The position numbers were made by a program, and so were the translations under genes. Source: Photobacterium iliopiscarium (GTDB taxonomy: Bacteria; Pseudomonadota; Gammaproteobacteria; Enterobacterales; Vibrionaceae). From it: DNA of 64,000 nt. The stretch spans positions 310,001-374,000 of the forward strand of contig NZ_PYOO01000001.1 of the NCBI RefSeq assembly GCF_003026395.1, in the 5' to 3' direction. Below are positions 1 to 64,000 of this stretch, piece after piece. Every line of letters starts with the position of its first letter. Within the stretch, counting starts at the first letter, position 1. The notes beneath the pieces were generated by a model. It saw nothing but the letters and a program-made list of their open reading frames with translations, had not been told where the DNA came from and searched no databases.

Positions 1-76
1 ATTTTTCATTATTCAAGATGATGCTTTCATTAATTACAATTGTCATTTTAGTATCCCTAAATTTTATATGATTAAT

Positions 77-364
77 TTATTTGTTTTTTTGTTTTTTTGT
101 TATTTTGTTATTTTGTTTTTCATACCATCGAAGATAATCATCGACTTGTTGTGCACAATTAGATAAAGCGTTTTTTAATCTTGGCAGATCTTCTGAAATT
201 GTTTGTGCTGGTGTTTTACCCACTAATTGGGGTTTATTACATGCCGTTATCAACCACGGCTCAGGTAATAGATGAATAATTTCTATACGTGCAGGTTCAA
301 TACGGGTGCTGCAACCAATCAAGAACATCATCAGGCCAGTAAGTATTAAACTGTTCCTTTTCAT
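77..364 (-). CDS. Rz1-like outer-membrane spanin lipoprotein
   Basis: Small predicted lipoprotein of 95 residues read from the ATG at 364; an in-frame ATG 11 codons upstream at 397 is the alternative. The N terminus is a short hydrophobic segment ending in a lipobox (L-I-G-C, Cys about residue 18). The body is Pro-containing and resembles the LysC/Rz1 proteins of P2-like phages. Its start lies inside the 3' end of the Rz gene in another frame and it runs 220 nt past it, the overlapping arrangement typical of Rz/Rz1 pairs. Known role of the family: outer-membrane half of the spanin complex that disrupts the outer membrane in the last step of lysis. The C-terminal tail is Lys/Asn/Gln-rich low complexity. 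Confidence 0.75.
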   Translation of the reverse strand: MKRNSLILTGLMMFLIGCSTRIEPARIEIIHLLPEPWLITACNKPQLVGKTPAQTISEDLPRLKNALSNCAQQVDDYLRWYEKQNNKITKKQKNK

Positions 365-620
365 ACAACAACTTACGTAACGATTCTGTCGTAACAAGCA
401 GTTCTCCTTGTTGTTTTTCTCTCCGTTTTTCTCGTTGCAGCAATAAGTTATTACTGTCCTTATTCTGATCTACTAATAATTTCAAACTCTCCGTATTTGA
501 TTTATTAATAAGTAGAACATTATCTCTGTCTATAATTAAAGAGCTTAATTCACGATCCATGTATTCAAATTTCACTAATAAAATAAAGATAATTGATAAT
601 AATAATAACCGCATAGACAT
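297..620 (-). CDS. Rz-like inner-membrane spanin (LysB type)
   Basis: A 107-residue protein with one N-terminal membrane segment (about residues 3-17) followed by a highly charged, heptad-like region that should form a coiled coil, and a C-terminal W-P-D-D-V-x-D-W motif seen in P2-type LysB/Rz proteins. Known role: inner-membrane spanin subunit that pairs with the Rz1 lipoprotein across the periplasm. It begins five nt after the endolysin stop and overlaps the Rz1 gene at its 3' end, so it is the third gene of the holin-endolysin-Rz/Rz1 cassette. Confidence 0.75.
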   Translation of the reverse strand: MSMRLLLLSIIFILLVKFEYMDRELSSLIIDRDNVLLINKSNTESLKLLVDQNKDSNNLLLQREKRREKQQGELLVTTESLRKLLYEKEQFNTYWPDDVLDWLQHPY

Positions 621-625
621 ACGTC

Positions 626-1195
626 CTATTCAATACACCGTGAATATTCTGACATCCGCCGCTTCATCAAACCTTTTAGCTTTTTACCTCCGCCATAAAT
701 CCAGCGAGATAATTGCATACAAGCTTGTGGCAATTTCCCAGATTTAACATATATTGATATTTTTGTTTCTGTAAGATCTTTATTCTTTAAAAATCGTTTA
801 CAGCCAGTATTAAAAATAAAAGAAGTTAAAGCGTCATACTGTCCCTGTGTTATTTGATTATCACCAAGAACGTTATTCAAACAATATTCTGCTTGCTGAA
901 TATTTAACACCCAATCCTTTGCTACTTGTTTATTGTCTATAATATTTTTTGTTATATTATGAATATTACCAATACCATTTGTTTTATATCCCGCAGGACA
1001 ATGATAAGCATCTAACCTACAACCTTCATAGTCTCCTATTAATTTTAATCCTTTATATGTTAATTTTAATTTCCCTTGGCTCTCTCCAGCAATAATTACA
1101 TTTCCGATGGGTAATGTACTATTGTTAACTCCGCCATCACCAAGGAGTGCTATAACAGCAGTAATTGAGCATAAAATTGGTCTTAACTTACTCAT
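626..1195 (-). CDS. Phage endolysin, GH24 lysozyme of the P1 Lyz (SAR) type
   Basis: 189 residues. The catalytic region keeps the E-(8)-C-(5)-T arrangement of P1 Lyz (E57, C66, T72), in which Cys replaces the usual Asp, followed by an N-G-I-G-N motif. The N terminus (residues 1-20) is weakly hydrophobic and carries a Cys at position 9. In P1 Lyz such a signal-arrest-release (SAR) segment tethers the enzyme inactive in the membrane, and a Cys in the segment re-bonds to free the active-site Cys on release. That mechanism is inferred here from the matching Cys pattern (C9, C59, C66). The start overlaps the holin stop by 8 nt, which suggests translational coupling. It cleaves the glycan strands of peptidoglycan. 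Confidence 0.85.
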   Translation of the reverse strand: MSKLRPILCSITAVIALLGDGGVNNSTLPIGNVIIAGESQGKLKLTYKGLKLIGDYEGCRLDAYHCPAGYKTNGIGNIHNITKNIIDNKQVAKDWVLNIQQAEYCLNNVLGDNQITQGQYDALTSFIFNTGCKRFLKNKDLTETKISIYVKSGKLPQACMQLSRWIYGGGKKLKGLMKRRMSEYSRCIE

Positions 1196-1391
1196 GGATA
1201 AATATTCCTTTCTCTCTAGCTATTTGCTGCATAACTTTCTTATGCCAATAACTCAACGATAAAGCGAATATCCCCATAAAGAGTGAAATAATCAAAGACC
1301 AAGCTTCTATTGTCATGAATTGAAAATGACCAATGATAAGATAAACAACAAATATCATTTTATTTATTAACCAATCCAATAACTCATACAT
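1188..1391 (-). CDS. Phage holin, two membrane segments
   Basis: A 67-residue protein with two hydrophobic segments (about residues 10-22 and 30-48) and a basic, charged C-terminal tail. It lies directly upstream of the endolysin and overlaps it by 8 nt. Size, topology and position fit HP1-family class II holins. An AAGGAA ribosome site precedes the ATG at 1391. With a SAR endolysin, the holin could act as a pinholin that depolarises the membrane; that is inference. Confidence 0.7.
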   Translation of the reverse strand: MYELLDWLINKMIFVVYLIIGHFQFMTIEAWSLIISLFMGIFALSLSYWHKKVMQQIAREKGIFIHE

Positions 1392-1847
1392 CTTATAATT
1401 CCTTGTTTAATCAGAGTAAATGAGGATCCCCTCCCCCAAATTTCTATCTCTAATGATGTGAGTTTCAATATTGATATTTCTGGTCACTCCAACGTTTTAC
1501 TTGATGCGGTGATTATTATTCATTTGAAGATTTGATGCATCATTTGTCGTTATGATGTTCTCGGAAAACAGCAAGAATCCGAATATATCCGAATAACACT
1601 TTGCCATTTGAGATAAAAGAAAGGGTTTTATGACAGAATTACGTAATTAGCGGACATCTCATTAACTAAAAAACAGCAGATTAACGTTAATTACGGTAGG
1701 TAAAACTATCATTCCTATAAAAGTAAAAATTTGAGCTTATCTATGTCGAGCTAAATGCTCATCATGATTTAGCTCTTTATGGGTAATGACATTGTTTATA
1801 TAAATGATTCTTGAATTTTTACCTTCACTATTAAGCAGGTAATTCAA
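1392..1847. other. Gene-free gap between lysis cassette and ogr
   Basis: 456 bp with no convincing ORF on either strand. It should hold the minus-strand late promoter for the lysis genes and the plus-strand promoter for the Ogr-like gene, but I could not assign either with confidence. In a complete P2-like phage, head genes would be expected upstream of the holin; none are here. Confidence 0.6.
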
Positions 1848-2102
1848 ATGGCAATGCGTATTCATTGTACTCAGTGTGGCGGAAAAGCACGTATCAATAA
1901 AACAAACTGGTTTTCAAATGCTGCAGCAGACTTATATTGTTCATGCTCTGATCCCGAATGTGGACATACTTTCGTTATGTCTTTAGGTTTCAGTCATACC
2001 ATTAGTCCGTCTGCAAAAAATGTAAATGACCTTGTTATTGCATTAGTCAAAACAATGCCACCAGAAAAAGTGAAAGAGCTTCATCAAATGCTAACGATCT
2101 AA
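1848..2102 (+). CDS. ogr: Ogr/Delta-type zinc-finger late transcription activator
   Basis: 84 residues with the Ogr/Delta pattern: C-x2-C near the N terminus (C8, C11), then C-x-C-x4-C around residues 31-38, followed by a T-F-V-M-S-L-x-F-S-H-T motif strongly reminiscent of Ogr proteins from P2/HP1/K139-like phages. Known role: binds upstream of phage late promoters and recruits RNA polymerase through the alpha subunit. The start at 1848 has an AGG at 1837-1839; an alternative ATG lies two codons on at 1854. A strong terminator follows at once. It is the best single marker that the left end is P2-like prophage DNA. Confidence 0.88.
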   Translation: MAMRIHCTQCGGKARINKTNWFSNAAADLYCSCSDPECGHTFVMSLGFSHTISPSAKNVNDLVIALVKTMPPEKVKELHQMLTI

Positions 2103-2108
2103 CCTCAT

Positions 2109-2135
2109 GCGGAACGTTTTATACGTTCCGCTTTT
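2109..2135 (+). terminator. Terminator after ogr
   Basis: Nine-bp perfect stem (2109-2117 with 2123-2131), five-nt loop, then a T run. Confidence 0.85.
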
Positions 2136-2520
2136 ATACTCACAAAATCACAATGCATATCTAAATCATTTATATGTTTAGGATTGTACGGGGAATACCG
2201 TAATCTCTCGCTTTTAGGATGTATAAGATTAACTATCACATCACCACTAAAAATAAATGACTACAAATTGATACATATACCAATACCCTCTATATAAACG
2301 AGTCAAATGTGACAAAACACCCTAAAATAATATGCTATAAGTTTCACCAATGTTCCTATCTGAGCAAATTTACACACCAACACATAAACTAAATGTATAA
2401 TTAATAAAAAATACATTAGCCGAACATTATGCTTAAGATAGTCACCCGCGCGTATTATCATCGGCATTAGAGGCTTAATCTGTTGTTATTCCATTACCTT
2501 GATAAGGTTGATAGTTCAAA
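2136..2520. other. Gene-free leader region upstream of the CI-type repressor
   Basis: 385 bp, A+T-rich, no convincing gene. It contains an inverted repeat AATGTAT (2392-2398) / ATACATT (2411-2417) that could be an operator, and presumably the repressor promoter. Confidence 0.5.
2392..2417. promoter_or_regulatory. Candidate operator (inverted repeat)
   Basis: Seven-bp inverted repeat with a 12-bp centre in the leader of the repressor gene. Spacing of the half-sites suits a dimeric helix-turn-helix protein. Only one copy is seen, so this is a weak call. Confidence 0.25.
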
Positions 2521-3153
2521 ATGAAACCTAATCCGATACATAAATCTCATATTCCTACTATTTCTACCTATTCATATCTCGGTGGAAAAGCCGTCACATC
2601 TAAATTATGTTCAGTATTAGAGGTTGATGAGTATCAAGATCTTGCTGATGTTTTTGGGATTCCACGAGGCACCGTCTCTACATGGCACTCAAGAGAAACA
2701 ACACCGTTTGAAATCGCTATTCGATCTCACTTAACGACAGGGGTGTCATTACGGTGGTTATTATTAAATGAAGGTGATGCTTTTCCAGCAATGACTAATA
2801 ATGAAACAACATCCAATGTATTAATGTTGCCTCATTATCAGTTAAAGTCAGGTGAACTCACTGCGCTTCCTGCCCTTTCTTTTGATCCAGCATTAATTCA
2901 ACATGCTAATACTGAATCTCACCACTTTATGGCGCTACAAACCGCGTCAAAAACCATGATCATCGATCAGAATGATACTTTACCGATCAGCGGCAGTTAT
3001 TTAATTACTATTGATAACTTAATGTCGATTAATGACATTCAACGTTTACCGGGTAATCAGCTCGTATTACATTATGGTCAATCTTCTATCGCTATTGCTC
3101 AAGCAGACATCAATATCATGGGTAAAGTTATCATTTCTATAAACCATATCTAA
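2521..3153 (+). CDS. Phage CI-type repressor
   Basis: 210 residues. The N-terminal third (about residues 28-80) looks like the CI helix-turn-helix domain of P2/HP1/K139-type phages (Phage_CI_repr): a short-helix segment, then G-I-P-R-G-T-V-S-T-W-H as the recognition helix. The C-terminal half (about 100-205) is compatible with the LexA/peptidase S24-like dimerisation domain, though I do not see a clear catalytic Ser-Lys pair. Known role: maintains lysogeny by repressing early promoters. It shares strand with the Ogr-like gene but is separated from it by a terminator and 385 bp. No integrase, Cox or replication gene follows; host genes begin right after its terminator. Confidence 0.8.
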   Translation: MKPNPIHKSHIPTISTYSYLGGKAVTSKLCSVLEVDEYQDLADVFGIPRGTVSTWHSRETTPFEIAIRSHLTTGVSLRWLLLNEGDAFPAMTNNETTSNVLMLPHYQLKSGELTALPALSFDPALIQHANTESHHFMALQTASKTMIIDQNDTLPISGSYLITIDNLMSINDIQRLPGNQLVLHYGQSSIAIAQADINIMGKVIISINHI

Positions 3154-3190
3154 ATAGACCCTGATTGTTGCTTACCGATAAAAACAAAAA

Positions 3191-3214
3191 AGGCGATCCG
3201 AAGATCGCCTTATA
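3191..3214. terminator. Bidirectional terminator between cI and BCCT gene
   Basis: Eight-bp perfect stem (3191-3198 / 3203-3210) with A run before and T-rich stretch after; serves both convergent genes. Confidence 0.8.
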
Positions 3215-3243
3215 TATTTATCTCTTAATTAATTAGTTACTCT

Positions 3244-5166
3244 CTATGCTTTTTGCACTTCAAGCTCTAACGTTTCTTCTTTCTGCTTCATTATATCGTT
3301 AAATACTATCCGTGCTTCTTGAGCTAATTCAGATGCTTCAAGTTTCGCTTCTTTAGCAGCCATCGCCTCTGCTGTTAGGCGGTGCAATTCTTCTGCTAAT
3401 TCTTGAGGTACATCACCAGAGTCAATACCACTATCACCACTTGCTAATGCTTGGGCACGAATTGTTTTCTTGATCGTCCAGATTGCATTCAATGCATCAC
3501 GCTCAGTATTAGCCGCTTCAATCGCTATATCTTTTAATTGTTCAAATTTCGCAAGCGCCATACCTTCGGTTGACCATGGATCAACATCAGGCAATTCTTC
3601 AATATTAATGACTGGATCTTCGTAACCATCTTGATTTCTTAAATCTAGTGACGCTGCTTTTACCGCTGAAATCATTAACATGACTGTGATGAATAACAAA
3701 GGTAAACCACCCACAATAGCCGCCGTTTGTAATGTTTCCAATCCCCCCATAAACATCAATACTGATGGCATAAATGACATTGCAAATGCCCAAAACAAAC
3801 GGTTCCAACGCATAGGTTCTTCTGTAACATCATTTTGAACAACTGAAGCAAGAATGTATGAGATTGAGTCAAAGGTTGTTGCGGTAAAAATCAAACATAA
3901 CAGTGTAAATACGGCAATAACAATGGTACTGAATGGCAATTGTTCAAGAATAGAGAAGATAGCTTTAGTTGCGCCATCTGCATTCAAAATACCAACAACA
4001 TCCAGAGCACCTGATAATTGTAGTGATAAACCGTAGTTACCCAGCACCATGAAGAAAAGGAAACAACCCATCGAACCGAAGAAGATAGAGCCCGTCACCA
4101 TTTGCTTAATTGTACGACCACGAGAAATACGAGCGATAAATAAGCCCATGCTTGGCGCAAAGACTAACCACCATGCCCAGTAGAAAATAGTCCAATCTTG
4201 TGGGAAGTGTGTATCTTCAAATGTACCATAACCACCGAAAGGTTCTGCCCAAGTTGCCATGATGAAGAAGTTAGATAGCATACGTCCCAATGAATCGAGG
4301 CCTGTTTCTAACATGAAAATCGTTGGGCCAGCAATAAGAATAAAGGCAAGTAAGCCTAATGCTCCCCAAAAGTTAATGTTACTCAGAACTTTAATGCCTT
4401 TTTCCATACCAGCATAAGCAGAGTATCCAAAGATACAGGTACAGATAAGCAATACTATAATCTGTGTTTCTGTCGTCTTAGGCGTGCCAAATAGATAATG
4501 TGCACCTTCAGTAATCAATGGTGCGGCCAAACCTAATGTTGTAGCACCGCCACCTAATAATCCAAAAATAAACAAGACATCAATAACTTTGCCAATCCAA
4601 CCATGGCTACGCGCTTCACCAATAACAGGCATTAATGCAGCCGACACTTTTAATACAGGTTGTTTACGTACGTAAAAGAAATAAGCAATAGGCACGGCGG
4701 GTACAAGATAAATACACCATGCAATAGGTCCCCAGTGGAAGACGCCATAAGTTGCAGCCCAGCGTACCGCTTCTTCACTTCCAGGTTCTAATTGAAATGG
4801 TGGACTTTGATAATAATAAGCCCACTCAATAGCACCCCAGTACAAAATACTGGCACCGATACCACCACAAAATAACATCGCAGCCCAGGATGCGGTTTTA
4901 AATTCAGGTGCTTCATCCGCATCACCTAATTTAATTTGGCCGATGTCAGAAAAAACAATATAGATCATAAAGAAAAAAGCAGCCATACCAAGCGCTAAAT
5001 ATAAAAAACCCAGAGTATCTGTCATAAACGTTTTAGCAACGGCAATCCACTCTGCACCTTCTTTAGGAAATAAAAGAAGCGGAACTACCACCAAAATCAG
5101 CATTGTTAAGGCCCCAAAGAATGTGGGCTTATCAATTAATTCGAAATTTTTACGTAATGTATTCAA
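3244..5166 (-). CDS. BCCT-family (betaine/carnitine/choline-type) transporter
   Basis: 640 residues with twelve predicted membrane segments. It shows the BCCT signature G-L-F-I-A-R-I-S-R-G-R-T in the second half and the TM3/TM4 region Y-W-G-A-I-E-W-A-Y-Y-Y, which is closer to CaiT-like members than to BetP/BetT. Known family role: uptake or exchange of quaternary ammonium compounds for osmoprotection or carnitine metabolism; the substrate cannot be decided here. The last ~110 residues form a long cytoplasmic, Glu/Ala/Lys-rich, probably coiled-coil tail. It is a single-gene unit; no caiABCDE-like or betAB genes are nearby. Confidence 0.88.
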   Translation of the reverse strand: MNTLRKNFELIDKPTFFGALTMLILVVVPLLLFPKEGAEWIAVAKTFMTDTLGFLYLALGMAAFFFMIYIVFSDIGQIKLGDADEAPEFKTASWAAMLFCGGIGASILYWGAIEWAYYYQSPPFQLEPGSEEAVRWAATYGVFHWGPIAWCIYLVPAVPIAYFFYVRKQPVLKVSAALMPVIGEARSHGWIGKVIDVLFIFGLLGGGATTLGLAAPLITEGAHYLFGTPKTTETQIIVLLICTCIFGYSAYAGMEKGIKVLSNINFWGALGLLAFILIAGPTIFMLETGLDSLGRMLSNFFIMATWAEPFGGYGTFEDTHFPQDWTIFYWAWWLVFAPSMGLFIARISRGRTIKQMVTGSIFFGSMGCFLFFMVLGNYGLSLQLSGALDVVGILNADGATKAIFSILEQLPFSTIVIAVFTLLCLIFTATTFDSISYILASVVQNDVTEEPMRWNRLFWAFAMSFMPSVLMFMGGLETLQTAAIVGGLPLLFITVMLMISAVKAASLDLRNQDGYEDPVINIEELPDVDPWSTEGMALAKFEQLKDIAIEAANTERDALNAIWTIKKTIRAQALASGDSGIDSGDVPQELAEELHRLTAEAMAAKEAKLEASELAQEARIVFNDIMKQKEETLELEVQKA

Positions 5167-5754
5167 ACGATATCCTTACTGCTATATATCATCCATGAAA
5201 AGTTACATATATGATGTTCTTTTAACACTAATCATACAAATAACATCCGCAATGGTAACGATGAATTTTTTTTATCAATACAAAAATCATCAGTTATTTG
5301 AACAAATACGATCTCTTTGATTAATTTACAATCATAAAAACCACATCTAAGTTACAAATAGAAACAAATAATAAAATTATATGCTAATTAACTTTAATAT
5401 TAAGAATAACATATGCGCTCAATGTAATATTAATAGTTAAATCTATGGATATTTAACAACAAAGAATCCATTACGTTATTATCTATTCTCTTATGGTATG
5501 GATAACATTGGTGCATAATTTAAGCACCATCATTATAATTTGAAATAATTAATATTTAACCTTACTCGCATTATTTAAGTAACGTAAATAGACACATTAC
5601 TTCCCACGTGATTTTTAATTTAAATAAAAAGTAGTAAAAATGACAATTAAATAGAAAAAATGAGATTTAGTTACAACTATAGCGACTATTTTTAGTGTCT
5701 TATTATAAAAGTTAAGTACAATAGGCAAAATTACTTTTATTTAGAATTAATAAC
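5167..5754. other. A+T-rich intergenic region between BCCT gene and hns
   Basis: 588 bp without a convincing gene, between two divergent genes, so it must hold both promoters. Very A+T-rich, as expected for a region bound by H-NS. No clear riboswitch or small RNA hairpin found. Confidence 0.5.
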
Positions 5755-6147
5755 ATGATTGAAACTCTTTTAAATCTACGCTCTTTAAGAGCTCAAGCGC
5801 GTGAAATGTCTATTGAAGATCTACAAGAAGGTCTACAAAAGTTCACCCAAGTCGTTGAAGAACGTCGCGTGGAAGAAGAAGCAGCTAAAGCAGAAAATAA
5901 AGAACAAGAAGCAAAACTGCAGAAGTACCGCGATATGCTTGCAGCAGAGGGAATTACACCTGAAGAATTAATCGCATTAATGGGTGATGCTCCAAAAACA
6001 AAGAAAAAACGTGCTAGCCGACCAGCTAAATACAAGTTTGTTGACGAAAACGGTGATGAGAAAACGTGGACAGGCCAAGGCCGTACACCGAAAGCATTAC
6101 AACAACTATTAGATAATGGCGACGCGCTAGCAAGCTTCGAAATCTAA
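5755..6147 (+). CDS. hns: H-NS nucleoid-associated silencer
   Basis: 130 residues, the usual H-NS length. The N-terminal half is the helical oligomerisation domain (L-R-S-L-R-A-Q-A-R-E near residue 8, then a charged coiled coil). The linker is Lys/Arg-rich, and the C-terminal domain carries the canonical DNA-binding loop T-W-T-G-Q-G-R-T-P at about residues 102-110, preceded by Y-K-F-V-D-E-N-G. Known role: binds curved A+T-rich DNA, oligomerises and silences horizontally acquired genes. Single-gene unit with a strong terminator. Confidence 0.96.
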   Translation: MIETLLNLRSLRAQAREMSIEDLQEGLQKFTQVVEERRVEEEAAKAENKEQEAKLQKYRDMLAAEGITPEELIALMGDAPKTKKKRASRPAKYKFVDENGDEKTWTGQGRTPKALQQLLDNGDALASFEI

Positions 6148-6191
6148 TTTAGATAAAACTTATTTATATTTAATTAAGTTAATGATTAATA

Positions 6192-6225
6192 AACGCTCGT
6201 TGTATAAAACAATGAGCGTTTTTCT
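6192..6225 (+). terminator. hns terminator
   Basis: Twelve-bp stem with one G-U pair (6192-6203 / 6209-6220) followed by a T run. Confidence 0.85.
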
Positions 6226-6266
6226 ATCAATAAACAATTAAAAACAATCGTTTCATTGCTATAAAC

Positions 6267-6836
6267 TTATTTGTTTTCAGCAGCTTGTTGTTCAGGCGTG
6301 TCATTTCTAGTCGTAAATAATTTATACGTCATAATAATAATAACTAATGCCTTAATAACCATCATCTGGGGATTACCAAAATACCCCACCATCCCAACAA
6401 AACCAGATAACAACATCAATATGCGGTATTTTTTTAATTCCGTCATATATAAAGCAATAACAATAACACCTAAATCAACAAACTGTAATCCAACCGCTAA
6501 CGTTGGCTCTGCAATAAACGCATTAATCGCGACATAAACAATGTATGATATGCCAATAACCATTACCGCAGCTAATAATTGAATAATGATTTTCGCAGTT
6601 TGAGTGAAATCTTTAAAATATCGATATAAATTAATCGCTGTAACCGATAGATTAAGAATAACTTTTGGCCACCACCCCATCAAAACTGACCATATAGTAT
6701 CATTTGTGGCAGAAGCAAAAGCAGCATAACGTGTCACTTTCATCGTGTTAAATATAGTGATTAATATATAAAACACCACTGATGTCCATCCCAATACATC
6801 CTTTAATAGATCAATCACAGCAATATCTCTCAACAT
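6267..6836 (-). CDS. Multi-pass inner-membrane protein, unknown function
   Basis: 189 residues with about six hydrophobic segments and a short hydrophilic Gln/Glu-rich C terminus. Around residue 45 it has N-D-T-I-W-S-V-L-M-G-W-W-P-K followed by N-L-x-x-T-A-I-N-L-Y-R-Y. The pattern of repeated Asn-containing helices is loosely like small YgjV/PnuC-type membrane proteins, but I cannot assign a family. It stands alone between hns (convergent) and a long intergenic gap. Confidence 0.7.
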   Translation of the reverse strand: MLRDIAVIDLLKDVLGWTSVVFYILITIFNTMKVTRYAAFASATNDTIWSVLMGWWPKVILNLSVTAINLYRYFKDFTQTAKIIIQLLAAVMVIGISYIVYVAINAFIAEPTLAVGLQFVDLGVIVIALYMTELKKYRILMLLSGFVGMVGYFGNPQMMVIKALVIIIMTYKLFTTRNDTPEQQAAENK

Positions 6837-7155
6837 ACCATTAACGATTAATGGTTATTTTAATATTAATATTTAACGTATATCCATATATATGGTGGAA
6901 TAACACTAAAATTTTAGTGAATAGTATCATATGACATTCTATTATTACATCAAGCCATTAGCTTAATTTAATCTTCTTATCACTCCATTTTTTATAAAAT
7001 AACACCTACGTCTATATTATTTATTCTCTCTTAAATTAAATCCTTATAATAATTAATATATTGACACTCTGTTTTAAAACGATCGCTAAAGCACTAAGCT
7101 AAAATTGGCAATATTTATAAGGTTTCTAGGATTAAATGTCTTATGTCTATGATAT
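6837..7155. other. A+T-rich intergenic region, no gene seen
   Basis: About 320 bp holding the promoter side of the membrane-protein gene and ending at the terminator of the next minus-strand gene. No supported feature inside. Confidence 0.5.
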
Positions 7156-7184
7156 AAAAAACCGCCAATTGACTAGCGGTTTTT
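7156..7184 (-). terminator. Terminator of the AhpD-like gene
   Basis: Stem AAAACCGC/GCGGTTTT (7158-7165 / 7176-7183) flanked by A and T runs; lies just past the minus-strand gene ending at 7207. Confidence 0.8.
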
Positions 7185-7206
7185 AAACTACTCTATTCAT
7201 CTATAT

Positions 7207-7728
7207 TTAAATCAATGTGTTATCTAAGAAATAATCGGTATTAAAACTTGATTGACACATGGTTAACACTGAAGCAGCTAATCTTAATGCCATATTGATC
7301 GAATCATCAGATTCATTACAAGAACGTAATAGCAAAATATGATTATTTAAACAACTGTATCCTTTATTCACTAAACATGCAGCAATACAGGCATAGTAGT
7401 AACTTGTTATATCTTCAACATCTAATTCTTTTAAAGGCGCTAATTGCATTGCATTGGTTGTATTACACGTTAAATCAATATGATGCATTGCCATATAATA
7501 AGTATTCGTCGCGGCCATTCTAACGACTGCATGATGAATATCTTTACGATTAATAATCGTTATATCACCAACAAGATGTTGAATAGTTTGTAATACTTTT
7601 TTATTTTGAGTTGCAAGCGCCGCAGCATAAACAATATACTGCATTCTATTAGTGGATAATAATGATTGGCGAGATATTAATGCATTCAGTAATTCTGCAT
7701 GTTCATCTTTTTTATCGATAGTTGACAT
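7207..7728 (-). CDS. AhpD/carboxymuconolactone-decarboxylase-like protein with incomplete CxxC
   Basis: 173 residues, all-helical in character. Two segments resemble AhpD: M-A-A-T-N-T-Y-Y-M-A (residues 71-80) and the active-site helix N-K-G-Y-S-C-L-N-N-H (121-130). In AhpD this helix has C-x2-C-x3-H. Here the second Cys (C126) and the His (H130) are kept, but the first Cys is Gly123, and the acidic proton-relay residue is not evident. The protein could be a one-Cys peroxidase-like enzyme or a binding protein derived from the fold. The family call is inference from motif spacing. It lies about 190 bp downstream of the sigma-factor gene on the same strand, with a terminator between them. Confidence 0.5.
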   Translation of the reverse strand: MSTIDKKDEHAELLNALISRQSLLSTNRMQYIVYAAALATQNKKVLQTIQHLVGDITIINRKDIHHAVVRMAATNTYYMAMHHIDLTCNTTNAMQLAPLKELDVEDITSYYYACIAACLVNKGYSCLNNHILLLRSCNESDDSINMALRLAASVLTMCQSSFNTDYFLDNTLI

Positions 7729-7867
7729 AGCAATACTCCTAAACTTATGAATGATAATGATTTTATCATCAAGGATATAAGTTCATAATATGCTCATCAA
7801 TATAAAGCGCAATCTACAGATATGGAGCATAACTCTGTATTTATGATCAATAGATCAAAAAATAAAA

Positions 7868-7888
7868 AAGATGACAATCGTCATCCCT
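7868..7888 (-). terminator. Terminator of the sigma-factor gene
   Basis: GATGAC/GTCATC stem (7870-7875 / 7880-7885) followed, on the minus strand, by a T6 run. Confidence 0.7.
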
Positions 7889-7916
7889 TTGCTAATTTGA
7901 ATAAAAATAATTAGTT

Positions 7917-8771
7917 TTATGCTGGAACTGAAAACAACATCTCTAAATCATAATTATCATTCGCCAATACACGTTTTAAGCGAGTAAGATTTTTTATTTG
8001 TAATTGTCTGATCCGTTCTCGTGTTAATCCAACAGCATCTGCAACTTCTTGTAATGTTTGCGGTTCATGGCCTAATAAACCAAAACGGCGACAAATAATT
8101 TCACGATCTCGTTCTGTTAACGTAAATAACATTTTTTTAGTGATAATTTGAAGATCATTGCTATCTAATTCTTGCTCTAAATTAGACGTTTCATCAGCAA
8201 CAAAATAGGATAATGAATTATTATCATCTTCATTTAATGTTTGCTCAAAAGATAAAACATGCTGGTTATTTGTCATTAAAAATGAAACATCACTGACATC
8301 ACGCTGTAAATAATCAGCAATTTCTTCTGGTGAGGGTTCATTGTTATTTTTTGCCATTAAATCACGGTGAGCACGTAAAATAGTATTTACTTCTTTTGAT
8401 ACATGCACGGGTAAACGAATAGTACGACTTTGGTTATGAATGGCACGCTCAATCGTTTGTTTAATCCACCACGACGCATAAGTAGAAAACCGAAAACCTT
8501 TTTCTGGATCAAATTTTTCAACGGCGGTAATTAAACCGATATTGCCCTCATCAATCAAATCACTCAATAATAAAGTAGAAGCTCGATATTTTTTAGCTAA
8601 GCTAACAACAAGACGTAAATTAGATTCAATAAGAACACGTTTCGCTTTTTCATCACCCAATAATGATTTACGACTATAAAGAATCTCGTCTGTTTTTGTT
8701 AACAACGGTTTAAATGATATATCATTCAAATAAAGACGAACCACATCATTCTCAAATATTACTTCTTTCAT
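7917..8771 (-). CDS. RpoS-like group 2 sigma-70 factor (possibly RpoQ)
   Basis: 284 residues covering sigma regions 1.2 to 4.2: [12 protein letters not shown] and [10 protein letters not shown] (region 2.1-2.2), [11 protein letters not shown] (2.3-2.4), a region 3 with R-L-P-V-H-V, and region 4 ending in [10 protein letters not shown]. It lacks the longer N-terminal part of true RpoS (about 330 residues) and region 2 is divergent, so it looks like an additional RpoS paralogue. Vibrionaceae are known to carry one called RpoQ, linked to quorum-sensing output in Aliivibrio. Canonical rpoS context (nlpD, mutS) is absent. Predicted to direct RNA polymerase to a specialised promoter set. Confidence 0.85.
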
Positions 8772-8986
8772 ACATCATCCTTGAGTACCAATTGTTGCCC
8801 ATAAGTTGCATGTTAATTCCATTTTTATCCATTGTACAACAAATGATTACAAAAATTTAACTTAACGCAAGTAATACCGTTTAGACAGCAAAGAACAACC
8901 TTAATAGTTATTTCCTATGTATCAGATATCCGCGTAAGGTATAATCTTTGCTATCGTAAATATAAAAATAACAGAGTAGTTTCTTT

Positions 8987-9379
8987 ATGTATCCCTTCAT
9001 AAAAAAAACAATCATCGTCACCCTTACTGTAGGTACACTATTTTCAACCGCAGCAAATGCAACAGATTCAATTGTTGTTCAATCTTGTGTTAATAATCAA
9101 AATTATGATGAGCAAGGCCTTATTGATTGCCTACAACAAGCAACAAAAAATGCTAAAGAGCAAGTTTATAACTTTACCAATCAAGGTGAGATTTATAACA
9201 AAAAAATCACGAATCAATGCCATAACCAAAAAGCAGCCATTGATAAAGGACCTATTATTAGCAGCGATAATGCTAAATTAGCACAGTGTTATGCCAATGC
9301 ATGGTCAGCGGCACGTGATACTCTTCTTGGTGAAAAATACAACGTAAAATTAACAACTCATGTTTATAAGGATAAGTAA
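8987..9379 (+). CDS. Secreted Cys-containing protein of unknown function
   Basis: 130 residues with a clear signal peptide (Lys-rich start, hydrophobic core to about residue 22, A-x-A cleavage near 24-26). The mature part has four Cys (around C34, C48, C78 and C96) that could form two disulfides, and is rich in Asn, Gln and Lys. No family recognised. The stop codon TAA overlaps the ATG of the next small ORF by one base, so the two are probably co-translated. Confidence 0.7.
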   Translation: MYPFIKKTIIVTLTVGTLFSTAANATDSIVVQSCVNNQNYDEQGLIDCLQQATKNAKEQVYNFTNQGEIYNKKITNQCHNQKAAIDKGPIISSDNAKLAQCYANAWSAARDTLLGEKYNVKLTTHVYKDK

Positions 9380-9531
9380 TGAGACAATTATCTGATTATC
9401 AACAACAAATTCAGTCATTAATTTGTAATAATGAATATTCATTGCCACAAGCCATCTCAATATTAAGAGCATTACTTGAAGATATTGAGAACAATGATGC
9501 AATTACAGATACAGCCATGCATATTGAGTGA
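9379..9531 (+). CDS. Small protein, 50 residues, coupled to the secreted protein
   Basis: The ATG at 9379-9381 shares its A with the upstream stop codon, a classical coupled arrangement. The predicted peptide begins M-R-Q-L-S-D-Y-Q-Q-Q and has an acidic, helical C-terminal half without signal peptide or membrane segment. No family recognised. The coupling is the main evidence that it is real. Confidence 0.5.
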   Translation: MRQLSDYQQQIQSLICNNEYSLPQAISILRALLEDIENNDAITDTAMHIE

Positions 9532-9557
9532 ATTAAAATCCACACATTTAACCGCCG

Positions 9558-10478
9558 TTAAAATAAATTAACATCAACGGTTATAATATCATTATCAATA
9601 TATGACTCAATTTCTTGGTAAAGAAGTTGAGTTGCAGGATCTTGCATTTTTTCATAATTACTGACGAGATAATAACTCGGAATTTTATCTTGTATAATAT
9701 TCATATCAATAGCTTCTATAAGAACGCCTTGCTCTAAATACGACTCAATAAAAATACGATTTACAAATGCAATCCCAATTCCCTGTATTGCCGCTTCAAT
9801 CGCATGCATTGAATTCTGAAAATAGATCTTACTTTGATTTGGATGAGATTTAATATGATTGTTCGCTAAAATTAAATCCCATTGAATTAACCTATTTGTT
9901 GTTTCGATCAAAGTACTTGTAAATAATAATTCCATCGAATTTTTTGTAATGGGTTTATCAATATAATCAGGGGCACAAACAGCAACCATCTGTTCTTGGA
10001 ACAATAATCGACAATATTTTTCATTTGGCTTATCAATACTATAACGAATTGAAATATCTATTTTTTCTTTATTTAAATCTAACATCTCAATGGTATCAAC
10101 AAAAACAACAGAGATATCATTTTCACTTAAATAAGTATAATTAATTCGCGGCAATAACCACTTATTTAATAAAGTAGGAGGTATCGATACTGTTATTTTC
10201 TGCGTTTTTGTAACAAAGCCAATATCTGTTGTCGCCTGATCTAGATCTCTTAAAATCAAACCAATACGGTTAAAATAACGTACTCCCGCGTTAGTTAGTT
10301 TAATACCACGATGCTGTCGAATAAATAATTTTTGACCTATAAATCCTTCAAGAGTCTGAATCTGATGGCTCACTGCACCTGGTGTGACAAATAATTCTTC
10401 AGCTGCTAGCTTAAAACTTTGTAACCTTGCAGAGGCTTCAAAATAAATAATACCTTTTAAAGGGGGAAATGATCTCAC
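9558..10478 (-). CDS. LysR-family regulator (GcvA-like subgroup)
   Basis: 306 residues. Residues 1-65 are the winged helix-turn-helix: P-P-L-K-G-I-I-Y-F-E-A-S-A-R then F-K-L-A-A-E-E-L-F-V-T-P-G-A-V-S-H-Q-I. The P-G-A-V-S-H-Q-I form is typical of GcvA/AmpR-like LysR proteins. The rest is the periplasmic-binding-like effector domain. It is divergent from the PEBP-type gene at 10639 with about 160 bp between the starts, which suggests that it controls that gene and itself from the shared region. Effector unknown. Confidence 0.9.
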   Translation of the reverse strand: MRSFPPLKGIIYFEASARLQSFKLAAEELFVTPGAVSHQIQTLEGFIGQKLFIRQHRGIKLTNAGVRYFNRIGLILRDLDQATTDIGFVTKTQKITVSIPPTLLNKWLLPRINYTYLSENDISVVFVDTIEMLDLNKEKIDISIRYSIDKPNEKYCRLLFQEQMVAVCAPDYIDKPITKNSMELLFTSTLIETTNRLIQWDLILANNHIKSHPNQSKIYFQNSMHAIEAAIQGIGIAFVNRIFIESYLEQGVLIEAIDMNIIQDKIPSYYLVSNYEKMQDPATQLLYQEIESYIDNDIITVDVNLF

Positions 10479-10638
10479 ATTTAATCCTTAAGTGATTTTT
10501 TCTCAACTATCGATGCAGTTCTATTGATTTGAGCTATTGTAACTAATAACACATTATATGTAGAAGATATTTCATTCTACTATTTAGCATGATGAAACAT
10601 TAGAATAACATTCATTTTAACCATCCATAGGCATAATA

Positions 10639-11193
10639 ATGAAAATTAAAACAATCACTGTGGCGCTGCTTTTTGCTCTACCTACTTTTATGTCACAAGC
10701 CGCAATGACATTAACCAGTCAAAATATTACCAATAATCAAACATTAAATAACCAGCAACTGTTTAACCAATGGGGCTGTACAGGTAAAAATGAATCACCA
10801 CAATTAACGTGGACCGATGTTCCAGCGGGAACGAAAAGTTTTGCAGTAACCATGTATGATCCAGATGCACCAACAGGAAGTGGTTGGTGGCACTGGAGTG
10901 TGATCAATATTCCGGCTGATGTACATTCACTTGTTGAAGGAGCTGGTACTGTTGGTGGTAAAGCACTACCAAAAGGTGCAAGTATGGTAACAAATGACTT
11001 TGGTTTTAAAGGCTTCGGTGGCGCATGTCCACCGCCAAAAGCTAAGCCACATAATTATCAAATTACAGTTTATGCATTAAATACTGCCAATATTAAATTA
11101 CCTGAAAATGCATCACCCGCATTAGCCGGTTATAACATTCTTGCCCACGTTATTGGTAAAGCTCGCCTTATCGCACCAACAAATGCACGATAA
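10639..11193 (+). CDS. Periplasmic YbhB/YbcL-type PEBP protein
   Basis: 184 residues with an N-terminal signal peptide ending at A-A about residue 22. The mature part has the PEBP signature: N-E-S-P-Q-L-T-W, then Y-D-P-D-A-P-T-G-S-G-W-W-H-W near residues 73-86, and the G-Y-x-P-P-like segment F-G-G-A-C-P-P-P. YbhB/YbcL proteins belong to the phosphatidylethanolamine-binding/Raf-kinase-inhibitor fold; their bacterial ligands are mostly unknown. It is divergent from a LysR gene and followed by its own terminator. Confidence 0.92.
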   Translation: MKIKTITVALLFALPTFMSQAAMTLTSQNITNNQTLNNQQLFNQWGCTGKNESPQLTWTDVPAGTKSFAVTMYDPDAPTGSGWWHWSVINIPADVHSLVEGAGTVGGKALPKGASMVTNDFGFKGFGGACPPPKAKPHNYQITVYALNTANIKLPENASPALAGYNILAHVIGKARLIAPTNAR

Positions 11194-11210
11194 TAACAAT
11201 TAGTGTATTG

Positions 11211-11238
11211 AAGCCACTTTACTAAGAGTGGCTTTTAA
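11211..11238 (+). terminator. Terminator after the PEBP gene
   Basis: Eight-bp stem AAGCCACT/AGTGGCTT (11211-11218 / 11227-11234) followed by T's. Confidence 0.8.
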
Positions 11239-11413
11239 CCATCGACTTCTTAGATATATCTCTCTACTGCCTCCTAATTATAAGTAATTTATACTTCATC
11301 ATCACCAGATACCGCTTATCATTCTGTTTATTCATTCAATGTAAAATACAGCTACCATTCATATACAGAATACAATACCATTAAAAAACACATTGCACTC
11401 ACAAAGGAATAAC

Positions 11414-11635
11414 ATGCAATATTGGAAGGAACTTCATCTAACAAATCAAACAATAACGGGCATATCATCATCAATTAATGTCGTTTATCCACCAGAATTT
11501 GAATGTAATATACTCGATGAAATACAATCTTTAAAAACGACTTATCATTGCCCACAGATATTTAAGAGAGCTGTTATTAGTATAATTTGTGCTTATGATG
11601 GTCGATTAGTTAGTTTTACTCAAAGTAACAACTAA
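11414..11635 (+). CDS. Hypothetical protein, 73 residues
   Basis: Start chosen at 11414 (M-Q-Y-W-K-E) because an AAAGGA site lies 6 nt upstream; an in-frame ATG at 11393 lacks one. No membrane segment or signal peptide. Contains two Cys-containing stretches (F-E-C-N-I and Y-H-C-P-Q-I). Family not recognised. Confidence 0.5.
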   Translation: MQYWKELHLTNQTITGISSSINVVYPPEFECNILDEIQSLKTTYHCPQIFKRAVISIICAYDGRLVSFTQSNN

Positions 11636-11659
11636 TATTATGCTTTGATTATAATTAAG

Positions 11660-11779
11660 ATGTTATATCAAATAGGTAAAAGTATTTCGAACGAAAACAG
11701 TGCAGGAAATGATACATTAGCAGAAGAAATTAACGCGGTGATTAAATACAAACCCCAGATACTACAAAAGCGTAAATAA
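11660..11779 (+). CDS. Possible small ORF, 39 residues
   Basis: Short ORF between the 73-residue gene and the cold-shock gene, beginning M-L-Y-Q-I-G-K-S and ending in a basic tail. Its stop codon lies inside the left arm of the next terminator, which is compact but not proof. No clear ribosome site. Could be noise or the remains of a gene. Confidence 0.25.
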   Translation: MLYQIGKSISNENSAGNDTLAEEINAVIKYKPQILQKRK

Positions 11780-11798
11780 CAGAGTTATTTACGCTTTT
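11770..11798. terminator. Strong hairpin between small ORF and cold-shock gene
   Basis: Eleven-bp perfect stem (11770-11780 / 11784-11794) with T's after it on the plus strand and A's before it; probably ends transcription of the minus-strand cold-shock gene too. Confidence 0.85.
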
Positions 11799-11825
11799 AT
11801 CAAATTTTATAGATTAACTATAAAA

Positions 11826-12038
11826 TTATAGAGCTACAACGTTTGCAGCTTGAAGACCTTTTTGGCCTTGCTCTACTTCAAAAGACACTTTCTGGCCTTC
11901 AGCAAGAGTTTTGAAGCCTTCAGAAGCGATTGCACGGAAGTGAACGAATACGTCAGCGCCGCCATTGTCTTGAGTAATAAAACCAAAACCTTTCTCTTCG
12001 TTAAACCACTTTACTAGACCAGTTGATTTGTTAGACAT
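11826..12038 (-). CDS. CspA-family cold-shock protein
   Basis: 70 residues, a single cold-shock domain with RNP1 K-G-F-G-F-I and RNP2 V-F-V-H-F, plus the N-terminal G-L-V-K-W-F-N. Known role: single-stranded RNA/DNA binding protein acting as an RNA chaperone. Several paralogues usually exist per Vibrionaceae genome, so I do not give a specific csp symbol. About 200 nt of upstream sequence without an ORF could be the long structured leader common to cold-induced csp mRNAs. Confidence 0.95.
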
Positions 12039-12379
12039 GATGTGTCCCTTATATAAATTCTTTAAAATTATCGCAAAATGCGATGCACTGAAGCTTGAGT
12101 TACTATATATGACGATGAAAAGCGAAGGGAAACACTAGCTTACACAACAATAACGAAGATGCTTCTAAGGGTTTTTCTTTAACTTAATTCTCAATCAATA
12201 ACTCTAGCTACAGAGTAAGCATATATTGTCATTAAACTATGTGTTTGTAAAGTTTTTTATAGGTCCGCTTTGGCAACCGTATAAAAAGAAAGCACCACTA
12301 TCAGCAACCATAGTTTCATCTGGCTATAAATAATAACAGTAATAATAAAATCAAGTTATTATGACCAAATTATAGCCAA
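12039..12379. other. Leader/promoter region of the cold-shock gene
   Basis: About 340 bp with no ORF, ending at the emrB terminator. A long 5' leader for the cold-shock mRNA is expected here, but I see no sequence that I can call a cold box. Confidence 0.4.
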
Positions 12380-12383
12380 GAAA

Positions 12384-12404
12384 AAAGGCAAAATATCTGC
12401 CTTT
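12384..12404 (-). terminator. emrB terminator
   Basis: AAAGGCA/TGCCTTT stem (12384-12390 / 12398-12404), followed by a T run on the minus strand. Confidence 0.7.
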
Positions 12405-12437
12405 ATACTAATATTTCAACAAATAAAAATAGCCCGA

Positions 12438-13946
12438 TTAATGCCCATTAACTGCATTTTTTTTAAATCGATATAAAGCCAATAATGGTAATAGTGCAAC
12501 ATAAGAAAACATCAAAAAACCAAACGTATAGACGAAAGCAAGTAATGTCGATTGTTGATGTAATAATGCACTCACTTGAGCAATGAAATTAGGATCAGTC
12601 ACCGTCGTATGATGCTGCATTGCCTGCTGCTGTAAGATTGGATTCGTTGCTGTAATATCAGCACCTAACGCATGCCACTCACGCTGCTGAGTACGACTAA
12701 AATACGTATTTACGATTGATATACCAAATGAACTACCAATAGTTCGGCAAAGATTGAACATCACCGCACCACCGACAGCATATTTTTGATCTATCGTTCG
12801 ATATGCCATTTGGCTTAACGGCGCAAATACCAACCCCATTCCCATCCCTTGAATGATTGACGGTATTAATACCCAATAAAAATTAATATTCATTGAGTAC
12901 TGCATCATTAAATAAGTACCAAAAATATTAAAACAAAGCCCTACCGCCACCAGCATTCGTGGATCTAATCGATCCATATATTGTGCCATTATTAATAACA
13001 CAATAGCGGAAGCTAATCCTCGCGGAGCCATCACAAACCCTGTTGTTTCTACGGGGTAATGTAACAACTGTTCCAACATCATAGGCTGTAATTGAGTAAT
13101 ACCAAACAGCCCCATAGAAAAACCTGCCATAATCAAACATGATACGGCAAGATTGCGGTCTTTTAATAACCACATTGGGGCAATATCCCCTTTTGTACGC
13201 CATGAACGTACAATAAAGAATACCCAAGCAATTGCACTGATGATCAATGAAAATAGAATAAAGTTAGATTCAAACCACCCTTCTTCATTACCTCTATCAA
13301 GTACCATTTGTAATAGACCAATACCAATAGTCATACCGATAACTAATGGCCAATCTAGTTTAGTTTCACCTTTACCTTCAATCTTAACAAACAGATAAAC
13401 TAATGTTAGGCACAATGCGCCGACAGGGACGTTAACATAGAAAATCCAACGCCAGTCCATATTCTCAGTGATAATACCACCGACAGTTGGGCCTAAAATC
13501 GGACCTAGTAAAATACCCACACTAAATAATGCCATTGCTTTACCACGCTGATTTGCGGGATAAATTTGCACCATCGTTGATTGTGCTAATGGAATAACAG
13601 AGGCACCAAAGGCACCTTGCATAATACGAAAGGTAACCATTTCAGCAAGGCTATCAGCTTGACCACATAAAGCCGAAGTAATGATAAAACCAACCACTGA
13701 AACAATCAGTAATCTGCGCACACCAAATTTAAGTGCAAAATAACTTGCAAGAGGTATACAAATCGCTTCTGCCATTGAATAAGAAGTAAGTACCCACGTA
13801 ACCTGTTCAGATGTAACCCCTAATGCCCCCATCATATGTGGTAAAGCAACATTGGCAATCGTCATATCCAGCAATACCATGATCGCTGATAACATAACGG
13901 CTAAGGTGATCCATAAACGGTTAGCTGGTGTGACTGACTGACTCAT
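12438..13946 (-). CDS. emrB: EmrB-like DHA2-family drug:H+ antiporter
   Basis: 502 residues, 14 predicted membrane segments. Shows DHA2 motifs: L-D-M-T-I-A-N-V-A-L-P in the first helix, R-I-M-Q-G-A-F-G-A in motif B and G-P-I-L-G-P-T-V-G-G in motif C, followed by N-W-R-W-I-F-Y-V-N-V-P-like W-R-W-I-F. Known role: inner-membrane pump of a tripartite multidrug exporter working with the EmrA adaptor and a TolC-type channel. The ATG overlaps the emrA stop by one base. No adjacent regulator or outer-membrane gene; a TolC gene elsewhere would be used. Confidence 0.92.
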   Translation of the reverse strand: MSQSVTPANRLWITLAVMLSAIMVLLDMTIANVALPHMMGALGVTSEQVTWVLTSYSMAEAICIPLASYFALKFGVRRLLIVSVVGFIITSALCGQADSLAEMVTFRIMQGAFGASVIPLAQSTMVQIYPANQRGKAMALFSVGILLGPILGPTVGGIITENMDWRWIFYVNVPVGALCLTLVYLFVKIEGKGETKLDWPLVIGMTIGIGLLQMVLDRGNEEGWFESNFILFSLIISAIAWVFFIVRSWRTKGDIAPMWLLKDRNLAVSCLIMAGFSMGLFGITQLQPMMLEQLLHYPVETTGFVMAPRGLASAIVLLIMAQYMDRLDPRMLVAVGLCFNIFGTYLMMQYSMNINFYWVLIPSIIQGMGMGLVFAPLSQMAYRTIDQKYAVGGAVMFNLCRTIGSSFGISIVNTYFSRTQQREWHALGADITATNPILQQQAMQHHTTVTDPNFIAQVSALLHQQSTLLAFVYTFGFLMFSYVALLPLLALYRFKKNAVNGH

Positions 13947-14992
13947 TAGTTAGTCTCTGATTGGGTATCAATAATAACATTTGCACTCGCACCAACACGA
14001 AGTAATGGCTTATTTTTCAAATCAATAAACTTCACTCGTACAGGAAAACGCTGTGGTACTTTCACCCAGTTACCCGTTGCATTTTCAGCAGGCAATAATG
14101 AAAAAGACGAACCACTCGCAGGTGAAAGCGCTTCAACTTTAGCGTGGTATGTTACATCAGGATACATATCTAAAACGACAGTTGCTGTCATGCCTATTTT
14201 TAACAAACCAATGTCTTTTTCTTTATAGTTCGCTTGTAACCATGCGGTATTATCTTCAATTAACGGCATCATCGCTAAACCTGGAGAAACAACGCTACCA
14301 GGACGGACACTGATCTTACCTAATTCACCATCATATGGTGCATAAATATTAGTATAAGACAGATTTAACGTCGCTTGGCTTAAAGCAGCAGCAGCTTGTT
14401 TTACCTGTGGTGCTTCATCGCCTTTAGCACCTTGTTGGTTAATCAATTGCGACATTTTTGCACGAGCAGCTTCCAGTGACGTTTGCGCACCGGCTAACTT
14501 AGCTTTTACATCATCACCTTGTTGTGCGGGTAATAATTTACGACTGACTAAATCCATTACTCGATGGTAAGTTTTTTGAACATCAACAAGGTTTGCATCA
14601 GCCGCACGAACATTAGCACTGGCGGCTAAAATTGCATCATCCGTTGCTTTATTTTGTTGAGTAGCCACTTCATAAGCCGCTTTTACTTGTTCTAACTGAA
14701 TTTCATAAGATGCGGGATCAATCTTAACTAATAAATCCCCTTCAGCAACATGTTGATAATTTTCAACATTAACACTTAATACCTTGCCACTAATTTGTGG
14801 GGCAACATAAAGAATATTGGCATGTATATAAGCATCATCCGTACTTGGATATAACTTTTGATGACGAATATAAAAGTATCCGGCGGTAGCTAAACATGCT
14901 GCAATAACAACAAAAACAATTAAATTGCGGAATTTATTTGACTTTTTTTCTAAATTTGACGGTTCTGTTTGAGCCATATCTGTCGTTGCCAT
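13946..14992 (-). CDS. emrA: EmrA-like membrane-fusion (HlyD-family) adaptor
   Basis: 348 residues: cytoplasmic N terminus, one membrane segment (about 24-43), then T-D-D-A-Y-I-H-A-N and V-A-P-Q-I-S-G-K-V, the hallmark of the EmrA/HlyD barrel-lipoyl start. A helical hairpin spans about residues 90-190 and a second barrel half follows. First gene of the emrAB pair, overlapping emrB by one base. Known role: periplasmic adaptor linking the EmrB pump to TolC. Confidence 0.92.
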   Translation of the reverse strand: MATTDMAQTEPSNLEKKSNKFRNLIVFVVIAACLATAGYFYIRHQKLYPSTDDAYIHANILYVAPQISGKVLSVNVENYQHVAEGDLLVKIDPASYEIQLEQVKAAYEVATQQNKATDDAILAASANVRAADANLVDVQKTYHRVMDLVSRKLLPAQQGDDVKAKLAGAQTSLEAARAKMSQLINQQGAKGDEAPQVKQAAAALSQATLNLSYTNIYAPYDGELGKISVRPGSVVSPGLAMMPLIEDNTAWLQANYKEKDIGLLKIGMTATVVLDMYPDVTYHAKVEALSPASGSSFSLLPAENATGNWVKVPQRFPVRVKFIDLKNKPLLRVGASANVIIDTQSETN

Positions 14993-15459
14993 GGATTTAT
15001 CCTATTTAGCTAATCATTAGCTAAACTTGAGTCTAGATGATAGGGATTATTTTAGCTGAAAATGTTTTTTCTATTCATAATTAGCACATATCCACATTAA
15101 TAATAGTGTTATGACGTTGGTATAAATATAACAACAACAATTAAAGCCTTGAAATAATAAGCTTGCATACCGCTGCTTTCAAGTGCAGAACACCATGATA
15201 ATCAATACAAACTTGTATAATAATGGGGATTTTCAGCTATTAGTTAATATGAATTAGAGTAAAAGCATTAAATTAGTGATTTTACGTGATTAAATAACCT
15301 TAATCAGAGTATTTTCAATTCAGGTTAGTGTTTTAGTTTAAATATAAGAACTTAATAACCATATTTATTTACGCCCACTTTTTAATCGCTTTGTAACGAA
15401 TACGTTCACTAAAATAAAGTTTCTCTTTATTGCGATATAATTTAGGCAAATCTAAAAAC
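14993..15459. other. Intergenic region upstream of emrA
   Basis: About 470 bp, A+T-rich, holding the emrA promoter; no ORF or RNA gene that I can support. No MarR-type regulator gene lies here, unlike E. coli where emrR precedes emrAB. Confidence 0.5.
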
Positions 15460-15485
15460 AAAACCCCAATATATATTGAGGTTTT
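15460..15485 (-). terminator. Terminator of the Dld-II-like gene
   Basis: AAAACC-x-CAAT/ATTG-x-GGTTTT hairpin at 15460-15485 just beyond the minus-strand stop. Confidence 0.7.
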
Positions 15486-15534
15486 ATAAAAGATAAAATT
15501 CGAGCGTTGTTTATCATAAATAAACTATTAATGA

Positions 15535-18369
15535 TTAATAACGGTAACTCACTTTATCCACTAAGTATAAAATTGAACGATACTCGATACCACTATGTTC
15601 TGATAATCCAATTTCACACGTACGACTATTTGAATATCCTTCACTACAACCAGCAGGGACTTGTGCTTTTAACGGCGCGAGTGCACTTGCATTAAGTTCA
15701 GGTTTCGTAAAACCTTTATCGCCCGCAAAACCACAACACGTTATATCATCAGGAATAATCACCTGCATTGCACATGCCTTCGTTACACGCTCAATGATAG
15801 GCGCTAATCCTTCACGTCTGGAGGTACAAGTAATATGTAACATCACAGGATCTGCTTGCGGAATAATCTTCAATCTTGGTAAAACAAAATCGGCTACAAA
15901 TTTAAAGGGCTCATAAATCGTCAATTCTTTACGCAAATATTGCTTACTGGTACTAGCACATGGACTAGTATCCATTAATATCGGATATTGGCCTTGTAGC
16001 GACGCTTCCCATAATACATTTTCAAGTTGGTGCGCTTTTACCTGTGCTGTTTCAGGAAACCCCTTACTGATATAGGGCATGCCACAACATTGATTGTCTA
16101 AATCTTCAGGTAATATAACCTCATAACCAGCCTTTTCTAACAGCGAAATTGTTACTTCTGTTAGTGGCCGCATATCTTTTGCTTGTGCTTCAACCCCCAT
16201 ATTTCGTGCCGCACAGCTAGGGAAATAAACCACTCGCTCTTTAGTGATATTACTTATAATTGGAGGGGTTATTTTAGTCGCAGCTAATGGTAAATGCGGT
16301 GTCCATTGCGGTATTTTATGACCTGATAATTGGTAAGCTTTATGCGTTAACTTAAGCATTTTATCTGTGCCAAGTACTTTATGCATCTGACTAGCAACAA
16401 TTAATCCCGCCTTCGCAGAAGCCGTCACTGTTGCAAAATGAGCCCCTGTCCATGACGCAATTTTCTTGGCTTTTGGCGTATGATTTTGACGTAATTTACG
16501 CACTAAATCACCCGTATTAATCCCAACAGGACAACGTTCAGCGCATAAGCCCGTACCAGCACATGTATCAAGCCCATAATAACGATATGTTTTTTCCATT
16601 GCAGCTAAACGAGCAGGATCATCATTACTGCGTCGCAAGCGTGATATTTCTCGAAATACGGTATTACGCTGACGTGGCGTTAACGACAAATTACGCGAAG
16701 GACATACTGGCTCACAAAAACCACATTCAACACACTTATCAATAAGCTCATCAGCAACAGGCATGGCTTTCAAATTTTTAATATGGGCTTTTTTATCTGC
16801 ATTAATGATCACACCAGGATTTAAAATACTACCAGAATCAAAAATACCTTTAATAGCCAACATTAACTGATAGCCCTCATACCCCCATTCAAGTTCAATA
16901 AACGGTGCCATATTACGACCAGTACCATGCTCTGCTTTTAATGATCCTTGATAATCAACCGAAACCAATTGGGCAACAGCATCCATAAACGCACTGTAAC
17001 GTTCAATTTCAGCTTGTGTATCAAATGCTTGTGTAAAGACAAAGTGTAAATTCCCCGCTAAAGCATGTCCAAAAATGATAGCTTCATGGTATTCAAATTT
17101 AACAAAGAGTGTTTGCAAATCACGAACCGCTGGAGCCAATTGAGCAATAGGAAAGGCGACATCTTCAATGATGACTGTTGTACCACTTTCTCGTACCGCA
17201 CCCACCGCAGGAAACAGCTCTTTACGAATACCCCATAATTGCTCACAAACATGAGGATCACGGCTGAAATCTACTTGTTCAATGGGTGAAAAAACATTGA
17301 TTATCTGTTGTATACCATCACTTTGAAGCTGTAAATCGTGTTCATCTTCAGCATGTAACTCAATCAGTAATGCCGCCGCTTCAGTATTGCCATCAAGACC
17401 TAATTGAGCAATAAAGCGTGGCATGCCTGGTTTTTCTGCCACAGATGCCAATGAACGATTATCCATTAACTCTACCGCCGCGACACGGGTTTTACTCAAT
17501 TGACTTACCGCAAGGCATGTTTGTTCTATGTCAGAAAACACAAACAATCCTGACGCTTTAAATGCATGATTCACAACGGTGTTATAAGTTACATCGGCAA
17601 TAAAACCTAATGTACCTTCTGAGCCAATAAATAAATGCTGCAACACATCGATCGGATCATCAAAATCCACCAACGCATTTAAACTGTATCCGGTGGTATT
17701 TTTTAAGCGGTATTTATGGCGAATTTTATCGGTTAAAACACGATTAGCCTGACATTCACTCACCAATAACTTTAATTCTGAAACCATTTTAGAATGGCTT
17801 TTTTTAAAGGCAGCAATACTATTGATATCTAACGTATTAAGTAACGTACCATCCGCTAATACCACCGTCATTCCCGCAATGGTACGGTAGCTATTCTGAG
17901 AAGTACCGCAACACATGCCTGACGCATTATTAGCGACAATACCACCAATCTTACAACTATTAATCGAACCAGGATCAGGACCAATTTTTCGTCCAAATGG
18001 CGCTAAAATAGTATTAGCTTCAGCACCAATAAGCCCCGGCTGCAACCAAATTTGAGCGCCATCATTAAGCACTTTATAATCACGCCAACGTCGCGTTAAT
18101 GTAATTAACACTGAATCTGATTGAGCTTGACCAGAAAGACTCGTACCTGCGGCACGAAAAGTCATTGGAATTTGACGTTCATAGCAGGTTTTAATGACAA
18201 AAATAACTTCATCAAGCGTATCAAGCTGTAGAACTAATTGCGGTAATAAACGATAAAAACTGGCATCAGTACCATAAGCCAACATTAACGTTGGATCAGT
18301 AACAATTCTTTTTTCATCAATTTTCTGGCGTAATTGCTCTATTAAATTAGCATAAGCAGGTTGCATCAT
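15535..18369 (-). CDS. Dld-II-type D-lactate dehydrogenase (FAD + 4Fe-4S)
   Basis: 944 residues with two parts. Residues 1-480 are a VAO-type FAD-binding oxidase: R-A-A-G-T-S-L-S-G-Q-A near 76, then G-P-D-P-G-S-I and G-G-I-V-A-N-N-A-S-G-M. Residues 530-940 form a GlpC/LutA-like part with two 4Fe-4S motifs (C-V-E-C-G-F-C-E-P-V-C-P and C-A-G-T-G-L-C-A-E-R-C-P) and two CCG motifs (Q-C-C-G-M, T-C-C-G-F-A-G). This layout is that of Dld-II of Shewanella and relatives. Known role: oxidises D-lactate to pyruvate and passes electrons to quinone. Single gene; no lactate permease or lutABC genes adjacent. A D-2-hydroxyglutarate dehydrogenase of the YdiJ type is the alternative. Confidence 0.85.
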   Translation of the reverse strand: MMQPAYANLIEQLRQKIDEKRIVTDPTLMLAYGTDASFYRLLPQLVLQLDTLDEVIFVIKTCYERQIPMTFRAAGTSLSGQAQSDSVLITLTRRWRDYKVLNDGAQIWLQPGLIGAEANTILAPFGRKIGPDPGSINSCKIGGIVANNASGMCCGTSQNSYRTIAGMTVVLADGTLLNTLDINSIAAFKKSHSKMVSELKLLVSECQANRVLTDKIRHKYRLKNTTGYSLNALVDFDDPIDVLQHLFIGSEGTLGFIADVTYNTVVNHAFKASGLFVFSDIEQTCLAVSQLSKTRVAAVELMDNRSLASVAEKPGMPRFIAQLGLDGNTEAAALLIELHAEDEHDLQLQSDGIQQIINVFSPIEQVDFSRDPHVCEQLWGIRKELFPAVGAVRESGTTVIIEDVAFPIAQLAPAVRDLQTLFVKFEYHEAIIFGHALAGNLHFVFTQAFDTQAEIERYSAFMDAVAQLVSVDYQGSLKAEHGTGRNMAPFIELEWGYEGYQLMLAIKGIFDSGSILNPGVIINADKKAHIKNLKAMPVADELIDKCVECGFCEPVCPSRNLSLTPRQRNTVFREISRLRRSNDDPARLAAMEKTYRYYGLDTCAGTGLCAERCPVGINTGDLVRKLRQNHTPKAKKIASWTGAHFATVTASAKAGLIVASQMHKVLGTDKMLKLTHKAYQLSGHKIPQWTPHLPLAATKITPPIISNITKERVVYFPSCAARNMGVEAQAKDMRPLTEVTISLLEKAGYEVILPEDLDNQCCGMPYISKGFPETAQVKAHQLENVLWEASLQGQYPILMDTSPCASTSKQYLRKELTIYEPFKFVADFVLPRLKIIPQADPVMLHITCTSRREGLAPIIERVTKACAMQVIIPDDITCCGFAGDKGFTKPELNASALAPLKAQVPAGCSEGYSNSRTCEIGLSEHSGIEYRSILYLVDKVSYRY

Positions 18370-18517
18370 TACTCCACGTAATTAGTATTAGGCATAACCT
18401 TTATGCTCATAATTTTGTGTCAGAATAAATGATTCTACTGCTATCGAGATGGTGGTAACTCTTAACTAATTCACACTTTTGATGATAAGCATGAACAGTG
18501 AGGTAAATTAGTCATGA

Positions 18518-19003
18518 TTAAACAATATTAATAACATCAAACAAGACGATATTACTACCAATATGAATATCTACTTCTTCATCAACCTCTCGTCCAAGTA
18601 ATGCTTCACCAAACGGAGAACTGGGCGTAACAGTAATCACTTCTTCACCATCTATAATAAATTTCAACCCTCCCGCTGCGGGTCCTAAAAAGACTAATTT
18701 AGGCGCACCTTGATGATCTTCTAAAGAAACTAAATGACCAACAACAACCGAATGTTGCTGAGTTGGCATTTTTGCAAGTAACTGTTGGTATGCACTGATA
18801 TCAGCCTTACATTCCACGACACGTTGTGCTTGACCATGTGCAAGATAAGACGCTTCTAGTGCAAAGGTATCATATTTATTTTCAGCGACATTTTCATCGT
18901 CTGTTGCCGTGTTATAAGCTCGCATTGCTGCTTCTGTGGCAATATCTAAGGTTAGCTCTAATTGCTGCTGAATATGTTCAAGTAACACATCTTTATTCAT
19001 CAC
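18518..19003 (-). CDS. GreA/GreB-family transcription factor
   Basis: 161 residues. The N-terminal part (1-75) matches the coiled-coil domain in outline, including the acidic stretch D-D-E-N-V-A-E-N-K-Y-D that corresponds to the tip in GreA. The C-terminal FKBP-like domain carries P-S-S-P-F-G-E-A-L-L-G-R-E-V-D, the classic Gre signature. Known role of Gre factors: bind the RNA polymerase secondary channel and stimulate cleavage of backtracked transcripts. The sequence is clearly divergent from GreA and GreB proper, so it may be an auxiliary or regulatory Gre-factor homologue. Confidence 0.8.
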   Translation of the reverse strand: MMNKDVLLEHIQQQLELTLDIATEAAMRAYNTATDDENVAENKYDTFALEASYLAHGQAQRVVECKADISAYQQLLAKMPTQQHSVVVGHLVSLEDHQGAPKLVFLGPAAGGLKFIIDGEEVITVTPSSPFGEALLGREVDEEVDIHIGSNIVLFDVINIV

Positions 19004-19167
19004 TGATCCCGCTCTTAATCAAATGGGCGCTGATTATACATTGAATAAGGAGACAAACAAAAATAGCCGTAAATTATCATCAACAGCGTCATCTAATCCT
19101 AAAGAAATAGACACTTAGACCGATACAGACACTTGTTCATCACCCAAAATACCTAGGTCTATTTATT

Positions 19168-19707
19168 ATGTGGCTTGTTAAGCGATTGTTATACGTGATA
19201 TGTCTGGTTATAGTACAACCTGCTGTTGCACTTACCTCGATCCATTTACTTAATTATCAAGACAGTTATGGCAATATTTCATTAAAAGACAGTGGTGATA
19301 TCCGCTTACCCGATCCATTAATTGTTAATGGTAATCTTAATCTCGAAAATAGTCGTATTGGTATATTACCCCTCAGCCTTACCGTTAAAGGTAACCTTAA
19401 CTTGGCATATAGTGATATAGAACATTTACCGTTAGCCCTTAATGTCAAAGGCTATATCAATCTCGCTTACTCTAACATTAAAGAACTTAACTTTGGTTTA
19501 CGCGTACTCGGCGATCTTAGTGTTGCCCATACACAACTTACTAAATTACCGGATAATCTTTACGTCAAAGGGAATTTATTTCTTCAAAATAGCAAAATTC
19601 TTACTTTACCGAATAAATTGGTCGTAGACGGTAATATTTATATTGGAAATATACCACTCACAACCATTCCTAACGACATTATCATTGGCGGATCTTTATA
19701 TAGATAA
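19168..19707 (+). CDS. Secreted repeat protein with six 20-residue leucine-rich-like repeats
   Basis: 179 residues. A signal peptide (to about residue 22) precedes a run of repeats of exactly 20 residues from about residue 48, with consensus L-P-x-x-L-x-V-x-G-N-L-x-L-x-x-S-x-I-x-x. Five full copies and flanking part copies are visible. Such regular short repeats should fold as a curved solenoid similar to the 20-residue LRRs of IpaH-type proteins. Function unknown; periplasmic or secreted binding protein is the natural guess. The gene stands alone, followed by a 1.1-kb region without a clear gene. Confidence 0.75.
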   Translation: MWLVKRLLYVICLVIVQPAVALTSIHLLNYQDSYGNISLKDSGDIRLPDPLIVNGNLNLENSRIGILPLSLTVKGNLNLAYSDIEHLPLALNVKGYINLAYSNIKELNFGLRVLGDLSVAHTQLTKLPDNLYVKGNLFLQNSKILTLPNKLVVDGNIYIGNIPLTTIPNDIIIGGSLYR

Positions 19708-19817
19708 CAACACAAGATGCATAATTATAATTAATAACAACTCACTTAGAACATAAGCAAACGATTACATTTATAAAAACAAAGACAATAAACAGATATT
19801 ATAAAAGGATATAAGTT

Positions 19818-19855
19818 AGCCAGAAATGTTATAACGTGAATATGTATTTCTGGCT
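19818..19855. terminator. Long-loop hairpin downstream of the repeat protein
   Basis: Ten-bp perfect stem AGCCAGAAAT/ATTTCTGGCT with an 18-nt loop. No clear T run follows; it could end the upstream transcript or belong to a small RNA. Confidence 0.4.
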
Positions 19856-19964
19856 ACTTTGGCGGTTGATTTTTGTTATAAACAATCTTCAACAAACACT
19901 TAATTAGAGGATAATTAAGTGTATTCACTTCTTTATTGTCGACAAAGAAATGTTTAGCTCAAAC

Positions 19965-20033
19965 CTAAGCTTTAAGTGCTTTAGTTGTTTGATTTTTATG
20001 GTAAAACCACTGTCTACGACTACGTGTTTTCAT
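19965..20033 (-). CDS. Possible 22-residue basic microprotein
   Basis: ATG at 20033 preceded by an AGAGG ribosome site 7 nt upstream; predicted peptide starts M-K-T-R-S-R-R-Q-W-F and is strongly basic. The good ribosome site in an otherwise empty region is the only support. Could be a leader peptide or chance. Confidence 0.3.
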   Translation of the reverse strand: MKTRSRRQWFYHKNQTTKALKA

Positions 20034-20133
20034 TATAAACCTCTCATTTTTTTCCCAATGAGCAAGGTTGATATCACTGTATATTAATACCGTTCTTACT
20101 CGACTATTCGTGTTCTAGTTAATCAATCCTGTA

Positions 20134-20166
20134 TGACATTATAATGACATTATAATGACATATTAA
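20134..20166. repeat. Three tandem 11-bp repeats
   Basis: Two exact copies and one altered copy of TGACATTATAA in the gene-free region. Could be iterated protein-binding sites or slippage. Confidence 0.6.
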
Positions 20167-20838
20167 TTGAATTATTATGAACAACTTCATTTGTATCTCT
20201 ATTTATGACAACAATGCCTAATAATAAGTTCCATTGTGGATAAATAGTAGCGTGACAAGACTTCGAGGAGGGTAATTTAGGAAAGAATAGAAACTAAAAC
20301 TTTCTGATTTTTAAAATAACTTTCACCTAACGATCTACATCAACCTAGTTAATATAATTATGTTTTTGCTTTTTGACAACTATTCTCATCTTTTTTTTTG
20401 TAAAAAATTTCATTAATCCGTTAATTATCAACTAAAAAAAAGCTAACGCATTGCTAAATAAACAAAAAGTACATTCTATTGCCAAACAAATATTTACAGT
20501 ATTTTAGCTAAGAGATTTCATTTTTAGAAAAAATAACAACAATACACTACGTTCCAATTAAATTTACGGTTAATACATCTAAAAATAGTATTTACATAAC
20601 GTCAGATTGTAACTGTGTATCATCTTGCAAATACGCATCCACATTATTACAGACACTCCACCCAAAAACCTCAAAACTAATGCTAATAGTAAGATCCATA
20701 CCATAATAAGAATTCAGCGTTACTCCACAAATTTACGATTTAAACCAGTTACTCACTCAATAATTGATCGTAGCCCTATAAATTAATGTGTATTTATTGA
20801 TTAATAGTCACATCTTGCCATGTTTATGAGTCTATTCC

Positions 20839-21378
20839 ATGAATAAAAATCAACCGCTATTAACGACTGAACGCTTAATTCTTCGTCCTTTAGAATTATC
20901 TGACGCAACCAAGATACAACTGCTAGCAGGCAATGTTGATATCGCTAATGGTACGATTAGTGTTCCACATCCTTATTCTGATGGTATGGCAGGAAAGTGG
21001 ATAGGTAAACATTTAGCAGGTTGGCATAGTCACCAGTCTGCTATTTTTGCTATTACTCTAAAAAGTAATCACCAACTTATCGGCTGTGCAGGATTAGAAA
21101 ACATTAGCCAGCACAGTGCACAACTCGGTTATTGGATTGGCGTTCCTTTCTGGGGCAATGGTTATTGCACCGAGGCCGTTGAACGAATAAAAGAATTTGG
21201 GTTTAATAAACTCAATTTAGATCACCTTTATGGACGTCATTTAAAAACAGTGTCAGGCCCTGAAAACGTCATGATCAAAATTGGCATGAAACATGTACCC
21301 GCTCTCACAATACCCAGTCATCACGTATCACAAGATAATATTGCGATCTATGAAATGCTAAAACAGGCAGCATCATAA
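20839..21378 (+). CDS. GNAT acetyltransferase, RimJ/RimL type
   Basis: 179 residues. Begins with T-T-E-R-L-I-L-R-P-L, the usual opening of RimJ/RimL-like N-acetyltransferases, and has the G-Y-W-I-G-V-P-F-W-G-N-G-Y-C-T-E-A acetyl-CoA loop region near residues 92-115. Known family role: transfer of acetyl from acetyl-CoA to an amino group (ribosomal protein N termini, amino acids or antibiotics). Target unknown. Single-gene unit. Confidence 0.88.
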   Translation: MNKNQPLLTTERLILRPLELSDATKIQLLAGNVDIANGTISVPHPYSDGMAGKWIGKHLAGWHSHQSAIFAITLKSNHQLIGCAGLENISQHSAQLGYWIGVPFWGNGYCTEAVERIKEFGFNKLNLDHLYGRHLKTVSGPENVMIKIGMKHVPALTIPSHHVSQDNIAIYEMLKQAAS

Positions 21379-21496
21379 AGAGGCACCATAATGTAAAAAA
21401 TACTCGTCATATTATCATGCTGGTGAAAGTAGCATTTATGCTTATTAATCGTTAGCATACTCATTACTGAACGTTAGTTATTAATGAGTATTAATT

Positions 21497-21802
21497 GTGA
21501 AATCACCTTGTGTCGCTAAATGTAAAAATAATGCTGGTATTTGCAGTGGCTGTTTACGAACAATGACAGAAATCAGCCACTGGATAGCCTATCCAGAACA
21601 CCAACAACTGGCGATCATGGCTGAAATAAAAGCAATAACATCAACCCATCAATGTCCACAATGCCAACAACCCGCACAATGTGACATTCAAGCAGGAAAA
21701 TCGACCTGCTGGTGCTTTGAGATTGAACCTCGTCAAACACTCACCGATTCGCCTAATGCTTGTTTATGTCGTCAATGCTTATCATTGATGCCAACCTTAT
21801 AA
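21497..21802 (+). CDS. DUF1289 - Cys-rich CWC domain fusion
   Basis: 101 residues from a GTG start. Residues 3-40 are a DUF1289 domain (S-P-C-V-A-K-C, then C-S-G-C-L-R-T). Residues 52-98 are a Cys-rich CWC domain (C-P-Q-C, C-D-I, S-T-C-W-C-F, A-C-L-C-R-Q-C-L). Both domains are normally separate small proteins; here they are one chain with about twelve Cys, likely binding metal. Function unknown for either domain. Confidence 0.85.
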   Translation: MKSPCVAKCKNNAGICSGCLRTMTEISHWIAYPEHQQLAIMAEIKAITSTHQCPQCQQPAQCDIQAGKSTCWCFEIEPRQTLTDSPNACLCRQCLSLMPTL

Positions 21803-21923
21803 TATTTCACCATATAGACAGACACCAACCGCTATGCCATTAATACATCCAAGCCGTTACAATTATTACTATATTATAAGATAATACAACGCACATACGC
21901 GCTCGATACTATCTGGAACCAAT

Positions 21924-22964
21924 ATGGACATAAAAGTTAATAAGCGTCAGGGACAGCTTCTTAGCGATACAATTACCCAATGGCAACAACAGCAGCTGAT
22001 TGATGATCAACAAGCACAGCAATTACGTCAGAGTTACCACATCATTAATTTTGATTGGAAACTCCTTGCTGTCTATTCTTTTTGGATTGCTATCGCCTGC
22101 TTTATTCTTTCAGTGATCTTATTGGTCGCTGATGATTATCTAATGGCATTAGTCTCACGTCTCATTAACACTCCAGCAAGCGTGCTAACGGTACTAAGTG
22201 CTATTCTTGCTAGCCTATTGTTTTACTTCGGTGTTAAACGCCGCCAGCGCTATCCACAAAAAACCGTCAGTAATGAAGCCATGTTCTTTTTTGGTGTACT
22301 CATAACAGCCGTAGCAAGTGGATTTTTCAGTCACACCACTTTAGCATTACATTGGCGCGACAGTATTTTCATACTCCTTCCAACAATAGTTTATGCGATT
22401 GTCGGACTTCAACTTCGATCTGTCTTAGTGTGGTTATTTGCTTTATTGGGTATTGGCTTATGGGTGCTAACTGAAACCTCATACCTTGCACAAGATCATT
22501 ACCTTTTTTGGGGAATGAACATTCCATTACGGTTTATATTGGTAGGAATACTGATTGTGGGATTAAGCGCCATCTTTAAGCCTCATAGTCGATTCTACTT
22601 TGCTAAAGAAGCCACGTTGTTTATTGGCTTGATTTATTTCTTTACTGCGTTATGGATGCTAACTATTTTTGGTAATTATGACAGCTTACGGGCTTGGTCT
22701 CATGTCAAACAGGTCGAATTGTGGGGCTGGAGTGTCGCAATGTTCTGCATTACTATAAGCGCAATTTTTTACGGCATTAAAACCAACACCTCTTTAATAC
22801 GCGCTTTTGGTATTATCTTTTTATTACTGTGTCTCTATAGCCGTTACTTTGAATATTTCTGGAACACGTTACACAAAGCGCTATTTTTTGCGATATTAGC
22901 ATTAAGTTTTTGGGGAATAGGCAGCCGCGCAGAAAAAATTTGGCAATTAGGTAACAAAAAATAA
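21924..22964 (+). CDS. DUF2157-type multi-pass membrane protein
   Basis: 346 residues. A soluble N terminus (1-45) with Q-L-I-D-D-Q-Q-A-Q-Q-L-R resembles the DUF2157 start, followed by about ten membrane segments. The family is conserved in bacteria without known function. It lies 120 bp after the DUF1289-CWC gene on the same strand and could share its transcript. A hairpin follows. Confidence 0.7.
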   Translation: MDIKVNKRQGQLLSDTITQWQQQQLIDDQQAQQLRQSYHIINFDWKLLAVYSFWIAIACFILSVILLVADDYLMALVSRLINTPASVLTVLSAILASLLFYFGVKRRQRYPQKTVSNEAMFFFGVLITAVASGFFSHTTLALHWRDSIFILLPTIVYAIVGLQLRSVLVWLFALLGIGLWVLTETSYLAQDHYLFWGMNIPLRFILVGILIVGLSAIFKPHSRFYFAKEATLFIGLIYFFTALWMLTIFGNYDSLRAWSHVKQVELWGWSVAMFCITISAIFYGIKTNTSLIRAFGIIFLLLCLYSRYFEYFWNTLHKALFFAILALSFWGIGSRAEKIWQLGNKK

Positions 22965-22970
22965 TAAAAA

Positions 22971-23001
22971 GCCGCTGTGATAATAATAATTAACCAGCGG
23001 C
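22971..23001. terminator. Hairpin after the DUF2157 gene
   Basis: Seven-bp GCCGCTG/CAGCGGC stem with a 17-nt loop; A run before it, so it may serve the minus-strand gene as well. Confidence 0.5.
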
Positions 23002-23056
23002 ATTATAAAAAACGACTCTAATCGTACATCAAATTATAAAAAAGTAGAGACATCGA

Positions 23057-23392
23057 TTATTTAACGGCATGTTGTTCTAAATTGTATAATCGAATTTCAT
23101 GTAACACACGCTCAGTTAACATATCATTCATTGTGTTTCGCATTGATTCCTGCATATCAGAAATAACAGGAAATACATTTTGATTCATTTCATCTAAACA
23201 ATGTTTAGATACTTTCATTTTCAAATCAAACTCAAACGAAGCAAGTACTAAAAACTTTTCCATTCGCTCGATAACAATGTCAATCATGTAACTATCTGCA
23301 CCTAAATCTAACAATTCCTGTTCAACAATTAATTCTAACGGCGTACGATCGCGAGGCTGTTCTTTTACTGGAAACGCAAGAATATTTGACAT
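23057..23392 (-). CDS. Hypothetical cytoplasmic protein, 111 residues
   Basis: Start chosen at 23392 (M-S-N-I-L-A-F-P-V), 5 nt behind a perfect GAGGAGG site; a second ATG directly upstream and one at 23422 are less well placed. The protein is acidic and helical with several Met-rich stretches and no membrane segment. Family not recognised. Divergent from the creA-like gene. Confidence 0.65.
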   Translation of the reverse strand: MSNILAFPVKEQPRDRTPLELIVEQELLDLGADSYMIDIVIERMEKFLVLASFEFDLKMKVSKHCLDEMNQNVFPVISDMQESMRNTMNDMLTERVLHEIRLYNLEQHAVK

Positions 23393-23422
23393 CATATCCT
23401 CCTCATAATCAGTAATAATCAT

Positions 23423-23781
23423 CCGTTGATAATTATTATAATAACAATATTGCTACATTCATCCTATGTGTAATTTTAACAATTGAAAAGACCATTTTTA
23501 ATAAAATATCTCATTTTTACGAAAAACTTGATTTTATAACACGATAAATAAATCAATATAATCCTTATTTATCAACCTGTTAATGTGATATCATTTTCCC
23601 ATTTAACGCTATGATATTTATTTTTACCACACTGAACTAAGTATGATTTATTGATGACAAAACCACTATATGAAATAGTGTATAATGAAAATAATAGAAT
23701 TTTACGTATAACTTAGCGTAATAATAACAAACTATAATTAAAATGTTTAAGTGAGATTGTTCATTAAACAGGGAGTTTTAT
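23423..23781. other. Divergent intergenic region
   Basis: 359 bp between the hypothetical gene and creA; very A+T-rich, presumably both promoters. Nothing else seen. Confidence 0.5.
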
Positions 23782-24261
23782 ATGAGAAAAGTTTTAATCG
23801 CCGCAAGTTCACTTGCTATCGCATTAACACTAAGTGGTTGCTCAGATAATGAAGTGGGTGATGTTTCTTTAGGAATGTTCACCACTAAAGATATTAAATT
23901 AAATACATTAATCGATCCGGTAGTACCGGGTGTTACATGTCATATAGCGAGTATTGAAGCAGATTTAAGTTTGGCCGATCCTTCTGATTCTTCTATTTCA
24001 TGCCGCCAAACAGGTGAAATAACGCCTGAAATGATAGCTAATATTGATAAATCAAAATCAGGCGAAGTCGTCTTTAAAAAATCGAAAAGTATCTTTTTTA
24101 AATCAATGAAAATACGTCGAATTTATGATCCTCAATCAGAAACATTGATGTATTTATCATATTCAACTAAAACGACAACCGGTAGTTATAAACACAGTTT
24201 ATCAACAGTACCATTGTGGGGAACTAAAGCTTACGTTGCTCCCGCTACTGCAACTAAATAA
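23782..24261 (+). CDS. CreA-family lipoprotein
   Basis: 159 residues. Signal with lipobox L-S-G-C (Cys about 20). The body matches CreA: V-G-D-V-S-L-G at the start, D-P-V-V-P-G-V-T-C-H, then S-I-S-C-R-Q-T-G, with two conserved Cys that can pair. E. coli CreA is a small periplasmic protein of unknown function encoded next to creBCD; here it is a lipoprotein and no creBCD is present. Single gene, preceded by an AGGGAG ribosome site. Confidence 0.82.
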   Translation: MRKVLIAASSLAIALTLSGCSDNEVGDVSLGMFTTKDIKLNTLIDPVVPGVTCHIASIEADLSLADPSDSSISCRQTGEITPEMIANIDKSKSGEVVFKKSKSIFFKSMKIRRIYDPQSETLMYLSYSTKTTTGSYKHSLSTVPLWGTKAYVAPATATK

Positions 24262-24505
24262 TAATTAATAGCAATATTGCCTCTTTACTATTAAAGATAA
24301 CTAAGAGGCTTTAATGCTAACTGATAACGGAATAACACCAAGAACATTAATTTAAAAACATTGAAAACAACTAAATTTTTTATTAAAAGCTATCAATGCC
24401 TTACTATTATACCTAATACAAATATAGACACGTATTTTTCAATGAATAAAAATATTATTTACTTTATTTTTACTTGTTTAAATTTTATAACTAAAGAACG
24501 TTTGA

Positions 24506-24793
24506 TTACTTACGTAAATAATTTTTCATTAATAATAAACCAATAGTTGCCATACATATTCCTGTTAGCAAAACAACAAAATTCTTATGTTGATCAACTG
24601 CTAATATATTTTCCTCATATGTATTATGATACAAATCAGAACCAGCAAGATTAAGAAACGCTCCCATTTCAGTAAATATATGCTCTTGACCAATTATGCC
24701 ACTGAATAACATACCACTCCATAACAGATAAATAATGCCTAAAGAAACAGAAATAAAACCCCAACTTGCTTTAACATCCATATTCAAATCCAT
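24506..24793 (-). CDS. Small membrane protein with two segments
   Basis: 95 residues with hydrophobic segments at about 13-32 and 70-89 and a hydrophilic loop between, probably periplasmic. Start could be the first or fifth codon (both Met). Family not recognised. Confidence 0.55.
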   Translation of the reverse strand: MDLNMDVKASWGFISVSLGIIYLLWSGMLFSGIIGQEHIFTEMGAFLNLAGSDLYHNTYEENILAVDQHKNFVVLLTGICMATIGLLLMKNYLRK

Positions 24794-24943
24794 TCAGTGA
24801 CATTTTTACGCTTCCAATAATAAGATTTCCTGAGAATATTACAAATGAAAAATAATAACAATTCACAAGGTAAATGTTATTAATATTTTACTGACCTTTA
24901 TTTAATATTTTTGTGACCTTCATTCATTATCTTTAATAAAAAA

Positions 24944-24970
24944 AGCGATACCGCAGTATCGCTAAGTAAT
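24944..24970 (-). terminator. mog terminator
   Basis: AGCGATAC/GTATCGCT stem (24944-24951 / 24956-24963), T-rich on the minus strand after it. Confidence 0.8.
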
Positions 24971-24985
24971 ATCATTGAAAAATAG

Positions 24986-25519
24986 TTATTTATTTTTAGG
25001 ACGAAATGGTTTAATAACGTCTTCATTACACATTAAAAATGGACCATTCATTAAATCAATGCAATATGGAATAGCAGGAAAAACAGCATCTAAGCACTCA
25101 CGAATAGACTTTGGTTTACCGGGTAAATTTACAATTAAGCTATCACCACGTAATCCAGCAGTCTGGCGTGATAAAATTGCCGTCGGAACAAATTTTAATG
25201 ATTCTGCACGCATTAATTCACCAAAACCTGGCATCATTCGATCACAAACAGCTTCTGTTGCTTCAGGTGTAACATCACGCTTAGCTGGACCTGTTCCACC
25301 AGTAGTCACAACTAAACTACATTGATCCACATCTGTCATCTCAATTAATGTCGCTTCAATAATATCTTGTTCATCAGGAATAATTTTATAAATAGGCTCC
25401 CACTCCGAAGTAAGATAATCATTCAATGTATCTATAATAGCTTGTCCTGAAATATCTTCATAAATACCAGCACTCGCACGATCACTCACGGTTACGATAC
25501 CAATTTTTGCTTTACTCAT
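24986..25519 (-). CDS. mog: Molybdopterin adenylyltransferase
   Basis: 177 residues from the ATG at 25519, which has an AGAGG site upstream; the longer reading frame adds five residues without support. MoaB/Mog signature T-T-G-G-T-G and R-D-V-T-P-E-A-T at about residues 71-90, and N-L-P-G-K-P near 140. Known role: adenylates molybdopterin to prepare it for molybdenum insertion. E. coli Mog is 195 residues; the C terminus here ends in a similar basic tail. Single gene. Confidence 0.9.
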   Translation of the reverse strand: MSKAKIGIVTVSDRASAGIYEDISGQAIIDTLNDYLTSEWEPIYKIIPDEQDIIEATLIEMTDVDQCSLVVTTGGTGPAKRDVTPEATEAVCDRMMPGFGELMRAESLKFVPTAILSRQTAGLRGDSLIVNLPGKPKSIRECLDAVFPAIPYCIDLMNGPFLMCNEDVIKPFRPKNK

Positions 25520-25624
25520 GTGTCGCCTCTTCACTTAAAATCAATCTTACATTGAATAGTAACATTTCCATCACTACCAATGGTTACCCCATGTATAAAA
25601 ATCAATAAGACAGTAAATCAGAGA

Positions 25625-26080
25625 TCAAAACCATCGCCTTACTTGACCGCAATATTGAACATATTTATCACCAAATAAGGTTAATAATACCTTTTCTTCT
25701 GGTTTAATTTGATAGTGATTAATCACTATTATAAAGAAAACCACACCCAATATTGTTGATAATTCACCATAAATAAATACAGCGGCTATCAATAATAACA
25801 ATAAACTGACATACATTGGGTTACGGCTATATTGATATATACCGCGCGTTACTAATCGAGCTGTTTGCTTTGGTATAAAAGGACTGATCGTTGTATTCGC
25901 CTTAGCCAAAGCCAACACCGACAAAAAACCACTCACCACAGCAATAATAACCAATGGGATAGCGATGATCCAACGTGGTTTAAATTGCCACCATGGCAGT
26001 AAATAATGACATCCAAGCATCATAATTAATGCCATTAACATAAAAACAGGGGGCGGTATTTTTAAAGCCACAGTCATCAT
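25625..26080 (-). CDS. Isoprenylcysteine/phospholipid-methyltransferase-like membrane protein
   Basis: 151 residues, four membrane segments. Contains the ICMT/PEMT motif T-R-G-I-Y-Q-Y-S-R-N-P-M-Y near 78-90 and the C-terminal E-E-K-V-L-L...Y-x-x-Y-C-x-x-V-R-R-W. These residues form the S-adenosylmethionine site in the family. Substrate unknown in bacteria. Confidence 0.82.
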   Translation of the reverse strand: MMTVALKIPPPVFMLMALIMMLGCHYLLPWWQFKPRWIIAIPLVIIAVVSGFLSVLALAKANTTISPFIPKQTARLVTRGIYQYSRNPMYVSLLLLLIAAVFIYGELSTILGVVFFIIVINHYQIKPEEKVLLTLFGDKYVQYCGQVRRWF

Positions 26081-26209
26081 CCTTATTACTGATATATATG
26101 TATATTATTGTGGTTATTTTAACTGTTCATCGGTGTTATCAAATAATAAGGTTGCCTCAACAGTGGTCACCTTATAGCATGAGTCTTTTGGTTAAGAGTC
26201 ATATCGGTC

Positions 26210-26716
26210 ATGCAACAACTTAAATATATTCAAGGTTATCCCTCTCATCTCGTGGATCAAGTTAAGCAATTAATTGACAAAGACCAACTCAAAACATTGC
26301 TTCTTAACCGTTACCCTGCACCTCATACCATTAAAACAGAAAAAGCCCTTTATGATTATGTTATTGAATTAAAAAATCAGTATTTAAAAAAATCAGCCCC
26401 GATCAGTAAAGTCGGTTACGACAATAAAATTAATGTTATAAATCACGCATTGGGCCTACATACTTTTGTTTCACGTGTACACGGCAATAAACTTAAAGCA
26501 AAACATGAAATCAGAATAGCTGCCGTATTTAAAGATGCACCATTGCCCTTTTTACGCATGATTGTTGTTCACGAACTCGCGCATTTAAGAGAAAAAGAGC
26601 ATAACAAAGCCTTCTACCAACTTTGTTGCCATATGGAACCGCAATACCATCAACTTGAATTTGATATGCGAATGTACTTAACGCAAGTTGAACATTTTGG
26701 TTCTATTTACAATTAA
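26210..26716 (+). CDS. ygjP: YgjP-like zinc metallopeptidase domain protein
   Basis: 168 residues. Zincin motif V-V-H-E-L-A-H-L-R-E-K-E-H-N-K-A-F at about residues 122-138: HExxH with a third His six residues on, as in YgjP/DUF45 (WLM-clan) proteins. Cytoplasmic, no signal peptide. Catalytic role inferred; targets unknown. The 116-residue gene starts 40 bp downstream on the same strand and is probably in the same operon. Confidence 0.88.
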   Translation: MQQLKYIQGYPSHLVDQVKQLIDKDQLKTLLLNRYPAPHTIKTEKALYDYVIELKNQYLKKSAPISKVGYDNKINVINHALGLHTFVSRVHGNKLKAKHEIRIAAVFKDAPLPFLRMIVVHELAHLREKEHNKAFYQLCCHMEPQYHQLEFDMRMYLTQVEHFGSIYN

Positions 26717-26756
26717 GGTTATGATACTCATCATAGTGTAATTATGAGATAACATC

Positions 26757-27107
26757 ATGCAACAAGAAGAATTTGAAACACTGGTAAAAGAATTAGCACA
26801 ACTTGATTCTGTATCTGCAATCCTTGAGATGCTAGCAAACAATGAAGAACCTGAAGTTGCAGAGGCTGCCGCAGCTTTAATCGGACATTTTAGTCTCGCG
26901 GAAATTGAAGGCGAAAAACGTATTTACCACGTGTTTAGTCAAGAAAATGAGCAAGGTGAACCGGAAGAGTTTGCTGAGTGGGTAATGAATGATGGTGATG
27001 AAATGATGCGTTTTATTGCTTGGTTCTTCTACACTACCTTTGAAATTACAGATAAAGAAACATATTTAGCTGCTGGTTGCACTTACAAACCCGTTAAACG
27101 CAGCTAA
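26757..27107 (+). CDS. Conserved acidic protein of unknown function
   Basis: 116 residues, very acidic, with a helical N terminus (L-V-K-E-L-A-Q-L-D) that looks like a HEAT-like helical pair around residues 20-45 and a mixed C-terminal half containing F-A-E-W-V-M-N-D-G-D-E-M-M-R-F. Not recognised as a named family. Follows ygjP by 40 bp and ends at a strong terminator. Confidence 0.7.
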   Translation: MQQEEFETLVKELAQLDSVSAILEMLANNEEPEVAEAAAALIGHFSLAEIEGEKRIYHVFSQENEQGEPEEFAEWVMNDGDEMMRFIAWFFYTTFEITDKETYLAAGCTYKPVKRS

Positions 27108-27120
27108 TCATACAATCTTT

Positions 27121-27150
27121 GCCAACGATAATAGTTTATCGTTGGCTTTG
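27121..27150 (+). terminator. Terminator of the ygjP unit
   Basis: Eleven-bp perfect stem GCCAACGATAA/TTATCGTTGGC (27121-27131 / 27136-27146), four-nt loop, then TTTG. Confidence 0.85.
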
Positions 27151-27256
27151 TTCTCTATAGACATAAACAATATTAATAAAAAACTACCGCATGACTAACG
27201 GCTAACCGCTTTTTAGCCTACAATAACGACCAAAATATTATGATTCAGGTATAAAC

Positions 27257-27679
27257 ATGAAAGTTTGTTCAGTTGAACTACGCAGCAACGAAGCCATTAT
27301 TTGTCTACTCACTTTAGAAGGCGGAATGATCGGTATTCCAGAGTGCCGTACTCAGAAATTCGTTATGGATAATTCTCTTGATAACCAAAAAATGAGAGAT
27401 TTCCAATTTGCATTTAAAAAACTACTTGATGACTACAAAGTAGAAAAAGTAGTGATCCGTACCCGTGAAACGCGCGGAAAGTTTGCAGGAAGCTCTGTTG
27501 GCTTTAAGCTTGAATCGGCTATTCAGTTAATTGATGATCTTGATGTTAGCTTTATGTCTAACGCAGATATCAAAGAAAAATTAAAACGTAATCCGATGGC
27601 GATTGATTTCCGCGCAACCGGTTTACGTCAATTCCAAGAAGCTGCATTTACAACTGGTTATGCATTTCTTGGTCGCTAA
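27257..27679 (+). CDS. DUF3010 family protein
   Basis: 140 residues; starts M-K-V-C-S-V-E-L-R and contains V-V-I-R-T-R-E-T-R-G-K-F-A-G-S, features of the DUF3010 family, which is common in Vibrio and Shewanella. The fold resembles RNase-H/RuvC-like nucleotide-binding proteins by its opening beta strands, but that is only an impression. Function unknown. Single gene with a terminator. Confidence 0.8.
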   Translation: MKVCSVELRSNEAIICLLTLEGGMIGIPECRTQKFVMDNSLDNQKMRDFQFAFKKLLDDYKVEKVVIRTRETRGKFAGSSVGFKLESAIQLIDDLDVSFMSNADIKEKLKRNPMAIDFRATGLRQFQEAAFTTGYAFLGR

Positions 27680-27704
27680 TAATATCAGCGATAACTAATA
27701 CAAA

Positions 27705-27730
27705 GGCAGAGTATTAATACTCTGCCGTTT
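27705..27730. terminator. Bidirectional terminator
   Basis: 22-bp perfect palindrome (27705-27726) between convergent genes, with A's before and T's after. Confidence 0.8.
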
Positions 27731-27742
27731 AATTAGACCAAC

Positions 27743-28297
27743 TTATTTTTTATCAAGACCTTGTTGATAACCCCCATCTAAATTAATCAATTTACATCGA
27801 CCAAGCAATTTCAATAAAGACAGAGCAATAACAGAACGATAACCACTACCACAATGGACAATATATTCTTTATCTTCGTTCGGTAACTGACCCTGAAGAA
27901 GATCTGATAATGGCAGTTTTTCAGCATTAGCAATTGAACCTTGCTGGTATTCATCAACCTCGCGTACGTCCAATACCGCTGAATCACTCGTTTGTTGCAT
28001 CTTTTTAAATTCATTTGCTGAAATATGATTTAACACTTCCCCTGTAGAATCAAATTCCATCAATTTAGCTTTCGTATAACCAAGCTCATTAACAACCATC
28101 ATCACTTTATCGGCATCAATAACAGTAGCAATAACCTCAATATCTGCATGTTTATCAGGTAATAACAATTCTAACCAATGCTTAAAATTACCCCCACTAA
28201 ATCCAACAAAAACACTACCTTCTATATGATGATCTAAAAATTCATCAGATGATCGGGTATCAATAATAATATGTTTACGATCAGTGAAAATATGCAT
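27743..28297 (-). CDS. Tandem rhodanese-domain protein
   Basis: 184 residues with two rhodanese-like halves. The second (about 92-184) is complete: V-L-D-V-R-E near 108 and the active-site loop V-H-C-G-S-G-Y-R-S with Cys149. The first (1-85) keeps the I-I-D-T-R opening but has no Cys where the loop should be, so only the second half can carry a persulfide. Known family role: sulfur transfer or sulfide detoxification. Single gene. Confidence 0.85.
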   Translation of the reverse strand: MHIFTDRKHIIIDTRSSDEFLDHHIEGSVFVGFSGGNFKHWLELLLPDKHADIEVIATVIDADKVMMVVNELGYTKAKLMEFDSTGEVLNHISANEFKKMQQTSDSAVLDVREVDEYQQGSIANAEKLPLSDLLQGQLPNEDKEYIVHCGSGYRSVIALSLLKLLGRCKLINLDGGYQQGLDKK

Positions 28298-28379
28298 ATT
28301 TGTTATCCTTTACACTATAAAATATATCTCCATTAATAACATAATAAACCACTTAGTACCTTAGATATTTTACTACTAA

Positions 28380-28412
28380 AAACCTAAGCTATTTAATAGC
28401 TTAGGTTTAACA
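28380..28412 (-). terminator. Terminator of the DUF4832 gene
   Basis: 13-bp perfect stem (28380-28392 / 28396-28408) with a three-nt loop, 30 bp past the minus-strand stop. Confidence 0.8.
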
Positions 28413-28440
28413 TTACCTTATTTTTATGAATAATTAAAAA

Positions 28441-30210
28441 TTAAATAACATTTATCATGGTTATCTCATTCCAACGACCTATATTATTCTGTTGCTCAAT
28501 GTACTGTTTACTATGATTATCAACAAATAATTTATATACAGAATGGTGATTTAATTGTTTATTCTTAATATCTTGGGTTGCATATTTACCGCTACTAGAT
28601 GCCATATTGTATTTATTATTCTCAGACTGGTATTGACCACGATTATCCGGAACATAATATTTACCATTATCATCAGTAAGTTTAGTGTCAATCGCTAAGC
28701 TTATCTTCGCTTTATGACTATTTTTTTCCACTAAACCGACATCAAGAAAATACTTTCCTTGAGGAATGTTGGTAATTTTAAATTTCTCATTCACAATATA
28801 AGTCGGACTTTTATTATCATCATTATCGGCAGGTAGCCAATTAACAATATTCGCCTTAGAAGTATAATAAGCAACAACATTACCATTAGCAGATCGTAAA
28901 CGCCAAGTAACCGGATAATTAGTATAACTTGGTGCAACACCTAAATTTTCCCATGTTGATTTAATAGATAAATAATGATTATTCTGCACTACATTATTTA
29001 TTTCAGCATGATCTAATTGATATCTATAACCTAATTTATTTAAAAACTGTTTAACTAAAGGTTGATACTCTTCAGGTATAGCACCAGATTTAACATTAAT
29101 TAATGAAGCATGTTGATTTAAAGCAAAATCAAAAGTTTTTTGCACCTGATTATATGTAAGGTGTAGAGGATTATTGATATTGTACCAATCCTGCAACGAT
29201 CCTTGACAGATTTCAAAATCAACCGCAACTTTTTTCCAGCGTTTATTAAAATAAAGGTCAGGATGACTATTGGTTAACATATCGGTCATATGAGAAATAA
29301 TCGTTGGATAGCCATTTTCCATGTGATTCCAACCTTTAGTCCAGTCACCTAAACAATCTACTCGCCACCCCATCCCTTTACCTGTTGCATAACTAAGAAA
29401 ATCACCTTTATTAGTGCCAGCCATAAGTTTAGGTGTATGTGGAAAAGAGGTTATGATGGCATCAATATAAGGTTGAAGATCTTTAAATTTATATCCATTA
29501 TCTGGAAGTCCAACACTTGCACTATTCTTTGACGCATACCCATATAAATTCCATTCTCCCCATGTACCCACCATCCCGACATCAATACGTAGTAATGTTT
29601 TATTATTATCATAGCGCTTACCTAATGCAGATAAAAATTCTTGGGTTCGATGAAGAAACCAAGGATTTTTAAACATATATACGGCTTCTTTATCGGATAA
29701 ATGACAGCTTGTTCCATTTAAACCATGACCGTATAACTCTTGAACTAACCGACAAGGTATGCCACTGCTGTCTTTATTTACATCAGCATCATAAATAGGA
29801 TCGCCTTTACCTCGCAGAGCCATAAAACGAAGAACAACTTTTTTATTTACTGATGCCGCTATTTGTAACACATTATCAATCTTTCTTTTAAGCATTGCTT
29901 CATTGAGATTTGGATTATCTGATTTTGTTAATTGATCCCAATAAAAACGATAATATACCGTACTTGTATCGGGATAAGAAAGAACAGGTGCTCCTTCATA
30001 AAAAGGATTAGTTGGTTGGTTACTTACTATTCGTTGTAATTCTGTAAAACCAATACCTGGGTTTGTTAATATCGCATCACTTGATTTAGGATAAATATTT
30101 ATTACATTGTTATCATTTACTGAATTATTAACATCACTATTAGAAGAAGGATAAATGGTAGGATGTATAATAGAAGATGCAAGAAGAAGAGAAAGTAATG
30201 TGGAACTCAT
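28441..30210 (-). CDS. Secreted DUF4832-type glycoside-hydrolase-like protein
   Basis: 589 residues. A short N-terminal hydrophobic signal precedes a TIM-barrel-like region: N-P-G-I-G-F-T-E-L-Q-R near 50-60, Y-Y-R-F-Y-W-D-Q-L near 86, V-V-L-R-F-M-A-L-R-G, and D-V-G-M-V-G-T-W-G-E-W-N-L near 210, with the Glu in W-G-E-W as a natural catalytic candidate. After about residue 400 comes a beta-sandwich domain typical of the DUF4832 C terminus. Families with this layout are suspected glycosidases of cell-surface or environmental polysaccharides. Substrate unknown; no polysaccharide cluster nearby. Confidence 0.75.
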   Translation of the reverse strand: MSSTLLSLLLASSIIHPTIYPSSNSDVNNSVNDNNVINIYPKSSDAILTNPGIGFTELQRIVSNQPTNPFYEGAPVLSYPDTSTVYYRFYWDQLTKSDNPNLNEAMLKRKIDNVLQIAASVNKKVVLRFMALRGKGDPIYDADVNKDSSGIPCRLVQELYGHGLNGTSCHLSDKEAVYMFKNPWFLHRTQEFLSALGKRYDNNKTLLRIDVGMVGTWGEWNLYGYASKNSASVGLPDNGYKFKDLQPYIDAIITSFPHTPKLMAGTNKGDFLSYATGKGMGWRVDCLGDWTKGWNHMENGYPTIISHMTDMLTNSHPDLYFNKRWKKVAVDFEICQGSLQDWYNINNPLHLTYNQVQKTFDFALNQHASLINVKSGAIPEEYQPLVKQFLNKLGYRYQLDHAEINNVVQNNHYLSIKSTWENLGVAPSYTNYPVTWRLRSANGNVVAYYTSKANIVNWLPADNDDNKSPTYIVNEKFKITNIPQGKYFLDVGLVEKNSHKAKISLAIDTKLTDDNGKYYVPDNRGQYQSENNKYNMASSSGKYATQDIKNKQLNHHSVYKLFVDNHSKQYIEQQNNIGRWNEITMINVI

Positions 30211-30547
30211 TAGATTAGATATCCTATAATGGACTGAACAGTAAAGCAGACAGCATGTATTTTATTTCATACACTACAGGAAAAGAAGAATATTATTAAG
30301 CTTTATATAATAATATATTATAAAACAATGACATTTATAATGAAATAAAATAAAAATGTTCCTTTAAATTATATTTTATATAACTTTCAATAATATAAAC
30401 TCACAAAAAACACGCATTGCCTCCCATCACTTATATTTTTAAAATAGGAAACATTTAACAAAATAAAAATAATTATTGGCTTTAAATACCAACATATGCG
30501 ATCTTACTTATATTAATGATTAACATAATAAACACAAAGGAATTAAA
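30211..30547. other. Divergent intergenic region
   Basis: 337 bp, extremely A+T-rich, between the DUF4832 gene and the MscS-like gene; presumably both promoters. No other feature seen. Confidence 0.5.
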
Positions 30548-31393
30548 ATGGATATAATTAATGAAATATTTAGTACCTTATTAACTAATAAAACCCTCTT
30601 TAGTGTGCTAATTATTACTACTATTATTATTATTCGACGCGTTATTTTATCGCAAATACGCGGAGATGACTTTTTCGTTACCGAAACACAACGGAAATGG
30701 ATGTCACGCACTAAAAATGGAACATTTATTTTAGCGTTAGTGGTTTTATTTGCATTATGGCGATCGGAAATAAGTGAATTTGCGCTATCTGTTACTGCAA
30801 TCGCCGTTGCTATTGTCGTCGCATCAAAAGAAATTATTCTTTGTTTTACGGGTTCTATTCAGCGAGCAAGTTCACGTTCATTTCGCATCGGTGATTGGAT
30901 AGAAGTCGGCAAAATTTGTGGTGAAGTGATTGAACACAATATGATGGCAACGGTTATTCAAGAAATAGATCTCCATCATGGCCAATATCATTACACCGGA
31001 AAAACAGCCACTTTACCAAACAGTATGTTTTTCACTTATCCCGTTAAAAATCTTAATTTTATGAAACGTTATGTCTATCATAATTTTTCAATCGTTGTTA
31101 GAGACTTCGTGAATCTATACCCTTTATTACCGATAATGATCACTAAAATTGATCATCACTGTGAAGATTTTATTGATGTAGCACGTCGCTATAATAGTGT
31201 TATTGAAAAACATGCGGGTGTCGACCTTCCCGGTTCTGAGCCCCATATTCACATTAGTAGCTCAACCACAGGCGAACAAATTGTACATTTTATGCTATTT
31301 TGCCCAACAGAACGCGCAACCCATCTTGAACAAGATATTCGTCGTGATTTTATGGAAGAATACATACAAACATTTTCGACACCAACAGCATAA
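30548..31393 (+). CDS. MscS-family mechanosensitive channel protein
   Basis: 281 residues. Two or three N-terminal membrane segments, then a pore-helix-like stretch V-T-A-I-A-V-A-I-V-V-A-S-K-E and the MscS beta domain R-I-G-D-W-I-E-V near residue 112, followed by T-L-P-N-S-M-F. The pore helix is less Gly/Ala-rich than in E. coli MscS. Known role: tension-gated release of solutes on hypo-osmotic shock. Single gene preceded by an AAAGGA site. Confidence 0.85.
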   Translation: MDIINEIFSTLLTNKTLFSVLIITTIIIIRRVILSQIRGDDFFVTETQRKWMSRTKNGTFILALVVLFALWRSEISEFALSVTAIAVAIVVASKEIILCFTGSIQRASSRSFRIGDWIEVGKICGEVIEHNMMATVIQEIDLHHGQYHYTGKTATLPNSMFFTYPVKNLNFMKRYVYHNFSIVVRDFVNLYPLLPIMITKIDHHCEDFIDVARRYNSVIEKHAGVDLPGSEPHIHISSSTTGEQIVHFMLFCPTERATHLEQDIRRDFMEEYIQTFSTPTA

Positions 31394-31398
31394 TGTAT

Positions 31399-31430
31399 AA
31401 ATGGTAATTTAAATCGAATTACCATTTATA
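31399..31430. terminator. Bidirectional terminator between mscS-like gene and parA-like gene
   Basis: 11-bp perfect stem AAATGGTAATT/AATTACCATTT (31399-31409 / 31417-31427). Confidence 0.8.
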
Positions 31431-31436
31431 GGTTTC

Positions 31437-32225
31437 TTATTTATTTTCCAATGCGACACTCGCTTCAAGGCCCGTATACAATGAAATAAATTGCTGAGTC
31501 AATTTATGGGTCGAATCAAAATATAACATCGGACATTGTTGATAATGCGATTCTTTCATTTTTATAGATTGTGATAAATAAGGTTCTAAAATAGGCAACC
31601 CAAGCTTGGTAAGCTCTTCAATGATTTGACGAGGAAACTTTGCCTGTAGATTGAACATATTAACGATAATACCTTCTAATACTAAATTACGATTATGGTC
31701 GTCGCGTAATTCGGCCAAATTATCCATTACTTTAATTAAGGCTTGTTGAGAAAAACTATCACAATCAAAAGGAATTAATAATCTATCTGCTGCGATCAAA
31801 CCCGCTTTAGTATAAAAATTAAAATTAGGCGGGGTATCGATATAAACACGATCGAAATCTGCGGCTAATGCATCAAGGACTTCACGGAGTTTATAGATTT
31901 TATAACGACGTTCAAGCTCCACTTCTAACTTATCAAGTTTAGGGCTCGACGGAATAATAAATAAATTATCATACGCTGTTGCTTGAGGATAATCACAAAC
32001 AGGCGTTGATACCGCAAACCAAGATGCTGTTTGATTGAGTAATTCAGCCATTGTTTTATCATTAGGTTGATTAATATCAATCCCTAAATAAGCGCTACTA
32101 TTACCTTGAACATCAAGATCAATGACTAATGTTTTATACCCTTTAGCTGCACTAATTGCAGCTAAATTAACGGTGATACTTGATTTACCCACACCGCCTT
32201 TTTGATTAAAAATAATCCTGCGCAT
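31437..32225 (-). CDS. Orphan ParA-family ATPase
   Basis: 262 residues. Deviant Walker A K-G-G-V-G-K-S at residues 9-15, Walker A' D-L-D-V-Q-G-N-S near 37, and Walker B-like V-Y-I-D-T-P-P near 125. Known family role: ATP-dependent dimer that positions DNA, protein clusters or flagella on the nucleoid or membrane. No parB partner, centromere repeats or chemotaxis genes adjoin it, so the cargo is unknown. It starts directly with the ATPase motif and has no N-terminal DNA-binding domain. Confidence 0.9.
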   Translation of the reverse strand: MRRIIFNQKGGVGKSSITVNLAAISAAKGYKTLVIDLDVQGNSSAYLGIDINQPNDKTMAELLNQTASWFAVSTPVCDYPQATAYDNLFIIPSSPKLDKLEVELERRYKIYKLREVLDALAADFDRVYIDTPPNFNFYTKAGLIAADRLLIPFDCDSFSQQALIKVMDNLAELRDDHNRNLVLEGIIVNMFNLQAKFPRQIIEELTKLGLPILEPYLSQSIKMKESHYQQCPMLYFDSTHKLTQQFISLYTGLEASVALENK

Positions 32226-32345
32226 TTACTTCATCCTTGATCATCAATAACAGCTAACAACTATACACACACACGCATATAGTTGTTAGTTAAAGATATC
32301 ATTTCATCTGTGGTCTATGCTTTGCTATTTTTATCTTTATATTTA

Positions 32346-32729
32346 TTAAATTTGATAAAGCTCTAACGGCAAACCATCAGGATCATTAAAAAAAGTAAAG
32401 GCTTTATTGGTTAACTCATCAATACGAATAGGTTCAACTTCAACCCCATTACTCTCGAGATAACGTACCGTCACTGCAATATCATCAACAGCAAAAGCTA
32501 AATGACGTAACCCTTGCGCTTCAGGGTAACTCGGACGTTGAGGTGCTCCATTAAATGAAAACAACTCTATTTGACTATTATCGGGTAACTTTAAATCTAA
32601 TTTATATGAATCACGTTCAGTTCGATAAGTTTCACAGACAATCTCTAATTGTAATAATTGTGAATAAAACGCTTTTGAACGTGAGTAATCACTACAGATA
32701 ATTGCGACATGATGAATTGCTTTTAACAT
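32346..32729 (-). CDS. gloA2: Glyoxalase/VOC-family protein (GloA2/YaeR type)
   Basis: 127 residues. Opens L-K-A-I-H-H-V-A-I-I-C-S-D-Y and has metal-ligand positions His5/6, a Glu near 56 (I-E-L-F-S), His75 (L-R-H-L-A-F) and Glu in the terminal P-L-E-L-Y-Q. This is the pattern of YaeR/GloA2 proteins, whose physiological substrate is not settled. Last gene of a three-gene operon; it starts 2 bp behind the LRR lipoprotein gene. Confidence 0.85.
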   Translation of the reverse strand: MLKAIHHVAIICSDYSRSKAFYSQLLQLEIVCETYRTERDSYKLDLKLPDNSQIELFSFNGAPQRPSYPEAQGLRHLAFAVDDIAVTVRYLESNGVEVEPIRIDELTNKAFTFFNDPDGLPLELYQI

Positions 32730-32731
32730 TA

Positions 32732-33274
32732 TTATTCTGCCATTATTGTGGGGCCATTTGGCACATCGATAGTATAAAACGGAGCAAGTAAACGAGGATT
32801 ATGACTAATATCAACATGCTTAATTAACGTATTATCATAATTTAAATACATGAGTAATGGGTTGTCACTCACGTCAATTGCTTTCAAATGATTAAAACTG
32901 ACATTTACTATCTGTAATTGCGGATTATCCGACAGATCCAAATAGGCCAATTTATTATGTTCAACACTAACAAGTTGCAATTGAGAATTATGGCTAATAT
33001 CAAGATAAGTCAGTTGGTTTGATGATAAATCTAAGCTATTTAAACCCGTTAAATAACGTATCTCTCGTGCATCTCGTATATTGAAGTGACTACATTTTAA
33101 GACAGTGATCTGTTGAATATTTTCCTTACCTTGAGCCACAACACAACGTTTAAAATTCGAGTCAAGAAACGTTACCGAATTAATTGTTGTTGGTTGTGCA
33201 CATCCTGCAAGTACAACACCAATAATAACGGCAACAACAATTGTCCATAAATGGCTATGGCGATACGCTGACAC
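32732..33274 (-). CDS. LRR lipoprotein
   Basis: 180 residues. Signal peptide with lipobox V-L-A-G-C (Cys about 25). Then four to five 21-residue repeats of the form N-x-x-L-x-x-L-x-V-x-x-N-x-L-x-x-L-D-I-S-x from about residue 80 to 160, the internalin-like LRR type. Predicted periplasmic, lipid-anchored binding protein. It lies between a DUF3820 gene (4 bp upstream) and the VOC gene (2 bp downstream). Confidence 0.82.
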   Translation of the reverse strand: MSAYRHSHLWTIVVAVIIGVVLAGCAQPTTINSVTFLDSNFKRCVVAQGKENIQQITVLKCSHFNIRDAREIRYLTGLNSLDLSSNQLTYLDISHNSQLQLVSVEHNKLAYLDLSDNPQLQIVNVSFNHLKAIDVSDNPLLMYLNYDNTLIKHVDISHNPRLLAPFYTIDVPNGPTIMAE

Positions 33275-33278
33275 TTAA

Positions 33279-33494
33279 TTAAACCTGCTTCAAAGGGCGA
33301 ATGACTGACTCTAACCCTTCTATCTTAAATTCAAGCGCTAATGCCATCAATGTGCCTAATTGTCCCTCAGGAAAACCTTGCTTTTGAAACCATAATAAAT
33401 ATTCATCAGGCAAATCAATCAATACGCGACCAGCATATTTACCGAATGGCATTTTCATATTAGCCAATTGCACAAGATGCTGTTTTTGAAACAT
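33279..33494 (-). CDS. DUF3820 family protein
   Basis: 71 residues with M-P-F-G-K-Y-A-G-R-V-L-I-D-L-P and E-Y-L-L-W-F-Q-K-Q-G-F-P, the DUF3820 signature. Small soluble protein, function unknown; in related bacteria it is often described as a putative quorum-sensing or exonuclease-associated small protein without good proof. First gene of the operon with the LRR lipoprotein and VOC protein. Confidence 0.85.
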   Translation of the reverse strand: MFQKQHLVQLANMKMPFGKYAGRVLIDLPDEYLLWFQKQGFPEGQLGTLMALALEFKIEGLESVIRPLKQV

Positions 33495-33837
33495 AAATAC
33501 CTCATTAATGATATTAATAACTTAAATAGTAACAGCCATAAATAATAACTGCGATGAAACAACTACGCTTAGACAGTAATCTACCCTATTAAAAATAACA
33601 CATACCATGTAGATATTTAGCCAATTAATATCCTATTATTTAACAACTGCACATTTACATTTTTAGCGATCTTTGTCACACTTAATGACCGTTTTTTTCA
33701 TTAATAGCAAACGGATATAATTAGATAATCAATCTATCTTTTTCATTTTCCTATTTAGATATTGATTATCAGCATAAAAAACAACTTAAATCTCAATACC
33801 TTACGGTACACCCGTCAATAAGATTAAGAGAATCTTC
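33495..33837. other. Divergent intergenic region
   Basis: 343 bp, A+T-rich, between the DUF3820 operon and the META-domain gene; presumably both promoters, nothing else recognised. Confidence 0.5.
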
Positions 33838-34254
33838 ATGAAAAAAACGTTACTAACAACGCTATTCATTGCAACAATATTAACAGGCTGTGCAAATTCA
33901 CCGGAAAATACAACCGATCTTATCAATACATGGGCTGTAAGTTCTATTGATGGTTACACTCAACCTGTCGATGCTTTAACCATCAAACCGCAACTAACAA
34001 TTAACAAAAACTTTAATGCTACTTATTCAGGGTGTAATACGTTAACAGGTAAAATACGCATTACAACTCAAGATATTACGACTAGAAATTTAATATCTAC
34101 TCAAAAAATGTGCATTCAAAATGAGCAAGCAACTGTTGATGGTTTTGTTAAACAAATGCTAACTGGACCATCTGATTTTTTGGTTAATAGTAATACGTTG
34201 ATATTAAGTTCAGATAATCACACTGTGACATTTAAGCGTGTTGTAAAAAAATAA
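33838..34254 (+). CDS. META-domain (HslJ-like) lipoprotein
   Basis: 138 residues. Lipobox L-T-G-C (Cys about 18). The META domain carries W-A-V-S-S-I-D-G, Y-S-G-C-N-T-L-T-G and S-T-Q-K-M-C, matching HslJ-like proteins in which the two Cys can pair. HslJ is linked to heat-shock and novobiocin tolerance in E. coli; molecular role unknown. Single gene with terminator. Confidence 0.85.
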   Translation: MKKTLLTTLFIATILTGCANSPENTTDLINTWAVSSIDGYTQPVDALTIKPQLTINKNFNATYSGCNTLTGKIRITTQDITTRNLISTQKMCIQNEQATVDGFVKQMLTGPSDFLVNSNTLILSSDNHTVTFKRVVKK

Positions 34255-34265
34255 ACTTATTTTAT

Positions 34266-34302
34266 AACCCACAAGAATTAAATAAGGATTGTGGGTTTTT
34301 TA
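34266..34302 (+). terminator. Terminator of the META-domain gene
   Basis: AACCCACA/TGTGGGTT stem (34266-34273 / 34290-34297) followed by T's. Confidence 0.75.
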
Positions 34303-34309
34303 TAAAACG

Positions 34310-34861
34310 CTATTGTGTCACAGGTTTTACCAATAACTCTGTCACAATACGTTTTAATAAAAAAGTTTCCCGCTCAATAGACATGCCTTTTTTATCAGAA
34401 AACTGCATCGTATGTTCATTATGCGCTATAGCGTCAAAAATATTAATCCACACCGGCTTCATGCCATTTTTCTGCTCATAATCCTCTAGCTGTGTCGCGC
34501 CTAATTGAGCATCAATCTTACAGACATAACAAAATGATTCCATGTGTACAATATCATACTCAGCTTTATGCCAAGGTCGATATTCTTCATATACACCAAA
34601 TGGTTCAATATCACGTACATTCATTGCACCCGTTTCTTCAGCTAATTCCCTTATTAAACCTTGAATATGATCTTCTCCAGCATCAATACCACCACCAGGT
34701 AAGGTGTAATCATGGTAACGAGCAGTATATAACATCAAAATATTGTCACCATTAAGCACAATCGCGCGTGTTGCTTGGCGATGATATACCGTCAATGTGG
34801 GTGATTGAAGGTCAAACGTAGCTAAATCAGTATGTACTGATGATTTTAAAAAGCGCATCAA
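34310..34861 (-). CDS. NUDIX hydrolase
   Basis: 183 residues. Complete NUDIX box G-G-G-I-D-A-G-E-D-H-I-Q-G-L-I-R-E-L-A-E at about 56-75 continuing E-T-G-A. Known family role: hydrolysis of a nucleoside diphosphate linked to another moiety, with Mg2+. Substrate not predictable. First two codons are both ATG. Convergent with the META-domain gene. Confidence 0.88.
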   Translation of the reverse strand: MMRFLKSSVHTDLATFDLQSPTLTVYHRQATRAIVLNGDNILMLYTARYHDYTLPGGGIDAGEDHIQGLIRELAEETGAMNVRDIEPFGVYEEYRPWHKAEYDIVHMESFCYVCKIDAQLGATQLEDYEQKNGMKPVWINIFDAIAHNEHTMQFSDKKGMSIERETFLLKRIVTELLVKPVTQ

Positions 34862-34935
34862 AAATTACTCATTCTATATTGCAAGCGAAAATTCTACCGA
34901 ACCCATCGCTAAAACACGAACCCTCTATATATAAA

Positions 34936-34958
34936 AAAGCCTCCAAATAAGGAGGCTT
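34936..34958 (-). terminator. mrcB terminator
   Basis: AAGCCTCC/GGAGGCTT stem (34938-34945 / 34951-34958) with a T run on the minus strand. Confidence 0.85.
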
Positions 34959-34977
34959 TAAGATAGTAAGTACTTAT

Positions 34978-37317
34978 TTACCAATTAAACAAATTATTGA
35001 AAAAACCTTCAACTTTATGTTTTGCTTTTTCGACTTTATCTTTCACTTTTTCGACTTGGCAGTTTTGTTTAAGATCACCGTGCGGATCCCAAATAGGCAT
35101 CCGTGTTTTGCCAATACAACTTGGAATATATTCACCATCAGCGGCAATATTATATTTTTCAGCTTCAATATTTGCGGGCTGTCGTAGCAATAATGGTTCA
35201 GGCTTACGGTGTTGAATATAATTAGTGTAAAGACGTAATGCACCACTCGCACCCGTTAAATGGGTACTCTTATTATCATCACGTCCCATCCAAACCGTTA
35301 CAACTTCACGACCATCGATACCAACATACCAACTATCACGACCATTATTCGTCGTGCCTGTCTTACCCGCTAAATGCGTATTTGGGAATAATTTATTCAG
35401 CAAATGGGCAGTACCAAACTTAACCGTATCTTGCAGAGCAAACATCGTTAACCATGCCGCTTGTGATGGTACAACCTCCGCCGCTTTAGGCCAGTTTTGA
35501 TACAATACTTTGCCATTCTCATCAACAACAGCATTCAACGCCGTTAGCGGAGCTAAAGAGCCTTCATTACCAATCCCCTGGTACATTTGTGCTACGTCTA
35601 GCGGTGATAAGCTAATTGAACCAAGAAATAAAGAAGGAACTTGAGGAATGGCTTCCCGTGGAATACCTAATTTAGTTAACGTATCTGTCACCTTATCAAC
35701 ACCAACAGCCATGCCTAAGTTCACCGTTGGCACGTTGTATGACTTAGCCAGTGCAACAAATAAAGGTACTTCACCACGGTATTTACGATCGTAATTACGT
35801 GGGCTCCAAGTTGCGCCATCATGCATTTTAATGGATAACGGTTGATCTTTTAATGATGTAGCAAGACTAAACCGAGCTGGATTTTCTAATGCACTAAGGT
35901 ACAGCGCAGGTTTAATCACAGATCCCACTTGACGCTGGGCATTTATCGCGCGGTTATAACCTGCAAATCCTGGTTTATCACCACCGATCATGGCACGAAT
36001 TTCACCCGTAGTACGATCAACAATAACCACTGCGGTTTGTAAGTCCTTACCTGCGCGCTTTTGCACTTCAGGCATTATTTTAGCGACAGCAGCTTCGGCT
36101 AATTTTTGTGATTGAGGATCAAGCGAGGTAAAAATACGTAATCCTTTACCTGCTTCAAACGCGGCTCCTGCTTTTTGCTCAAGCTCTGTTTTAATTTGGT
36201 CAAAATAAGCAAGTTGACGTTTCGCAAGTTGTCCTTTTTCTTGAATATCAAGCGGCAGTTTAATTGAGGCTTGATAAACTTTATCACTAATCTCACCGTT
36301 TTTATTCATTAAACTTAATACAATATTTCGGCGCTCTTTTGCCCGTACTGGGTGACGCCAAGGATTGTAATATGTTGGTCCTTTTACCATACCAATTAAC
36401 AACGCTAATTGATCAACACGTAATTCAGATAATGGTCGGTCAAAATAATAACGAGATGCTAAGGCAAAACCATGAATACCATGCCCACCAAACTGAGCCA
36501 GATACACTTGGTTCATATAAGCATCAAGGACTTCTTGTTTGCCATAGCGAGTATCAATAATGATCGCCATGTAAGCTTCTTTGAATTTACGCCAGAATGA
36601 ACGCTGATTGCTTAAAAACATGTTCTTCGCTAATTGCTGCGTTAGCGTGCTACCACCTTGAACAGTGTGACCCGCTTTAATATTGGCAACAAAGGCGCGT
36701 GCGATACCCACTAATGAAATACCATCATGTTCATAGAAATGACGATCTTCTGTATCAATTAATCCTGCGACCAATAATTTAGGCATTTTATCTTCAGGTA
36801 AATAAATACGCTGTTCGTCTGAATGGGCTTCTAGCATCCCTAACATCTTAGGATCAATATGTAAAAATCCTAATTCACGATTAGAATCTAAATCTATAAT
36901 GCGGGTTATGCTGTCATTATTAAATGACACCGACACATGACGCGCCCCTTCAGGCCCTTCTTTAAAATTAAATGGTCGGCGTACAAAATCAACTTTCCAA
37001 CCGTTAGCTGCGTATTCACCACTTTGATCAGGATGTGCAACTTTTTGATACCCTAAGACTTTAAGTTCATTGACCAAGGTATTGTATGTTATCGGCGCAC
37101 CGGGCTGTAATGCCATTTCTCGCGCATAAACAACAGACGGTAATTGCCATAATTGACCAGCAAACTTAGCACCAATTTGTTGGTTTAAGTTATAGCCTAA
37201 ATAAGCCATACCAGCAGTGCCAATTAATGTTGCACCAATTAAAGCACGCACGATAGCACTACGTTTTTTCTTTATTTGAGGCACTTGAGGGGATGATTGT
37301 TGATTATTCGACGTCAT
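34978..37317 (-). CDS. mrcB: Penicillin-binding protein 1B
   Basis: 779 residues from the ATG at 37317, which gives a normal short cytoplasmic Lys/Arg-rich tail before the single membrane segment (about 20-40). The longer frame from 37422 adds 35 unlikely residues. Domains in order: UB2H-like region, GT51 glycosyltransferase with E-D-R-H-F-Y-E-H-D-G and G-G-S-T-L-T-Q-Q-L-A-K-N, then transpeptidase with S-V-I-K-P near 460, S-Y-N and K-T-G-T-T-N. Known role: polymerises and crosslinks peptidoglycan, activated by LpoB-type lipoproteins. Single gene. Confidence 0.95.
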   Translation of the reverse strand: MTSNNQQSSPQVPQIKKKRSAIVRALIGATLIGTAGMAYLGYNLNQQIGAKFAGQLWQLPSVVYAREMALQPGAPITYNTLVNELKVLGYQKVAHPDQSGEYAANGWKVDFVRRPFNFKEGPEGARHVSVSFNNDSITRIIDLDSNRELGFLHIDPKMLGMLEAHSDEQRIYLPEDKMPKLLVAGLIDTEDRHFYEHDGISLVGIARAFVANIKAGHTVQGGSTLTQQLAKNMFLSNQRSFWRKFKEAYMAIIIDTRYGKQEVLDAYMNQVYLAQFGGHGIHGFALASRYYFDRPLSELRVDQLALLIGMVKGPTYYNPWRHPVRAKERRNIVLSLMNKNGEISDKVYQASIKLPLDIQEKGQLAKRQLAYFDQIKTELEQKAGAAFEAGKGLRIFTSLDPQSQKLAEAAVAKIMPEVQKRAGKDLQTAVVIVDRTTGEIRAMIGGDKPGFAGYNRAINAQRQVGSVIKPALYLSALENPARFSLATSLKDQPLSIKMHDGATWSPRNYDRKYRGEVPLFVALAKSYNVPTVNLGMAVGVDKVTDTLTKLGIPREAIPQVPSLFLGSISLSPLDVAQMYQGIGNEGSLAPLTALNAVVDENGKVLYQNWPKAAEVVPSQAAWLTMFALQDTVKFGTAHLLNKLFPNTHLAGKTGTTNNGRDSWYVGIDGREVVTVWMGRDDNKSTHLTGASGALRLYTNYIQHRKPEPLLLRQPANIEAEKYNIAADGEYIPSCIGKTRMPIWDPHGDLKQNCQVEKVKDKVEKAKHKVEGFFNNLFNW

Positions 37318-37612
37318 AAGCCTGTTCAATGTAATAAGTTCGTCATTACCACGGTGTAAATAACAGTGGCAGCCAACATATATTGGTGAAGCATTCGCTA
37401 AATAAGACCCGTGTCTGCACACTGATTTTATTTAGAATTAATATAATTTAATGGGTAAATCTGGTTGTCATCACGTTGTCAGATATTTTAGCGTTAATCC
37501 ATAAATTTGGGTTTTATTAGCCTTTTACACTTAAATACTCCAAAATATGTCCCTTTAATCATTCGCCTTATGATCAATCCTGATCGGCGTCATGGTATCT
37601 GCGAGAAATTAT

Positions 37613-38068
37613 ATGCAACGTGATTACACCTTAAACTGCCTTTTAACCATGCCACGACATGAATTAGAAGAATTTAGCCTTCGCGTAATAGGTCGTATGG
37701 TACCAGAAGATGTGATGCAGGAAATATTTACCTTTGATCAAGAAGAAATTGACAGTGACGAGCGTTTAAAATCAACCCAGTTTGATGCAATGCTACGAAT
37801 GACTGCGATTGCCTTGGGAGAAGTTAATATTGCATTTTCTGATTCTGATAATGCCAAACAAAATAGCGAACGTATGATCCGCTTATTACTATGGCATTTT
37901 TATGCAATTTCTTTTCAACTGGAAGAGGCGGTGACATTAGAACAACATTGCGCGGAAGTGGAAAAAATCTTAGTCAATGCACCTGATAATGCGTTTGGTT
38001 GGGTCAGTGTATTAACTGAGTTACTGCACCGATACGCAACATTAAATGAACAAAAGACCAAACCATAA
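37613..38068 (+). CDS. Conserved helical protein of unknown function
   Basis: 151 residues from the ATG at 37613 (M-Q-R-D-Y-T-L); an upstream start at 37592 is possible. No signal or membrane segment; helical and acidic, with L-R-V-I-G-R-M-V-P-E-D-V-M-Q-E-I in the first third. Family not recognised. Divergent from mrcB. Confidence 0.6.
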   Translation: MQRDYTLNCLLTMPRHELEEFSLRVIGRMVPEDVMQEIFTFDQEEIDSDERLKSTQFDAMLRMTAIALGEVNIAFSDSDNAKQNSERMIRLLLWHFYAISFQLEEAVTLEQHCAEVEKILVNAPDNAFGWVSVLTELLHRYATLNEQKTKP

Positions 38069-38125
38069 CCGTTAATCATTGTTATTAGCCATCACCGTAT
38101 ATAACAATGATGCTTCTGTGATAAC

Positions 38126-38158
38126 AAAAAGGCGTACCCTTCTAGGTACGCCTTTTTT
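38126..38158. terminator. Bidirectional terminator
   Basis: 13-bp stem AAAAAGGCGTACC/GGTACGCCTTTTT (38126-38138 / 38145-38157) between convergent genes. Confidence 0.9.
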
Positions 38159-38201
38159 AATACTTAATTGCCGATCTTTTCTCGTGAATTACACATCACT
38201 A

Positions 38202-38366
38202 TTAATAATCGAAATCACTGTACTCCGGACTATCGAAACGCGAACGAGTCACACGACGTTTCTTCTTACCACGAGATTGCAGATCTAAATCCTGAAAATC
38301 ATCTGCAAATTCAGAATTGAATTTTGATTTGCTGCCTTTGTGAAATTTTTGGTTTAACTTAGCCAT
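38202..38366 (-). CDS. Small basic protein, 54 residues
   Basis: ORF from the ATG at 38366, preceded on the minus strand by a CAGGAAACG-type ribosome site. Begins M-A-K-L-N-Q-K-F-H-K-G-S and has a central R-G-K-K-K-R-R-V-T-R patch, then an acidic/aromatic tail S-D-F-D-Y. The mix of a basic patch and ordered spacing from its terminator suggests a real gene, perhaps nucleic-acid or ribosome associated. Family not recognised. Confidence 0.65.
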   Translation of the reverse strand: MAKLNQKFHKGSKSKFNSEFADDFQDLDLQSRGKKKRRVTRSRFDSPEYSDFDY

Positions 38367-38593
38367 TTGCGTTTCCTGAACTACATCCAGAGTAGATAAT
38401 TATTAAAATAGAACACTGGCAATTGTAATGTTCTATTGTGACAAAAACAGTACTAAGTTAATGCAAAAAACATGACAGACAATCCGGTCCATAGTTCATT
38501 GTTTCTTACCCTAGCAGCATTTTTTCTTAGACTAATTCAGGAATTAGCTCCCGTACAACAAGTTATTTTACTGGTAATAATAAATAATTTAAA

Positions 38594-39454
38594 TCAAATG
38601 CTTTCGATCACATTCTTGAACGGAACATCGACAATTGCATTAATTAATCCTTCTTTATCACTGCCTTCTCGCCACACTAAATAAAGGCTTTGTTCCATCA
38701 CAGGTGCTTCTTCAACCACATACAATTTGCCTAAAGCAGCACCGCTAGCAACAACAAGAGAAGGGAAATAACCCACACCACCATTAGCCAAAATATAATC
38801 TAAAGCCATTTTACATGAATGGGTATGCAGAACGGGTGTACGTTGTAATTCAGGTATACGACTATGTTCTACCGAGAAACGCGTGCCCCAATCAAGATAA
38901 ATAAGCGGCATATCACGCACACTATGCATATTGGAATTAGGCTGATTAGTCACAAGTTGTAATTGATAATCACGCACTTTATGAACATGTAAGTTTTCAA
39001 TTTTAGGGGGTTCACTCGTAATAAATACATCAATGCTTTTATCAAACAATCGTTTTGCCATCCCTTCTCGCTTCACGGATTCTAAACGCAGAGCAAGACT
39101 CGGTACGGTGGCATAAATACGATTAATCCAAACTGAGATACCATCAAATTCCCAAAATAGGGGTGATGCACCAATCGCCAATTGGGTATTTAAACTATCA
39201 GTTAAAGCAACATCTTGTTTAGCTCGTCCCCACGTTTGCAAAATTGCTTCAGCATAAGGCTGCAAACGCTCACCAGCAGCGGTAAGGTGCACATTTCCAC
39301 GTTGACGAGAAAATAGCGGATTACCTAATTGTGACTCAAGCTGGCGGATACGAAAGCTAACTGCAGATTGGGTCAAATATAAGTTATCTGCAGCACGACC
39401 AAAGTGACGTGTTTTGGTAACTTCCAAGAACGTTTTAAGTAATTCAGTATCCAC
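38594..39454 (-). CDS. hdfR: HdfR-type LysR regulator
   Basis: 286 residues. The N terminus D-T-E-L-L-K-T-F-L-E-V followed by T-R-H-F-G-R-A-A-D-N-L-Y-L-T-Q-S is almost the same as E. coli HdfR, and the rest is a LysR effector domain. E. coli HdfR represses flhDC and is encoded divergently from maoP (yifE); the same pair is kept here with about 220 bp between the starts. Regulatory targets in this organism are unknown. Confidence 0.93.
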   Translation of the reverse strand: MDTELLKTFLEVTKTRHFGRAADNLYLTQSAVSFRIRQLESQLGNPLFSRQRGNVHLTAAGERLQPYAEAILQTWGRAKQDVALTDSLNTQLAIGASPLFWEFDGISVWINRIYATVPSLALRLESVKREGMAKRLFDKSIDVFITSEPPKIENLHVHKVRDYQLQLVTNQPNSNMHSVRDMPLIYLDWGTRFSVEHSRIPELQRTPVLHTHSCKMALDYILANGGVGYFPSLVVASGAALGKLYVVEEAPVMEQSLYLVWREGSDKEGLINAIVDVPFKNVIESI

Positions 39455-39675
39455 GGAAAAATTCTCAATAATAAGAGTAGGTTAAATAGAAAAAAAACGG
39501 TAAAGATAAGTCATTATATAGCGAATAAATTCAATGTTAATACCTAATAGAATAGTACAACCTATTATCACCGAATATTAATAAAATATTTTCATCATAA
39601 CAATAAAAAATAATTGATTTACAACTTTGCAAGTCTGGATAAATATCAGCGCAAATCACATCAAGGACTTTATGA

Positions 39676-40032
39676 ATGAGAAGTGAAGGTAAATTTTATG
39701 ACGATAAAAATTTCCCACGCGGCTTTAACCGCTCGGGTGTTTTTACTATTAGTGAAGCCAGCGTATTAGAAAACTATGGACGTTCTATGCGGGCACTATT
39801 TGATGGCACTACTCTGCCGATTGATGATTCTGAAGTACAGTTTTTAGCTGAAGTTCAAGGTCAACAACAAGCAGTGTCTGAATTTGGTAAATGCTGGATT
39901 AAATACCTAAACCACACGACTCATAAAACACGTAGTTATACTCTATGTGTTTCACAACGAGCCCATACGACAGGCTCATACAGTGATGATGATGATAGCG
40001 ATAGTGGTACTGATAACGATCTCGATTATTAA
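39676..40032 (+). CDS. maoP: MaoP (DUF413), Ori-macrodomain organiser
   Basis: 118 residues. DUF413 features: R-S-E-G-K-F-Y-D-D-K-N-F-P-R-G-F-N-R-S-G at the start, Y-G-R-S-M-R-A-L and F-G-K-C-W-I-K-Y. In E. coli MaoP works with the maoS site to set the limits of the chromosomal Ori macrodomain. An AAGGA site lies 8 nt upstream of the ATG. The C-terminal tail is a D/S-rich stretch absent from the core domain. Divergent from hdfR. Confidence 0.92.
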   Translation: MRSEGKFYDDKNFPRGFNRSGVFTISEASVLENYGRSMRALFDGTTLPIDDSEVQFLAEVQGQQQAVSEFGKCWIKYLNHTTHKTRSYTLCVSQRAHTTGSYSDDDDSDSGTDNDLDY

Positions 40033-40078
40033 GTAATACTTTTAGAAACGGATTTTCAAAACAATCGCCAACAAAATG

Positions 40079-40112
40079 AAGCCATCCCACTCTGTGTGAT
40101 GGCTTATTTCTT
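40079..40112 (+). terminator. maoP terminator
   Basis: AAGCCATC/GATGGCTT stem (40079-40086 / 40098-40105) followed by a T-rich stretch. Confidence 0.75.
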
Positions 40113-40159
40113 TATATTAGCCTGTGCAATAATTTAACGGGCCACTTTTTGGTATAGCT

Positions 40160-41185
40160 ATGAAAATTTGTTTTGTTATGTATCCGTGGGAACGCGTTGA
40201 AGCAGAAAACGACTCTACTTTACGTTTGATTCATGAAGCCGCAAGCCGCGGTCACACGGTGGCCATTACAACACCGAGTAACTTAACCATGCGCGACAGT
40301 ATGGCAATTGCTTTCTGTAACGTATTAAAAAAAGGTGAAGTCTCAAACAATATTCCAAGCTTCTACCGTAAAGCTGAATTTAATAACGCCGAGCTACCAT
40401 TAGCGGGCTTTGACGTTATTTTTATGCGTGCTAACCCACCGTTAGACACCATGGCACTGAACTTCCTTGATTCAGTGCGCGACCACACCTTTATCGTTAA
40501 CGATATTGATGGCCTACGTGTAGCAAATAACAAACTTTATACCGCTTCATTACCCGATCCAAACAAAGAATTTATTCCTGTTACTCACGTGTCTAAAAAC
40601 CGTGATTACCTTGAACGTGTTCTTGATGAATCACCTCACGAACGCATGATCCTTAAACCACTTAACGGTTACGGTGGTAAAGGCGTGATCTTGATTGAAA
40701 AGAGCGCTAAATCAAGCGTGAAATCATTATTAGATTTCTACATTGGTGACGATCAGAACTACGTTATTCTTCAAGACTATATTGAAGGCGCTGAGCAAGG
40801 CGATGTACGTATCATGCTGCTAAATGGTGAGCCTATCGGTGCAATGCGTCGTATCCCCGCAGAAGGCGATGTACGCTCAAATATTCATGCAGGCGGTCGC
40901 GAAGTAAAACACGTGTTAACGAAGCAAGAATTAGCCCTTTGTAAGCACATTGGTCCTAAATTAGTCCGTGATGGTCTGTACTTTGTTGGTCTAGACGTTA
41001 TTAACGGTAAATTAGTTGAAGTTAACGTATTAAGTCCTGGTGGCATTACACGTATTAACCGTTTAAACCGAGTGAAATTACAACGTAATGTACTTGATTT
41101 TGTAGAAAGCGTTGTGATGGCTAAAGAAGTTGGTATCACTCGCAAAAATGATTTTCGGAAGGTAATTGCAGATGCAGCTTACTGA
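40160..41185 (+). CDS. GshB-like ATP-grasp ligase
   Basis: 341 residues. ATP-grasp features as in glutathione synthetase: opening I-C-F-V-M-Y-P-W-E, M-R-A-N-P-P-L-D-T near 92, I-L-K-P-L-N-G-Y-G-G-K-G-V (Gly-rich loop near 170), R-I-P-A-E-G-D-V-R-S-N-I-H-A-G-G near 233, and G-L-D-V-I-N-G-K-L-V-E-V-N-V for the metal-binding end. It differs from housekeeping GshB (316 residues, different N terminus), so it is probably a paralogue that ligates another amino acid or peptide. It overlaps the downstream gene by 14 nt, so both proteins are very likely made together. Confidence 0.85.
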   Translation: MKICFVMYPWERVEAENDSTLRLIHEAASRGHTVAITTPSNLTMRDSMAIAFCNVLKKGEVSNNIPSFYRKAEFNNAELPLAGFDVIFMRANPPLDTMALNFLDSVRDHTFIVNDIDGLRVANNKLYTASLPDPNKEFIPVTHVSKNRDYLERVLDESPHERMILKPLNGYGGKGVILIEKSAKSSVKSLLDFYIGDDQNYVILQDYIEGAEQGDVRIMLLNGEPIGAMRRIPAEGDVRSNIHAGGREVKHVLTKQELALCKHIGPKLVRDGLYFVGLDVINGKLVEVNVLSPGGITRINRLNRVKLQRNVLDFVESVVMAKEVGITRKNDFRKVIADAAY

Positions 41186-43151
41186 GTTAGAAATTGTAGA
41201 AAAAATACGTAGTCTTACTCCATTTGAAGCGCATCTTGATGATGGTAGCTTGATGATTCGCATTAGTGAATATCAACCTTACATTGCGACAGCAATCCAT
41301 AATGGTCATCAATTGCGTCAATCACTGCAATCACAATGTGCGTTAACAGAAGAAGAACGTTATTTCGAAGAAGATCCCTTTACCGGCGACTTCATTTCTT
41401 CATTGCCGATTGTATTGCAAGGTAAAGATTCACGTTATGAGTATGATCTCAATCGTGCACCTGAAAACTGCATCTATGACGACGCATGGGGAAAAAATGT
41501 TTGGTTATCACCTCTCAGTGACACTGAACGTGAAATAACGCTAGCGAAACATCAAAGCTACTATCGCATTTTACAGTGCTTAGTAGAGACATTAGAACTG
41601 CAATTTGGTTTGTGTTTAATTTACGATATTCATTCATACAACTATCAGCGTATTGATACTGCAACACCCACATTTAATGTCGGTACAATGCAGGTTAACC
41701 GTCGTCGCTGGCGCAAAGAAATTGATGTTTTACTCGAAGGTCTTAACAATGTTGAGCTACCTAACATTGATGTCAGTGCACTTGAGAATGATATTTTTAA
41801 AGGCTTAGGCTACCAAGCCGCTTTTATTAAACAACACTTCAAAAACACCTTAATTATGCCCATTGAGGTGAAAAAGATTTTCATGAGCGAAGAAGGGGGC
41901 GAAGCCTACCCACTTGTCATTGAAAAATTAAAAGAGTCGATGAAGACGGTGATCACTGAACATGCAGCGTTCACTATTACTAAGCGTACCAAAGCGAAAG
42001 GGCTAACAGGCAGTGATGTCTTAGCATCAAACCTTTCTAAAGAAGTGTTAAACCTTGACCGTCAGTTGTATAAAATAGCACGAGGTATCAATACTTTAAG
42101 CTATATAAACCCAACTAATTTAAAGCAAGAAAAACGACGATTTTTAAGTAAACCATATAGCTATCAACCACAGTTTACTTATCGTCAACTGGATTTAGAT
42201 CCGTATAAGTTCCGTGAGCAGCTTTACCGCTTACCCGTTGAAACGATCCGAGATGCTGATGTACAAAAGATGTACCGAAAAGTCATCGATCAGTTAGCTG
42301 TTCGTATTGATTTACTTTGCAGCATTGGTACTGATGAGTTTTTATATAACTCACTGCGTTATTACGGCCAACCTGATGAACGTGATATCGCCAATGCAAA
42401 ATTTATTCTGCATGCGTGTGAATATAAAGAACAACAGCCGGCTAACATCAGCGCTAAAGAAGCAATCGAAGCCTTTAAAGTGGCGGCAGCTGAATATGAT
42501 ATCCCTTGTAAAGTGGTGTCATCAAAGCAGTTAATCGCTCGCGCGATGGTAAGTGGCAAAGTGATTAAAGTTAATCCAAACAGCCGCTTTACCCAAGATG
42601 ATTTAGATGCATTAATCCATCATGAATTAGGTGTTCACCTTGTCACGTCAGTTAATGCTGAAAGACAACCACTTAAAATTTTGCAACTAGGCTTACCGGG
42701 TAATACCCATACTCAAGAAGGCCTTGCGATTTTATGTGAACACTTATCAGGCAACTTTCCACTTCACCGCCTAAAAACATTGGCGTTACGTGTGGTTGCC
42801 GTTGAAATGATGGTGAGTGGCGACAGTTTTAACGATTGTTTTAATAGCTTACGTCATGATTATGATGTGTGTGATGATGAAGCCTTTACCATTACAGCAC
42901 GTGCTTATCGTGGTGGTGGTTTTACTAAAGACTTCCTATACTTACGCGGCTTAAAAGATGCAATTCAAGCGTACCAAACAGAAGACTTAACCGCATTATT
43001 CATTGGTAAAACAGGGTTTGAATTTAAACCCTTACTCGATGAGCTCATTGAGCGTGGTATTCTAAAAGCACCAAGCTTTATGCCAAAAGCGCTGGATATT
43101 AAAGCAGATATTGATCCTGTGATGGATTTTATGCTGAATTCTATTCGTTAA
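41172..43151 (+). CDS. N-formylglutamate-amidohydrolase-like / DUF1704 (QEGLA) metallopeptidase fusion
   Basis: 659 residues from the ATG at 41172, 9 nt behind a GGAAGG site; an in-frame TTG two codons upstream is too close to that site. Residues about 70-260 resemble N-formylglutamate amidohydrolase (D-S-R-x-E-Y-D-L-N-R at 86-95 and D-I-H-S at 152-155). Residues about 290-650 are DUF1704, with the zincin motif H484-E485-L-G-V-H488 and Q515-E516-G-L-A, where E516 is a likely third ligand. DUF1704 proteins are annotated as 'flavohemoglobin expression-modulating QEGLA' proteins; eukaryotic relatives (MATCAP) are tubulin carboxypeptidases. Here it could remove C-terminal residues added by the coupled ATP-grasp ligase; that is inference. 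Confidence 0.85.
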   Translation: MQLTELEIVEKIRSLTPFEAHLDDGSLMIRISEYQPYIATAIHNGHQLRQSLQSQCALTEEERYFEEDPFTGDFISSLPIVLQGKDSRYEYDLNRAPENCIYDDAWGKNVWLSPLSDTEREITLAKHQSYYRILQCLVETLELQFGLCLIYDIHSYNYQRIDTATPTFNVGTMQVNRRRWRKEIDVLLEGLNNVELPNIDVSALENDIFKGLGYQAAFIKQHFKNTLIMPIEVKKIFMSEEGGEAYPLVIEKLKESMKTVITEHAAFTITKRTKAKGLTGSDVLASNLSKEVLNLDRQLYKIARGINTLSYINPTNLKQEKRRFLSKPYSYQPQFTYRQLDLDPYKFREQLYRLPVETIRDADVQKMYRKVIDQLAVRIDLLCSIGTDEFLYNSLRYYGQPDERDIANAKFILHACEYKEQQPANISAKEAIEAFKVAAAEYDIPCKVVSSKQLIARAMVSGKVIKVNPNSRFTQDDLDALIHHELGVHLVTSVNAERQPLKILQLGLPGNTHTQEGLAILCEHLSGNFPLHRLKTLALRVVAVEMMVSGDSFNDCFNSLRHDYDVCDDEAFTITARAYRGGGFTKDFLYLRGLKDAIQAYQTEDLTALFIGKTGFEFKPLLDELIERGILKAPSFMPKALDIKADIDPVMDFMLNSIR

Positions 43152-43205
43152 CTTATGGTTATAGCTCAATAAGCGTTTATTTTTACTCATAAAAAATACA
43201 ACAAA

Positions 43206-43230
43206 AGCGACCATCATGGTCGCTTTTTTA
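43206..43230. terminator. Bidirectional terminator
   Basis: AGCGACCA/TGGTCGCT stem (43206-43213 / 43217-43224) followed by T6. Confidence 0.88.
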
Positions 43231-43250
43231 TTACCTATAAAACTAACAAA

Positions 43251-44555
43251 TTACATAGGTAGACGTTTGCTATCAACACGGATAATAACGCAAATTAACA
43301 CCACTAGTGTCACTGCAATAGCGGCTAATAAGGTAAACACGCCATTCCATGAATAAGCTGTTTCAATCATTGCAATCGGCGCACCAGCAAGCGCTGCACC
43401 AATATATGTAACGCCACCTTTCAGACCGGTTGCAGCACCTGCACCATCAGCATGTGACGCTTCAATAATACCTAAAGCAAATAACATCTGTGGCGCATAA
43501 ATACCGGCACCAATAATAAAGAAGCATAGTGCTACAAGTAGGTAACTCATATGGATGGTTAAAGCGACACCGACCATACCGCCGATCAATACAAAGCTAT
43601 AAATTAAAATTGTTTTCCAGCGGTCGGCACCAAAGAATTTGTCGGAGATGATACCCGAAGTTAAGCCACCAACAATACCGCCGACTTCAAACCAAGCCAC
43701 TAAAGAATTAGACTTAATTAAATCCCAATGCAGTACATCAACGAAGTAAACACTTACCCAGTCACTTGAAACGGTACGAATGACGTAGATACATAAATCA
43801 CCACCAATCGCTAACCAAATAATTGGGTTAGTTAAAATGTAACGCTGAAACATTACCCACATTGATAATCCAGCTTCAGAGCGCTCATTTATTTCTAATT
43901 GTTTTGCATCATTACGCCATACACCAACATTGGGTAAACCGTAATTTTCAGGCTTACCGCGCATCAAGATAGCGGCAATCACGGCTTGAACTGCGGTAAT
44001 AGCGGCTGGAACATAAAACGCATAACGCCAGTTACCTGTGTAAGCAATCACAGCAGAGGCAATTAATGGCGCTAATGCACCACCGACATTATGCGAAGTA
44101 TTCCAAAGTGAATACCAACCACCACGCTCAGATTTTGAATACCATTGACTGATTGCTTTCGCAATAGGCGGAAAACCACAACCCTGCACAATCGCCGTTG
44201 AACAATACAACACTAACAGCATAGTAACGCTGTTGGTCATACCAATCCCAACGTTAATAATTGCAATCACAACTAACACTGGAGCTAAAAATAAACGTGG
44301 ATTAATTCTATCGGCAAGAAGACCAGAACTGAATTTTGAAAGGCCATACAGAATATAATAAATCGATGATGCTAAACCAAACTGAACTACAGTCATGCCT
44401 AGATCTTTCATTAATAATGGTGCAGCAGCAGCAAACGCTTTTCTTGAAATATACATCACAGTATAGGTTAAGAAAGTCGTAATAATTATTTGCCAACGAA
44501 GGCGTTTATAAGTCGCATCGAGCTTAGGGTTATTCATTAAATATGCGTCGTTCAA
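43251..44555 (-). CDS. MFS transporter of the organophosphate:Pi antiporter group (UhpC/PgtP-like)
   Basis: 434 residues, 12 membrane segments. OPA-family features: Y-I-S-R-K-A-F-A-A-A-A-P near 35-46, Y-G-L-S-K-F-S-S-G-L-L-A-D-R and Q-W-Y-S-K-S-E-R-G-G-W-Y-S-L-W-N-T-S-H-N. The latter is the signature shared by GlpT, UhpT, UhpC and PgtP. Could import a sugar or glycerol phosphate, or sense it as UhpC does; no uhpAB or pgtABC genes adjoin. The true start may be the second Met (residue 7). Confidence 0.85.
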   Translation of the reverse strand: MNDAYLMNNPKLDATYKRLRWQIIITTFLTYTVMYISRKAFAAAAPLLMKDLGMTVVQFGLASSIYYILYGLSKFSSGLLADRINPRLFLAPVLVVIAIINVGIGMTNSVTMLLVLYCSTAIVQGCGFPPIAKAISQWYSKSERGGWYSLWNTSHNVGGALAPLIASAVIAYTGNWRYAFYVPAAITAVQAVIAAILMRGKPENYGLPNVGVWRNDAKQLEINERSEAGLSMWVMFQRYILTNPIIWLAIGGDLCIYVIRTVSSDWVSVYFVDVLHWDLIKSNSLVAWFEVGGIVGGLTSGIISDKFFGADRWKTILIYSFVLIGGMVGVALTIHMSYLLVALCFFIIGAGIYAPQMLFALGIIEASHADGAGAATGLKGGVTYIGAALAGAPIAMIETAYSWNGVFTLLAAIAVTLVVLICVIIRVDSKRLPM

Positions 44556-44916
44556 AGAGGGTATTTAGAAAGCGCACAGCGTACTCTTTGACACAATTAG
44601 TTACAATTTAATTATTCGTTGATTATTTAACCTTTGGAATATTCATTCACAACTTAGATAGATACACTTACCCGACCAGATAAAAATCCAACAAATAGGT
44701 ATTTTATAGAATATAAATCGAATTATATAAAAATAACAGCATCTCATGACAACCATCTGAGTGCTAACAGCATAATAATTTACTTAAAATGCCATATTAC
44801 GGTTAAAAAATTAAGATTATCAATCACAAACAAACAACATGAGCCCATTATTGCAACATTAACAATACTAAAATAACAAATAATAAAATGCTATTATCAA
44901 ATAACAGCAAATAAAA
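44556..44916. other. Intergenic region upstream of the MFS gene
   Basis: About 360 bp, A+T-rich, ending at the slyB terminator. Should contain the promoter of the transporter; no other feature recognised. Confidence 0.5.
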
Positions 44917-44936
44917 AAGGCAGCCTTCGCTACCTT
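44917..44936 (-). terminator. slyB terminator
   Basis: AAGGTAGC/GCTGCCTT stem (one G-U) with a GAAG tetraloop on the minus strand, then T6. Confidence 0.75.
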
Positions 44937-44956
44937 CTTTATCTATCCATGGCTAT

Positions 44957-45445
44957 TTAGTTAGCTGGCACGACACGTGTTGTACGACCTTGTTGGTAAA
45001 TATCAACTTGCTGTCCAACTCGGAAAATCATATTAGGATCGACCTGCTGTACCACGGCAACAGTACGACCACTATCCAGTTTAATGACAATATTGACACC
45101 TTGACGTTTACTTACAGCATCACCGGCACTATTACCTAATGCACCGCCCGCTAGTGCACCACCAATTGCTGCAATATCAGAACCAGAACCACCACCAATT
45201 TTCGAGCCTAAAATACCACCAATAGCTGCGCCAGCAAGGGTACCAATCGTACTTTCACCATCAGAATTCATTGTGACGGCATCTAATTTAGTAATTGTCC
45301 CAGTCGAAACCGTCTGCATAGTGCGTGCTTCGCCAACATTATAAGCATCGCCATAAGGATTTTGAGCACAGCCCACAACACCTAATGACAATATCACTGC
45401 CACGGCAACCATTACTTTTTTATTCGTCATCGATTTATGACTCAA
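44957..45445 (-). CDS. slyB: SlyB/Pcp-like glycine-zipper outer-membrane lipoprotein
   Basis: 162 residues. Start is a TTG at 45445: a perfect AGGAGG (45451-45456) lies 5 nt before it, while the first ATG is five codons further on. Signal with lipobox G-V-V-G-C (Cys about 26). Then a glycine-zipper region of G-A-A-I-G-G-I-L-G-S-K-I-G-G type (about 70-110) and a C-terminal beta region. Known role: SlyB helps outer-membrane integrity and, in E. coli, forms ring-like assemblies around outer-membrane proteins under stress. Single gene. Confidence 0.88.
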   Translation of the reverse strand: MSHKSMTNKKVMVAVAVILSLGVVGCAQNPYGDAYNVGEARTMQTVSTGTITKLDAVTMNSDGESTIGTLAGAAIGGILGSKIGGGSGSDIAAIGGALAGGALGNSAGDAVSKRQGVNIVIKLDSGRTVAVVQQVDPNMIFRVGQQVDIYQQGRTTRVVPAN

Positions 45446-45570
45446 GACAACCTCCTACTATTAAAATCGCGTTCTACCTATTAAGTGTGGCCGTAAATTT
45501 AACATTTACCACATCTTATTTACTTCATTACCGCCAATATAAAACAGCGTACATTTAAATGCAAAAAAAA

Positions 45571-45592
45571 AGAGCATCTAAATGCTCTTTTT
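45571..45592 (-). terminator. Terminator of the exporter operon
   Basis: AGAGCAT/ATGCTCT stem (45571-45577 / 45582-45588) with long T run on the minus strand. Confidence 0.85.
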
Positions 45593-45595
45593 TTA

Positions 45596-46747
45596 TTATT
45601 TAATCATCTGCCGTGAACGTCGTATTAACCAATAACTGATCACCATAAAACCGATAAACTGTAGCCACAGCTGGCCCCAGCGATCAATCTCTTGCGAAAA
45701 CGTTGCTCCAAGCTGATTGAGTCCAAGAAAGCCATTAATTGCCGCAGTAGACGGTGCTAATTGAGCAAGATTATTAATCACAGCAGGTATCGCTGACGGC
45801 GGCCAAATAAATCCGGCACTAAATACCAAGGGTAATGAACTTAGCAATACCACCAGCGTCACTAACTCACAACGCGGTAATAACTGACCTAATACCATAC
45901 CTAGCATAATCACTGCTAATAAAAATGGGATTGTCATCATCACCAAATTTTCAATTGATGCGAGCCTATTTACGCCATAATAGACATAAGTAAACCCGAA
46001 ATAATACATTACCAATGGCAAATAAATTAAAGTAAATAAGACCGTACGCGTGGTCATTACCATCCAAATAGGGTATTGCGCCCAATACCCCGTTTTACCT
46101 GCGGCACGCGCTTCATTTTCTGCCGCGCCCATCATACCAACCCCAATTAACAGAGTTTGATGTAGGATCAACACAAACACGGCGGGTACAACATAGTTGA
46201 TATACCCCATAGTGACATTAAACACTGGCCGCATATTAAGCTTCATGGCTGTTACATGCTGTGTTGCTTCTACGGCACCATCTCCGGTCAACATCATACG
46301 GTTTATTTTGGCTTTAATGGCTAATCCATTACCAGCATCGTTTAAACCTTCAACCACCGTACCATACACTAAAAATAAAGCGGCATTACCAGCATAAGCT
46401 AAGGTAGGACTCGTTCCCATCATCACATCGCGGTAAAAATGTTCAGGGATCACCAAAATACCATCAACCTGACGATCTTCTAACGCAACGTTAGCGGCAT
46501 GAATACTACCAAGATGTTCAGTAATATGAACTTGTGGCGTTGCATCCGCCATGCGAATTAATTCTCGACTCATTTGGCTATGGTCAAGGTTAACTACCGC
46601 AACACGTTGCTCTCGTGGTAATTCATTAATATACGGTAATGGGTATAAAAATGAATAAAACACCACCCCACCAAAAACAGTAAATAACAACGAGAAGTTA
46701 CTAAAGATAGCTTTTAATTCATGCTTAAATAAATCACCCCAACTCAT
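45596..46747 (-). CDS. ABC-2-type permease (YhhJ/YbhR-like), second subunit
   Basis: 383 residues: one N-terminal membrane segment, a periplasmic domain of about 140 residues with V-N-L-D-H-S-Q-M-S-R-E-L, then five C-terminal segments including the ABC-2 motif region. Overlaps the preceding permease gene by 14 nt. Family role: membrane part of an ATP-driven exporter. The last gene of the operon. Confidence 0.88.
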   Translation of the reverse strand: MSWGDLFKHELKAIFSNFSLLFTVFGGVVFYSFLYPLPYINELPREQRVAVVNLDHSQMSRELIRMADATPQVHITEHLGSIHAANVALEDRQVDGILVIPEHFYRDVMMGTSPTLAYAGNAALFLVYGTVVEGLNDAGNGLAIKAKINRMMLTGDGAVEATQHVTAMKLNMRPVFNVTMGYINYVVPAVFVLILHQTLLIGVGMMGAAENEARAAGKTGYWAQYPIWMVMTTRTVLFTLIYLPLVMYYFGFTYVYYGVNRLASIENLVMMTIPFLLAVIMLGMVLGQLLPRCELVTLVVLLSSLPLVFSAGFIWPPSAIPAVINNLAQLAPSTAAINGFLGLNQLGATFSQEIDRWGQLWLQFIGFMVISYWLIRRSRQMIK

Positions 46748-47933
46748 GGTGATCTCCTTTCTCTGTTGGTATTTTCGTTAATGCTTGATGCCGACGCACT
46801 AACATTAATCCCATCGCCAAGACCAAAGCACTCATAAAGCTACTCAAGATTAACAGTTGATGTGATGCTTGATACCAACCGCTGCCATAATCGACTTGCT
46901 GTAATTGCACTTCAATATAATGGCTGACCGGCAATAACCCACGCCACATTTTCGCAATAATAGGCATATCAGTTGCAGGAAAGGTGATCCCCATAAAAGC
47001 AAAAGCAGGTGCGGTATAAGCCGCAACAAAACTCATTGCCCGTGGTGCTTCCATGGCCACAAAATAAATCAAACACCCCATGCTTTGACATGCAAATACC
47101 ATTAATAATTGCGCGACGATTAATATTCCCCATTGACCATGCATAGGCCAATCAAGTGCAACGTACATCCACCACAAAAACAACACACCTTGAATTAAAA
47201 ACAAACCAGAATATGCTAACAGTTTACCCATTACTTTTTGACACGGAGTATGTGCTAACCAACGCCACAACCCTTGACCACGCGCTTCATGCACTAATGC
47301 CAACACCGTTGTCGCTACTATTAAGATTTGCCAAATAGAGGGGATAATAGCTGAAACCAAAAATTGACCATAATGACTATTACTATTAAACAAAGGTGTT
47401 ATTTGAGCACGAATAGGTACTGCTTGTCCTAACGCTTGCTGTCGTACTGGCGAACCGGTGCTCATATTCCGAAGCGCTTCTACTCCCGCATTATAAGTAC
47501 CTTCAACTTGCAGCATTGCCGAGCTAATAACTTTACCAATTAAGATAAATTGACCATTATAAAATGTAGTAATTTGTGGCGCTTGGCCCAACTTAACGTC
47601 TTTTTCATAATTATCAGGGATCACCACCATCGCATAAATGTCATTGGCGCGCATTGCCGCACTGGCAGTGTGATCATCGGTAAACTGACGTGTCACCGCC
47701 ATACTTGGACTAGCATCAATATAACGGGTTAATTGACGTGACATTTGGCTATGGTCAAGATCAACCACGCCAACAGGTAAATTACGCGCAATACCGGTCG
47801 CAAAAATCGCCCACATCGTCAGAAACAATAATGCAGGCAGCCAAATCACCAACGCCCGTAACCATTTATCTTGCCAAAGAGTACGCCACTCGTATTTTAT
47901 TGCTGAATAGACAACCATATCATTACTCAACAA
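46734..47933 (-). CDS. ABC-2-type permease, first subunit
   Basis: 399 residues with the same design as its downstream neighbour: N-terminal segment near 24-45, periplasmic domain containing V-D-L-D-H-S-Q-M-S-R-Q-L, and five to six C-terminal membrane segments. The shared D-H-S-Q-M-S-R motif shows that the two permeases are paralogous. Overlaps the HlyD gene by 11 nt. Confidence 0.88.
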   Translation of the reverse strand: MLSNDMVVYSAIKYEWRTLWQDKWLRALVIWLPALLFLTMWAIFATGIARNLPVGVVDLDHSQMSRQLTRYIDASPSMAVTRQFTDDHTASAAMRANDIYAMVVIPDNYEKDVKLGQAPQITTFYNGQFILIGKVISSAMLQVEGTYNAGVEALRNMSTGSPVRQQALGQAVPIRAQITPLFNSNSHYGQFLVSAIIPSIWQILIVATTVLALVHEARGQGLWRWLAHTPCQKVMGKLLAYSGLFLIQGVLFLWWMYVALDWPMHGQWGILIVAQLLMVFACQSMGCLIYFVAMEAPRAMSFVAAYTAPAFAFMGITFPATDMPIIAKMWRGLLPVSHYIEVQLQQVDYGSGWYQASHQLLILSSFMSALVLAMGLMLVRRHQALTKIPTEKGDHHELG

Positions 47934-48897
47934 TCACACTCATACCAACTCGTAACCCTTGAATAGGTTGAGTTGGACGAGCTTCAACTTCAAACGTTCG
48001 CATATCAAAACCTTTCGCGGTGTCGGTTGCACGCCACGTCGCAAAGTCACCCATAACCGCTACATGGGTCACTTTCAATTGATAGCTTTTATCTCCTAGT
48101 GCAGGAATAGTAACCTTAAAGGTTTTACCTTGTTGGTAATCTTTTAATTTATCTTCACGCACATTAAACACCGCCCAAGCATCGCTAATATCAATAATAT
48201 TAACTACGGGGAAACCTTGAGGTGCTAATTCTCCATCATGTAATAATACTTGCGAAACTTCGCCTTTATGCCAACTACTTACTTTAGTATCAGCAACATA
48301 AGCTTGAACTTCTGCAACCGCACCCGCCGCCATTTTAACTTTTTCTTGAGCCGCACGTTTAGTCTCAACACGCGCCCCTTCTTTGGCCATTTGGTACATC
48401 TGGAAAGCTGCACTTTGCGTAAATTGAGCTGCTTGCCATTGGGTGTACACTTCATCACGTTTTTGTTCAGCTAATACGCCATCATGATAAAGGTTATTAA
48501 TGCGTAGGTACGTTTTTTGCATCAGAGCTGCTGCCGCTTTGGCTTTACCCCACTGATCTTTTGCTGCCGCAATTTGTTGAATACGCGCACCATTTTCTGC
48601 TTCTTGCGCTAACGCACCAGCGGCCAGTTCACCGGCTTGAGCTTGTTCTAATTTAGCGTCAATTTCAGGGCTTAAAATAGTAAAAATTAATTGTCCCGGT
48701 TGTACTTCATCTCCTTTGCGTACTAAAACTTTATCAATACGCCCTGGCACTTTAGACGCGATATTGTATTGCTGGGCTTCAATTTGACCTTGCATACGTT
48801 CAGGTTGAGGTTGGTAAGCATGCCAGAAGGTATAACCGAGCCATCCAACTACTGCGATAACAGGAACAGCCACTGCAATTGCTTTTAACTTACTCAT
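47923..48897 (-). CDS. HlyD/YbhG-type membrane-fusion protein
   Basis: 324 residues. One N-terminal membrane segment (about 6-24), then G-Q-I-E-A-Q-Q-Y-N-I-A-S-K-V-P-G-R-I at the barrel start, a long Ala/Glu/Gln-rich helical hairpin (about 75-200), and a barrel half with G-E-V-S-Q-V-L-L-H-D-G-E. Known role: periplasmic adaptor between inner-membrane exporter and TolC. Overlaps the tolC-like gene by one base. Confidence 0.88.
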   Translation of the reverse strand: MSKLKAIAVAVPVIAVVGWLGYTFWHAYQPQPERMQGQIEAQQYNIASKVPGRIDKVLVRKGDEVQPGQLIFTILSPEIDAKLEQAQAGELAAGALAQEAENGARIQQIAAAKDQWGKAKAAAALMQKTYLRINNLYHDGVLAEQKRDEVYTQWQAAQFTQSAAFQMYQMAKEGARVETKRAAQEKVKMAAGAVAEVQAYVADTKVSSWHKGEVSQVLLHDGELAPQGFPVVNIIDISDAWAVFNVREDKLKDYQQGKTFKVTIPALGDKSYQLKVTHVAVMGDFATWRATDTAKGFDMRTFEVEARPTQPIQGLRVGMSVIVE

Positions 48898-50312
48898 TAT
48901 AATTTAACCTCGATCCCTTGATATTGCTGATAATTTTTAAATGTATTCACTTCACTACTAATGGCAAGTAAGCGGGTTAAACTCGCAACATATTGATAAG
49001 CAGCGGCTAAACGTTGCGTTTTAATACTGGCGACAAATAGCTCAGCATCCACTACATCGAGTGACGTCGATAATCCTTGCCCAAAGGCTTTTTCACGCAA
49101 TACACTATTTTCATTAGCCAGTGCCAAACTAGATGCTAGGCCATTATATTCTTCTAAAGCTTGCTTTGCTTCGCGGTACGTTTTTTCCACAAGAACCGTT
49201 AAATCTTGTCGAGCTTGCGCTTGTAAATGGTTAACTTGTGTCACCATTGAATGCGCTGCACTTACTTTTCCCGAACGACCTGAGTTATCAATTAATGGCA
49301 CACTCACGCCCACACCAACCGCCCAATCAGGGGCCATCTTCGCGGCTAAACTACCACTGTCATGCAGGTTATAATCCCCATATAAATACACCTCAGGGTA
49401 ATATTTACCTTGTTCAACATCTATCAAACCCCCCGCCTGTTTACGCTTTGCATCTAAGATATGTAATCCTGGATACGTCGCTAACGTTTTATCAACAAAA
49501 ACAGACATAGGTGGCAGTGAGTTATTAATAAACAACCCTGTTGATGGGATGGCTGGCGTAGTTTGTTTTAATAACTGAGTTAATGCCACTTGGGCAATTT
49601 CTAAATCACGCAATGACTTCTGCTGTTCAACTTTGGCTTTATCATAGGCTGCTTGCGCTTGTAAACGTTCAACCCGTGCAATTTGACCTTGCTGTTCAAG
49701 CTTCACTGCATCTTGATAATGACGTTTTAAACCATTGGTCACTTCAGTGCGCGTTTGTAATACATTTTTCGCTAATACAACCCCAAAATAAAACCGGGAT
49801 AAGTCTTCAAACTTTGCTTGTTGTTGCATCGCTAACATGTATTTTGCTTGATCCGTTTTTCCTTGAGCAATATCTTGCGCCGCGTTAATTCGCCCACCAG
49901 TAAATATTGGCCAAATAGCACGAATAGAGCTCGTAAATACATCACGATCAGAAATATTTGATGTTAAAGCTGCGTTTAATTGTGAATTAGAAACAATATT
50001 ATTAATAACTTGACCAATTTCGGTATGCGAGGCAGATGTACTGCCAAAAACATCCGCTGGAGATAACTTAATATCATGATCTAAACGCGTATAATTAGCG
50101 CCTACAGTTACTTTTGGCAAATACATATCTTTAGCTGCATCTTGCATATATTGTGCTTGTTCAACACTGGCTCGATCTGCCGCTAATCCATCATTTGTCG
50201 TAACAACAGTATGCCATGCATCATTAAAACTAACCGGGGCTGCATGTACTGTTGGTACTATTACTAATAATGCAGCCGTAAATTGCTTCACCATCAATGG
50301 CCTAATTTTCAT
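48897..50312 (-). CDS. TolC-family outer-membrane efflux protein
   Basis: 471 residues. Signal peptide (A-L-L-V-I-V-P-T-V-H-A-A), then two similar halves rich in Ala/Gln helices with I-F-T-G-G-R-I-N-A and the equivalent V-P-L-I-D-N-S-G-R-S-G-K in the second half, the TolC turn motif. First gene of the four-gene exporter operon, so the whole export route (outer membrane, adaptor, two permeases) is encoded together, but without an ATPase. Confidence 0.9.
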   Translation of the reverse strand: MKIRPLMVKQFTAALLVIVPTVHAAPVSFNDAWHTVVTTNDGLAADRASVEQAQYMQDAAKDMYLPKVTVGANYTRLDHDIKLSPADVFGSTSASHTEIGQVINNIVSNSQLNAALTSNISDRDVFTSSIRAIWPIFTGGRINAAQDIAQGKTDQAKYMLAMQQQAKFEDLSRFYFGVVLAKNVLQTRTEVTNGLKRHYQDAVKLEQQGQIARVERLQAQAAYDKAKVEQQKSLRDLEIAQVALTQLLKQTTPAIPSTGLFINNSLPPMSVFVDKTLATYPGLHILDAKRKQAGGLIDVEQGKYYPEVYLYGDYNLHDSGSLAAKMAPDWAVGVGVSVPLIDNSGRSGKVSAAHSMVTQVNHLQAQARQDLTVLVEKTYREAKQALEEYNGLASSLALANENSVLREKAFGQGLSTSLDVVDAELFVASIKTQRLAAAYQYVASLTRLLAISSEVNTFKNYQQYQGIEVKL

Positions 50313-50469
50313 GTACTAACTTTTAACCTCTTTCAGCCAGTGCGTAATCATAAATATAGAGTACATACTCTAAAATGATAAATTTTAACAGATAATGAAA
50401 AGATTACGTTATTTTAATTATCTATCTATTCAGCAAAAATAATAATGTCAGTTTTAGCTACAAATAAAA

Positions 50470-50495
50470 TAGCCCACAAAAAGTGGGCTATTAAT
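50470..50495 (-). terminator. Terminator of the TetR gene
   Basis: TAGCCCAC/GTGGGCTA stem (50470-50477 / 50483-50490); it separates the regulator from the exporter operon. Confidence 0.75.
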
Positions 50496-50533
50496 ATTTA
50501 GTCAAAAAATTGCGATTATTAAACAAGTAAGAA

Positions 50534-50995
50534 TTAACGCGCTAAACGAATTAATGAACGTCCTAATAAACACTCTAATTCGCCAATACTTTGTTTGCCA
50601 TAACGTTGCTCACAAAGTGTAAACAATCGCTCAATACCATTATGAGCAAACTCATGAGATGTTTCAGCCGAAGAAATATGATGAAATAACAATCGTAAAA
50701 TTGCACGGAACTTTTCATCGTCTAATGCAGTAGACCAACTTGTTGCAAATACCTGCAAATCGCCAGTTAAATCCAACTTATCAACAAAGAGATGATAGAT
50801 TCGTCCATCAAGTGCATGAGCGAAATCTTGCTTTTTAGGAAAGTGGTGGCTAATACCTGTTCTTGAAATACCCGTTTGGTTACTTAGGGTGGTATACGAC
50901 ATTTTGTCATAACCTAGGGTCAGTATTTGCTCAATCACCGCATCCATAATAGTCTGAATGGTGATCTCTGTGTCTTCTTTACTACGCTTGGGCAT
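50534..50995 (-). CDS. TetR-family regulator, short form
   Basis: 153 residues. N-terminal helix-turn-helix with M-S-Y-T-T-L-S-N-Q-T-G-I-S-R-T-G-I-S-H-H-F, a clear TetR DNA-binding domain (about 10-60). The ligand domain is short (about 90 residues instead of 130-140). Encoded upstream of and in line with the exporter operon, from which a terminator separates it; likely represses it. Function inferred from position. Confidence 0.85.
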   Translation of the reverse strand: MPKRSKEDTEITIQTIMDAVIEQILTLGYDKMSYTTLSNQTGISRTGISHHFPKKQDFAHALDGRIYHLFVDKLDLTGDLQVFATSWSTALDDEKFRAILRLLFHHISSAETSHEFAHNGIERLFTLCEQRYGKQSIGELECLLGRSLIRLAR

Positions 50996-51125
50996 AATGC
51001 GTTGACTCTGTTCTAATCATTTTATGCAACGATAATACCCTTAACACAGAATAACCATGTCAAGAATATTGGTTCACTGTAGTATTACAAAATGTTTTTC
51101 GCTTAACTAGGGTTAACCCATATAA

Positions 51126-51845
51126 TTAACGATTAAATTTTCTGGCACGTTGTTCAATGTCACGATATAAAATTTTAGTCCAATAAGGTTGCGTGTTGGC
51201 CGCAAGCAATTTACCTTTTCTTGGATCATGAGGACTAATCAAGACTTCTATATTATCAATACCGGTTCGCTCGGCTAATAAGAATAATTCCTCAATCGCA
51301 TAATCCCCCATCGCTAAACATCCAACAGAGGCTTGCTTACCATGAATAAAAATATTACTACCCGGTGAGGTGCGTCCTTCTAATTGCGCATATTTTCGAT
51401 CAAACGCATTCGGATAATTAAGCTTCATTGATAAATGGTAACGACTATTTGGATTCAATAATGACACTTGATAAACACCTTCCGGTACTTGTTTATCACC
51501 TTCGCGCATTTTTGGCCCCGTATGCCCACTCATTTTTTGTATCTCATAACGTTTAATATAAGACCATTTACCCTTTTCTTCAGCCCACAATTCAACACTT
51601 TGTTCTTGTTTCATCGCAAATAAAGCAATGTTTTGTGGCGGGTAAGTTAACCCAACATTATCAAAATACCGTTTTAATCGCGGCTCAACAAAAGGGGAAT
51701 AACGATTCATAACATCATTAACAGTACGACTACCTGTCGGCGGATATAATGCATACGTTGATGATGGTATATACAATGATTCTGCATCTGCGTAACTGAT
51801 TGATGTTAACACTAGCATTAATGGACAAATAACGTTCTTTAGCAC
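51126..51845 (-). CDS. YafK-type L,D-transpeptidase-fold protein (DpaA-like)
   Basis: 239 residues. Signal peptide to about residue 21, then a YkuD domain with I-F-I-H-G-K-Q-A-S-V-G-C-L-A-M-G (His168, Cys176). The G-C-L-A-M-G form instead of the S-H-G-C-x-R seen in crosslinking enzymes is typical of YafK. E. coli YafK (DpaA/LdtF) removes Braun's lipoprotein from peptidoglycan; the same role is likely. Single gene. Confidence 0.88.
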   Translation of the reverse strand: MLKNVICPLMLVLTSISYADAESLYIPSSTYALYPPTGSRTVNDVMNRYSPFVEPRLKRYFDNVGLTYPPQNIALFAMKQEQSVELWAEEKGKWSYIKRYEIQKMSGHTGPKMREGDKQVPEGVYQVSLLNPNSRYHLSMKLNYPNAFDRKYAQLEGRTSPGSNIFIHGKQASVGCLAMGDYAIEELFLLAERTGIDNIEVLISPHDPRKGKLLAANTQPYWTKILYRDIEQRARKFNR

Positions 51846-52076
51846 ACGACCCTCAATGATAATTTATCTACACACACAACATTGCGGTAATTCACCAACA
51901 ACTCGCCATCAACTATGGCTTAATCCTGCTAGTTTACTCGAATTACAGTTTAAACAACCACCAATTTATACTGACTTATTGATGAAATCGTAAACTTACA
52001 CACGAGTCGTGATCTAACTCTTTAAAATCTTTACAATAGCATCTATAAATTATACTTAATTAAAAATGAGACAATT

Positions 52077-53330
52077 TTGCATACGTTAGAACAATTACGC
52101 TCAGGCCAACTTAAAGGCGCTACACATTTAGCGTTAAGCGAACAACTGACTCAATTTCCAGAAGAGATTCTCACCCTCGCAAGCAGCTTAGAAGTGTTAG
52201 ATCTGACTAACAACCAATTAAGCCATTTACCTGATAGTTTCAGCCAGCTAACAAAATTACGTATTCTTTTTATTTCAAACAACTGCTTTACAGCATTACC
52301 AACGATTTTAGGCTGTTGTCCTAATTTAGAAATGATCGGCTTTAAATCCAATCAAATCACTACTGTTGAAGCAAGTGCACTACCTAGAAAATTACGCTGG
52401 CTGATTTTAACCGATAATAAAATAACAGCCCTACCTGAAGCACTTGGCGATTGTATTCATTTACAGAAATTAGCACTTGCGGGTAACGCCTTAACCGCGC
52501 TCCCCCTCTCAATGCAGCGATTAGTTAACTTACAATTAATTCGATTATCCGCAAATGCATTAACTGCATTTCCAGACCAACTATTGGATTTGCCAAAATT
52601 AGCATGGCTTGCTTTTTCTGGTAATCATTTCAATCGTCATCAACAAGTGACTAATTCACTGCCTTATGTTGCTTCAAGTGATTACCAGCTAGATAAAGTA
52701 TTAGGACAAGGGGCTTCTGGGGTTATCTCTTTGGCTCAATGGCGCTCTAACCCACATCAACTAGATAACGAGATTGCGGTTAAAGTATTTAAAGGGCAAG
52801 TTACCTCTGACGGTTATCCGCAAGATGAATTAAATGCGTGTTTAAAAACAGGTACACACCCCAATTTAGTGGCATCATTAGCACAAGTGAGTGAACCCAA
52901 TTACTTAGCCTTAATAATGGCTTTAATTCCCGCGCATTATCATAATCTTGGATTACCGCCAACATTCGTTACTTGCACTCGTGACACATTCCCTGCTGAA
53001 TTTACACTGTCAATTGCAGCAATAGCGACAATTGTTAAACAAATGACAGCAGTAATTAGCCATATGCAAACACAAGGTGTCGCTCATGGTGATATTTATG
53101 CACATAACGTATTGGTTGACGACAATGCTAATATTTTAGTGGGTGATTTTGGGGCGGCATCTATTTATGATGATTTAACCATTGAGCAGCAACAAAAAAT
53201 TGCCACTATTGAATGGCGAGCTGTCGGTTACTTTATTGAAGATTTATTGTCTATTTGTCACAATCAAGATCAACAAACAGCGCAATATCAGCAACTACAC
53301 ACTCAAGCTCAACATTATATTACTGCTTAA
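52077..53330 (+). CDS. Leucine-rich-repeat / protein-kinase fusion
   Basis: 417 residues from a TTG start at 52077 (GAGA ribosome site 6 nt upstream; no in-frame ATG near). Residues about 15-195 hold seven to eight 23-residue LRRs (L-x-x-L-x-L-x-x-N-x-L-x-x-L-P). Residues 203-417 are a eukaryotic-like protein kinase: G210-Q-G-A-S-G215 loop, K236 in A-V-K-V-F, H337-G-D339-I-Y-A-H-N344 catalytic loop and D357-F-G. The key Lys, Asp, Asn and Asp are all present, so activity is plausible. The C-lobe is short and no APE motif is clear. No signal peptide; cytoplasmic or translocated by another route. No phosphatase or secretion genes adjoin. Confidence 0.88.
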   Translation: MHTLEQLRSGQLKGATHLALSEQLTQFPEEILTLASSLEVLDLTNNQLSHLPDSFSQLTKLRILFISNNCFTALPTILGCCPNLEMIGFKSNQITTVEASALPRKLRWLILTDNKITALPEALGDCIHLQKLALAGNALTALPLSMQRLVNLQLIRLSANALTAFPDQLLDLPKLAWLAFSGNHFNRHQQVTNSLPYVASSDYQLDKVLGQGASGVISLAQWRSNPHQLDNEIAVKVFKGQVTSDGYPQDELNACLKTGTHPNLVASLAQVSEPNYLALIMALIPAHYHNLGLPPTFVTCTRDTFPAEFTLSIAAIATIVKQMTAVISHMQTQGVAHGDIYAHNVLVDDNANILVGDFGAASIYDDLTIEQQQKIATIEWRAVGYFIEDLLSICHNQDQQTAQYQQLHTQAQHYITA

Positions 53331-53601
53331 TTATCATTATTATTCTCTTTAATACTCTTACTCAATTTATCAATATCACATAAGACACATAAATTGAGTA
53401 AGTTAAACACCCAATCCCCCATACATCAATATAAATACAAGTTATTATAATTCAAGTAGTTAATGTGAAATCATCTTCTTACAAGCCATTATAATACGCA
53501 TTTACTCATATCATCTCGCTTGACTATCATGAACATAACAGCTTAAATTTAACATTATAATAACACGAGTAATTATGGTCCATTTATCAATCGGAGTGCT
53601 T

Positions 53602-55254
53602 ATGACTCAATTGCAAACACCTGCTGATATGATCATTAAATGGGCCAACGAACGTCCTGACGATGTTTATCTAAAGCAAATTATCAATCGTCAATTCGTC
53701 AATTACACTTATGCAAGTGTTGCGGATAAAGCTCAACGTTTAGTTACCGCATTTCAGAAACTCGGCATTCAACCCGGTGAGCGTATTGCGCTAATTTCTA
53801 AAAATTGTGCCGAATGGTTTATCTGTGATTTAGCCATGATGTTAGGCGGTTATGTTAGTGTACCCATCTTTCCCACTGCGGGGGCAGATACCATTGCTCA
53901 TTGTATTGATCATAGTGATGCAGCATTAATCATTATCGGAAAACTAGATAACCCAACAGCCGTCAATGATGTCATAGCCAGCCATGCTACAATCCCTACG
54001 ATTGCCTTGTCTTACCCTGGCACACCAACATGTCAATATCAATTCGACGACCTTATTGAGCAATACTCACCAACGACTGAATGCCGAACGCACCATGATA
54101 CGGACTTAATGTCGATTGTTTATACTTCAGGTACATCAGGCATGCCTAAAGGGGCAATGTTAACTTATGGCGCTTTTGTCTGGTCATCACAAAAAATTAT
54201 TGAGCATATTGGCTTAAAAAGTAATGAACGGTTATTTTCTTATTTACCATTAGCCCATATTACTGAACGCGTTTATATCTTTGGATCTTCGATTATGTCA
54301 GGGTTACAGGTTGCCTTTCCTGAATCTCTCGATACCTTTATTGATGATGTAAAAATGCATCGTCCGACTATTTTTGTTTCTGTACCCCGTTTATGGACCC
54401 TATTCCAACAACGGATCCAAGATAAACTGCCACAAGCTAAATTAAATATTCTACTTAAAATCCCATTCGTTTCGACATTAATTAAACGTAAATTAGCCCA
54501 AGGATTAGGATTAGATCACGCACGAGTTCTCGGCTGTGGATCCGCTCCTGTATCAGCGGGCTTATTATCTTGGTATGAAAGTATTGGGCTTAATATTACC
54601 GAGGCGTGGGGAATGACCGAATCATTTGCCTATAGCACCCTCAATCATCCTTATCGTAGTGATAAAATTGGTACTGTCGGTAGTGCAGGCCCCGGTATTG
54701 AATTAAAAATTGCAGCAGATAAAGAAATTTTAGTACGCAGTAAAGGTTTATTTAGTGGTTATTATAACAATCCACAAGCAACCCAAGAAAGTTTTGATAA
54801 TGACGGCTGGTTATATACAGGTGACATTGGCAGCTTAGATAATGACGGCTATTTAACGATTCAAGGCCGTAAAAAAGATACCTTTAAAACAGCTAAAGGC
54901 AAATTTGTTTCACCAGTGCCGATCGAAAAACGCTTAATGGATCTGGGTCATTTTGAAATGGTATGTTTAATCGGCTCAGGAATGGCCGCGCCTATCTTGT
55001 TAGCCATCGCTCATCGCTATACTGAATTCGATCAATCTCGCTACGATAAAAAACTCCAAACTATTATTCAAACAATAAATACAGAGCTTGAATCACATCA
55101 AAAAATCAAAGGCGTACTGATGATCAAAGAACCGTGGAGTATTGAGAATGGTATTTTAACGCCGACCTTAAAAATAAAGCGTCATATTTTAGAACAACAA
55201 TATGCAACACTTGATGATGACTGGAATGATGGGCAACTAATAAAATGGCAATAA
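53602..55254 (+). CDS. AMP-binding long-chain fatty-acid-CoA ligase-like enzyme
   Basis: 550 residues. Start at 53602 has a GGAG site 7 nt upstream; the frame opens nine codons earlier without one. Signatures: Y-T-S-G-T-S-G-M-P-K-G-A-M-L (P-loop-like motif, about 178-191), W-G-M-T-E-S near 341, and Y-T-G-D-I-G and G-R-K-K-D-T-F-K-T-A-K-G-K at the C-terminal hinge. Similar to FadD15/AAE-type acyl-CoA synthetases. Known reaction: ATP-dependent activation of a fatty acid to acyl-CoA via acyl-AMP. Single gene. Confidence 0.88.
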   Translation: MTQLQTPADMIIKWANERPDDVYLKQIINRQFVNYTYASVADKAQRLVTAFQKLGIQPGERIALISKNCAEWFICDLAMMLGGYVSVPIFPTAGADTIAHCIDHSDAALIIIGKLDNPTAVNDVIASHATIPTIALSYPGTPTCQYQFDDLIEQYSPTTECRTHHDTDLMSIVYTSGTSGMPKGAMLTYGAFVWSSQKIIEHIGLKSNERLFSYLPLAHITERVYIFGSSIMSGLQVAFPESLDTFIDDVKMHRPTIFVSVPRLWTLFQQRIQDKLPQAKLNILLKIPFVSTLIKRKLAQGLGLDHARVLGCGSAPVSAGLLSWYESIGLNITEAWGMTESFAYSTLNHPYRSDKIGTVGSAGPGIELKIAADKEILVRSKGLFSGYYNNPQATQESFDNDGWLYTGDIGSLDNDGYLTIQGRKKDTFKTAKGKFVSPVPIEKRLMDLGHFEMVCLIGSGMAAPILLAIAHRYTEFDQSRYDKKLQTIIQTINTELESHQKIKGVLMIKEPWSIENGILTPTLKIKRHILEQQYATLDDDWNDGQLIKWQ

Positions 55255-55280
55255 TAACTATTATATTCAATGTAAATATT

Positions 55281-55319
55281 AAGTACTAAATCCAATAATA
55301 AAATAGGATTTTAGTACTT
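55281..55319. terminator. Bidirectional hairpin between convergent genes
   Basis: 13-14-bp stem with one bulge (55281-55293 / 55306-55319). Flanks are A/T-rich rather than pure T. Confidence 0.65.
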
Positions 55320-55333
55320 AAATAAATATTCTT

Positions 55334-55984
55334 TTATTTTTCACCAGCTTTAATACTTCCCGTATTAAGCCATTCAACCATATTAAAATATTTTTCAAAA
55401 ACACGATACATAGCAAAAAGAGGTGTCGTAATTTCGCCTTTCTCATTATAACAATAAATAAAGTTATTCGCATTTGACCGTTTTTTAGCAGAGAAAAAAA
55501 CTGCACGATCTTTATCTATATTCAAAAAAGCATCAATATCACTCTCATCACACAAATCACGATCAGACATGGTAAAGAATAAGTTATCAAAGTTGACACG
55601 CTGCTTACGACGATCCCACTTTTCTTTTGCTAATGCAAAATCTTGATCATGAATAAAATGGATCTCGATATCATCTAAATGTGCCACAACATAGCCACAT
55701 TTACCTGCATACTTTGATTCAGGAACTTCGACAAGCTCTTGTGAAAAATAGTATTTTAAATTCTGACAAAATTTAATGTAACAGCTAGAATAAAAGAAAC
55801 AGTCAACTGTAGGTGAGTTAAATGGTTGATCTAAATCACTACAAGTAATACCACCAATACAATTATTAGAAATAATACTAAAATTCTTATTTGTTAGTTT
55901 TTTCTTATGCTTTTCATTTACATAAGAACGATAAACTCTAAATAACGTTCTTTTATAAACGTATGCTATAACTCGTTGAATCAT
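55334..55984 (-). CDS. DUF1919 protein (surface-polysaccharide-associated)
   Basis: 216 residues. Contains N-F-S-I-I-S-N-N-C-I-G-G-I and N-S-P-T-V-D-C-F-F, the DUF1919 signature, and H-F-x-H-D-x-D near 133. DUF1919 genes are usually found in capsule/exopolysaccharide loci and are believed to be glycosyltransferase-like or modifying enzymes. Here it stands alone next to the repeat region, which is atypical and may indicate a transferred gene. Function unknown. Confidence 0.75.
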   Translation of the reverse strand: MIQRVIAYVYKRTLFRVYRSYVNEKHKKKLTNKNFSIISNNCIGGITCSDLDQPFNSPTVDCFFYSSCYIKFCQNLKYYFSQELVEVPESKYAGKCGYVVAHLDDIEIHFIHDQDFALAKEKWDRRKQRVNFDNLFFTMSDRDLCDESDIDAFLNIDKDRAVFFSAKKRSNANNFIYCYNEKGEITTPLFAMYRVFEKYFNMVEWLNTGSIKAGEK

Positions 55985-56450
55985 TGATTATCCCTTGGGC
56001 TTTCTAATATAAAACAGTTGGTGGCTATTATTTATTATATAAATAATAGCCACATAAAACAAACAAATAATATAGTTCAATTTTATATACTTAATTTAAA
56101 AACAAACAATTCTTTTATATATAACAAAAAAATTAATTGTTTATATAATTGTTATTAATACAACAGTATTATCATTATTGCTTAAAAAACATATAAAGCA
56201 TCCTGACGACTATGATAACTCAGCCAAAGTATATAATACTTCTACTATTAGCAATGATTTAGCATTATGTTTAACTAGCGTATTGAATATATTATAGTGT
56301 TAAACTAATAATTATATATAGCATGAAACGTATCATAATAAGAAAAATACTTCATCTCATTGTTGGTATCATTCATCATTATATCTATTCAATTAAATAT
56401 AACTTAATATTAAGCACGATTTTATTGCTACTTACTCTCTAACTATTATA
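55985..56450. other. A+T-rich intergenic region before the repeat array
   Basis: 466 bp with no ORF or RNA gene that I can support. Ends where the first degenerate tRNA-derived unit begins. Confidence 0.5.
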
Positions 56451-56530
56451 GACGCAAAAAATCCTCACATTTCTGACAAGAATTCGTTGTGAAGTGGACG
56501 GGACTTGCCATTCCGAAAATCAGCGCGACC
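56451..56530 (-). repeat. tRNA-Asp-derived unit 1 (degenerate, outermost), array 1
   Basis: Carries the altered terminator copy and G-A-A-G-T-G-G-A-C-G-G-G-A-C-T-type tRNA 3' remnant (56491-56505) plus the constant block, then loses similarity. Separated from the other units by the MITE-like element. Confidence 0.75.
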
Positions 56531-56589
56531 AGCGTAATAAACTGACACCAACTACATTCATTACTTACAGCGAGATGACAAGCTAACCA

Positions 56590-56759
56590 CCGTCATTCCC
56601 TACAGCGAGGTTACGAGCGGCGATAGGGAATCTATCTTCCGCACTTTGTAGAGTAACTATGCTCATTGATGTTTTAGCGGATGTTCACTGCTGTTCTTAA
56701 TGCTCAAACACTCGATAAATAGATCACGGATAGTTCGTGCCTCCCTTTCGAGATGCTGG
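56590..56759. mobile_element. MITE-like element, copy 1 (diverged)
   Basis: 170-bp relative of the two 168-bp copies at 62373 and 62622. Left end CCGTCAT is kept; the right end has mutated from ATGACGG. Contains the internal TTCCCTA...TAGGGAA inverted repeat. No coding capacity. Confidence 0.65.
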
Positions 56760-56803
56760 ATAATAATCAGCAGGTATTCACTGTAAAAAATAGCCATAGA
56801 ATA

Positions 56804-56960
56804 GATGCAAAAAATCCTCACATTTCTGACGAGGATTCGTTGTGTTGCGAAGTCGACGGGACTTGCCATTCCGAAAATCAGCGCGCCCCCCATCATGACC
56901 GCTCGGTAATCATAGCCAAAGGAGATATTACGTTCTATTAATTATGATTTAGATAATCCA
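56804..56960 (-). repeat. tRNA-Asp-derived unit 2, array 1
   Basis: 157-bp unit: terminator copy, mutated tRNA-Asp 3' end (GCGAAGTCGACGGGACT), constant block replacing the T arm, C-run, then a 75-bp tail that ends at the next unit. In the tRNA's direction the order is reversed. Confidence 0.85.
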
Positions 56961-57118
56961 GATGCAAAAAATCCTCACATTTCTGACGAGGATTCGTTGT
57001 GTTGGCGGAGTGGACGGGACTTGCCATTCCGAAAATCAGCGCGCCCCCCATCATGACCGCTCGGTAATCATAGCCAAAGGAGATATTACGTTCTATTAAT
57101 TATGATTTAGATAATCCA
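56961..57118 (-). repeat. tRNA-Asp-derived unit 3, array 1 (intact CCA end)
   Basis: 158-bp unit. Positions 57003-57021 match the last 19 nt of tRNA-Asp exactly, CCA included, then diverge at once into the constant block. Tail nearly identical to unit 2. Confidence 0.9.
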
Positions 57119-57276
57119 GATGCAAAAAATCCCCGTCATTTCTGACGAGGATTCGTTGTGTTGTGAAGTGGACGGGACTTGCCATTCCGAAAATCAGCGC
57201 GCCCCCCAGCATGACCGTTCGGTAATCATAGCCAAAGGATATATTACGTTCTATTAATTATAATTTAGATAATCCA
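57119..57276 (-). repeat. tRNA-Asp-derived unit 4, array 1
   Basis: 158-bp unit next to the real tRNA-Asp. Terminator copy is the strong 11-bp form, but the tRNA 3' end is mutated (GTGAAGTGGACGGGACT). Confidence 0.88.
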
Positions 57277-57281
57277 GATGC

Positions 57282-57311
57282 AAAAAATCCCCGTCATTTC
57301 TGACGAGGATT
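57282..57311 (-). terminator. Terminator of tRNA operon, copy 1
   Basis: 11-bp stem with one mismatch (57286-57296 / 57301-57311), TTTC loop, T6 on the minus strand. Confidence 0.85.
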
Positions 57312-57319
57312 CGTTGTGT

Positions 57320-57396
57320 TGGCGGAGTGGACGGGACTCGAACCCGCGACCCCCGGCGTGACAGGCCGGTATTCTAACCAACTGAACTACCACTCC
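57320..57396 (-). tRNA. tRNA-Asp (GUC)
   Basis: 77 nt with encoded CCA. Acceptor GGAGTGG/CCACTCC, D arm with GTTGGTTAG, anticodon loop CTGTCAC (GUC), variable loop and T loop GGTTCGAGTCC all normal. Downstream of tRNA-Ser in the same transcript. Confidence 0.97.
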
Positions 57397-57436
57397 AATT
57401 CTGTATGAAACTCGATTACATCAAATTTCTAGAATG

Positions 57437-57527
57437 TGGCGGAGAGATAGGGATTTGAACCCTAGATACGCTATAAACGTATGCTGGTTTTCAAGACCAG
57501 TGCTTTCAACCGCTCAGCCATCTCTCC
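57437..57527 (-). tRNA. tRNA-Ser (UGA)
   Basis: 91 nt with encoded CCA and a long variable arm as expected for Ser. Acceptor GGAGAGA/TCTCTCC, anticodon loop CTTGAAA (UGA). First gene of the tRNA operon. Confidence 0.97.
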
Positions 57528-57537
57528 AATGCCGCGC

Positions 57538-57566
57538 ATAATAGCGAGGTTAGCTGATGCTGTAAA
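57538..57566 (-). promoter_or_regulatory. Promoter of tRNA operon, copy 1
   Basis: On the minus strand TTTACA, 17-bp spacer, TATTAT, then a G+C-rich discriminator (GCGCGGC) 10 bp before tRNA-Ser. The G+C-rich discriminator is typical of stringently controlled stable-RNA promoters. Confidence 0.85.
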
Positions 57567-57642
57567 GCTAAAATTTAAGGAAAAAGATCAACAGCTTATT
57601 TTTTGCACTATCATGCTGGTTTATGATTTATTTGAGTATAAA

Positions 57643-57667
57643 AAAGGCCGACAAATTGTCGACCTTT
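57643..57667 (-). terminator. Terminator of the ridA-like gene
   Basis: Twelve-bp stem with one mismatch (57643-57654 / 57656-57667), T-rich on the minus strand. Confidence 0.7.
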
Positions 57668-57691
57668 GAGAGTTACAAATAAGTGTTTACT

Positions 57692-58039
57692 TTATTTTTC
57701 AGCAGCAATCACAGAGATTTCAACTAATAAAACATCACGAGCCATACTTGCTTCAACACAAGCACGAGCAGGCGCATGGCCTTCTGGTACCCAGTTATCC
57801 CACACGGCATTCATCTCAGTGAACAGACTCATATCTTTAATATAAATAGTCGCTGATAACATATGCTCTTTGTCACTGCCGACTTGTTCAAGTAAAGCTT
57901 CAACTTTATCAAGCATCGTCTGTGTCTGCTCGGTAATGTCTTTAGTTGCATCAGCACAAACCTGACCACAAAGATAAATAGTACCATTGTGCTTAACAAC
58001 ACGACTCATACGGGCTTTCGTTTCTTGACGCTCGATCAT
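57692..58039 (-). CDS. RidA-family enamine/imine deaminase-like protein
   Basis: 115 residues from the ATG at 58039, preceded by GAGAGAG; the frame opens 14 codons earlier without a site. Features: [14 protein letters not shown] and P-A-R-A-C-V-E-A, whose Arg is the catalytic carboxylate-binding residue of the family. Known role: hydrolyses reactive enamine/imine intermediates. It lies about 100 bp downstream of the PuuB-like oxidase, whose product could be an imine or aldehyde, so joint function is plausible. Confidence 0.88.
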
Positions 58040-58143
58040 AATGCTCTCTCTGATTGGTTTAAATAAGTGAGAAACCCACACTTAATCCACTCACAGTAGC
58101 AAATAATTTTACTTTTTTGTATTTTATTGCAACTAAATTTTAA

Positions 58144-59424
58144 TTACTTAGTTAATGAATCTTCTAAACGTGCTTTCCAGATTGCCATCGCTAAAGCAGG
58201 TTTACGTAAAACTTCAGGTGTAGGGATCCAACCGTGCTTAATTTTAGCAAACACATCAAACCGTTCAGCTGTTCCCGCCATTGCTTCAGCAACCACTTTA
58301 CCCGCAATATTCGTTAGTCCGACGCCGTGACCGGTATAACCGTGTGCAACATAGATATCATTGCCTAGATGATCGATTTGCGGCATATAAGAACGAGTAA
58401 CTGCAAACAATCCGCCCCAATGGTATTCCATCTTCACGTCAGCAAGTTGTGGGAACACGGTGATCATGCGCTGGCGTAGACGCTCACTTGAATCGCTGTA
58501 TTCACCGTTAAATGGGTGATTAACACCACCAAACAGAATACGACCATCCGGTGTTGGGCGGTAATAATCAAGGCTGTTATTTAAATCTGACATTGCCATC
58601 ATATTACTGATAGGTTGACGATCGCCTAATTGCTCAGTAACACCAATGTAAGATACAACAGGCAGCACAACGCTCTGTGCTTTACGATGTAATCCCTCAA
58701 GGTACGCATTACACGCTAATAGCACTTGCTTTGCTTTAACCTGACCTTTAGGCGTATGGATAATATGCGGGTTGCCTTTATCCAATTTTACCGCTGGGGT
58801 ATTTTCAAAAATAGTCGCCCCTAAACCTAATGCTGCTTTTGCTAAACCTAAGGTGTAATTCAACGGGTGCATGTGAGCACTGTTTGAATCATACAGACCA
58901 CCTAAATAGCGTTCAGTATGCGCAACTTGTTGAACTTTATCTTTATCCCACCAGCTAGCACTTGGGTAATCATAACGACTTTGTTTTAAGTCATACCAAG
59001 ATTTTAGTTCTGTTTCTTGGCTTTTTTTCAACGCAAGTTCGATATAACCTTGTTGAAAATCACAATCAATATTAAATTTCTCGATTCGATCACGAGCAAT
59101 ATCAACCGCTTCACAAGAGAGATCCCACAGTTGTTTGCCCCACTCAGGTCCGTATGTTTCATCAACTTCACGTAACCCTAGGCAAAAACCCACTAAACAC
59201 TGGCCACCATTACGCCCAGATCCTCCCCATGCTAAACGTTGTGATTCAAGCACCACAACAGAAAATCCTTTTTGACGTAATTCAATCGCGGCATTTAGCC
59301 CCGTCATACCACCACCAATAATACAAACATCAGCTTCAATTGCTTGATCTAGTAGCGGTTGTTCAGGTAACGCATTAACGGTTGCTTGGTAGTAACTATC
59401 GATATATTGACTGTTGATTGACAT
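58144..59424 (-). CDS. PuuB-like FAD-dependent amine oxidase
   Basis: 426 residues from the ATG at 59424; the frame opens 17 codons earlier with a hydrophobic stretch not expected in the family. FAD-binding V-C-I-I-G-G-G-M-T-G-L near residue 32, then G-G-S-G-R-N-G-G-Q at about 66-74, as in gamma-glutamylputrescine oxidase PuuB and related DAO-family enzymes. The C-terminal G-H-G-V-G-L-T contact is present. Substrate likely a (glutamyl)polyamine or amino acid. Divergent from potD. Confidence 0.85.
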   Translation of the reverse strand: MSINSQYIDSYYQATVNALPEQPLLDQAIEADVCIIGGGMTGLNAAIELRQKGFSVVVLESQRLAWGGSGRNGGQCLVGFCLGLREVDETYGPEWGKQLWDLSCEAVDIARDRIEKFNIDCDFQQGYIELALKKSQETELKSWYDLKQSRYDYPSASWWDKDKVQQVAHTERYLGGLYDSNSAHMHPLNYTLGLAKAALGLGATIFENTPAVKLDKGNPHIIHTPKGQVKAKQVLLACNAYLEGLHRKAQSVVLPVVSYIGVTEQLGDRQPISNMMAMSDLNNSLDYYRPTPDGRILFGGVNHPFNGEYSDSSERLRQRMITVFPQLADVKMEYHWGGLFAVTRSYMPQIDHLGNDIYVAHGYTGHGVGLTNIAGKVVAEAMAGTAERFDVFAKIKHGWIPTPEVLRKPALAMAIWKARLEDSLTK

Positions 59425-59611
59425 TCCAATTGCCCACAAAAAAATACAGGTTAAAAATCGCGCGGATAATGTCACGAGTCTTATGGCTTCACAAGCAATT
59501 TATTACTGTGACTTAGCTCATAATTTAGCTTAATTGTTTTTGACACTAACAAACTTCTGTCTAATATCCGCGCTCAGATCTGACTTACCTGGTCAATTAG
59601 GAATTAATAAC

Positions 59612-60646
59612 ATGAAGAAAATATTCAAAGGGGTGACCACACTAGCATTCGCACTTTCAGCATTTAATGTTTCGGCAGCAAATGATGTGCTTAACGTTTA
59701 CAACTGGGCGGAATATATGCCAACAGATGTAATCAAAGCCTTTGAGAAAGAATATGATGTCACCGTCAATTACTCTACATTTGATAATAATGAATCGATG
59801 TACACCAAGCTTAAGCTACTTGATAGTAAAGGCTATGATGTTGCATTTGCATCGACGTATTTTATTGAGAAAATGGCGCGTGAAGGCATGCTTGCAAAGA
59901 TAGATAAAAGCAAAATGCATCACTTAAATGACATTTATTCTGGTCTAATGAAACAACCATTTGATCCTAATAATGATTACTCTTTACCTTATGTATGGGG
60001 TGTCACGGGGATCAGCTACAATGCAGAAGTGATCACATCTGATCAGGTAACAAGCTGGAAAGATCTATGGAACACAAATTTCAAACAACAAGTGATGTTA
60101 CTTGATGATGTTCGAGATGTGTTCGGTATGGCATTGCGCGCTCAAGGTCATAGCATCAACAGCACCAATGAGGTCGAAATTAAGCAAGCTTACGAAAGCT
60201 TACTAAAGCTACGTCAAAATGTTGTTGTTTACAATTCTGATGCGCCTCATGTCCCTTATGTCACAGGGGAAGCGATGGTCGGAATGCAATGGAACGGTAA
60301 CGCTTTTATGGCAAAAAAAGAGATGCCAGAGCTTAAGTTTGTCTATCCAACCGAAGGTGCTATTTTATGGATGGATAACTTTATCGTCCCTAAAGGTAGT
60401 GAGCACAAAGATCTCGCATTTAAATTTATCGACTTCTTTATGCGACCAGAAAACCAAGCTAAAATTGTCGAAGAATTGGGTTTCCCAGCACCTAACAAGC
60501 AAGCAAAGCAATTTTTACCAACTGAATTACAAAATGATCCAATGATTTTCCCAACTGACGCGCAAGTCAATAATGGTGAATTCACTGATGATGTTGGTGA
60601 CGCTGTGAATATTTACCAAAAATATTGGCAGATGCTAAAAAGCTAA
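59612..60646 (+). CDS. potD: PotD/PotF-like polyamine-binding periplasmic protein
   Basis: 344 residues from the ATG at 59612, with AGGA 9 nt upstream; 26 codons of open frame precede it without a site. Signal peptide to about residue 23 (A-L-S-A-F-N-V-S-A-A). V-Y-N-W-A-E-Y-M-P near 30 and D-V-A-F-A-S-T-Y-F are typical of PotD. Known role: captures spermidine/putrescine for the PotABC importer, whose genes are not here. Divergent from the PuuB-like oxidase (about 190 bp shared). Confidence 0.9.
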   Translation: MKKIFKGVTTLAFALSAFNVSAANDVLNVYNWAEYMPTDVIKAFEKEYDVTVNYSTFDNNESMYTKLKLLDSKGYDVAFASTYFIEKMAREGMLAKIDKSKMHHLNDIYSGLMKQPFDPNNDYSLPYVWGVTGISYNAEVITSDQVTSWKDLWNTNFKQQVMLLDDVRDVFGMALRAQGHSINSTNEVEIKQAYESLLKLRQNVVVYNSDAPHVPYVTGEAMVGMQWNGNAFMAKKEMPELKFVYPTEGAILWMDNFIVPKGSEHKDLAFKFIDFFMRPENQAKIVEELGFPAPNKQAKQFLPTELQNDPMIFPTDAQVNNGEFTDDVGDAVNIYQKYWQMLKS

Positions 60647-60655
60647 TCATAAAAA

Positions 60656-60690
60656 AGGCTACAGTTAATCATTAACTGTAGCCTCTCTAG
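60656..60690. terminator. Bidirectional terminator between potD and dNK gene
   Basis: 14-bp perfect stem (60656-60669 / 60671-60684) with A6 before and TCTCT after. Confidence 0.85.
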
Positions 60691-60711
60691 TTTTATAACT
60701 AACTCAAAAAA

Positions 60712-61350
60712 TCAGTTCATCACTAAACCAGCAGCATTTAATTGCGGTAATAAATCAGCAACCGCACGTGGTGTGTTCCAATCAATATGAATTAACATTG
60801 TTCCCATCTTACGACATGCTTGTGGTAACACTGCATCATGAAACGCGTCGATATCACTGATATAACCGAGATCTAATCCCATTTCTTCTGCACGTCCACG
60901 CTGACGCATACGGCTATAAGCTACTTCAGGATCAGTTTTTAAATAAATACAATAATCAATGGTTGGATATTGATTAATTTGGCTGATCAAATGCTGGTAG
61001 CACGCCATATGTTTCGCAATATCTTCAGCGGTGCTGTTGTAATTGGCAATACAAGCGTGAGTGAAGACTAAATCACTAAGTAAAGAACGTTCAATAATAT
61101 AGACACCTTGAGGATCTAAATTATTCAAAAGTTCAGCGCGCTGAGCCGTGATGTAGCACTGGAAATTACTGCGGGCCTCGACGTTAAAAGGGTCGCTAGT
61201 AAACTCACCTAATAAATGTTGAAATTCAGGATCAGAATCTACTGGTTCCAAAATAGCAGTTGCATTTAAGGCGGCAGCTAATTGAGGGAGTAATGTCGAT
61301 TTACCAGCACCGATATTACCTTCTACACATATAATTTGGGGCTTATCCAA
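60712..61350 (-). CDS. Deoxynucleoside kinase (dNK family)
   Basis: 212 residues from a TTG at 61350, chosen because an AGAGGG site lies 8 nt upstream and the P-loop follows at the usual distance; the frame opens 33 codons earlier. G-N-I-G-A-G-K-S near residue 10, the E-R-S-L-L-S-D motif near 86, and R-Q-R-G-R-A-E-E as lid. Known role: phosphorylates deoxynucleosides for salvage. Exact nucleoside unknown. Confidence 0.85.
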   Translation of the reverse strand: MDKPQIICVEGNIGAGKSTLLPQLAAALNATAILEPVDSDPEFQHLLGEFTSDPFNVEARSNFQCYITAQRAELLNNLDPQGVYIIERSLLSDLVFTHACIANYNSTAEDIAKHMACYQHLISQINQYPTIDYCIYLKTDPEVAYSRMRQRGRAEEMGLDLGYISDIDAFHDAVLPQACRKMGTMLIHIDWNTPRAVADLLPQLNAAGLVMN

Positions 61351-61686
61351 GAACTTTTCCCTCTGAAGACTTATAGACAGAGAACCACGCAGTGATGCTC
61401 TTAACATTTGCTGATGCAATAAACCCGACATTCTGAAACTAAACGTCACAAAAGACCATGCTTTATCTATCGTTTGACTATTTAAAAAGCAAAATACAGC
61501 ATTTTAATTATTATATTGTATTGAAAACAATTATTATTATCGTATTAAACCATTTCAATTAAAGATTAAAGCCATTAAAAACAATAAATTAGAACAAAAA
61601 CAACAATTAATTTTAAATGGAAAAATTCAAAGGTAAAACATTAGCATCGTGATAACATTCCCGATCTATTTACTGATAGGAATGAC

Positions 61687-62310
61687 ATGATGTCGTTTGA
61701 AGCTGCTGTCACATTCTTTGTTTCTATTTTTATCTTTGCAATTACTCCCGGTCCTGGTGTATTTGCAATTCTTGCCAAAGCGATGGTTGAAGGTCCTAAA
61801 AAATGTATCATGATGGCATTAGGCATGGTGGCAAGTGATCTGCTCTATTTACAATTAGCTTGCTTTGGCTTAGCGACCATCGCTGACAATTGGTCAGACA
61901 TATTTTTAATTATTCGTTATCTGGGTGCTGGATATTTAATTTATCTGGGTTATAAGATGATCACCGCTTTTACCCACAATCAACCCATTTCTAATCAACA
62001 AAAATCACAACAAACGCCACTCACCAGTTTTAGCCATGGTTTTTTGATTTCAGCGTCTAACCCTAAAGTCATTTTATTTTATGTGTCTTTTTTACCGACA
62101 TTTATTGATTTAACCCGCTTACATGGCAGTGATCTTATTCTTATTTCTGTCTTATCTTCCATCGCATTAATGACGGCAATTATGCTAGTGGCTTATGGTG
62201 CATCACGCTTAGCTAACGTTATTAAAACGCCTATAGCACAGCAACGGTTAAATAAAACAGCAGGTAGCATCATGATTGCGGCAGGGGCGTATTTAGCCGT
62301 TAATAAGTAG
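61687..62310 (+). CDS. LysE/RhtB-family amino-acid exporter
   Basis: 207 residues, six membrane segments. F-A-I-T-P-G-P-G-V-F near residue 18 is the family signature, with G-A-G-Y-L-I-Y-L-G-Y-K near 77 and S-N-P-K-V-I-L-F-Y near 124. Known role: export of amino acids such as homoserine, threonine or lysine. Single gene directly before the second repeat region. Confidence 0.9.
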   Translation: MMSFEAAVTFFVSIFIFAITPGPGVFAILAKAMVEGPKKCIMMALGMVASDLLYLQLACFGLATIADNWSDIFLIIRYLGAGYLIYLGYKMITAFTHNQPISNQQKSQQTPLTSFSHGFLISASNPKVILFYVSFLPTFIDLTRLHGSDLILISVLSSIALMTAIMLVAYGASRLANVIKTPIAQQRLNKTAGSIMIAAGAYLAVNK

Positions 62311-62372
62311 TTGTTTGATTCGCAATTAACTAACCTTGTGTCATTCTCGACAACAAGGTGACGAACAACCAC

Positions 62373-62540
62373 CCGTCATTCCCTACAGTGAGGTTACGAA
62401 CGAGATAGGGAATCTACTTCCCACGTGTCGTAGAGTGACTGTTTTCGTTGAGTTTTAACGTATGTTCACTGCCGTCTTTAATACTCAAACACGTGATGAA
62501 TAGATCACGGATAGTTCATACCTCTCTTTCGAGATGACGG
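62373..62540. mobile_element. MITE-like element, copy 2
   Basis: 168 bp with terminal inverted repeats CCGTCAT/ATGACGG and an internal TTCCCTA/TAGGGAA inverted repeat. Non-coding. Nearly identical to 62622-62789; similarity extends about 19 bp to the left of the terminal repeat in both. Confidence 0.7.
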
Positions 62541-62621
62541 ATAATAGCCCGCGTTATTATCTGTAGTATTGTACGAACGACATTCATCGTCATTCCCTAC
62601 AGCAAGGTGACGAACAACCAC

Positions 62622-62789
62622 CCGTCATTCCCTACAGTGAGGTTACGAACGAGATAGGGAATCTACTTCCCACGTGTAGTAAAGTGACTGTTTTCGTTGA
62701 GTTTTAACGTATATTCACTGCCGTCTTTAATGCTCAAACACGTGATGAATAGATCACGGATAGTTCGTACCTCTCTTCCGAGATGACGG
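62622..62789. mobile_element. MITE-like element, copy 3
   Basis: 168 bp, same ends and internal structure as copy 2, 249 bp away in direct orientation. A part copy of the left end (CGTCATTCCCTACAG) precedes it at 62588. Confidence 0.7.
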
Positions 62790-62820
62790 ATAATAACCCA
62801 CAATCATTTAGCATAGAACA

Positions 62821-62986
62821 GATGCAAAAAATCCTCACATTTCTGACGAGGATTCGTTGTGTTGTGAAGCGGACGGGACTTGCCATTCTGAAAATCAGCG
62901 CGCCCCCCTGCGTGACAGGCCGACTATTGACACTTATGCCATCATTTATCGCATCTAACATTTATTATCTAGGTTTTGAAACTCCA
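62821..62986 (-). repeat. tRNA-Asp-derived unit a, array 2
   Basis: 166-bp unit: terminator copy, mutated tRNA-Asp 3' end, constant T-arm-replacing block, C-run, then a remnant of the anticodon arm (GCGTGACAGGCCG) and a 65-bp tail. Confidence 0.88.
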
Positions 62987-63153
62987 GATGCAAAAAATCC
63001 CCGTCATTTCTGACGAGGATTCGTTGTGTTGTGAAGTGGACGGGACTTGCCATTCCGAAAATCAGCGCGCCCCCCTGCGTGACAGGCCGACTATTGACAC
63101 TTATGCCATCATTTATCGCATCTAACATTTATTATCTAGGTTTTGAAACTCTA
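62987..63153 (-). repeat. tRNA-Asp-derived unit b, array 2
   Basis: 167-bp unit with the strong terminator copy and mutated tRNA 3' end (GTGAAGTGGACGGGACT). Tail as in unit a. Confidence 0.88.
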
Positions 63154-63320
63154 GATGCAAAAAATCCTCACATTTCTGACGAGGATTCGTTGTGTTGGCG
63201 GAGTGGACGGGACTTGCCATTCCGAAAATCAGCGCGCCCCCCAGCGTGACAGGCCGACTATTGACACTTATGCCATCATTTATCGCATTTAACATTTATT
63301 ATCTAGGTTTTGAAACTCCA
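63154..63320 (-). repeat. tRNA-Asp-derived unit c, array 2 (intact CCA end)
   Basis: 167-bp unit. Positions 63196-63214 match the last 19 nt of tRNA-Asp, CCA included. Adjoins the real tRNA-Asp unit. Confidence 0.9.
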
Positions 63321-63325
63321 GATGC

Positions 63326-63355
63326 AAAAAATCCCCGTCATTTCTGACGAGGATT
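63326..63355 (-). terminator. Terminator of tRNA operon, copy 2
   Basis: Stem 63330-63340 / 63345-63355, TTTC loop, T6 on the minus strand. Confidence 0.85.
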
Positions 63356-63363
63356 CGTTGTGT

Positions 63364-63440
63364 TGGCGGAGTGGACGGGACTCGAACCCGCGACCCCCGG
63401 CGTGACAGGCCGGTATTCTAACCAACTGAACTACCACTCC
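63364..63440 (-). tRNA. tRNA-Asp (GUC), second copy
   Basis: 77 nt, identical to the copy at 57320-57396, with encoded CCA and GUC anticodon. Confidence 0.97.
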
Positions 63441-63480
63441 AATTCTGTATGAAACTCGATTACATCAAATTTCTAGAATG

Positions 63481-63571
63481 TGGCGGAGAGATAGGGATTT
63501 GAACCCTAGATACGCTATAAACGTATGCTGGTTTTCAAGACCAGTGCTTTCAACCGCTCAGCCATCTCTCC
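63481..63571 (-). tRNA. tRNA-Ser (UGA), second copy
   Basis: 91 nt, identical to the copy at 57437-57527, with UGA anticodon and long variable arm. Confidence 0.97.
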
Positions 63572-63581
63572 AATGCCGCGA

Positions 63582-63610
63582 ATAATACCTATCATCACGG
63601 TAGCTGTAAA
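63582..63610 (-). promoter_or_regulatory. Promoter of tRNA operon, copy 2
   Basis: TTTACA, 17-bp spacer, TATTAT on the minus strand, as in copy 1, although the spacer sequence has diverged. Confidence 0.85.
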
Positions 63611-63736
63611 GCTTTTTTTCTAAAAAACTATAATATTAACTAATTCAATATCAATTATTAACCAAAGCCATTAAAAAGCGATCTTTATGGTTATAAAACT
63701 AGCTTTTTCATATTGTTATCTTTTTATAAAAATGGC

Positions 63737-64000
63737 TTATACAAAATGAACAATGGTTTGAATTAACTTGGTTGCTAATTTTGCTGTTTGATTTTCATAA
63801 TCATATTCAGGGTTTAATTCAGCAATATCGACAATTTTCACTTTGCCACTTGCCATAATATGTTTAATCGCCCATTCAACCATCGATAAGCTCACCCCAT
63901 GCATGCGCGTCATGTTCGCTCCAGGGGCAATCGATGATGAAAACACATCAAGATCAATACTCAACTGAATACAATCAACATTATCAATAAAATCGTCTAG
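63737..64000 (-). CDS. hutG: Arginase-superfamily protein, probably formimidoylglutamase (5' end beyond window)
   Basis: 88 C-terminal residues; the reading frame stays open to the right edge, so the start lies outside. Visible are S-I-D-L-D-V-F-S-S-S-I-A-P-G, the arginase-family metal-binding D-x-D region, and A-E-L-N-P-E-Y-D-Y-E-N-Q-T-A-K-L-A near the end, a form common in HutG. Known reaction of HutG: formiminoglutamate to glutamate plus formamide in histidine degradation. Agmatinase is the main alternative. No other hut gene is in view. Confidence 0.7.
   Translation of the reverse strand, partial: LDDFIDNVDCIQLSIDLDVFSSSIAPGANMTRMHGVSLSMVEWAIKHIMASGKVKIVDIAELNPEYDYENQTAKLATKLIQTIVHFV

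Follow-up and report, generated by a model that had tools for sequence, protein, structure and literature searches.

Tandem arrays behind two tRNA-Asp genes

The window, by which we mean the whole 64,000-nt stretch of the Photobacterium iliopiscarium contig analysed here, contains two tRNA-Ser/tRNA-Asp pairs on the minus strand, and each is followed by a tandem array of repeats. In the first pair ARAGORN places tRNA-Ser (TGA) at 57437-57527 and the true tRNA-Asp (GTC) at 57320-57396, the latter with an Rfam score of 70.4 bits. Array 1 lies directly downstream on the same strand and is reported by TRF at 56803-57338, with a period of 158, 3.4 copies and 95% matches. The tandem array that a preliminary description of this DNA had placed behind tRNA-Asp is thus real, and the range given for it was 56804-57338; its last 19 nt (57320-57338) belong to the true tRNA, as the 3' end of that gene, and are not part of a repeat. 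The second pair consists of tRNA-Ser (TGA) at 63481-63571 and a tRNA-Asp (GTC) at 63364-63440 that is identical to the first (both ARAGORN calls on the minus strand). Behind it lies array 2 (62819-63382, TRF period 167), with three units of 167-168 nt.

In transcript order a unit comprises a terminator-like hairpin with a U run, an AT-rich spacer, the anticodon arm of tRNA-Asp, a 20-nt block designated M, and the last 19 nt of tRNA-Asp. The tRNA remnant in each unit is therefore a 3' half of tRNA-Asp in which M has taken the place of most of the T-arm. A tRNA 3'-end segment in every unit had been recognized in the preliminary description, which took those 19 nt to be the whole remnant and so overlooked the anticodon arm and the replaced T-arm. 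Array 1 consists of three such units of 158-159 nt and a degenerate fourth, all on the minus strand. The tRNA-adjoining unit (57161-57319, 159 nt) has a mutated tRNA end, AGTCCCGTCCACTTCACAA, at 57161-57179; the middle unit (57003-57160) carries at 57003-57021 the exact 19-nt end that had earlier been assigned to the third unit; and the distal unit (56845-57002) again has a mutated end, at 56845-56863. Block M is exact in all three, at 57181-57200, 57023-57042 and 56865-56884 respectively, and reads on the plus strand, that is, antisense at the T-arm position of the pseudo-tRNA-Asp. The degenerate fourth unit (56487-56844, 358 nt) has its tRNA end at 56487-56505 and M at 56507-56526, and is enlarged by an interspersed repeat. 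In array 2, also on the minus strand, the tRNA-adjoining unit (63196-63363) has an exact 19-nt end at 63196-63214 and M at 63216-63235, the middle unit (63029-63195) has M at 63049-63068, and the distal unit (62862-63028) has M with one mismatch at 62882-62901.

The 19-nt end of tRNA-Asp is exact in two of the seven units and differs by 3-4 mismatches in the other five, namely by three each in the units at 56845, 57161 and 56487 and by three and four in the two non-exact ends of array 2. Matches to this 19-mer with up to 4 mismatches occur in the whole window only in the two tRNA-Asp genes and the seven units, and at 5 mismatches only three more appear, the two tRNA-Ser ends and one unrelated place. 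A chance origin of the tRNA ends in the units, which the preliminary description had named as a possible objection, is excluded. Within the two arrays ARAGORN and Rfam return the true tRNA genes only, and none of the units holds a functional tRNA-Asp cloverleaf with a GTC anticodon. The exact CCA end is lost in five of the seven units, which weakens an earlier proposal that each unit is a decoy for tRNA 3'-end enzymes.

The repeat inside the degenerate unit is a 249-bp interspersed element (GTCATTCCCTACAG..GATAGGGAATCTA) that is present once there (56558-56802) and twice in tandem before array 2 (62340-62799); similar sequence was seen by eye beside the Asp arrays of loci L022 and L026. Two matches to RF04351 (Plastid-psbl-rps4 3UTR) on the plus strand (57440-57492 and 63484-63536) are below the cut-off and lie antisense to tRNA-Ser. 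A match to sX4 (RF02223) overlaps tRNA-Ser, and both of these models may contain tRNA sequence.

Terminator-like hairpins and promoter-like sites

A terminator-like hairpin per unit had been predicted, and on folding a hairpin with a U run follows all seven units as well as both tRNA-Asp genes, with 52-nt folds of -7.0 to -19.5 kcal/mol. Around array 1, on the minus strand, these hairpins lie at 57282-57312 after tRNA-Asp (-19.5 kcal/mol for the 52-nt stretch), at 57124-57154 after the first unit (-19.5 kcal/mol), at 56966-56995 after the middle unit (-13.5 kcal/mol) and at 56809-56838 after the distal unit (-13.5 kcal/mol). A simple terminator scan of the array regions did not list these unit hairpins. 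Where 2.9 promoter-like sites (sd 2.0) would be expected in the region of array 1, a scan finds 6; in the region of array 2 it finds 2, with 3.0 expected. Such counts are by themselves no evidence for promoters inside the units. Three of the six sites in array 1 recur once per unit (57284, 57126 and 56968); the same scan gave no match inside the array 2 units.

Distribution of block M

Block M, the 20-mer GCCATTCCGAAAATCAGCGC, has 17 copies in this genome at up to 3 mismatches, all 17 inside pseudo-tRNA units, while the reversed pattern has none at the same threshold. It occurs in two settings, antisense in pseudo-tRNA-Asp in place of most of the T-arm, and sense in arrays of pseudo-tRNA-Trp (L024, L025) in place of the anticodon loop. 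The flanks are alike at both sites (GGACT..CGCG for Asp, read antisense, and GGATTC..CGCG for Trp, read sense). Pairing between Trp and Asp transcripts through M, which would be complementary over at most 20 nt, is possible given the opposite orientations; the variants differ by at least one base in several species, and the idea is not relied on here. Nor is M claimed as a hairpin of its own, the fold being weak by eye. In the Trp arrays, units with two different terminator-like hairpins alternate, and L025 shows an additional TRF period of 290 bp.

Among 329 genomes of the family the M pattern (at most 1 mismatch) is found in 18, namely 17 of the 52 Photobacterium genomes and one elsewhere in which it is unrelated to a tRNA. 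The contexts of M grouped as Photobacterium number 103, a figure in which overlapping loci may be counted twice. A matching true tRNA lies upstream on the same strand within 2.5 kb in 84 of them, and 15 more are unit-like but cut, 13 within 500 nt of the end of a stretch and 2 behind N runs; the remaining four are unrelated, and one of these (L159) comes from another genus, g4. The units are thus not found mainly away from tRNA genes, and the tie to such genes that had been proposed holds. Outside Photobacterium the picture is different: among the matches listed (at least 80 stretches), at least 51 M contexts have no same-strand tRNA within 2.5 kb of the examined stretch. The Asp and Trp flank labels are too loose for these contexts, many of which, by eye, have one flank in common, like members of one gene. 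A separate case is found in P. damselae (L128, 170-260; also L055), where a tRNA-Asp behind a 5S-like stretch near a contig start has M in its T-arm; this is either a recombinant from which the true tRNA was lost or an assembly join.

Full-length pseudo-tRNA-Asp copies in related genomes

A search of the 329 genomes for tRNA-Asp 3' ends without the preceding G, which excludes the tRNA itself, returned such ends in 21 genomes of four genera. In genus g2 and in two genomes of genus g12 these ends belong to pseudo-tRNA-Asp copies built on the same plan. The full-length copies are mostly 102-109 nt long, against 77 nt for tRNA-Asp, with tRNA sequence flanking M on both sides. An alignment (A1) was made from 31 of the 36 copies found by pattern (L055, L172, L422, L423 and one row of L411, 1834-1942, were left out); four further full-length copies, one each in L048, L121, L213 and L217, were missed by the pattern and stand outside these counts. 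The aligned copies keep the tRNA ends and carry a second replacement block, N, at the D-arm. The two blocks differ in their distribution: N is about as alike between Photobacterium and g2 (0.73) as within Photobacterium (0.68), whereas likeness of the T-arm block is 0.45 between the genera and 0.82 and 0.84 within them.

In the N hairpin 276 of 306 alignment cells are paired, against 194-197 when the pairing is slid by one column, a count for which one gap was shifted in rows without column 24, and several of its pairs are changed on both sides. Over the whole structure, in the unmoved alignment, 87.2% of cells are paired against 84.6% in shuffles, none of 500 of which reaches this value; for the covariation score the figures are 0.190 and 0.149 (0 of 500), and cells changed on both sides number 20 against 8.3 (3 of 500). 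Two other measures show no excess over shuffles, namely the number of pairs with both sides changed (4, with 2.8 in shuffles; 109 of 500) and the number of pair types (376 of 500). Single-copy folds are close to those of shuffled sequences (mean z -1.2 over 36 copies). As the RNAalifold consensus pairs the acceptor in a shifted register, the tRNA register was used for the structure statistics and for the covariance model described below. The acceptor stem and the N hairpin are retained in most aligned copies, and acceptor pair 5:101 is doubly changed (CG in 13 rows, UA in 13, UG in 3, other in 2). The anticodon loop is changed in 25 of the 31 rows, 22 of these at U33, G34 or U35, though the rows are related and the 25 changed loops do not represent as many independent events.

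The covariance model (R1) gives true tRNA-Asp 65.8-66.1 bits, the window units 34.6-52.5 bits, and two full-length copies elsewhere in this genome (L021) 96.3 and 106.2 bits. The window units look like truncated forms of such full-length copies. At E<1e-15, above the score of true tRNA-Asp, R1 finds copies in 36 of 325 family genomes from three genera (18 genomes of Photobacterium, 12 of the 14 of g2 and 6 of g12). Among 27 R1 loci a tRNA-Asp lies upstream in 16 and not in 7, and 4 were missed by the pattern; of the seven, five have less than 500 nt of examined upstream sequence, L450 lies behind an N run, and L447 has no tRNA. No Rfam family matches the strand of the full-length copies at E<=0.01 in the five loci searched. 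The presence of M in only 17 of 52 genomes of the genus, together with copies above the tRNA score in only 6 genomes of g12, indicates that the element is dispensable.

The retained acceptor stem, with its doubly changed pair, and the retained N hairpin raise the possibility of a tRNA-mimic RNA family, in which the pseudo-tRNA-Asp would be expressed and bind a tRNA partner (a processing enzyme, a synthetase or a stress nuclease) as a decoy. The promoter-like match once per unit in array 1 would fit such a role. There is also a precedent in the tRNA-Other of Bacillus cereus, described as a tRNA-like gene with no translation function that nevertheless has an effect; that element is a single pseudo-tRNA flanking a pathogenicity island, in contrast to the tandem operon tail of the window (PMC3399842, as far as the text available to us goes). 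Still, we consider this explanation unlikely. Every unit sits behind a terminator-like hairpin, the window units are truncated and mostly without an intact CCA end, array 2 offers no promoter-like match within its units, and the acceptor change may stem from gene conversion with the tRNA rather than from selection on pairing.

Unit ends follow the adjoining tRNA

One acceptor position varies among tRNA-Asp genes, which read either CCACT or CCGCT, and it allows each unit to be compared with its own tRNA. Of 21 loci entered into this comparison four gave no units; in 30 of 34 units from 18 arrays the base at the unit end is that of the adjoining tRNA. Both tRNA-Asp genes of the window have CCACT, whereas the Ser-Asp pair tRNAs in named relatives have CCGCT. 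The A is present in six of the seven window units; the exception is the most distal unit of array 2, which retains the G and reads CCGCT, as in the tRNA-Asp of the relatives. In the counter-case, L217 and L218, none of three units matches the tRNA base. This distribution indicates that the arrays change in step with the adjoining tRNA. Shared ancestry explains part of the agreement; beyond that, we infer that unit ends have been repeatedly rewritten from the tRNA gene, with gene conversion or unequal crossing over as the probable route.

Arrays behind other tRNAs and amplification of true tRNA genes

That the design would recur on other tRNAs and in other genera had been anticipated in part, and both are borne out. 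In addition to the Trp arrays, arrays lie behind tRNA-Asn in this genome (L028, L033) and in a relative (G051, L207), where by eye the unit is a pseudo-tRNA-Asn. Its D-arm is swapped for about 20 nt resembling block N of the Asp copies, with a degenerate 3' end of the penultimate tRNA before it and a terminator-like hairpin after it (both by eye). ARAGORN makes odd tRNA calls inside the Asn arrays, and two of the L207 copies score just above the Rfam tRNA cut-off (32.0 and 31.5 against 29). Pseudo-tRNA-Asn copies are reported as tRNAs by ARAGORN or Rfam, for example as Gln or as Asn with odd positions, in L207 (4181-4268 and 4391-4482), L028 (678-767 and 3203-3272) and L033 (2277-2346), and annotated tRNA counts in such genomes may therefore be inflated. 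Locus L207 (G051:C2:454500-464000) has 25 ARAGORN tRNAs in repeated Ser-Asp-Thr-Tyr(-Asn) operons, and its Asn array is, by eye, seemingly split by a transposase-like gene.

True tRNA genes in tandem were also observed (L029, L030, L031 and L208), with tRNA-Val about every 121 bp and Phe-Asn-Thr about every 378 bp; those of this genome sit at contig ends. Several contigs of the genome end in or near arrays of the pseudo-tRNA kind.

Amplification of true tRNA genes bears on the possibility that the arrays are selfish or neutral debris, in which tail duplicates arise often in a tRNA-rich genome, decay, and stay alike by recombination with no function for the unit. This explanation has a sizeable though less than even chance of being correct. 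The tandem tRNA-Val and Phe-Asn-Thr genes of this same genome speak for it, as do the different copy numbers and unit lengths (139, 158, 167 and about 180 nt) seen from locus to locus and from species to species, the mutated ends of five of the seven window units, and the genomes of the genus that lack M or have no pseudo-tRNA-Asp above the tRNA score. It accounts less readily for the recurrence of the same replacement blocks at the same tRNA positions, or for an N block that is roughly as similar between genera as within Photobacterium and keeps its pairing through changes. Of the 31 rows, moreover, 11 have a loop change at U33 and 9 at U35, with C32 and A37 spared, although with related rows these events are not independent.

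Comparison with RtT and other tRNA-linked repeats

To our knowledge, what is known of the rtT repeats of E. coli comes mostly from a single operon. In E. coli rttR is annotated at NC_000913.3 1287066-1287236, and its end is a CCA copy. Matches to RtT (RF00391; E<=1e-3) were found in 33 of 101 sampled genomes of the family and in 33 of 185 sampled genomes of the class. In the class sample a tRNA on the same strand, in every case one for Tyr, Gln or Ser, lies no more than 700 nt upstream of 29 of the 30 RtT loci, and in the 30 family loci examined a tRNA-Ser is present. Copied ends were compared in 42 loci, comprising E. coli, all 30 loci of the class sample and 11 of the 30 from the family. In 32 of them the final 18-20 nt of the adjoining tRNA recur exactly, in 21 of these as a 19-nt copy cut at TTCG|A; the other 10 have a shorter copy, none, or no tRNA (L390). 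Taken over the RtT units behind tRNAs for Tyr, Gln and Ser, this 19-nt cut at TTCG|A is the most frequent. Ends of other tRNAs gave none of 1986 runs of at least 15 nt in the RtT loci. The RtT model itself holds a CCA end, which favours loci with such an end and not a match to the particular tRNA.

RtT and the window arrays are alike in having tandem units directly downstream of a tRNA gene and in carrying a copy of the tRNA 3' end cut in the T-loop, the copy in the window being exact in two of seven units only. They differ in their interior: RtT has a conserved core of about 75-80 nt (by eye, from the Rfam alignment), whereas the window units have the anticodon arm and M instead. Most RtT loci have inverted T-arm pieces of 8-11 nt at recurring distances, a length that single shuffles also reach (8-12), while no inverted T-arm run of 7 nt or more is present in six window units, the degenerate unit being left out. 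No match to the RtT covariance model at E<=1 occurs between 56 and 64 kb of the window, the genome has no RtT match under stricter filters, and the array unit has no match in E. coli genomes. The likeness to rtT drawn in the preliminary description thus stands for the cut point and fails for rtT itself. The window units share the RtT cut point and would at most work alike; judged by their sequence, they are not members of RtT. Compared with tRNA-Asp itself (RF00005), the source of the acceptor strands, anticodon arm and 3' end, the copies have parts of the D-arm and T-arm replaced and the anticodon loop usually altered.

Related phenomena are known from other bacteria. Variants in the copy number of rtT and tRNA-Gly units are described for two Salmonella Paratyphi A genomes, in which tandem tRNA-linked VNTRs of 175 and 220 bp vary in copy number between close strains; in the part of that paper available to us the units are listed as variants, without unit anatomy (PMC2658671). 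RtT-family RNAs are described near Asn and Lys tRNA genes in Actinobacillus, in a paper whose available text also cites the release of rtT from tRNA operons (PMC4986893). In an RNA-seq study of P. profundum, as its available text describes, the expression comparison excluded repeated regions such as parts of tRNA genes (PMC3505737). Among open PMC papers no paper on the arrays themselves was found.

Integrases that target tRNA genes use the T-loop and the anticodon loop. The same two loops are the cut sites here (the T-loop for Asp and for RtT, the anticodon loop for Trp), and the arrays might accordingly be seen as scars of integrating elements, with M as the remnant of an attachment site. 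The two positions of M, T-arm for Asp and anticodon loop for Trp, are compatible with this, and direct repeats of 18-20 nt cut at the T-loop resemble attachment cores. Such an origin is nonetheless highly improbable, given that M is flanked by tRNA sequence on either side in full-length units, that viral contigs contain neither exact M with its trailing G nor exact N, and that phage and plasmid records gave no match to a 218-nt stretch of the array. A link to mobile elements was rejected on these searches.

Evolutionary interpretation

Taken as a whole, the arrays are in our judgment a new variant of tRNA operon-tail repeats that appears distinct from RtT. The explanation we favour, at a probability of about one half, is that each array is a tRNA operon tail made of decoding-dead tRNA-Asp copies, each with its own terminator. 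An operon tail, consisting of the tRNA and its terminator, would first have been duplicated in tandem, with copy number shifting by unequal crossing over. The tRNA function would then have been lost in the patterned way that is visible in the full-length relatives, where a longer hairpin (N) has taken in the 3' side of the D-arm, a block specific to the genus (M in Photobacterium) stands in for most of the T-arm, and the anticodon loop is usually altered; the window units have in addition lost the 5' half. Gene conversion or crossing over would have copied sequence of the adjoining tRNA gene onto the tRNA-derived parts, so that unit ends follow the local tRNA; the pattern is observed, and the route is the probable one. 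Finally, transcription that runs past the tRNA terminator would meet further terminators in series, and the read-through RNA would be a trailer of units unable to act as tRNA, which might be trimmed at tRNA-like CCA ends, as the annotated E. coli rttR suggests. Against this explanation we count the mutated CCA end in five of the seven window units, the base mismatch in L217/L218 and in one window unit, and folds only slightly better than those of shuffles (mean z -1.2).

A wider reading, which we put forward as a speculation with the odds clearly against it, is that gammaproteobacterial tRNA operon tails are adaptable elements, with a constant core (the RtT core, or N with M) and ends copied from the upstream tRNA from a point in the T-loop that lies most often at TTCG|A. 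For Photobacterium and one other genus of the family, one class of such tails may by now be a tRNA mimic that is conserved, cannot decode, has an enlarged hairpin at the D-arm and acts on tRNA processing or on termination.

Since one cut point is shared by units behind tRNAs for Tyr, Gln, Ser and Asp, and unit ends track the tRNA next to them, the origin and upkeep of operon tails are now testable in many genomes. If the copies are active, they would constitute a tRNA-like RNA family without a model; if they are inactive, they would offer a clear natural example of sequences being rewritten between a tRNA gene and dead copies of it.
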